Under the pieces are notes generated by a model. That model did no database searches. It was not told the origin of the DNA and saw nothing but the letters and a program-made list of their open reading frames with translations. A DNA stretch of 32,916 nucleotides. It comes from an uncultured Clostridia bacterium. Lineage in GTDB: Bacteria > Bacillota > Clostridia > Oscillospirales > Acutalibacteraceae. This document shows, in pieces, positions 1-32,916 of the stretch (positions are counted from its first letter, which is position 1; each line of letters opens with the position of its first letter). Location: assembly GCA_946415335.1 (NCBI GenBank), contig CAMKSB010000005.1, forward strand, positions 1 to 32,916, in the 5' to 3' direction. A program made the position numbers and the translations under genes.

Positions 1-2
1 AA

Positions 3-716
3 AAGGCAGCCATGCTCGCGGCTCAGAACACCGAGCGTGAACGCCTTGAAAAAGCAAATCAGGCAGCGCTTGATAAGCTGGATAAACAGAAGGAAACGGA
101 AAAGGCGAAGATTCAAAAAGACGCCGACAGCCGCGTGAAGTCTGTGCAGAAGGAAGCCGACAGCCGCGTGAAGGCGGTTCAGAAGGAAGCCGACAAAAAG
201 GCGCAGACGCAGATCCGCGAAGCCAACAAAAAGGCAAGCGCCGCCGCGACGATGTACAAGAAGGAACTCAAGATCGACCGCGGCAACGACGGACTGTTCA
301 AGTTCGACTTCCCGGTCGGCGCGTTGGGCGTACAGGGCATGAAGGCGGTCTCGCTTGCCGCTCAGGGCGAGGATATGAGCCGTCTGCCGAACAGCAAGAA
401 CCTGCAGTGCCTCTACATCATCGGCGACGGCAAGAAGGTCACCCTTTATTCCGGTTCGCACAACAAGCTGCAGGTCATCCGGAATTTCCGTAACACCACC
501 GATATCAACGTATGCCGGGAGGCAGTCGCAGAGAATCTGCAGAACGCCGACACCTCCTGCGCGTACCTCACGTATAAATCCGTAGACAAAAATCTCGTCA
601 GCAATTTCGCTGCCTACCTCAAATCCGCAGCGAACTTTGCGGCGACACAGACCTTCCACAATAAATCGCAGAAAAGCGGAAAATCCGCGTTAGGTATTTA
701 CTTCTACAGAGGTTAA
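3..716 (+). CDS. Coiled-coil protein with short tandem repeats (5' end probably truncated by window edge)
   Basis: Frame open from the window edge (KAAMLAAQNTERERLEKANQ...); ATG at 12 is an alternative start. Lys/Glu/Ala-rich coiled-coil N-terminus with repeated DSRVKxVQKEA, then a globular C-terminal region. Stop lies 2 nt before the next ATG. Confidence 0.7.
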   Translation, partial: KAAMLAAQNTERERLEKANQAALDKLDKQKETEKAKIQKDADSRVKSVQKEADSRVKAVQKEADKKAQTQIREANKKASAAATMYKKELKIDRGNDGLFKFDFPVGALGVQGMKAVSLAAQGEDMSRLPNSKNLQCLYIIGDGKKVTLYSGSHNKLQVIRNFRNTTDINVCREAVAENLQNADTSCAYLTYKSVDKNLVSNFAAYLKSAANFAATQTFHNKSQKSGKSALGIYFYRG

Positions 717-718
717 AT

Positions 719-2044
719 ATGAGCAAGAAAACAGGCAGCGGCAGGCGCTTCATGATTGCTAAAAACTTAATAATGATGCTTGCGACGCTGGCTGCGATTC
801 TTGTTGCGATTTTTGCGTGGTTTTCGCAAAATACCAAAGCAGAAGCAGAGGGGATTTATGTGAGAGCTAAGACCGGCGATTTGATCGAGCTGGCGGTTCC
901 GGATCCAGAAACCGGCGAGGTTCCTCTCAACAACAAGGCGTGGAGCCCTACGCTTGATTTTAGAAAGTCCGGCTATCTTCAAAATTTGGTAAAGGATGTT
1001 ACCAGCAGTGGAGAACAGTTTGTGATTCCGGATTTTGAGGCGGCAAAAGGTCTGAAGGACGGCAGACAGGTGATTGCCAGTTCCACTTGGGCCAAAGGTC
1101 TGTCTACCAGAGAAGCATTAACGAACGAAATAGCGAATGACGACGACCAGTATAATTATATTTCTCTCGATTTTTATGTCCGAGCCAGAACCAATAATTT
1201 GAATGTAGCTGCTGACTCCTATCTGGCTGCTGGTTCAGAGAAAGGTATCGGGGAAAAGCCATCGCAAACCACGGCGCAGGGACTTACTGGCGCGAATGTT
1301 TATCGGCACAGCTCCTATGGCGCCGGAGAAAAATCATCGGAAGCGTTTTCCGCTGACGCGGTCGTAGGCGCGATGCGGGTATCCTTGGTTGGCGCTCAGC
1401 TTAACGGCGTTGACAGAGATGACAACAATCGGGAAACAACGTATTATAATGGAACAAACAACGGAACTTGGAATGATAGTGCCGCGATAAAATTCCTTTG
1501 GCTGCCGAGACCGGATTTGTATTTGCATACTAGCAATAAGCAAAATGAATGGCGGCTCTACACCGGAATTCTTCCCTCAGGTAACCAGGATTCAAGTTAT
1601 CGGAATGGATTGACCGGTGCGCAGCTTGACGAAATTGCCGCACAGAACTATAGCCATACATTTTACAAAGGTAAAACGGAGTCCAACATACAAAAAGGGC
1701 TGAAATATCAGCAATATTTTGATCAAGCATATACGACTGCAGAAGACGTAAACAATGAAACAACTTTTCGTCCTTCGTATTTTAAGGTGAGCAAAGTTAC
1801 TGCGAACACATTTGAAAACGGCAATCTCTATCCAACCTTAGGTCAAAGCGCCGATATTGATTTCGAATCTCAGAATACTTCCGATATAACTTTTGAGCCA
1901 GAGGATATAGACGATACCCGCGAAACTACAGGGTATTACGTCTATAAATATTCGCTGAATATATGGATAGAGGGCGAGGACGCAGAAGCGCGTCGGTCGA
2001 TGAATACCGGTGTGTTCAGCCTTGTGTTGAACTTTGAAGGATAA
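719..2044 (+). CDS. SipW-cognate signal peptide surface protein 1 (TasA/camelysin-like fibre subunit candidate)
   Basis: N-terminus MSKKTGSGRRFMIAKNLIMMLATLAAILVAIFAWFSQNTKAEAEG: basic, hydrophobic, then AWFS. Internal YNYISLDFYVRA and LNIWIEGED motifs shared with the next two genes. Confidence 0.75.
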   Translation: MSKKTGSGRRFMIAKNLIMMLATLAAILVAIFAWFSQNTKAEAEGIYVRAKTGDLIELAVPDPETGEVPLNNKAWSPTLDFRKSGYLQNLVKDVTSSGEQFVIPDFEAAKGLKDGRQVIASSTWAKGLSTREALTNEIANDDDQYNYISLDFYVRARTNNLNVAADSYLAAGSEKGIGEKPSQTTAQGLTGANVYRHSSYGAGEKSSEAFSADAVVGAMRVSLVGAQLNGVDRDDNNRETTYYNGTNNGTWNDSAAIKFLWLPRPDLYLHTSNKQNEWRLYTGILPSGNQDSSYRNGLTGAQLDEIAAQNYSHTFYKGKTESNIQKGLKYQQYFDQAYTTAEDVNNETTFRPSYFKVSKVTANTFENGNLYPTLGQSADIDFESQNTSDITFEPEDIDDTRETTGYYVYKYSLNIWIEGEDAEARRSMNTGVFSLVLNFEG

Positions 2045-2076
2045 CATTTAAAAAGAAAAAAACGAAAAGAGGTGAA

Positions 2077-3363
2077 ATGATGGGCAAATTTAGAAACAGG
2101 TATCTCTCAATCGTTTCTAAAGCGGTTGCTTCGCGTAAAACCGGTAAAAAGCAGCTTGTTTTGTCTATAATTTCACTGATTCTTGCGGCTGTGGTTTTGA
2201 TAACAGGCACCTTTTGCTGGTTCGCGCTGTCAAAATCAACGGGCAACGCGGAAAATGTAAACCTTTCGGTTGGCAACGGCCTCCGCGTCAATGACCTGGG
2301 CGACAGCATACAGAAATTTAAGGATGATTCATTCCTGCTTCCCGCGTCGTCTGTAGACGGAAGAAATCTGTTTTTCCCGACAGACGGAACTGATTTTTCC
2401 AACGAAACCTCGAACATGACCTTCCGCAGCGCAAATGCGGGAGACAGAAATTATGATTATGTGCAGTTGGATTTTAATTTGACTGCCGAAGCAAATAATA
2501 CGACGATTTATCTAGACAAGGACACCAGTCTTAAAATTGATGTGCCGGACGACCTTTCCGGTGCCGCATTAGAAAACTATCAGGCAGCCGCTGCGAAAGC
2601 GGAAAAAGCATTGAGAACCGCCATCTATTATGACGGAATGGAAGCGCCAGTCGTTTTTACATCGCAGATGAATCCATGCTATGTTGAAGCGGTAAAGGAT
2701 ATTGACCGCTCCACCGGACGATTTCTGGAAAGCAGCGGTCAGGTTGCTGTGCCGTTCAAGGATTATTCCTACGGCAAGCACGAACTTGCCGTGCTGAATC
2801 AGGGTGAAACCCGACCTTTTTCACTGATCATTTGGTTGGAGGGTACGGATACAACGAACTGTGTCAGCAACTTTGTTATGCTGAAACAGTTGGTTTTGAA
2901 CCTGAAATTCACCACATGCTGGGATAACACGGTAGATATTATTTTTGATACCGGTGCTCAAAACAACGCTACTGCGACTGCTTTGTCAGATAATCCTGAG
3001 TATTCCTTGGTGCTGAATTATACCTATACCTACACCAACAGCGCAAAGATTCAGGTTACGGAGAATATGAAGTTTACCATGCAGAAGGTTGATCCAAGCG
3101 ATAACACCAAGTGGAGATGCAGTATTCCCGGTATTGCGCATAATGATATCAAATTCCAGATCATTAATGACAGTAATAATACGCCTGTCTATGAATGGAA
3201 GCAAACGTCAAGCGGTGCGTCAACACTAAACCGCGGTACGGCGACGACCTATTTTGTGGATACTATCAACGGTCTGAGTTCGTGCGGACACTGGTATGAC
3301 GGTGAAATAGCGACCCACGGCGAAGGTCACGACAGCGGCATCATTGACGACGACGACTGGTAA
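2077..3363 (+). CDS. SipW-cognate signal peptide surface protein 2
   Basis: RBS-like agaggtg; hydrophobic segment LVLSIISLILAAVVLITGTFCWFALSKSTGNAENVNLSVGNGL; motifs YDYVQLDFNLTAEANN and SLIIWLEGTDTTN parallel those in the neighbours. Confidence 0.75.
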   Translation: MMGKFRNRYLSIVSKAVASRKTGKKQLVLSIISLILAAVVLITGTFCWFALSKSTGNAENVNLSVGNGLRVNDLGDSIQKFKDDSFLLPASSVDGRNLFFPTDGTDFSNETSNMTFRSANAGDRNYDYVQLDFNLTAEANNTTIYLDKDTSLKIDVPDDLSGAALENYQAAAAKAEKALRTAIYYDGMEAPVVFTSQMNPCYVEAVKDIDRSTGRFLESSGQVAVPFKDYSYGKHELAVLNQGETRPFSLIIWLEGTDTTNCVSNFVMLKQLVLNLKFTTCWDNTVDIIFDTGAQNNATATALSDNPEYSLVLNYTYTYTNSAKIQVTENMKFTMQKVDPSDNTKWRCSIPGIAHNDIKFQIINDSNNTPVYEWKQTSSGASTLNRGTATTYFVDTINGLSSCGHWYDGEIATHGEGHDSGIIDDDDW

Positions 3364-3387
3364 TAAACCAATAAAGGAGGTGCCACA

Positions 3388-6066
3388 ATGCGAAAATCAA
3401 AAAGTTCCCAAATAGCGCTGTCCGTTGTGGCGCTCTTATTGGTAGCCGTAACAGTCGTAGGCGTTACCTACAGCTGGATTGACGACGTAAAACAAATTGA
3501 ATTTAATAACGACACTCTTGCAAAAAACGGCGCTCCGCTGAAAACCGGCGTGGACATCAATTCCGATATCGTAATCAATCGCACGCAGAACTCCATCAAT
3601 CTCGGCAACGTGCTGAAAGATTATAACATGGGAGACTATCTTGTGAATCCGGACAATAGTATGGATGATTCGGAGAATTACTGGAACCAGTATAATGATT
3701 CAGATCTGGTTTATCAGTATACAGAAGACGGCGAGAAAAAAAGGCACACCAAATACGACGGCGCGTCTAATGCAAGCGGGGCTCCGGTTTGGAATAAAAC
3801 GAATAATGTTGACGGTATCAACGAAAAGAAGGGTTATTTCTATGAGTCCGGTGGTATGCACCTTTCCGGATGCTACAGCGACGGCGAGCATTTCTATTTT
3901 CCGACATACGCAACAGACAGCGCAAACCAGTCCGTCTTAAACGGCTATCGTGAAGGCAATAAAGATGATGAAAACGTCAATTACATCAGCTTTACTGCCA
4001 AAGTGAGTTCTCCGGACGCGAATGTTGATTTCTGGTTTGAGAATCTTCCTAACATCAAGATGCACGGAACGAACGTTTCTCTCGACCAATACGCTCGTTA
4101 CGCTATTATTGTCGACGGCAGTACGCAGGTATATTCTAGCAGTGGCGTAGCAAGTGGAATGACCGGAGCTTCTCCCGGAACATTAGCCGGCGTTAGACAA
4201 ACCGCAAAATATATGTACTACGATCCTGGCAATAATTTAAATACTACTCAGGATCGTGGTTATAACAGCAATACTCTGTTTTCCATCAAAAAGGGCAATA
4301 CTGTCAATTTGACTATCAAGATTTGGCTGGAAAATGGATTTGCATCGGGTTCGGGCGCTAACTCTGCCTCTTGTGACGTCAGTTTTAGCCTTGTGTCTTC
4401 GTGGGCGTACAGCCGGCGAATCTCGATTGTCGACAGGACTACAGGCGGTGCTGGTCAAAGCTGGCTGAATGATCCGGAAGAAGCTCCGGCAAAGCTTTAT
4501 CTCACGTTCCCGGAATTGCTCGCGGACAGGGATCGTGATCCGAGCCACTGGACAAGAACGGCGTTCCACGACGACGGCTTGTTTTCGGAGCTGACAAGAG
4601 TAGAAGACACTGATAATTACTATGTTGATGTTCCGCTGGTTTACAATAATGAAAAAATGATTCTTTACCGGTGTAACAACAATGGTTTTAATAATGATGA
4701 CGGCACGGTTGAGCGAAGCGATTATAATGTCTTTTGCTGGAACTGGTGGCAAACCTATACACCGAACACTTATATTGACGCAACCTATACGCTCTACGGC
4801 GGTTCCAAGGATAAAACCGCTAACGGATATTTTGGTGAAGCTGAAGTACCGATTACCAACAAAGGCTACGGCACTTGGGGTGACGTTGTAGAAATCAGCG
4901 TGTATTCCCACTATAATAACACAGATTTTGCGGAAAAAGGCTCCGGCAGAGCACTCTACATCAAGGATTTTTCTGATGAGGATACCTCGGGCGATACCTA
5001 TATTTATGAAATGTATCGTGCGGACACGAATACGAATACGCCGTGGAAGGCTTATGTTCCCGTCAGCTCTTCCAAAATCCAGTTCAGATACTTTGGCCCG
5101 GATAATTTGAGAAGAACATTTGGCTACGACAGCTGGAATCATGAGAATCCGCAGCGCCGTCCGTTGCAGTCCACCGGTCTTTACTCTGTTGATGCAACAG
5201 AATATCATTTTGCTGCTGATTTTAATACGAGTTCTGACAAGACCAGAGGCTGGGGTTATTGGAAAGCCGGAACCAAGGATATTGACATGCTTTACCTTGT
5301 CAAGTGCGGCAACATACTGGGCGACGCACAAAATGCATACGATTATATGTATGACGGCAATTCAACGCCTAACAAAAACGCTCTTTGGCCGGGTCATGAA
5401 ATGACAAGATTGAAGGATAATGGCCAATCCGACGTAACATGGCGAGATGGATCTTCTCCTGTAATGGAGTCTGACGCTGGTCGAACCGGTACTTCTACTA
5501 TTTATAATCACCTCATATTCAATAATGGCTCAAGCGGAACGAGTCATCAGACGTCGATTCTTAATGTCTTCCCCGGTTGCTTCTACAATCCGGGTGACGG
5601 AAAATGGTATGGCGTTATAGAAGAAGAGGGAAGAACGGCAACGCAAACCACAACCGCTGCGACCACTGCGGCAACCGAACCGACACAGCCTACTGAATAT
5701 CCAATCATAACGGGTCTGGACGGTGACGGATATTACGTATACGGCGACCTTCTCGGTGACGGAACTTCAAGATATATCAAATTCACAAATTCTAACTCAG
5801 AAACAAAATTCAAAATCGCTCTGTCGTCGAGCAAGACTTACAGTTTCCAAATTGTAAAGGTCAGCGGCGGTAATTCCACAACATATAAGTCTGGCGATAA
5901 TAACACAAAACGCTTATCAAATAGCGGCAATGAGCAAAACTTCGATTTCCATACGTTTGACAGCGGCGAATTGATTTTAACATGTAATGAATCCGGTATT
6001 TTTGAGTTTAAGATTCTATCAGAAAATCAAGATACAATTAGAGTAGGATTCGTACCTTCTTCATGA
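3388..6066 (+). CDS. SipW-cognate signal peptide surface protein 3, multidomain, with possible CBM26-like starch-binding region and Thr-rich linker
   Basis: RBS aaggagg; N-terminus IALSVVALLLVAVTVVGVTYSWIDD; motifs VNYISFTAKV and LTIKIWLENG; region with WPGHEMTRL...YNHLIFNNGSSGTSHQTSILNVFPG resembles starch-binding modules; linker TATQTTTAATTAATEPTQPTEYP precedes a C-terminal beta-rich domain. Confidence 0.75.
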   Translation: MRKSKSSQIALSVVALLLVAVTVVGVTYSWIDDVKQIEFNNDTLAKNGAPLKTGVDINSDIVINRTQNSINLGNVLKDYNMGDYLVNPDNSMDDSENYWNQYNDSDLVYQYTEDGEKKRHTKYDGASNASGAPVWNKTNNVDGINEKKGYFYESGGMHLSGCYSDGEHFYFPTYATDSANQSVLNGYREGNKDDENVNYISFTAKVSSPDANVDFWFENLPNIKMHGTNVSLDQYARYAIIVDGSTQVYSSSGVASGMTGASPGTLAGVRQTAKYMYYDPGNNLNTTQDRGYNSNTLFSIKKGNTVNLTIKIWLENGFASGSGANSASCDVSFSLVSSWAYSRRISIVDRTTGGAGQSWLNDPEEAPAKLYLTFPELLADRDRDPSHWTRTAFHDDGLFSELTRVEDTDNYYVDVPLVYNNEKMILYRCNNNGFNNDDGTVERSDYNVFCWNWWQTYTPNTYIDATYTLYGGSKDKTANGYFGEAEVPITNKGYGTWGDVVEISVYSHYNNTDFAEKGSGRALYIKDFSDEDTSGDTYIYEMYRADTNTNTPWKAYVPVSSSKIQFRYFGPDNLRRTFGYDSWNHENPQRRPLQSTGLYSVDATEYHFAADFNTSSDKTRGWGYWKAGTKDIDMLYLVKCGNILGDAQNAYDYMYDGNSTPNKNALWPGHEMTRLKDNGQSDVTWRDGSSPVMESDAGRTGTSTIYNHLIFNNGSSGTSHQTSILNVFPGCFYNPGDGKWYGVIEEEGRTATQTTTAATTAATEPTQPTEYPIITGLDGDGYYVYGDLLGDGTSRYIKFTNSNSETKFKIALSSSKTYSFQIVKVSGGNSTTYKSGDNNTKRLSNSGNEQNFDFHTFDSGELILTCNESGIFEFKILSENQDTIRVGFVPSS

Positions 6067-6087
6067 TAACGTAAAGGTGGTGATACC

Positions 6088-7458
6088 ATGAAAACAACAA
6101 AAAAGCTAATTGCGCTGCTCCTGATTTTGGCGATGGGCGCGGTTGCAATGATCCCTTCCACGTTTTCGTGGTATAACCACAGCGGCAGCCAGACAGGAAA
6201 CAAGATGTCATATGTCAAAAACAAGCTTCCTGTTTCCGCCGGTTCTGTCTCGTCCGTAGAGACAAAAATGTTCCGTATGGATGGTAACAAGCTCTATTAT
6301 GACGAAAAGGGCAACAAGCAGTACGCGGAGAATTCCAGCGAGGTCAACGGCACTTTAGCAACCAACACGAGCGGCACTGTTACCAGCGGACATACGCAAT
6401 ACTTCGGCACAACCTTTACCAATTCAGGCACTGCCCCTGTCTATGTTAATCTGTATTTGAAGGATTATTCAAATAATCCGAAAAGCTATATCGGCACTAT
6501 CGCGCCAAGCCTGACGCACAAGGGAATATCGTCCTCGGTACACCTTGTCAACAGCAATATCGTTCGCATATACTTTCAGTGGGATAGGGCGAACAAGTGG
6601 AATAACGCGTCCGCAAAGCATTACGTTGTGTTCACGACCAAAAGCGGTAATGGTTATATCTGCTTGGAAGGAACTGATTCACCAAACGCGGCATATTCCA
6701 TCTATACGGGCAATCAATCCTTCATTTCCACCCAGGGAAGACTAACGAAATCATCTAATGCGGATGTGCTGGCAAAACAGGAGTCCATTCTCAGCGAAGA
6801 CAAGATTACGAAAACCTACTATGTCGATTTGCCGTCGAACACTACTGAGTTTTATTTCGCGACTGACGGTAACGACAACGGCATCACGAAGCTCGGCGCG
6901 AATGTAACGGTTAAGCAGAATTGGTACCGAACAAAAACCATCACCAATATTCATGCGGAAACTGGCTATTATCTCACCGGTTCTACAGATGACGACAACA
7001 CCGGTACCGCTCAGTACGCGACGTTTAATATTCCGGGAGGTATCAGTGTTAATTCCTATTTTGATGAGGTGACAATGGCGCCGGGTCAGCATGCTCATAT
7101 TTCCCTTAACCGCAACGTTCATTATACCGGTGAGAAGGCGCTTTATTCTGCCGACGACGATGATTCCAAAGCAACGATCAACGAGAACAGCGGTTATATA
7201 ACAGCCCTTCTTGGTTTTTCAGGCTGTACTTTCTCAACAACGATCACCGGCTCTTTAGGAGACACCAAAATCCTGTCGACTTCGGCAGTCAATCCCGTTA
7301 CTCTTGATTCCATGCCGATCGCGACAAACGTGCTTGTGCCGGGCAAAACCGTCGACCCGACCACAAATAAGGAAGTGGACGGAAAATTTGAGATAATTTG
7401 GTATCTTCAGAATGATTCCGGCACTTGTGCTTTTTCTGGAATCTATTATACAAAATAG
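6088..7458 (+). CDS. SipW-cognate signal peptide surface protein 4
   Basis: RBS aaaggtggtg; N-terminus LIALLLILAMGAVAMIPSTFSWYNHSGSQTGNKMSYVKNKL; ends just before a strong terminator. Confidence 0.7.
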   Translation: MKTTKKLIALLLILAMGAVAMIPSTFSWYNHSGSQTGNKMSYVKNKLPVSAGSVSSVETKMFRMDGNKLYYDEKGNKQYAENSSEVNGTLATNTSGTVTSGHTQYFGTTFTNSGTAPVYVNLYLKDYSNNPKSYIGTIAPSLTHKGISSSVHLVNSNIVRIYFQWDRANKWNNASAKHYVVFTTKSGNGYICLEGTDSPNAAYSIYTGNQSFISTQGRLTKSSNADVLAKQESILSEDKITKTYYVDLPSNTTEFYFATDGNDNGITKLGANVTVKQNWYRTKTITNIHAETGYYLTGSTDDDNTGTAQYATFNIPGGISVNSYFDEVTMAPGQHAHISLNRNVHYTGEKALYSADDDDSKATINENSGYITALLGFSGCTFSTTITGSLGDTKILSTSAVNPVTLDSMPIATNVLVPGKTVDPTTNKEVDGKFEIIWYLQNDSGTCAFSGIYYTK

Positions 7459-7496
7459 CGACTGTTTTTCGGCAGCAAATACCTTGTTCGCAAAGC

Positions 7497-7529
7497 AAAG
7501 GGGCGCGTCTTTGTACGCGCTCCTTTTTT
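7497..7529 (+). terminator. Rho-independent terminator after the four-gene SipW-substrate run
   Basis: aaaggggcgcgt-ctttgt-acgcgctccttttttt: 9-bp GC-rich stem with one G-T pair, followed by a T run. Confidence 0.8.
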
Positions 7530-7634
7530 TAGTGCGACGGATCGTGTTTTTGTTATAAAAGGCAAAAATCTAATCGTTTAATTATTCAACTCTCCAAAAA
7601 TAGAGGAAAATATCACAAAACGATCAAGTTAGTG

Positions 7635-7663
7635 TTGATATAAAATAGATTATATGTTAAAAT
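7635..7663 (+). promoter_or_regulatory. Putative sigma-A promoter for the giant secreted protein
   Basis: TTGATA (7635-7640), 17-bp spacer, TAAAAT (7658-7663). Confidence 0.6.
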
Positions 7664-7755
7664 TAAAATGTATAATTATGAAAAGGTATGCCCTTTGACT
7701 GTTTGTCCGACAAGACATTTCGATAGTTTGGAATTCCCCAGACGGAGGTATCGCT

Positions 7756-10700
7756 ATGAAAAAACGAATAAGATGCATGTCCAAAAGAACTATTTCTGTA
7801 GTCCTGACGTTGCTGATGCTAGTTTCGTGTATAACTGTTGGTGTTGTACAGGTCAATGCTTACAGTTATAAAAGCGGACGTATTTATTTTGATGATACGA
7901 ATACCGGTTGGGGTTCAGCGTATCTTGTAATTAACTATGATAACGATAGCGCTTGGTACGAATGGAAGGCAATGCAAAATATTTCAGGCACACATTTATA
8001 TTATTTAGATGTATCTGGAACTTCAACGAATGTGCACCGATACTTTTTTACAAAGTCTTCCGGAACCAATGGCAATAATTGCGCGCCAAATTCGAATTAT
8101 GCCGGTTCATTTGGTTGGGATTTCACTGGCGGAAACGCTTATTTCACGCCATCGGGCAATAACGGTTCTGTTAGCGGAGAGTATAGCAGTAACGCCATAA
8201 ATAATATTAGTAATTATAAGGTAGATTTGTATGCAAAGGTAGCGTTATCCGATGATGGAAGTAGTTATACGCAGCAGACTTCTGGTACTAATGGTGGTAA
8301 GGTAACTGTTAAGTCAAAATACTGGACTGGAGAAACTTCAATCAGCAGCTCCGAGTCTAACAGTAATACGAGTTACACAGAAATTAAATATGAAAATGCG
8401 GTTAAAACGGGTACCGCCACATGGGAGTATTCGTCTGAAGCAGCAAATTATGAATTTGTCAAATGGGCAGAGTCTGTAGGAGGAAATGCTGTATCAAATA
8501 CTGGTTCATGGAGAGTAACTGGAACGCGTACTCTGTTTGCGCATTTTCGAAAGCTATATAAAGCTTCAACCGCTGTAAATGGTAACATAGGTGGAACGGT
8601 AACGACAAGCGGAACTTATATTAAAGGAACCTATATGCGTAATAATTCTGCGCTGACTATAAATGTTTTGCCTGATACCGGTTATGAATTAGAAACGGTA
8701 AAAATAAAAAATGATTCAACAAATGTAGAGACGACTGTTAATGCATCGAGTTTTTCCAATAATTCTTACAGCGGTTACTCAATGCCAACTTCGAATGTAA
8801 CAGTTACCGCTTATTTTAAGAAAAAAAACTATAATCTAACCTTTGCTCAGCCGGAACACGGTTCAATAAAATATAATAATTCAACCACTTCGCCGGTGTT
8901 GATCGAACACGGCACCAGTAATGTGGATGTGGTTATCACGCCGGATAACGGCTATAAGATCGCATCGCTGGAGGATAATAATAACACGATTACAGCTGCC
9001 GAAGGAGCGAATTCAAGCTATACCTACACCATCGACAGCTTTACAGCGGCGCATACGATTACCGCGACCATGGAGCCGGATCTAATAGTGCTGACAAAGC
9101 CGGAGATTTCCATTGCGCCTGCTGCGCTTACAACCGGCTTATCCAATTCAGCTACTTTGACGGTATCGAACCACAACACGGTCAGTGCGTCTGCCGGATT
9201 TCACCATTACGCCTTATATCGCGGAGACAGCGAAACGCCCTTTAAAACATTCACCGGCAGCTCCTATACGCTGACGTCCGATGCGGAAAACAACACCACG
9301 TTTTATGTGAGGGCTGTAACAAACAATACAACCAGCTATCAGGATTCGGAAAAATCTGACGGCGCATCGCTGAGTGTCACAAAGGAAACGCTCGTCAAGC
9401 CGTCCGTTTCGATCGAGCCAAGCTCACTGATCGTTGGGCTTGCAAACACTGCGACCCTGACGGTATCGAACCACAACACGGTCAGTGCATCTGCCGGATT
9501 TGACCATTACGCCTTATATCGCGGAGACAGCGAAACGCCCTTTAAAACATTCACCGGCAGCTCCTATACGCTGACGTCCGATGCGGAAAACAACACCACG
9601 TTTTATGTGAGGGCTGTAACAGATAATACGGTCTCCTATAATGACTCCGCAAAGTCTGACGGAGCTTCATTAAGCGTAGCCAAGGCAACCCTGTCCGCTC
9701 CGACGAACGTTCGCTTTGCTTCTGCTACGGTTACAGCTTCGCCAACCGGTACGGCTACCTTGCAATGGAACACGGTTGAAAACGCCGGATCCTACGAAGT
9801 ATACAAGGGCTCATCAAAAATTGCTACGGTGACAACAAACTCCTGTTCGATTGACGCCAAATACAGCAACACGGCAAATTATACTGTCAAGGCAGTTCCG
9901 AGCAATACGATCTCCTATAATACTTCTCCGTCCTCTTCGGCGGCTTCTTTGACAGTCAATCGCACCAATCTTCTTGCTCCGGATATTTCACTAAATAAAA
10001 GCACAGCGAACGATACGGATACAGACGTCACGGTCACCGTAGATAATTATGATAATTTAAAAAACGCCTGCGATTTCACGCTGAACGGCGCTACAGCTTC
10101 TGCGGGGATTGACAACGAAGGAACGTTTACGCTGACCGCGTATACAACGGTTAAGTACAGCGGCGGTTCCAACAGTCTCTCTGTGACTGCGGAGCTTAAG
10201 CAGGGCATGGACGAGTATTATACCGTCGACGGTGATGAATTGAGCGCGGACAGTTCTGCGGTGACGCTGACAGTCTATAAACCGATTTATAGCCTGTGCG
10301 GTAAGGTCAACCGTCTGGTAGGCGGTCCTAGCAGTGAAAATTGGACAGCGTATAACGCTACGTTCGCGATCAATACGCCTACAGATACTCCCGGCGTTTA
10401 CCGGCTAACTTTCACTACAAAATCAGATTCCGGAGACAGTCCGTATCTTGGCGTGTATAAAAATGACGCGGAGGGTTATGCCCAAGGTCGCTACGCGTTT
10501 AGAATAGGAAATACCTATTACAATAAAAGCGGCAACGACTATTCGATCACGGACGATGGCATCGCAGACGAAGATAATTGCTATGTTCAGGTTTTGGATT
10601 CCGGAAATCCCGGCGGTTCTATTAAGTTTGCAAAAGGTAAAACCTATACCATCACAATCGACCAGACGAAGGGAAATACCGGAAACCCTAAAGGTAAGAT

Positions 10701-13700
10701 TACGATTACTGACAGCCAGTGGGCAATTGAGACGACCGCTTACTTTAGAACCTTTAACTTACAGAGCAATACGTACAGTGCAGCGCAGGAGGGCTCTACC
10801 GGCGGTACGGTGCCGGGCAGTGTTCTGGTAACCAAAGGAGATTCGACCACGCTGACGGCGACGCCTGCTTCGGATTATGATTTTGTCGGCTGGTACAGCA
10901 GCACGACCTTTACGGACGCAAATCGCGTCTCTACAACCACAGACTATACGTTTACACCCGGCGCAAGCGGCGCCTATTATGCGCTGTTTAAGAAGCATGT
11001 CGATTACCGCACGGTTACGCTCTCCGCAGACACCGATCTGGTTACCGCGTCGGCTTCCTACAATAACAGCACGATTACGCCGGGTTCCGGTACACTGACG
11101 GTTCCTGTCGGCGCAACCGTGACCTATAGCGTGAATCATAAAACCGGCTGCGCGGTGGATTCGATTGCTCCGTCTGAGTTGAGCTTAACAGAGGGTACCG
11201 ACAAAACCTTTGTGATGCCCTCTACCAATACGACGATCGAGGTAACTGCCCATAAGATCCTATACAATCTAACAGGACTGGTATCACCCAACCACGGTTC
11301 CGTAACGTTTTATGACAGAAACGATAATCAAAGAACCGAAATACAAAAAGCGACCTATCAGCAGACGGTCTATGTGGAATATATTCCCGCAGACGGCTAT
11401 GTGCTCCAGAGCTTTTCCATCAGCGGCAGCGACGCACCCAATGTCACGCGTATCGGTGAAACGAATGTCGGCTATTTTACCATGTGGGCAGAAGCAGCGA
11501 CTGTTACCGCTAACGTCATTCTGCAATACGACGTTACTTACTATGTGGACATGCATGACAATGCCATGAACAACGATGTAACAGTGACCTTGTTGAGCAA
11601 CGACGGAATTGTTCTAAAGGATAAAAACAATCAGAATTGCAGCAAAACACTGACAATCAGCGATCAGCAACAGGGCACCACGGTATATGCTGCGACGATC
11701 CACACGCCGTTGACCAAATCAGGCAACAATTATGATCCCATCAAGATTCAGGTAACCCATAACGGTAAAACAAAACCGGTGCAGCAGTTGGGAACTACAC
11801 AGCTGGGAGAACTCATTAGTCATGCAACGAAGGAGGTGTGGCTGGAGGCGGTAAACGAACCTGCGCTCACACAGGTCGTCAAGACTTCGACCCACACGGC
11901 GACCGGCGGCAATACGCGAAGGATTTATCTTGCCAAGCCAAAGTCTTGGGGCACTAACGCTAATCACAGCGGCTGGACAACCATCGGTATTTACACATGG
12001 GGAACCGTTACCAGCGGCAGCTTCACCTATGGCGGCACGACCCACATGACCTACCTCGGCTGTAATGATGATTATTTCTATTATTATGCCGACGTTGACA
12101 AGACGGTCGATAACTTCCTGTTCTGCGGCTGGAGCAAAAGCGATAATTTTTCTAATAATGATACACCAAACGCGCAAACAACCAACATTACAGGTTCTGG
12201 CGCCAAAGGTAACTTTTACACACTGGGAAAATCCGGCAATGATTATGAAGCTGCCAAGGGAGAAGACGCGGTGATTCCGGGGTATACCAGATACGTCGAA
12301 CGGGTCTCCACCAATGTTTTGCCCAGCGGTGCAACCCCGACCATCAGCGTTGCGCCGACCGCATTTACGGGTGCGAAACTAGCGTATGAGACTTCTGATA
12401 GCTCGACGGTCAGCGTTAATACAACCACCGGTATCATCACGCCATCGAAGTCCACGTATAATGCGGCAACCGGAGAGGATACCCCGGTGAATATCACAGT
12501 CACCATTTATAGTTCGATTGGCGCATTGATTACAGAAGCAGTCAGCGGAGTGACTGACTCTGTGACCTATACCATTCCGATAACGGTGCATGATCCAAGC
12601 ACACTTTCCGCTTTTTACATTATGTCTGTCGAGAGTGCGGTTTACACCGTAAATATCCCCACGGTCGAAGTAGACGGAACCTCCTATCAGCCGGGTTATT
12701 TTGACATGGAGAACGGCAGGATCAATGCTTCTGTGGTGGTTACCGGTATCCAGGGAGTTGCCTCTGCCGCAAACTCTGCCATAATTACACCCGACAGCAG
12801 CGTGAATGTGACTGGCGTAGGGGACAGATATATTTCCTATACCGTTAAATACGCGAAGCCGAATAGTCTCTTTAATAATTATGACGGCATTACGCTGACG
12901 GGCGCGGCAACGACCAAATCTATCCACAGAGATAACGGCGAACGTTTCGGTTTTGATCATTGGGAACGCAGAAATCAACCAAATTCTGCCCCTGAATCGG
13001 TCACCTATTCCACAAGCAAGAAAATTGAAAACGCCGTAGAAACGCTGGAAACTACTCAGATGGTGTTTGACCCTGCATATACGGTTTATTCCGCGATATT
13101 TACCAACTACCTGTATGTAGACGTGAACTTTATCTTCGACTATTTTGAGTATGATCCTCAGGTAGTTGAGATAAATGAAGAAACACACGAAACTCGAATC
13201 AATTATCCCTATGACGCAGGATACGCCGGTCATGAGGATCCTGCAAACGAAAACTTCGCGGCGAGCCATAAACAAAAATCCTTTACTGTTGACGGCTATG
13301 AAGTGAGAGGTCTTGTTTCTACTAAGAATACAACGCAGGGTGCCACGAAAATCAACGCAAACAACCTGATGGCTGAAGCAGTCAAGGCGCTGGGCGCGCG
13401 TTCAGACCATAACAGCGAGCTTCGCCTGAATAACAATTATTACAATTATGAGGTTGATGTCAACGGAATTTCCATCAGCAACGGCGATGATACAACGATC
13501 TATAAAGCCACTGTTACGGTAGCGCTGAAGCAGACACCAAAGTATTACCATGTTTATGTATGGCAGAATAATAACTGGGTCGAAAAGACAAACAGTGCGA
13601 CTGCCGGATTGACCGGGCAGGATCAATACGGCTACACCTATCAGGATTATGCCGACCTGACGGTGAGCAATGCGGCAAAATGGTATGCGGTTTCTGAAAA

Positions 13701-14571
13701 TGACCGTTCAACCGCCAATGCGCCGTTGCTTGCAACCGGAAGCAACTACAAGTTCCGTGTCAAGGGCGATACCTATCTTGTAATCGAAACGGAAGCGTAT
13801 GAAGGAAACTTTAACCGTTCCGAGGTAGCCTTCTCGCACTATGAGGTCACGCACAGGGACAAGACGGTGATCGTGGACGGAGATCCCCAGACCCTGTCGC
13901 TGGAATATCTGCTCCAAAACTTCTATATTGCGGACTTCTTTGACCCAACAAAGGTGCTTAACGATCGCAACGTTCCCTATGATGAGGTTACCTTTGTCGG
14001 TGGTGGCGTGGTCTACTACTCTGTGACGGATGGCGTTCCGTTCCAGAACGCGGTTGATACCGGCTATGTCGATAGTAACGGCACCGCACACGAGGGCGCT
14101 ATTCAGGAACTGCTGAAATCCAAGATCAAAGAGCAGTACGACGCTGACAATCTTGCCGGCTTGCTTGGCGAAGAGGATGCTATGAAGGTTGCCTATGGCA
14201 CTGAAATTCCGGTGACGAAGAACGTTGAGAACGGAACGAATACCGGTATCTTCTACCGTTATCTGCCTTTGGAAAAGTACACCAGAGAGAATGGACAGCT
14301 TGTTCAGGACGAAAACAACAAATACACGTTAGAGAAAACCCTGAACGCCGATACCTTCCGCTATTCCAACACATTGCAGTCCTATCAGTATGTATACGCC
14401 AGCGGAAATGAGAACAAGGCGACCAACGACGGTAAGAATATGCGTTTGTATTCCTATTACGTCTATTCCTACCTGACTTATAATCAGGACACCAACTTAC
14501 CTGAAACCAAATACGAGGTTGTTCTTTCTGATAATTATGCCGACGCTTCCACCTACTGGGCAGGCAACTAA
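7756..14571 (+). CDS. Giant (2271 aa) secreted repeat protein with Fn3-like/InlB-type repeats and carbohydrate-binding-like modules
   Basis: RBS ggaggta; classical Sec signal MKKRIRCMSKRTISVVLTLLMLVSCITVGVVQVNA|YSY; tandem 100-aa repeats (HNTVSASAGF.HYALYRGDSETPFKTFTGSSYTL); divergent InlB-like segments (GGTV...YDFVGWYSSTTF..., NIGGTVTTSGTYIKG...); ends at a strong terminator. Confidence 0.8.
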   Translation: MKKRIRCMSKRTISVVLTLLMLVSCITVGVVQVNAYSYKSGRIYFDDTNTGWGSAYLVINYDNDSAWYEWKAMQNISGTHLYYLDVSGTSTNVHRYFFTKSSGTNGNNCAPNSNYAGSFGWDFTGGNAYFTPSGNNGSVSGEYSSNAINNISNYKVDLYAKVALSDDGSSYTQQTSGTNGGKVTVKSKYWTGETSISSSESNSNTSYTEIKYENAVKTGTATWEYSSEAANYEFVKWAESVGGNAVSNTGSWRVTGTRTLFAHFRKLYKASTAVNGNIGGTVTTSGTYIKGTYMRNNSALTINVLPDTGYELETVKIKNDSTNVETTVNASSFSNNSYSGYSMPTSNVTVTAYFKKKNYNLTFAQPEHGSIKYNNSTTSPVLIEHGTSNVDVVITPDNGYKIASLEDNNNTITAAEGANSSYTYTIDSFTAAHTITATMEPDLIVLTKPEISIAPAALTTGLSNSATLTVSNHNTVSASAGFHHYALYRGDSETPFKTFTGSSYTLTSDAENNTTFYVRAVTNNTTSYQDSEKSDGASLSVTKETLVKPSVSIEPSSLIVGLANTATLTVSNHNTVSASAGFDHYALYRGDSETPFKTFTGSSYTLTSDAENNTTFYVRAVTDNTVSYNDSAKSDGASLSVAKATLSAPTNVRFASATVTASPTGTATLQWNTVENAGSYEVYKGSSKIATVTTNSCSIDAKYSNTANYTVKAVPSNTISYNTSPSSSAASLTVNRTNLLAPDISLNKSTANDTDTDVTVTVDNYDNLKNACDFTLNGATASAGIDNEGTFTLTAYTTVKYSGGSNSLSVTAELKQGMDEYYTVDGDELSADSSAVTLTVYKPIYSLCGKVNRLVGGPSSENWTAYNATFAINTPTDTPGVYRLTFTTKSDSGDSPYLGVYKNDAEGYAQGRYAFRIGNTYYNKSGNDYSITDDGIADEDNCYVQVLDSGNPGGSIKFAKGKTYTITIDQTKGNTGNPKGKITITDSQWAIETTAYFRTFNLQSNTYSAAQEGSTGGTVPGSVLVTKGDSTTLTATPASDYDFVGWYSSTTFTDANRVSTTTDYTFTPGASGAYYALFKKHVDYRTVTLSADTDLVTASASYNNSTITPGSGTLTVPVGATVTYSVNHKTGCAVDSIAPSELSLTEGTDKTFVMPSTNTTIEVTAHKILYNLTGLVSPNHGSVTFYDRNDNQRTEIQKATYQQTVYVEYIPADGYVLQSFSISGSDAPNVTRIGETNVGYFTMWAEAATVTANVILQYDVTYYVDMHDNAMNNDVTVTLLSNDGIVLKDKNNQNCSKTLTISDQQQGTTVYAATIHTPLTKSGNNYDPIKIQVTHNGKTKPVQQLGTTQLGELISHATKEVWLEAVNEPALTQVVKTSTHTATGGNTRRIYLAKPKSWGTNANHSGWTTIGIYTWGTVTSGSFTYGGTTHMTYLGCNDDYFYYYADVDKTVDNFLFCGWSKSDNFSNNDTPNAQTTNITGSGAKGNFYTLGKSGNDYEAAKGEDAVIPGYTRYVERVSTNVLPSGATPTISVAPTAFTGAKLAYETSDSSTVSVNTTTGIITPSKSTYNAATGEDTPVNITVTIYSSIGALITEAVSGVTDSVTYTIPITVHDPSTLSAFYIMSVESAVYTVNIPTVEVDGTSYQPGYFDMENGRINASVVVTGIQGVASAANSAIITPDSSVNVTGVGDRYISYTVKYAKPNSLFNNYDGITLTGAATTKSIHRDNGERFGFDHWERRNQPNSAPESVTYSTSKKIENAVETLETTQMVFDPAYTVYSAIFTNYLYVDVNFIFDYFEYDPQVVEINEETHETRINYPYDAGYAGHEDPANENFAASHKQKSFTVDGYEVRGLVSTKNTTQGATKINANNLMAEAVKALGARSDHNSELRLNNNYYNYEVDVNGISISNGDDTTIYKATVTVALKQTPKYYHVYVWQNNNWVEKTNSATAGLTGQDQYGYTYQDYADLTVSNAAKWYAVSENDRSTANAPLLATGSNYKFRVKGDTYLVIETEAYEGNFNRSEVAFSHYEVTHRDKTVIVDGDPQTLSLEYLLQNFYIADFFDPTKVLNDRNVPYDEVTFVGGGVVYYSVTDGVPFQNAVDTGYVDSNGTAHEGAIQELLKSKIKEQYDADNLAGLLGEEDAMKVAYGTEIPVTKNVENGTNTGIFYRYLPLEKYTRENGQLVQDENNKYTLEKTLNADTFRYSNTLQSYQYVYASGNENKATNDGKNMRLYSYYVYSYLTYNQDTNLPETKYEVVLSDNYADASTYWAGN
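9097..9975 (+). repeat. Three tandem ~100-aa Fn3-like repeats inside the giant protein; the first two nearly identical at DNA level
   Basis: Units 9097-9396, 9397-9696 and 9697-9975. 9158-9321 versus 9458-9621 differ at only two positions by my reading; the third unit (SAPTNVRF...SLTV) is divergent. Confidence 0.85.
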
Positions 14572-14582
14572 CTGAATTTCTT

Positions 14583-14612
14583 AAAAAAGGGTTGTTTTTA
14601 CAACCCTTTTTT
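14583..14612 (+). terminator. Rho-independent terminator between the giant gene and the signal peptidase
   Basis: aaaaaagggttgt-tttt-acaaccctttttt: perfect stem followed by T run. Confidence 0.85.
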
Positions 14613-14649
14613 ATTATAATAAAATCATCACAACGTAAGGAACACCGCC

Positions 14650-15363
14650 ATGAAAATGAGTCTGAAAGAAAGAATTTACCATAAAATCCCCGAAAGCAAG
14701 CGCCCGGGAGCCGTCAAGGCAGTCCATGCGCTGCGGATCGCCAAGAATATCATCTGCTGGGGCTTGATCATCATATTGGTCATCGTCGTGGTCGTCTCGC
14801 TGATGATGCGTATGCGCGGTGAAACGCCGTCCATTTTCGGCTATACCCTGCAGCGCGTTACGACCGGAAGCATGGTTCCGGCGCTGGAGGTCGGCGATGT
14901 TTTCCTGAGCAAGAACGTGGAGGATGTGAATACGCTCGCCGTCGGCGATATCATCACCTACGAGGGCGGTTCCGATTTTGACTACGAGCACGTCACCCAC
15001 CGCGTGGTGGCAGCGCCTTATAAAGACGACGCCGGCGCGCTGGTGCTCCGGACAAAGGGAGACGCGAATAACGCAGAAGACCCGGTGCTCTCCGCGGAAC
15101 GCGTGGAATCGAAATACATTGCCAAAATCACGTTTCTGACGAAGCTGTACGAGATTTTCCTCTCGCCATGGGGGCTGATTATTTTCATCGGGTTGCTGTT
15201 GCTGGTGTTCTTTGACGAGCTCTTAAATGTCATTCGAATCCTCAGCGGCAATTTCCCCGACGAGGACGAGGAGGATATCAACGACATCATCGCGCGTATC
15301 CAGCGCGAGGACAGGGAGAAGGCGCTTTCCGCGAAAAAATCGGAGGACGGCGATGGAGAATAA
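14650..15363 (+). CDS. sipW: SipW-type signal peptidase I
   Basis: N-terminal TM segment (IICWGLIIILVIVVVVSLMM), TTGSMVPALEVGDVFL (Ser nucleophile box), DIITYEGG...EHVTHRVV (His at the general-base position, as in SipW/ER-type rather than Ser-Lys), LRTKGDANNAEDP, and a C-terminal TM segment. Confidence 0.9.
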   Translation: MKMSLKERIYHKIPESKRPGAVKAVHALRIAKNIICWGLIIILVIVVVVSLMMRMRGETPSIFGYTLQRVTTGSMVPALEVGDVFLSKNVEDVNTLAVGDIITYEGGSDFDYEHVTHRVVAAPYKDDAGALVLRTKGDANNAEDPVLSAERVESKYIAKITFLTKLYEIFLSPWGLIIFIGLLLLVFFDELLNVIRILSGNFPDEDEEDINDIIARIQREDREKALSAKKSEDGDGE

Positions 15364-15661
15364 GTCCTTCTACGAGCGGATCTATGACGCGGTGTGTACG
15401 ATACCGCCGGGGAAGGTGGCGACCTACGGGCAGATCGCGGCGCTTGCCGGGAACGGCGGCGCGGCGAGGGCTGTCGGCAACGCGCTGCACATCAATCCGT
15501 CGCCCGGCGTGATACCCTGTCACCGCGTCGTCAACGCCAAGGGAAGGCTTGCGCCGCATTTTGCCTTTGGCGGCGACGAGGAACAGCAGCGCCTGCTCGA
15601 GGCTGAGGGCGTGGAAGTCGTCGACCACCACGTCGATTTGAAAACCTATCAGATGAGATGA
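15353..15661 (+). CDS. MGMT-family (methylated-DNA-cysteine methyltransferase-like) single-domain protein
   Basis: True start likely ATG at 15353 (MENKSFYERIYDAVCTIPPGKVATYGQIAALAG...ARAVGNALHINPSPGVIPCHRVVNAKG). PCHRV active-site motif present. Overlaps sipW by 11 nt. Confidence 0.88.
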   Translation: MENKSFYERIYDAVCTIPPGKVATYGQIAALAGNGGAARAVGNALHINPSPGVIPCHRVVNAKGRLAPHFAFGGDEEQQRLLEAEGVEVVDHHVDLKTYQMR

Positions 15662-15665
15662 CCTG

Positions 15666-15690
15666 CCGCCCGAATTTCCCGGGCGGTTTC
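15666..15690 (+). terminator. Possible weak rho-independent terminator
   Basis: ccgcccg-aatttcc-cgggcgg followed by tttctct. Confidence 0.4.
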
Positions 15691-15746
15691 TCTGAACCAA
15701 AACACATCTTCCTGTGTCTGTATTAAGAGAAAGGCACGGTGACAGC

Positions 15747-17516
15747 ATGAAGAAACCACAATATGACGTCAATCAGCGGCAGCTGCGGCGCTGTGTAAAA
15801 AAGGCGCAGCGCGGTGACAAACGGGCGAAGGAGCAGCTTGTCGGCATGACCTATTCCTACGTCTATTACTACTGCCTCAAAATGCTCCGCAGCGAGGACA
15901 AGGCGCGCGACGCGGCGCAGGATATTTTTGTAACGGTTTTTGAGAAGCTCTCCGCCGTCAAAAAGCCGGAAGCGTTCTTTGGCTGGCTGAAAACCGTCAC
16001 GGCGAACCACTGCCGCAATCTGGTGACGCGGCGGCGAGAGACGGAGGAATTGCGCGAGGACTGGGAGGACAACAATCCGCAGGTGATACCGGAGGAATGT
16101 CTGGAAACAGAGGAAACCTGCGCCATTATCCGCGCGGCAGTGGACGCGCTGCCGGAGATTCAGCGCGAGGTAATTCTTCTGTATTACTACCAGCAGCGCA
16201 GCGTGAAGGAAATCGCGGATTTGCTTGAAATCAAAGAAGGAACCGTCAAGAGCCGACTGTATACGGCGCGTCAGGCGCTTAAAAGGGTGATTGCACATTA
16301 CGGCAAGGACGAGTTGTCGTTCTCTATGCTCTCCTACGCGCTGTTCAGCGAAGCAAAGACAAAAAGCGGTGCGGCGACAGCGGTAACGCTCGGTACGGGC
16401 GAGGTGCTTGCCGTTTCTTCCGCAGCGAAGGTCGGCGCAATTGCCGGAGCCGGAATCGGCGTCAAGGTGGCGGCGTTTTCCTGCGCAGGCGTTCTGGCGG
16501 CAACCGGAACGGGAACGTATCTCTACGCGCAGCATGTTTCCGCACAAAAAGATGAGGCTTCCATGACGGCGCAGGAGAAAATCGCGGAGCCGACAGAAGC
16601 GGAGCTGTGGGCGCTGTTTTATCTGACGTTTACCGACGCGGACAGGCGGCGAACGCTGACCTTTCACGCGGACGAGCCGTTAAACTCCGCCGCCAACAAG
16701 GACTACCTACTTGACCGTGCGTGCAACACGGCTGATTTCTTTCACACGCTGCAGGCGACCAATTATCAGTTTGACAAGGCGAATCTGGCAAATCCGGACG
16801 CAAAAGACAGCGCGCTTTACATCACCTACAGCTGTGACGCGGACAGGCGGCGCGCCAAGGAGCTGACCTGCTCGGCAGATGGACAGCCGGTTTCCTATCA
16901 GCTGTTTCAGAATCACAAGTTCTACGACGCCGATTGCGGCACAGAGACTTGGACAACCTACGCCGATTATGATTCGACGGTTGCGGAAAAGGTCAAAAAC
17001 GCACGTTCCAAGCGGCGCTTGCAGGAATTGTACCGCGATCATTACGTCCGCGTCAATCTTCTGGACGGCGGTGATTATATCGCTTTTGTTGATGTGTCAA
17101 AGCGCCGCCGCTACATGCCGGAGCTGGAGCCCGACCCGAATCCCTATACCTATTATCTGCGCCCGAATTTCTTTGGGACGCCCAATGTCCAGTACCAGCC
17201 GGAGCCGTTTCTCATGCGGATGGGCATGTACGATACCGACTCATGGGAGATTACCGGCGAGACGGAGCAATTCGGCAGATCGTGTCTGACCGTCAGGGGC
17301 GCCGCTAAGGAGCCGTATGATATTGTTTCCTATCGTCTCACCATTGACAAGGAAACCGGCGTGCTGATTGCCTATGAATGCTTTGACGAAAACGGTACGC
17401 TGACACGGCAATTAGTGACTTATGAATTGATTGTAGACGAGCCGCTTGACGACGGTATCTTTGACGATACCGCCGGCGTCCGTCAGCTGCCGGGAGGTGG
17501 TTTGAATGACCAATAA
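15747..17516 (+). CDS. ECF-type RNA polymerase sigma factor fused to TM segment and C-terminal (RseB/LolA-like?) ectodomain
   Basis: Sigma2 region (LVGMTYSYVYYYCLKMLRSEDKARDAAQDIFVTVFEKL) and sigma4 region (LPEIQREVILLYYYQQRSVKEIADLLEIKEGTVKSRLYTARQALK), then hydrophobic VGAIAGAGIGVKVAAFSCAGVLAATGTGTYLY and ~330 aa ending YRLTIDKETGVLIAYECFDENGTLTRQLVTYELIVDEPLDDGIFD. ATG at 15747 is preferred over 15714. Confidence 0.85.
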   Translation: MKKPQYDVNQRQLRRCVKKAQRGDKRAKEQLVGMTYSYVYYYCLKMLRSEDKARDAAQDIFVTVFEKLSAVKKPEAFFGWLKTVTANHCRNLVTRRRETEELREDWEDNNPQVIPEECLETEETCAIIRAAVDALPEIQREVILLYYYQQRSVKEIADLLEIKEGTVKSRLYTARQALKRVIAHYGKDELSFSMLSYALFSEAKTKSGAATAVTLGTGEVLAVSSAAKVGAIAGAGIGVKVAAFSCAGVLAATGTGTYLYAQHVSAQKDEASMTAQEKIAEPTEAELWALFYLTFTDADRRRTLTFHADEPLNSAANKDYLLDRACNTADFFHTLQATNYQFDKANLANPDAKDSALYITYSCDADRRRAKELTCSADGQPVSYQLFQNHKFYDADCGTETWTTYADYDSTVAEKVKNARSKRRLQELYRDHYVRVNLLDGGDYIAFVDVSKRRRYMPELEPDPNPYTYYLRPNFFGTPNVQYQPEPFLMRMGMYDTDSWEITGETEQFGRSCLTVRGAAKEPYDIVSYRLTIDKETGVLIAYECFDENGTLTRQLVTYELIVDEPLDDGIFDDTAGVRQLPGGGLNDQ

Positions 17517-17934
17517 AAGCAAGGAAGCGCTGAAAGGAATTGTCGGAATCCTGCTTGGGCTGACGGTCTTTCTGGAATATGTACCCGGCTTGTTTCCGCT
17601 CATCTGGCTGCTGCAGCCGTTTTTAATCGCTTACGCGCAGCTGATGGTTCATGAAACGCGCTGGTATCGCGCTTCTATCGGCACGCTGCTTGCCACTAAC
17701 GCGGTCAATGTGTTGGTGCTTATCGTTCAGGTGCTGCGCGCGCAGGCGCTCACCGAGGAGCTGAAACAGCACAACCTGATAGCCGGCGAGAACTTTTCAT
17801 ACGTTGTGACCGTGGCGGTGCTGCCTGCCATTTATAAGGCAGCGGCAATCGCTGCCTTTGTCAGCTTTGTCATTGTGTTTTTGGAATGCATTATTCTGTC
17901 AGGCAAGCGTGACAGAAAGCATACTATCGCTTAA
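17506..17934 (+). CDS. Small multi-TM membrane protein of unknown function
   Basis: RBS gggaggtgg; several hydrophobic segments; overlaps the sigma-factor stop by 11 nt. Confidence 0.7.
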   Translation: MTNKSKEALKGIVGILLGLTVFLEYVPGLFPLIWLLQPFLIAYAQLMVHETRWYRASIGTLLATNAVNVLVLIVQVLRAQALTEELKQHNLIAGENFSYVVTVAVLPAIYKAAAIAAFVSFVIVFLECIILSGKRDRKHTIA

Positions 17935-17958
17935 TCACCCGGTAAAATCCTGCGAAAT

Positions 17959-17987
17959 TTGCATTTTTCGCGGACTTGTGCTATAAT
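17959..17987 (+). promoter_or_regulatory. Putative sigma-A promoter for the HAD phosphatase gene
   Basis: TTGCAT (17959-17964), 17-bp spacer, TATAAT (17982-17987). Confidence 0.65.
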
Positions 17988-18025
17988 ATAGATAGATTGT
18001 GTGAATCCAGTAAAACGGTGATAAA

Positions 18026-18844
18026 ATGGACTACAAACTGATTGCGGTCGATATCGACGGTACACTGACGAATTCCAAAAAAGAACTCACGCCGCATACG
18101 CGTTACGCTTTGCTCGAAGCGCAGAAGCAGGGCAAGCGGGTGATCATCGCCTCGGGCAGACAGCCGCTGGGCGTTTATCCGCTGGCGGAGGATCTGATGC
18201 TCGACCGCTACAACGGCTACATCATGTGCTACAACGGCGGCAAGATCATCAACTGCGCAGACAACCGCACGATCCTGACCAAGCTGTTTCCGCGCGAGTA
18301 TCTCAGCGATATCGTCGCGGTGCTCAAGGACTCGAACATCACGATGATGACCTTCGACGACAAGAAGATCATCGCGGATAAAAAGGTCAACGACTACACC
18401 TACGTCGAGATGGAGGTCTGCAAGACCGACATGGTGACCTTTGACGACTTTGTCGGGGCGGTGAAGTTTGACTTCAACAAAATTCTTCTTGCCGGCGAGC
18501 CGCTGGAGCTTGACCGCTACCAGCAGGTGCTGCAAAAGCGCTACGACGGCTTGCTCGACGTCTACAAGAGCGCGCCGTATTTCATGGAGATCATGCCCTT
18601 CGGCGTATCAAAGGGCTCCATGCTGCCGCTGCTTGTCGAGCACCTCGGCATGAGCAGGGAAGAGCTGATCGCCTTCGGCGACAACTACAACGACATCACC
18701 ATGATCGGCTATGCCGGCATGGGCGTGGCGATGGGCAACGCCGAGGAAGGCGTGAAGAAGGTCGCCAACTACATCTGCGAGACCAACGACGACGACGGCG
18801 TGGCAAAAACCGTCGAGAAATACGTATTGAACCGTCCGCTGTGA
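18026..18844 (+). CDS. Cof-type HAD-IIB family hydrolase
   Basis: N-terminal DIDGTLTNSKKEL, IIASGRQP, C-terminal SKGSMLPLLVEHLGMSREELIAFGDNYNDITMIGYAGMGVAMGNAEEGVKKVA. Confidence 0.93.
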   Translation: MDYKLIAVDIDGTLTNSKKELTPHTRYALLEAQKQGKRVIIASGRQPLGVYPLAEDLMLDRYNGYIMCYNGGKIINCADNRTILTKLFPREYLSDIVAVLKDSNITMMTFDDKKIIADKKVNDYTYVEMEVCKTDMVTFDDFVGAVKFDFNKILLAGEPLELDRYQQVLQKRYDGLLDVYKSAPYFMEIMPFGVSKGSMLPLLVEHLGMSREELIAFGDNYNDITMIGYAGMGVAMGNAEEGVKKVANYICETNDDDGVAKTVEKYVLNRPL

Positions 18845-18850
18845 CGGATG

Positions 18851-18876
18851 AAAGCCGGCTGTGTGCCGGCTTTTTT
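18851..18876 (+). terminator. Rho-independent terminator after HAD hydrolase
   Basis: aaagccggc-tgtgt-gccggcttttttg. Confidence 0.85.
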
Positions 18877-19064
18877 GCGTTTAACCGATTTGTGGGAAAA
18901 TTTTGCGCGGTCAAGGGTTGGCAGTGCTTTATTTAAATTACACAAATATTGCGCTGAAATTTTGGCAGGAGGCAAAAAACTATATTTCTAAATAAGAAAA
19001 ATACTTGTTTTTAAATCCTCTATAATAATATTGGATATGTATCAAATCATAAGGAGGAGAATGT

Positions 19065-21320
19065 ATGGCAAAATTCAAGAAGATTCTTGCCCTGATACTT
19101 GCCGTTTGCGTGATCTGCACTGCAGGCGTTATCGCGGTCAATGCCGCCGAGAACGTCGCTGAGGACGCAGAGGTCGGCGCAGGCGGTATTACTATCCACT
19201 ATTATTGCGAGTCAGGCACCCCCACGATTTATTACTGGAACAGCCTGCCGACCAATTTGGTGACCAATTATCCGGGTAAGACCATGACTGCAGAAGGCAA
19301 CGGCTTCTACAAGTACACCTTCAGCAACGTGACAAAGATCAACTTCCTCTTTGTCGTCAACGGCAAGCAGTCCGAAGAATACACCCAGAACACCGGCGAA
19401 TGGTGGCTCAAGAACAACCGCTGGACAAACAAAGAGCCCGGTCCCACTCCTGTATGGGATAGAGTCGATCTGCGTGAGGACTCCATCTATTTCGTCATCA
19501 CCACCCGTTTCTACGACGGCGACAAGGGCAACAACGTCCACTGCTGGGATGACAAGACCGCCGGCAACCCCGATTCTGACCCCGCATGGCGCGGCGATTT
19601 CAAGGGCTTGATTCAAAAGCTCGACTACATCAAGGCGCTTGGCTTCTCCGCGATCTGGATCACGCCGGTCGTTGAGAACGCCTCCGGTTACGACTACCAC
19701 GGCTATCACGCGCTCGATTTCTCCAAGGTCGATCCCCGTTACGAGAGCCAGGGCGCTACCTATCAGGATCTGATCGACGCTGCTCACGAAAAGGGCATGA
19801 AGATCGTTCAGGACGTTGTATGGAACCATACCGGCAACTGGGGCGAGACTTTCCTGTGCCCGATGTTCCGCAAGAACTACAGCAAGGACTTGGCTTCCGC
19901 CGACTGCATGGAGATCATCCCCGGCAGCGAGATGGCGACCGGTTATCCGAACTACGCTTCTCTCAAGCCCGGCGACCAGTTCCAGGCGCGTCTGGACATC
20001 ATGCAGGCGACCAAGAACCCGAAGTACAACTCCAAGGGCTACTACCATGATCCCGAGAACGCCGGTTGGGGACAGGCGACCGAGCAGACAGGCTCCATCG
20101 AGGGCGACTGCCGCGACGTCAACACCGAGAACCAGCCCGTAGCGGACTACATCAACCAGGCTTATACCCAGTACGTCGACATGGGCGTTGACGCGTTCCG
20201 TCTCGACACCGAAAAGCATATCAACCGCTGGACGCTCAACAGCGCTTACTTCCCGACCTACAGCAAGTATGATAACTTCTACATCTTCGGTGAGGTTTGC
20301 GCAAGATGGAGTGAGTTCATCAACGAGGGCGGCGCGTCCGACTCCTGCTTCTTCTACACCTGGAAGGAGACCGACAGCAAGTGGATGAACAACTGGAGCA
20401 AGACGCCCTGCACCGATTCCTCACATAACGGCACCAACATCAAGGCTTCTATGGCTCACTACGGACAGTACCAGCAGAAGAGCGTGCCCAACACCAGCAA
20501 GAACGCCATGCTCGAGGGCGTGAAGTATCACACTCCCGACTACAGCAAGGCGAACGGCACCGGCGTTATCGACTTCACCATGCACTGGAACTTCGAGAAC
20601 GCGAACAAGGCGTTCAACACCGCTCTCGGCGAAGACCACGCCTTCAACGATTCCACCTGGAATGTTACCTACGTTGACTCCCACGACTATTCTCCCGACT
20701 TCTGCCAGAAGGTTCGCTACATCGGCGGCACCCAGGCATGGGCTGAGAATATGGATCTGATGTTCACCTTCCGCGGCATTCCCTGTCTGTACTACGGCTC
20801 CGAGGTCGAGTTCCAGAAGGGCGCCATCATCGACGTCGGTCCCAACTCACCTCTGGCGCAGACCGGCCGTGCTTACTTCGGCGACAACATCGAAGGCAAC
20901 ATCACCGCGACCGATTTCGGCAAGTACACTGCCAGCGGCGCTGCTCAGACCACGCTGAACAAGCCCCTTGCTCAGCACGTGAGAAAGCTCAACATGATCC
21001 GCCGTGCGATCCCTGCTCTCCAGAAAGGTCAGTACACCACCTCCAACGTGAGCGGCGGCAACATGGCGTTCACCAGACGTTACACCGCGAACGGCGTTGA
21101 CAGCCTCGCATGCGTAGCGATCTCTGGCGGCGCGACCTTCAAGAACCTGCCTGACGGCAAGTACATCGACGCGGTCACCGGCGACGTCAAGACCGTTTCC
21201 GGCGGCACCCTGACGGTTCCCAGCGTCGGCAGCGCGAACATGAGAGTATATGTCTGCTGCGCAAGCGGCTTCAAGGGCATCTCCGGCAAGATCGGCGATA
21301 CCGGCACTTACCTCAAATAA
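19065..21320 (+). CDS. Secreted GH13 alpha-amylase family protein with N-terminal starch-binding-like (CBM26-type) module
   Basis: RBS aaggagg; signal peptide ILALILAVCVICTAGVIAVNA; GH13 motifs DVVWNHTG, GVDAFRLDTEKHI (nucleophile Asp), YIFGEV (acid Glu), TYVDSHD; N-terminal ITIHYYCESGTPTIYYWNSLP...YPGKTMTAEGNGFYKYTF...GEWWLKNNRW. Confidence 0.92.
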   Translation: MAKFKKILALILAVCVICTAGVIAVNAAENVAEDAEVGAGGITIHYYCESGTPTIYYWNSLPTNLVTNYPGKTMTAEGNGFYKYTFSNVTKINFLFVVNGKQSEEYTQNTGEWWLKNNRWTNKEPGPTPVWDRVDLREDSIYFVITTRFYDGDKGNNVHCWDDKTAGNPDSDPAWRGDFKGLIQKLDYIKALGFSAIWITPVVENASGYDYHGYHALDFSKVDPRYESQGATYQDLIDAAHEKGMKIVQDVVWNHTGNWGETFLCPMFRKNYSKDLASADCMEIIPGSEMATGYPNYASLKPGDQFQARLDIMQATKNPKYNSKGYYHDPENAGWGQATEQTGSIEGDCRDVNTENQPVADYINQAYTQYVDMGVDAFRLDTEKHINRWTLNSAYFPTYSKYDNFYIFGEVCARWSEFINEGGASDSCFFYTWKETDSKWMNNWSKTPCTDSSHNGTNIKASMAHYGQYQQKSVPNTSKNAMLEGVKYHTPDYSKANGTGVIDFTMHWNFENANKAFNTALGEDHAFNDSTWNVTYVDSHDYSPDFCQKVRYIGGTQAWAENMDLMFTFRGIPCLYYGSEVEFQKGAIIDVGPNSPLAQTGRAYFGDNIEGNITATDFGKYTASGAAQTTLNKPLAQHVRKLNMIRRAIPALQKGQYTTSNVSGGNMAFTRRYTANGVDSLACVAISGGATFKNLPDGKYIDAVTGDVKTVSGGTLTVPSVGSANMRVYVCCASGFKGISGKIGDTGTYLK

Positions 21321-21338
21321 TCACAAAGCATTACCATA

Positions 21339-21369
21339 CAAGGGCAGGTCGTTTGACCTGCCCTTTGTT
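21339..21369 (+). terminator. Rho-independent terminator after amylase
   Basis: acaagggcaggtc-gttt-gacctgccctttgt. Confidence 0.75.
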
Positions 21370-21389
21370 GTGAGTTGCGCCTGCGGCGC

Positions 21390-21446
21390 AGTGGTAAGTG
21401 GTAAATGATTAGTGGTAAGTGGTTAGTGGCAAGTGGTAAGTGGTAG
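21390..21446. repeat. Degenerate short tandem repeats of AGTGGTA type
   Basis: agtggtaagtggtaaatgattagtggtaagtggttagtggcaagtggtaagtggtag. Confidence 0.8.
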
Positions 21447-21547
21447 GGGCGACCATTGGTCGCCCGAGACAGAAAGTATATTTTTCCAATCAACCATCGG
21501 TATAATCGGATACCGCGGTTTGACGGGCGTGCGATGCACGCCCCTAC
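21443..21547. repeat. MITE/REP-like palindromic intergenic element
   Basis: Terminal inverted repeat gtaggggcg (21443-21451) / cgcccctac (21539-21547). Internal palindromes gggcgacc-att-ggtcgccc and gggcgtgc-gat-gcacgccc. Confidence 0.6.
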
Positions 21548-21596
21548 GATTTCAATACCAACTTTCATATGCGAAAGCCCAACATATCGCCAAAAT

Positions 21597-21627
21597 AAAA
21601 ACCGCTGTGCTATGACAGCGGTTTTTA
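21597..21627 (-). terminator. Probable bidirectional terminator for the minus-strand LRR gene
   Basis: aaaaaccgctgt-gctatg-acagcggttttta; lies just past the stop of the minus-strand CDS. Confidence 0.7.
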
Positions 21628-21671
21628 TGGTTATGCAGCGATAGGGGTGGAAACGCTGCGAAGTGGGTTGT

Positions 21672-21866
21672 TTATGCGCCCAGATGGTCGATCAGTTCGG
21701 CGATATAATTCTGGATCGCGGTCGCGTCGGTGACGTCGATCTTGCCGTCGCCGTTGGTGTCGGCAACAGCCAGCTGAGCCGGAGAGAGCTCTGCCATTTC
21801 TGCGAGGTACTGCTGTAACAAGGTCGCGTCGGTAACGTCTACCTTGCCGTCGCCGTTGACGTCGCC
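21672..21866 (-). other. Type I dockerin domain (coding region)
   Basis: GDVNGDGKVDVTDATLLQQYLAEMAELSPAQLAVADTNGDGKIDVTDATAIQNYIAEL: two duplicated Ca-binding D-x-N-G-D-G-K-x-D-x-x-D segments. Confidence 0.93.
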
Positions 21867-24800
21867 GATGATACCGGCGTCGACCGTCTCGGTGGTCGGC
21901 TCAGCGGTCACGCCGCTGTAGCTCTGCGCGCCGTCGGTCACATTGAAGGTGATCTGCGCCTTGGTGGTCTTGCCGGTGATGGCGTAGGTGTCGGCGAATT
22001 CGTCGCCTTCGTTCAGATATACCGGGGTGATCGTCACATCGTCCATTCCGTCGATAACGACGGTCTCGGTGGTGACGGTTTCGGGCTTCATGAATTTGCT
22101 GAATTTCAGGAGATAACCGCCGGGCGTTTCGTCAGCGGTGATCGTTGCCGTCGCGTGGGTGGTGGTGTCGACCAGACTGAAATCAAGACCGAGCTTCTCG
22201 GGCGGAATGTCGAACGACTCGGAGGTCTGGGTTTCGTAACCCTCCTTGAAGACAGTGACGCGGAAGGTGCCTTCGTCGGTCATCCATGCGTAAGCGCCTT
22301 CGCTGTTGGTCAGCAGGGGATTTTCCTGCTCGTAATCAGCGGCGTTCCAAGCCTCCCATTCTTTGGTTTCCTCATTGAACTTTTCAATGGTCGCGGTAGC
22401 GCCTTCCACGGGGTTGCCCTTGACAGCCTCGTAGACAACGCCGGACGGGTCGATCGCGTTGCGCTGCTTGCCGTCCTTGTCGCTGTTATGGTTGTACACA
22501 TCGCCGCCGTCGCCGGGCAGGATGGGCAGTCCGTCGGGTCCGATGCGGACGCCGCCGTGGGTGAAGCTGAAGAAGTTGTCGTTTTCATTTCCCCACTGCC
22601 ACAAGGTATGCAGACCGCCTGTTACAGCTTCGCTCCCCGCGTCAGTCCAATCTCCCTTTACGATATCAATAAGAATATTGATCACGGTGTCTCTGGCTGT
22701 CTCGTGATAGTCGCCGAGCTCGCCGTGAGGCTTGCCGTCCGCGTCATAGTAGAAGACTTCTTTTTTGGTAATGTCGCCGAACCAGTCGGGACCTCCGACC
22801 GGCTCCGTGTCCTTGCCGGGCTCGCCGTAGAACTCCGACTTATACGTATCCTTGCGTTCGCCGTAGAGCCAGAACAGATTCAGTGCGCCGGGAACATAGG
22901 TCTGACCGGGAACGAGCTCGTGGTCGAGGATGTTGAAGTAGCCCTCGCCGATCCACTTGTCGGTCTCGGCGTCGTAGAAGAGCTGCATGAACTTCCACTC
23001 GTCGCCCTTGTGGCTCATCAGAACCATGGCGCAGATGTTTTCGTCGTTTTCAAAATCGAATTCAAACTTGAGCATTTCCGCCGGATTGATACTCACAACG
23101 GGGCTGACGCCCTTGGTGAAAATGCCTGTGATGTCGTAGGTGTTTGCCTGGTTGCCGTGAGAGAGGTTCGTCTCGTGAGGCGCGATGAATTTGGTGATGT
23201 TCACGGTCTCGGTCGCCTTGACGATCTTGAGAGCGCCGGGCGCATAGATGAAGGTGGAAACGTCGCTCTTTGCGCCGTCGCATTCAGCGTAAACCTCAAA
23301 CTTATCGCCGTTCACCGCGACCTTGCCCTCGGGCATGATGCTCAGCGGTTCGGAGATATACTTGCCGGTGTACTTGTTCGGGGTCACGGTATGGGTCACC
23401 GCTTCCTCTCTTGCGCCTTCCTTGTTCAGGCGTGCGATAACGATCTTTACTTCCTTGTCCGCAGAAACGGAATAGCCGGAAACGGTAAGGGCGGTATCTG
23501 TCAGCTTAGTGGGAGCGAAGAGGGAGAGCTTCGCGGTGGTGAACTGAACCTCGCCAAGCGGCTTTCTGAAACCGGTGCCCTTGTGGCGGAACTCAACCTC
23601 GGCGCTCACATTTTTGACCGCGACGTTGGAGCTGTTGAGATAGCCCGAGAAGTGCAGCGTGCCCTTTGTTGCGGCGCCCGCGAGATCAAAGCTCTTGTAG
23701 TCGCCCGTATAGGTGCTGCCGTCGAACGCAAAGCCCTCGGCGTCGAACGAGGCGGGAATGATCTCCAGATTATCGGGTAAGTTGAGATAAAGCCTCTGCA
23801 TCTCGATATCCGCGTCATCCCAGTCGTCACGGATGTCATACTTGACGGTGAAGTGTACGAGGGTGTGGTCAACGCCGATGTTGCCGGTGGATTCGATACC
23901 GGTGTTCTCGGGATTGAACACATAGAAGCGCTTATCGGTGAATTTTGGGCAATCCTTGAAGGTGGTGTTGTTGAAGGCGATGTCGTCAACAGGGGTGTTC
24001 AGCGTGGTAAAGTTGTAGCATCTCTCGAATGCGTAGTCGCCGATGCTCTCGAGCTGAGCGGAGCAAGCGACCTCTGTGAGATTGGCGCAGTCCTTGAAGG
24101 CGTGGGCGGGAATACTGTGGATCGACTGCGGCAGTCTCTGGTAGCTGATACCCGAGCGCTCAAAGACGCTGTTTTCCAAGTCGACAACGGTTTCGGGGAT
24201 GACGACGTTCTGCAGCACAGGGCAGCCGTAGAAGCAATACTCCGGGAGCTTTCTGACGCCCGCGCCGAATCCGACGGCGTAGAGGTTGCCGCACTCGGAA
24301 AATGCACTTTTGCCGATCGTCTTGACGCTGTCGGGAATGATCATCGACTCGATGTTGGAGCCTCTGAAGCACTCGTTACCGATCTTGATGACGGTTTCGG
24401 GGATCTCCAGATGGGTCAGCTTGCCGGCGTAGGCGAACAGCTTGTCGTTGAGGGTGGCAATGCCGTCGCTGAAGGTGACGTCGGTGATGTTGGAGCCCGT
24501 AAACGGCGCGTCGGTTGCCGACAGGGTCTTGGGGATATAAACAGAGGTCAGCGCACTGTCTCTGAAGATGCCGTAATTCATCGTCTGGATACCTTCGTGG
24601 AGCGTGAAGGTTTTCAGCGACGTCGTGCCGGCAAACGCGCCGGAATCGATCCTCTTGACGCTCTCGGGGATATCGACGTTATCGAGCACGGGGCAGCTGT
24701 CAAAGGCGTTGTAGCCGATGGTGCGCAGCGTTGAGGGCAGTTCGACGGTCGTCAGCTTCTGACAGTCCTTGAACAGCTCGCCGGGCAGCTCGGTGACGCC

Positions 24801-25988
24801 CTCGGGGATCGTGATGCTTTCAATGCCTGTGTTCCGGAACATGCCCGTGACGAACGTGGTGTAGCCCTCGTCAAAATGAACGGTTTTCAGGGAAGTACAG
24901 TTAAAGAAGGAATAGTTGCCCTTCTTGACGGAAGCGGGAAGGGTCAGCTCTTTAATGGCGGTTCTTTCAAAGGAATAGCTGCCGACGTTCTCAAGATTCT
25001 TGCTCAGCGTGACTTTCTCGAGCTTTGAGCAGTCCTTGAAGGAGGCGTTTCCGATCGTGGTCACGTTGTCGGGAATGGTGATCTCTTTCAGGCTGACGCA
25101 GTGACCAAAGGCGTTGTCGGGAATGTTGGTGACGCCCTTGCCGATGGTCACCTTCGTGAGCTTATCGCACTCGTACAGGACGTAGGTGCCCCATTCGGTC
25201 ACGCTGTCGGGGATCACGATGGATTCGAGAGAACGCATCTGGCACAGTGAATCATTGCCGAGACGGGTGACGGTGTCGGGAATGGTCAGCTGACGGATGG
25301 AATTGCAGTCCTCAAACATATCGTTGGGGATGGCAGTGATGCCCTCGGCGAAGTTGACGGTCTCCAGCAGTTCTGCCTCGGCAAAGGTCTCGTTCGCGTA
25401 GGTGACGGTCAGGGGAATGTAGATCTCCGATACCGGCGCGCCTGCGAAGACGCGGTCGCCCATGTATTCCAGTCCCTCGTTCAGCTTGACGGTGGTAAGG
25501 ATGGGGCAGCTGCTGAAAGCTCTTGAATCGAGCTTTTTGACGTTTGCGGGTACCTCAACGGACTGCAGCGCTCTGCACTGCTCGAAGCACCACGGACCGA
25601 TCGTCGTAACGCCGGAGCCGAAGTCGATGTTCTCGAGCAGGTCGCAGCTGAAAAAGGCGTGATCGCCGATGGTTTTGACGCTTGTGGGGAAAGCGATGCT
25701 TGTGAGCTCGTCGTTGTTTTCAAAGGCTCTGGAGCCGATCTCCGAGACGTCCTTTCCTCCGAGCGTTGCCGGCACGGTAACATCTGCCTGCGTGCCGTTG
25801 TACTTTGTGATCTGAGCGGTGTCGTCGTCCAGAACAACATAGGTGTAGTCACCCTCGGTTTGGGCTTCGGCGGCAAATGCCGTTGTGCCAAAAACATTTC
25901 CAACCACAGCCATGCTGAGCAGCAGGGTCGCGGAAAGTGTTACCGACAAAGCTTTTGTCAGTAATCTGCTTGTGTGTTGATGCTTCAT
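21672..25988 (-). CDS. Secreted BspA-like leucine-rich-repeat protein with C-terminal type I dockerin
   Basis: True start at 25988 (MKHQHTSRLLTKALSVTLSATLLLSMAVVGNVFGTTAFAAEA), RBS aaggagg. Many LRR_5 units (e.g. VTTIGNASFKDCSKLEKVTLSKNLENVGSYSFERT). Carboxypeptidase-regulatory-like segment (DPSGVVYEAVKGNPVEGATATIE...). Dockerin at the C-terminus. Confidence 0.92.
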   Translation of the reverse strand: MKHQHTSRLLTKALSVTLSATLLLSMAVVGNVFGTTAFAAEAQTEGDYTYVVLDDDTAQITKYNGTQADVTVPATLGGKDVSEIGSRAFENNDELTSIAFPTSVKTIGDHAFFSCDLLENIDFGSGVTTIGPWCFEQCRALQSVEVPANVKKLDSRAFSSCPILTTVKLNEGLEYMGDRVFAGAPVSEIYIPLTVTYANETFAEAELLETVNFAEGITAIPNDMFEDCNSIRQLTIPDTVTRLGNDSLCQMRSLESIVIPDSVTEWGTYVLYECDKLTKVTIGKGVTNIPDNAFGHCVSLKEITIPDNVTTIGNASFKDCSKLEKVTLSKNLENVGSYSFERTAIKELTLPASVKKGNYSFFNCTSLKTVHFDEGYTTFVTGMFRNTGIESITIPEGVTELPGELFKDCQKLTTVELPSTLRTIGYNAFDSCPVLDNVDIPESVKRIDSGAFAGTTSLKTFTLHEGIQTMNYGIFRDSALTSVYIPKTLSATDAPFTGSNITDVTFSDGIATLNDKLFAYAGKLTHLEIPETVIKIGNECFRGSNIESMIIPDSVKTIGKSAFSECGNLYAVGFGAGVRKLPEYCFYGCPVLQNVVIPETVVDLENSVFERSGISYQRLPQSIHSIPAHAFKDCANLTEVACSAQLESIGDYAFERCYNFTTLNTPVDDIAFNNTTFKDCPKFTDKRFYVFNPENTGIESTGNIGVDHTLVHFTVKYDIRDDWDDADIEMQRLYLNLPDNLEIIPASFDAEGFAFDGSTYTGDYKSFDLAGAATKGTLHFSGYLNSSNVAVKNVSAEVEFRHKGTGFRKPLGEVQFTTAKLSLFAPTKLTDTALTVSGYSVSADKEVKIVIARLNKEGAREEAVTHTVTPNKYTGKYISEPLSIMPEGKVAVNGDKFEVYAECDGAKSDVSTFIYAPGALKIVKATETVNITKFIAPHETNLSHGNQANTYDITGIFTKGVSPVVSINPAEMLKFEFDFENDENICAMVLMSHKGDEWKFMQLFYDAETDKWIGEGYFNILDHELVPGQTYVPGALNLFWLYGERKDTYKSEFYGEPGKDTEPVGGPDWFGDITKKEVFYYDADGKPHGELGDYHETARDTVINILIDIVKGDWTDAGSEAVTGGLHTLWQWGNENDNFFSFTHGGVRIGPDGLPILPGDGGDVYNHNSDKDGKQRNAIDPSGVVYEAVKGNPVEGATATIEKFNEETKEWEAWNAADYEQENPLLTNSEGAYAWMTDEGTFRVTVFKEGYETQTSESFDIPPEKLGLDFSLVDTTTHATATITADETPGGYLLKFSKFMKPETVTTETVVIDGMDDVTITPVYLNEGDEFADTYAITGKTTKAQITFNVTDGAQSYSGVTAEPTTETVDAGIIGDVNGDGKVDVTDATLLQQYLAEMAELSPAQLAVADTNGDGKIDVTDATAIQNYIAELIDHLGA

Positions 25989-26178
25989 GATGAACCTCCT
26001 TAGCTGTTGAAATTGAAGCGTTATCAATGAAAATCGCTGATATAACGCGATAATCTTGTTATAAATATACCATATTTGCCTTGATATGTCCATGCGTGTC
26101 AACAGAATGTCCGTGACTCTTGTGAACATTACATTTTTCTTTACTTGTTTATTCCTGTTTCGGAACGGTTTCAGCGCC

Positions 26179-26207
26179 TTGCTTTTCGCACTTTTATATA
26201 GTATAAT
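26179..26207 (+). promoter_or_regulatory. Putative sigma-A promoter of the ABC transporter cluster
   Basis: TTGCTT (26179-26184), 17-bp spacer, TATAAT (26202-26207). Confidence 0.6.
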
Positions 26208-26238
26208 AGAAAAGATCAATGCACAGGAGTTGATTGAA

Positions 26239-26973
26239 TTGATACAAGTACAGCATTTTACCAAGAAATTCGGCGAGAAAACCGTTGTCAGTGATATCTC
26301 GTTCACCGCGAGAGACGGCGCGATCACCGGCTTCATCGGTCACAACGGCGCCGGCAAATCCACCACCATCAAGGCGATCACCGGCGTGATCCGGCCGACA
26401 GAGGGTACGATCCTGATCAACGGCGTGGACATCGTCAAGGATCCGCTCAAAGCCAAGCGGCAGTTTGGCTATGTGTCGGACAGTCCGGATCATTTTCTGC
26501 GGCTGACCGGTCTGGAATATCTCCATTTTATGGCGGATATCTATGACGCGCCGACAGACGGCAGGGCTGAATTTATCGAAGGCTATGCCAAGCGCTTCGG
26601 CATCTACGACGCGCTCAACAGTTCTATCCTGTCCTACTCCCACGGTATGCGCCAGAAGATCATGATCATGGGCGCGCTGATCCACGATCCGTCCGTGTGG
26701 ATACTGGACGAGCCGATGACCGGTCTCGATCCGCAGTCGGCGTTTGAACTCAAGCAGATGATGCGCGAGCATGTGGAAAAGGGCAATTCGGTATTCTTTT
26801 CCACCCATGTGCTCGAGGTCGCCGAAAAACTCTGCGACGAGATCTGCATCATCAAGTCAGGCGAGCTGCTCTACAGCGGAACGCTGGACGACCTCAAAGC
26901 GACGCACAAATCGCAGGCGTCCTTAGAGAATATTTTCCTGGAATTAACAGAAACAATAGAATCGGAGGGTTAA
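26239..26973 (+). CDS. ABC transporter ATP-binding protein
   Basis: Likely TTG start at 26239 after GGAG; FIGHNGAGKSTTIKAITG (Walker A), LSYSHGMRQKIMIMGALIHDPSVWILDEPMTGLDP (signature and Walker B), FFSTHVLEVAEKL. The ORF-track ATG at 26086 precedes the promoter. Confidence 0.92.
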   Translation: MIQVQHFTKKFGEKTVVSDISFTARDGAITGFIGHNGAGKSTTIKAITGVIRPTEGTILINGVDIVKDPLKAKRQFGYVSDSPDHFLRLTGLEYLHFMADIYDAPTDGRAEFIEGYAKRFGIYDALNSSILSYSHGMRQKIMIMGALIHDPSVWILDEPMTGLDPQSAFELKQMMREHVEKGNSVFFSTHVLEVAEKLCDEICIIKSGELLYSGTLDDLKATHKSQASLENIFLELTETIESEG

Positions 26974-26977
26974 AACA

Positions 26978-27319
26978 ATGAATCAAATGTGGCCTATTAT
27001 ACTCGGAGCGGTGGCAATCTACAGTATTTTTATGGGCGCGAGGATCCTGTTCACCGGCAGGCTGACAGAGAGGGAAGAAGCACAGTTGAGAAGTTTTTCC
27101 AACAAGGGCGCCAGAACCTATAAGCTCGCCTACGCGATCATCAGTATCGTCGGCGGTCTGCTTGTCGCGGCGGTCGCAGTCATCAGACTGCTGGAAAACT
27201 TCAAGGTCCTCGGCGATACGTTCGTGCTCAGAATGGTGATCCTCGGCGTGGCTGTCGTGGTAGCCCTGTCGATGATCTTCATCCGCAACGCCTGTAAGAA
27301 GATGACGGATGATGAGTAA
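26978..27319 (+). CDS. Small membrane protein (ABC cluster-associated)
   Basis: RBS ggaggg; three hydrophobic segments; overlaps the next CDS. Confidence 0.75.
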   Translation: MNQMWPIILGAVAIYSIFMGARILFTGRLTEREEAQLRSFSNKGARTYKLAYAIISIVGGLLVAAVAVIRLLENFKVLGDTFVLRMVILGVAVVVALSMIFIRNACKKMTDDE

Positions 27320-29015
27320 GACGTCCTCGGGCTTCTCAAAGGTTTGGAAGCTGATCTCCGTTTTACAAAAATGCAACGGCAGCGGCGTGATCGGCAGCAA
27401 GGACGCGCTGATCTCGCCAATGGTCGCCAAAGTCCTCGCGGCGATAGGACTGGTGCTCCTGACCGGCGCGATCGGTCTGGCGGCGTTCTTTACGGAGCCG
27501 CTGGTCGCACAGGCGGTCTCGGTGACGGACGTCACGAAATCGCTGATGCTGATCATGCTCTTGCTGAGCTTTATCCTCTCGGTCAAGAACGTCGTCACGG
27601 TGCTCTACACGTCGGATGATATTTCCGCGCTGATGCCCCTGCCGTTTTCCGCCAATCAGATCGTCGCCGCCAAGCTGGCGGTCACCCTGCGGTTTCCGCT
27701 CGGGCTGAGCCTGATCGTCATCAATTCCGTCTGTATCGGCTTCGGACTGCGCGCCGGAATGGGCGCCGCGTTTCTGATCGGCGCCGTGCTTGCGAGCGTG
27801 CTGATCCCCGTTACCGGACTGGCGGTATCGGCTCTGCTGGTTGTGGTGGTCTTTCGCGTGTTCGGCTTCATCCGCAACCGCGATATCATGGTGGCGATCG
27901 GCGGCCTCTTTACGCTGGCGATCACGATCGCCTATATCATCATCAGCAACACCCTGAACAAGAACGGTTCCTCCGGCGCGGCAGCCGCGCTGTCGACGTT
28001 CGCAACGGTCTCGGACGGATTCCCGAATATTTCCTTCATGAGCCGTTTTATGGCGGAGGGAAATGTCCTCTGGCTGCTGCTGAGTATCGCCGTCACGCTG
28101 GCGGTGACAGCGCTCGCCGCGCTGGCGGTCAAGCTGTTTTATCTTTCCACGGCGCTCGCCATGCAGAGCACCGGAACCGGCAAAAGAGCGGTCTCCAAGG
28201 GAGAACTCTCCGGCAGGAAGAACGCCGGCGCCGGAAAAACGCTGTTTTCGTATGAATCGAAGAACACCCGCCGGAATCCGGCTTATCTGGTCTACGGCTT
28301 TGCCATGACCTTTATCTGGCCGCTGCTGTTCATTCTGCCTTTCGTTTTAGGCAACAGCTCCTTTGGCGAAGGGCTGAGTCTGCCGCTTGAACCGGGCTCG
28401 TCTCTGCTCTGTGCGCTGACGCTCGGTCTGACGGCTCCCTGCTTCGCCTGCGGCTTCAACAACCTGGCGGTGACCGCCTTCACACGCGAGGGAAGCAGCT
28501 TCTACGCGCTGAAAACCATGCCGATGGATTTCAAGGCGTATTACAACAGCAAGCGCAATTTTTCCATGCTCGTCTGCTCGCTCGGAAGCGTGCTCTATAT
28601 CCTCGTCCTCGGTATCGTCTGCCTGGTGATGGGCTTCATCACCCCGCAAAGCGGCTGGACGATCCTTGTCGGCGCCGTCATCGCCTTTTTGGGCAACAGC
28701 ATCATCATCAACTGTATGCTGCTCAAAAACGCCAAAAAGCCTCAGCTCGACTGGGACAGCGAGACCGAGTTCTCCAGAAAGCTGACTTGGGTGAACGTCG
28801 TCGTCATCGTGATCGGCGTTGCGATGGTCATCGCGTTCATGCTCTCGATCCTCAGTCCGTTCATCATCAAGAACATGGGGATAGACGACGGCTTGCTGCT
28901 GACGGTCATCGCCGTTGTCGCCTTTGTCGTGGCGGCAGTCCTGTTTGTCACCGCGTTCGCGGTCAACCGCTTTGCCGTCAAAAAGGCGGAGCAATACCTG
29001 CTCAGGCATGAATAA
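27309..29015 (+). CDS. ABC exporter permease-like membrane protein
   Basis: 568 aa with many TM segments; immediately follows the ABC ATPase and small membrane protein genes. Confidence 0.8.
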   Translation: MMSKTSSGFSKVWKLISVLQKCNGSGVIGSKDALISPMVAKVLAAIGLVLLTGAIGLAAFFTEPLVAQAVSVTDVTKSLMLIMLLLSFILSVKNVVTVLYTSDDISALMPLPFSANQIVAAKLAVTLRFPLGLSLIVINSVCIGFGLRAGMGAAFLIGAVLASVLIPVTGLAVSALLVVVVFRVFGFIRNRDIMVAIGGLFTLAITIAYIIISNTLNKNGSSGAAAALSTFATVSDGFPNISFMSRFMAEGNVLWLLLSIAVTLAVTALAALAVKLFYLSTALAMQSTGTGKRAVSKGELSGRKNAGAGKTLFSYESKNTRRNPAYLVYGFAMTFIWPLLFILPFVLGNSSFGEGLSLPLEPGSSLLCALTLGLTAPCFACGFNNLAVTAFTREGSSFYALKTMPMDFKAYYNSKRNFSMLVCSLGSVLYILVLGIVCLVMGFITPQSGWTILVGAVIAFLGNSIIINCMLLKNAKKPQLDWDSETEFSRKLTWVNVVVIVIGVAMVIAFMLSILSPFIIKNMGIDDGLLLTVIAVVAFVVAAVLFVTAFAVNRFAVKKAEQYLLRHE

Positions 29016-29047
29016 TCATTAATAAGAGAAAGGATGATTGATCTCCA

Positions 29048-29926
29048 ATGGAAAACAAGAATATTCTCCGGCGCTTTACCGACAAGCTGTTCGGCGGTCT
29101 CAATATGAGCTGGCCGGTCGTCATTATTTTCGCGGTCGCGACGGCGGTGGTGACGGCAGTCTTTCTGATCGTGCCCGTCTTTCAGAACACCTCCTTCATG
29201 CGCATGGGCGAGACCATGGAGGCGTGGGTGCTCTTTGCCATCATCATCATGTCCAACTGCAAAAAGCCGCTGGAATCCGCGCTGAAAACCTTTGTGTTTT
29301 TCCTCATCAGCCAACCGCTGATCTATCTGCTTCAGGTACCGTTCAGCGAGATGGGCTTCGGCTTGTTCATGTACTATAAATACTGGGCGATCTGGACGGT
29401 GCTCACCTTCCCGATGGCGTTTGTCGGCTGGTTCATCACCAAGCGCAACTGGCTGAGCCTGCTGATCCTCTCGCCGATCCTGTTGCTGCTGATGCTCACC
29501 TCGGTGAGTTCCTTCATGTTCACGTTCCGTCATTTTCCGCATCAGCTCATCACCGCGCTGTTCTGTCTCGCGCAGATCGTGCTGTATCTCTACGCGTTCA
29601 CGCCCAAGTGGCTCCAGCGCGCGATCGGCTTCTTTGTGCCGCTGATCGCCGTGATCGTCTATGTCATCGTCACACCCAAGGTTTCCTACAGCGGCAACTA
29701 CTTCCTTCCCGACGAGCCGGTGCTGTCCGATCAGGCGGTCGTGACGGTCGAGAACCCGAATATCGCGGAGATCCGCGTGTACGAAAAAGACCAGGTGTAC
29801 ATCAACGGCAAGGACTACGGCACGTCGGACTTCACCATCACCGACGGCGACAAGTCGTATCACTACACCATTGAGATCTACGAGGACGATGAAGGTCACT
29901 CTCAGCTGAATATCACGAAAAAATAA
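29048..29926 (+). CDS. Multi-TM membrane protein with C-terminal extracytoplasmic domain
   Basis: Repeated hydrophobic segments followed by soluble tail VSYSGNYFLPDEPVLSDQAVVTVENPNIAEIRVYEKDQVYINGKDYGTSDFTITDGDKSYHYTIEIYEDDE. Confidence 0.75.
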   Translation: MENKNILRRFTDKLFGGLNMSWPVVIIFAVATAVVTAVFLIVPVFQNTSFMRMGETMEAWVLFAIIIMSNCKKPLESALKTFVFFLISQPLIYLLQVPFSEMGFGLFMYYKYWAIWTVLTFPMAFVGWFITKRNWLSLLILSPILLLLMLTSVSSFMFTFRHFPHQLITALFCLAQIVLYLYAFTPKWLQRAIGFFVPLIAVIVYVIVTPKVSYSGNYFLPDEPVLSDQAVVTVENPNIAEIRVYEKDQVYINGKDYGTSDFTITDGDKSYHYTIEIYEDDEGHSQLNITKK

Positions 29927-30007
29927 ATGATTTTCAGCTTGTTGTCATGATGTTGTCATACTCGGTGTGCTATACTGGTGTCATCAAAGAGAAAAGGAGT
30001 CCTCAAA

Positions 30008-30472
30008 ATGAAAAAGATCAACATCAACAACGAACTGACCCTTTCTTATAACGAGCCGTTCAACATCATGACTGCCGGAGAACTGAAAACGTACTGCGGC
30101 ACCGCCGTCAATCACTGGGGCATTATGGACAAGGAAAATCACTGCCTGTTCATCGTCTCCTGGACGAAGCCGGGCTTGCTGAGTTTTTTGACGGATCCCA
30201 AGTCCATCCTCAAAAACGCCGAGCGCTGCATGAATAGAAACCTCCGCGCTTATGACCGCGAGGACAGCTTCATGATCAACGTCGGCGGCAAAGAGGCGGT
30301 CGGCATCCGCTTTACCTACACGGCAAACGATGTGGATATCCGGCAGATCGGCGAGACCTCCGCCTTGCGCGTCAATAAGAAAGTCTATGTGATCCAGTAC
30401 GTATCCCGTCTGGATGGCGACGACCGGAACCGCGCCGTCTATCACGACATCCTAAAGACCATCGCCACATGA
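30008..30472 (+). CDS. Conserved-looking protein of unknown function (~154 aa)
   Basis: RBS aaaaggag upstream of ATG 30008 (MKKININNELTLSYNEPFNIMTAGELKTYCG...); followed by a terminator. Confidence 0.7.
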   Translation: MKKININNELTLSYNEPFNIMTAGELKTYCGTAVNHWGIMDKENHCLFIVSWTKPGLLSFLTDPKSILKNAERCMNRNLRAYDREDSFMINVGGKEAVGIRFTYTANDVDIRQIGETSALRVNKKVYVIQYVSRLDGDDRNRAVYHDILKTIAT

Positions 30473-30478
30473 ACCATC

Positions 30479-30515
30479 ACGGCTCGGAACATGTTGAAGT
30501 TCTGAGCCGTTTTCT
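30479..30515 (+). terminator. Rho-independent terminator
   Basis: acggctcggaac-atgttgaa-gttctgagccgttttc. Confidence 0.75.
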
Positions 30516-30585
30516 TTGCGAAAAATATGGCGGACGCGCGTTATCTATGATATAATACTAAATATTAAACGATGGAGGTGGCTGT

Positions 30586-32118
30586 ATGCTGTATACACCC
30601 TTGACGAAAAAAGCGCTTTTGATCTCCTTCAACGCGCATAAGAACCAAACAGACAAAAGCGGTATGCCCTATGTCTATCATCCGTTTCATCTCGCTGAGC
30701 AGATGGACAGCGAATACGCCGTCTGCGTTGCCCTGCTGCATGACGTGGCGGAGGACACCGATATCACGCTGGATGATTTGAGGAAAGAGGGCTTTCCGAA
30801 TGAGGTCATCGAAGCGCTGTCGTTGATGACGCATGACGACAGCGTGCCGTATATGGAATATATCCGCGGACTCAGGGGCAATCCGCTTGCCGTGCAGGTC
30901 AAGCTGGCTGATCTCGCGCATAACAGCGACCTCTCGCGGCTTGACGTGGTGGACGACGCCGCCAAAGAGCGCTGCGAAAAATATCACCGGGCGATGGAAC
31001 TGCTGCAGAGCACTCCCGACGCGGTGCAAGACCGCATCCGCGGCTCCCTGATCGGCGGCGCTGCCGGCGACGCGCTGGGATATCCGGTGGAGTTTATCTC
31101 GGAAAAAGAGATCGTGAACCGCTACGGCTCGGGCGGCATCCAGGAATACGAGCTGAGCCGTCACAGCCATAAGGCGCTGATCTCCGACGATACCCAGATG
31201 ACCTTGTTTTCAGCGGCTGCGGTGCTGACCTGTCTGTCCCGCTCCAATCGCCGCGGAATCGCCGGCGAACCGAGAATGTATGCAAATTTTGCCTATCAGG
31301 GCTGGCTTATCACGCAGGAAATGTCCTGTGAAGAGGCGCGTAAACACGATAAGAATGATCCGGTCTATTTAGTTTCCGGCGTTTTGATGGATCAGCCGGA
31401 ATTATTCGCCAGAAGAGCGCCGGGCATCACCTGTCTCTCTGCCCTTCGCACGAGACAGCAGCAGCTTGAGGAAAAGCAGCACGTCGACAGCTTTGTCAAA
31501 GATCCCATCAACAATTCCAAGGGCTGCGGCGGCGTCATGCGTGTGGCTCCGGTTGGCATGATAGACATCGGCGATATGGACATGATCAACCGTGAAGGCG
31601 CAGAATTCGCTGCGGTCACCCACAGCCATTCGCTGGGCTACATGCCGGCGGCGGTGCTCGCGCATATCGTCCACCGCTGCATCTACCGCAAAGGTCAGAC
31701 GCTCAGGGAGATCGTGGAGGAAGCCCGCGATACCGCGGCGAGGCTCTACGCGGACGATCCGCATATCGGCGAGCTGGTCAGTCTGATTGATCTGGCGATC
31801 GCGCTCTCCGAAAACGACGCGCCCGACCTCGATAATATCCACAAGCTCGGCGAAGGCTGGGTCGCTGAGGAAGCGCTTGTCATCGCGATTTACTGCTGCC
31901 TGCGCTACCCGGACGACTTTTCAAAGTGCCTGATCGTCTCCGTCAACCACAAGGGCGACAGCGATTCCACCGGCGCAATCGCCGGCAATATCCTCGGCGC
32001 GTGGCTGGGGTATGAAGCGCTGGAAAATAAGTGGAAAGAAAACCTCGAACTTGCCGACGTGATCGTGGAGACTGCCGACATGCTCTACCGCGAGATGACA
32101 GCCGAAGACGAGGCTTGA
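30586..32118 (+). CDS. HD-domain (RelA/SpoT/MESH1-like hydrolase) fused to ADP-ribosylglycohydrolase
   Basis: RBS ggaggtgg; N-terminal HKNQTDKSGMPYVYHPFHLAEQM...ALLHDVAEDTDITLDDL...VKLADLAHNSD; C-terminal RGSLIGGAAGDALGYPVEF...SDDTQMTLFSAAA...NNSKGCGGVMRVAPVG...THSHSLGYMPAAVLAHIV...GDSDSTGAIAGNILGAWLG. Confidence 0.9.
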   Translation: MLYTPLTKKALLISFNAHKNQTDKSGMPYVYHPFHLAEQMDSEYAVCVALLHDVAEDTDITLDDLRKEGFPNEVIEALSLMTHDDSVPYMEYIRGLRGNPLAVQVKLADLAHNSDLSRLDVVDDAAKERCEKYHRAMELLQSTPDAVQDRIRGSLIGGAAGDALGYPVEFISEKEIVNRYGSGGIQEYELSRHSHKALISDDTQMTLFSAAAVLTCLSRSNRRGIAGEPRMYANFAYQGWLITQEMSCEEARKHDKNDPVYLVSGVLMDQPELFARRAPGITCLSALRTRQQQLEEKQHVDSFVKDPINNSKGCGGVMRVAPVGMIDIGDMDMINREGAEFAAVTHSHSLGYMPAAVLAHIVHRCIYRKGQTLREIVEEARDTAARLYADDPHIGELVSLIDLAIALSENDAPDLDNIHKLGEGWVAEEALVIAIYCCLRYPDDFSKCLIVSVNHKGDSDSTGAIAGNILGAWLGYEALENKWKENLELADVIVETADMLYREMTAEDEA

Positions 32119-32159
32119 CAGCCGTGTTATCATAAAACTAAAGACAGGAGGTATGACAG

Positions 32160-32916
32160 TTGATAGATACCCATACGCATTATTTTTTGAAAGACTTTGA
32201 CCATGACCGTTATATGGTGCTGGAAAAGCTGCGCGATGCCGGCGTTACGCACGTCATTGAAGCGGCGATTGACATGGAGAGCAATTTCAGGATGCGCAAG
32301 CTGTTCGCGGATTCGGACATGGTTTCGTTCGGCGCGGGTGTTCACCCCCTGAAGGTCTTCTTTGCAGACAGAATGTACGGTTTGTCCGGCTGCCGCAATA
32401 TCCTCCGTGAATTGCTGCATACGCCGCGTACAGTCGCCGTCGGAGAAACCGGGCTCGACTTTCATCGCGGCGCCGATGAGGACGAACAAGCCCTGCAGGA
32501 GCAATATTTCCGTATGCAGCTTGAATTGGCTACGGAGCACGACATGCCGCTGATCCTCCATATCCGCGACTGTCATGAGGAAGCGCTGGCGGTGCTGGAG
32601 AGCTGCGGAACCGCCTTCAAGGGCGTGTGCCACTGCTTTATCGGCAGCGCCGACATTGCCAAGCGCTACACCGACCTTGGCTTTTACCTCGGTATCGGCG
32701 GTTCCGCTACCTATACCGCCAACAAAGGGCGCTTTGAGGATTTTATCCGCGATCTCCCGCTGCTGCCGCTTGACCGCGTCGTGCTCGAAACCGACGCGCC
32801 CTTCCTGATCCCGAGCGGCTGCAAGGGCAAGAGAAACACGTCGCTCTTTCTTCCCGCCGTCGTCGATACGCTGGCACAGGCAAAGGGCGAGTCGCCCGAG
32901 ACGATCGAAGCGATCA
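32160..32916 (+). CDS. TatD-family metal-dependent hydrolase (3' end beyond window)
   Basis: TTG start at 32160 after RBS aggagg; translation LIDTHTHYFLKDFD...GAGVHPLKVF...AVGETGLDFHRGADEDEQALQEQYFRMQLELATEHDMPLILHIRDCHEEAL...GVCHCFIGS...YLGIGGSATYT...VVLETDAPFLIP...KGKRNTS. Not called in the supplied ORF track. Confidence 0.92.
   Translation, partial: MIDTHTHYFLKDFDHDRYMVLEKLRDAGVTHVIEAAIDMESNFRMRKLFADSDMVSFGAGVHPLKVFFADRMYGLSGCRNILRELLHTPRTVAVGETGLDFHRGADEDEQALQEQYFRMQLELATEHDMPLILHIRDCHEEALAVLESCGTAFKGVCHCFIGSADIAKRYTDLGFYLGIGGSATYTANKGRFEDFIRDLPLLPLDRVVLETDAPFLIPSGCKGKRNTSLFLPAVVDTLAQAKGESPETIEAI

Follow-up and report, generated by a model that had tools for sequence, protein, structure and literature searches.

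A one-piece ECF sigma factor with a predicted membrane anchor and an RseB-like ectodomain in gut Clostridia

In the present study we describe a gene of an uncultured gut bacterium of the class Clostridia whose single product of 589 residues joins an intact ECF sigma factor to one membrane segment and an ectodomain of about 320 amino acids. The gene lies on the forward strand of a stretch of 32,916 nucleotides, which was analysed as a whole and is referred to as the window, and its one-piece architecture is confirmed by a single open frame of 589 codons. We propose, with a probability of about 0.6, that the product is a single-protein receptor, in which the sigma factor is tethered by one C-terminal helix to an extracytoplasmic sensor of RseB/MucB/LolA fold and would be set free by proteolysis.

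The features of the locus are collected in Table 1. The start found mechanically, GTG 15714, was rejected because the -10 element of the predicted promoter follows it directly, which leaves ATG 15747 as the credible start. With sigma2 and sigma4 the protein has the regions of an ECF (group 4) sigma factor, and in the NCBIfam scan it scored above the cut-off of TIGR02937, the model of the ECF superfamily; no sigma1.1, sigma3 or other sigma region was reported in the fusion by the Pfam and NCBIfam scans. A preliminary description of this DNA had read here full sigma2/sigma4 motifs within a one-piece sigma-membrane-ectodomain protein. Both parts of that reading were borne out, the former by matches above the Pfam cut-offs and the latter by a correct frame and coordinates, and by the presence of the complete fusion in eight genomes: that of the window (G000), its approximately 92%-identical relative G126, G030, G145, G152 (where the fusion is cut by a contig end), G069, G163 and G070.

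Table 1. Features of the fusion locus and their positions in the window.
Feature	Position	Strand	Basis
GC-rich inverted repeat CCGCCCG-N7-CGGGCGG then TTTCTC, probable terminator of the preceding gene	15666..15686	+	sequence reading
Predicted ECF-type promoter: -35 TGAACC 15693-15698, 16-bp spacer, -10 TGTCT 15715-15719	15693..15719	+	conserved motif
One-piece, predicted membrane-tethered ECF sigma factor with RseB-like ectodomain, 589 aa	15747..17516	+	ORF, domain scans and homologues
Sigma region 2 (residues 35-97)	15849..16037	+	Pfam PF04542, E 1.8e-7, above cut-off
Sigma region 4 (residues 127-178)	16125..16280	+	Pfam PF08281, E 3.3e-16, above cut-off
Juxtamembrane motif FSMLSYALFSEAK (residues 192-204), predicted cytoplasmic	16320..16358	+	alignment of 11 clade-A chassis
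Predicted membrane segment (residues 232-260; likely helix 241-260)	16440..16526	+	hydropathy; conserved position in homologues
Ectodomain, predicted RseB/MucB/LolA-like fold (residues 270-589)	16554..17513	+	AlphaFold2, Foldseek, Pfam
Part of ectodomain matching LolA_like/MucB_RseB profiles (residues 496-570)	17232..17456	+	Pfam E 0.0022 / 0.0059, below curated cut-off
Gene of small membrane protein, 142 aa, four hydrophobic segments	17506..17934	+	ORF, hydropathy

The ectodomain was modelled with AlphaFold2 from 18 homologues (pLDDT 85.6, pTM 0.85). A Foldseek search of PDB structures with this model gave E. coli RseB as the top match (3m4w, E 3.3e-9, probability 1.00), with 2p4b, 2v42 and 6jau, likewise at probability 1.00, among the further top matches, which comprise RseB, then P. 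aeruginosa MucB, LolA and members of the superfamily. The TM-scores to RseB and MucB are only 0.34-0.40 over the whole query, and target-side values reach 0.5-0.58 for some single-domain LolA proteins; we therefore claim a LolA/RseB-superfamily fold and not a full RseB, with RseB as the nearest solved relative. Among Pfam families, too, MucB_RseB is the one that most ectodomain members match, eight of the 18 doing so at E <= 1 (best 1.7e-5). The window ectodomain alone stays below the PF03888 cut-off (17.9 bits vs 22.3), and only a chance match was returned when PDB sequences were searched with a profile of the ectodomain. Pfam matches and fold search are two independent methods that both lead to the RseB/MucB/LolA family, and the predicted structure thus points to an ectodomain sharing the fold of PF03888. 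The resemblance to RseB, MucB and LolA noticed earlier at the end of the protein is in this way upheld, both by the weak Pfam matches and by the model of residues ~270-589 which had been suggested as a check.

Upstream of the gene, the predicted promoter reads TGAACC-N16-TGTCTGTATTAA from position 15693. The element TGAACC-N15/16-YGTCY followed by an A/T run precedes all eight RseB-type fusions, as well as a related fusion in G078, at distances of -54 to -174 and within diverged flanking sequence. Among the clade-A fusions examined (clade A being that of the window in the sigma tree) the motif stands in nine out of ten, with a near variant in the tenth; G027 has the near variant CAAACC-N15-CGTCT, and many other fusions are preceded by CAAACC, TGAACC or TGAAAC variants. 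The predicted promoter has the AAC in the -35 and the GTC in the -10 element that mark ECF promoters, which are often autoregulatory. A strict form of the motif matches once in the window, ahead of the fusion gene. In a weight-matrix scan the same site reached 23.3 bits, a score somewhat inflated by its presence among the training sequences, against 12.5-17.9 bits for the best site in shuffled windows, and the runner-up in the window (14.3 bits) falls within this null range. As the window has no other strong site for the conserved ECF-type promoter, the sigma factor very probably drives its own gene from a predicted autoregulatory promoter, as expected of an active, self-regulating ECF sigma factor. 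The inverted repeat before the promoter is conserved in the upstream sequence of G126; it falls outside the T-run rule of the terminator scan and is not among the terminators which that scan listed. As a probable terminator it would make the sigma gene its own transcription unit.

Control of the adjacent surface and amylase genes, and a promoter motif shared upstream of 719, 7756, 19065 and 15747, had been suggested in the preliminary description. These suggestions are not supported: the motif occurs once in the window, at the gene at 15747, and none of the best 15 weight-matrix sites in the window lies upstream of 719, 7756 or 19065. A looser regulon motif may nevertheless cover these neighbours. 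Genome-wide, stringent and looser patterns returned the promoter of the fusion gene plus chance-level sites in each genome, hence we claim no regulon beyond the gene itself. Stand-alone ectodomain genes were rejected as regulon members, the motif being found in 0 of 12.

Elsewhere in the window, an alpha-amylase with a CBM26 starch-binding module is encoded at 19065-21320; sister sigma fusions of other species also have CBM26-like domains for ectodomains. A large BspA-type leucine-rich repeat protein (21672-26336) carries a C-terminal dockerin, suggesting cellulosome-type assembly in the organism. Four successive genes at 719-7458 encode proteins of 441, 428, 892 and 456 aa, with one hydrophobic segment each and no Pfam match at E <= 1e-5.

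In the mechanism that we propose, the membrane location of the tethered sigma factor and/or the juxtamembrane segment would hold it away from RNA polymerase. Sigma region 4 is separated from the membrane by about 50-60 residues, and the alignment of 11 clade-A chassis shows Y197 and L199 (motif SYxL) to be invariant within this linker; the motif is a candidate for a built-in inhibitory or protease-recognition element. A lipid, a lipoprotein or a fragment of the envelope, bound as ligand in the LolA-type cavity, would open the stalk to cleavage by a site-1 protease; the sigma domain would next be freed by a site-2 protease, and the free sigma factor would amplify its own gene and a further regulon. 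Proteolytic release is plausible by analogy with IutY of Pseudomonas putida (ECF243), the only experimentally proven one-piece case, which is released by Prc and RseP and becomes constitutively active once most of its extension is removed (PMC8999054), and release by proteolysis has equally been proposed for ECF48, ECF52 and ECF53 (PMC5826349, PMC8999054). A site-2 protease gene is present in the window genome, as it is in 14 of 14 control genomes; such proteases are near universal and the presence of one therefore lends weak support to release.

The main rival, which we regard as unlikely yet deserving of attention, dispenses with proteolysis: the sigma factor would remain tethered and be switched by conformation or clustering, in the manner of the one-component membrane regulators CadC and ToxR. 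With no recognisable anti-sigma domain in the fusion, inhibition may be purely steric, the sigma domain could reach DNA on its cytoplasmic linker of ~50 residues, and the regulon may be very small, with essentially one strong site per genome, the gene's own promoter. However, a sigma factor must join core polymerase and leave the promoter, and both steps should be harder for a tethered one. Furthermore, IutY, the one-piece ECF sigma factor that has been studied, is released by proteolysis (PMC8999054), and release remains the mechanism that we favour.

Both mechanisms place the ectodomain across a membrane. Residues 232-250 form the sole hydrophobic peak of the protein, with a modest mean Kyte-Doolittle value of 1.76, and the nearly invariant Lys240 indicates that the membrane helix is likely to span about 241-260. 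The peak stands at the same place in all seven other RseB-type fusions (1.57-1.97, the lowest value being that of G126), which agrees with the membrane topology anticipated for this segment in the earlier description. In sister proteins built on this chassis the helices are stronger (up to 2.2 in clade A and 2.9 in clade B) and are followed by Ser/Thr/Pro-rich stalks and CBM26-like or Big_2 domains, which are typical of the cell exterior, and most members keep the position of the hydrophobic segment despite their differing ectodomains. The strongest argument comes from ten ectodomain homologues without a sigma domain, each of which begins with a signal peptide-like segment, mostly with a lipobox; these signal peptides support a location of the ectodomain outside the cell. 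The full-length AlphaFold model has a pLDDT of 59, with residues 184-301 (linker and membrane segment) below 50, and the helix and the inhibitory contact are therefore not captured by it. It has also to be considered that the segment does not span the membrane and that the RseB/LolA-like part is a cytoplasmic ligand- or lipid-binding controller of the sigma factor, comparable to the SnoaL-type extensions of ECF41. The modest hydropathy in the window protein and in G126, and a conserved lysine inside the best hydropathy window, would fit such an arrangement, whereas the signal peptides of the stand-alone homologues, the helices, stalks and domains of the sister proteins and the constant place of the segment make it improbable.

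The fusion protein appears to be self-contained. The Pfam and NCBIfam scans found no recognisable anti-sigma domain in it, none of about a dozen fusions scanned against Pfam has one, and no neighbouring gene is shared across fusion loci of different lineages. With no anti-sigma gene beside it, the initial view of a one-piece system is supported. The small membrane protein encoded downstream, initially thought to be a possible regulator, finds no support as a dedicated one, since among the fusion loci read its gene adjoins the fusion only in the window and in G126. An ordinary two-gene system, in which this product would be the anti-sigma factor or a co-sensor, is suggested by its four hydrophobic segments and by an overlap of 11 bases with the sigma gene, from which co-transcription is probable; we consider it very unlikely, because no such neighbour is found at the fusion loci of G030, G145, G163 and G070, and the domain scans matched the product to no anti-sigma family, nor to any other family above cut-off.

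The ectodomain family was detected by its profile in 19 of the 150 genomes of the genus and, weakly, in four other genomes among 291 of the class. The named homologue records belong to uncultured Clostridia and to metagenome genomes of Ruminococcus type; roe-deer rumen and, apparently, rabbit gut are the sources of some. Between the window and G126, dN/dS amounts to 0.14 in the sigma part, 0.14 in the linker with the membrane segment and 0.31 in the ectodomain, and between G069 and G163 to about 0.1 in all three parts; by these ratios the three-part fusion is under purifying selection throughout. An assembly chimera, a pseudogene or a decaying gene was rejected, because the fusion occurs in eight genomes with dN/dS well below 1 in all parts.

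A second, more distant branch of the ectodomain is homologous to the first in a profile-profile comparison (E 8e-13), and its members occur in four settings. In G120 and in G070 (G070:C6) the domain makes up the C-terminal part of a membrane protein that also has a region of anti-sigma type (DUF4179-like, sub-threshold) and whose gene directly follows an ECF gene. In G034 an ECF gene is followed by the gene of a DUF4367 membrane protein and then by that of a secreted LolA-like protein (L088 4901-7783), the gene order of rpoE-rseA-rseB in a Clostridium-class bacterium. The domain stands alone in G063, and in G078 it is apparently joined to the sigma chassis in a fusion that has a frameshift close to its end. 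Judging by the position of their genes and by general knowledge, the DUF4179 and DUF4367 proteins are taken here to be anti-sigma factors. Thus, this kind of sensor recurs with ECF sigma factors, whether on the same polypeptide, on a second or on a third one, and such homologues, on or beside ECF/anti-sigma pairs, support a sensor role of the ectodomain. The ectodomain gene of G029 was tried as the split-off half of a two-gene system and rejected, having no adjoining sigma gene. Genus-restricted stand-alone RseB-like lipoproteins (L069, L070, L071, L073 and others) sometimes occur alongside the fused form in one genome, and some of their genes are preceded by a sequence resembling a housekeeping promoter. 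That the ectodomain is a remnant or carrier with no sensing role, on a sigma factor acting constitutively on its own gene, is brought to mind by stand-alone relatives with no sigma gene nearby, but is most improbable given the purifying selection on the ectodomain (dN/dS 0.09-0.31), the repeated joining of the same chassis to different ectodomains and the recurrence of related domains on or beside ECF/anti-sigma pairs.

A profile of the chassis, that is sigma, linker and membrane segment, has matches in 78 of the 150 genomes of the genus, and roughly seventy loci, counted by eye, run through the membrane segment into a long C-terminal region. The chassis comprises several clades, also outside the genus, and that of the window (clade A) is well supported (99/94 in the sigma tree); its ectodomains are RseB-like, CBM26-like (sub-threshold, best 1.4e-4), Big_2 (above cut-off) and others. 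A search of plasmids with the chassis gave partial matches to the sigma domain only. The clearest case of modularity is the purD locus, shared by two fusions, in G070 and in a relative of G121, with the common order purH-purD-[fusion]-copper-ATPase, the gene names being assigned by sequence resemblance. At this locus the purine genes are 91-93% identical and the ATPase 75%, the two fusions are 62% identical over residues 1-287 (sigma, linker and membrane segment) and sisters in the sigma tree (99/95), and their ectodomains are unrelated. The comparison indicates that an ectodomain was replaced in place, with sigma factor, predicted anchor and predicted promoter kept. We lean, if only slightly, towards the view that gut Clostridia possess a large and modular family of sigma receptors, each a single protein, in which an autoregulating chassis with no anti-sigma domain would be kept off by its tether or juxtamembrane peptide and combined with swapped ectodomains.

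Other long ECF proteins were observed beside this family. The window genome encodes a second, distant ECF fusion with a membrane segment (L042 1514-3154, contig 140), whose Thr/Pro-rich stalk leads to an ectodomain with no identified family. Four fusions of the same genus (L137, L138, L139 and L141) have ectodomains with a C-x2-C motif and a downstream His, the motifs being placed between repeats of the KTVxHPAE or KxVxVKEAW type, and these may be metal-binding extracellular tails. Five long ECF proteins of the same order (L036, L039, L044, L045 and L046) continue after the sigma part for about 350 residues with no membrane segment, in which one stretch resembles a winged helix.

One-piece membrane ECF sigma factors are already known, and an RseB-like ectodomain with no anti-sigma domain is a new form of them. 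Those described have a fused anti-sigma domain (a zinc finger or a membrane anti-sigma factor) and are mostly actinobacterial or proteobacterial. Like the actinobacterial ECF48, ECF52 (SCO4117 of Streptomyces coelicolor) and ECF53 (PMC5826349, PMC8999054), the fusion unites sigma2/sigma4, a C-terminal membrane segment and an extracytoplasmic region in one polypeptide. This last region is carbohydrate-binding in ECF52 and RseB-like in the window fusion, and the zinc-finger anti-sigma domain which the three groups have between sigma and membrane segment is missing from the latter. An ECF52-like zinc finger was rejected, as no zinc-finger family matched and residues 126-245 of the window protein contain no Cys (single His, 184). 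IutY also combines sigma factor and membrane sensor in one protein, whereas its sigma part is fused to a membrane-bound anti-sigma factor and serves TonB-type cell-surface signalling; the window fusion has no anti-sigma domain and a different ectodomain, and no outer membrane is expected around it. The anti-sigma factor fused in ECF243 is of the FecR kind, and neither FecR nor another anti-sigma family was found in the fusion by the Pfam and NCBIfam scans.

RpoE-RseA-RseB and AlgU-MucA-MucB likewise couple an ECF sigma factor to an extracytoplasmic sensor of the same fold, in three separate proteins instead of one; RseB is a soluble periplasmic protein that binds RseA, whereas the window ectodomain is part of the sigma polypeptide. 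LPS, the known signal of RseB in E. coli, should be absent from this clostridial lineage. In the SigI-RsgI systems of Clostridium thermocellum, extracellular sensing is coupled to an alternative sigma factor through swappable sensory ectodomains, in two proteins where the fusion has one; membership in RsgI was rejected, as the Pfam and NCBIfam scans found no RsgI N-terminal domain in the fusions. ECF262 (type SFB89493.1, Ruminococcus albus) is an ECF group with a mechanistically unstudied regulatory extension (PMC8999054, table 2). Compared by description only, it resembles the present family in having such an extension and in its bacterial neighbourhood, and the family may belong to it. Text searches of the open literature, outside the ECF reclassification paper, returned no description of a sigma factor with an RseB/LolA-type ectodomain.

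As a rule, a sigma factor is restrained by an anti-sigma domain, either separate or fused. With about seventy one-piece genes in 150 genomes of one genus, and no recognisable anti-sigma domain in about a dozen scanned, silencing by tethering becomes directly testable. In the RseB-type branch, the sensor of the envelope stress pathway that has been studied best would sit on the sigma factor itself, and the system formed by a sigma factor and a LolA-like sensor is found in related genomes as three genes, as two genes and as one. A swappable ectodomain together with a predicted promoter of its own would make a convenient biosensor part. If the modular reading is true, exchanges of the ectodomain (RseB-like, CBM26-like, Ig-like and others) would create new senses.
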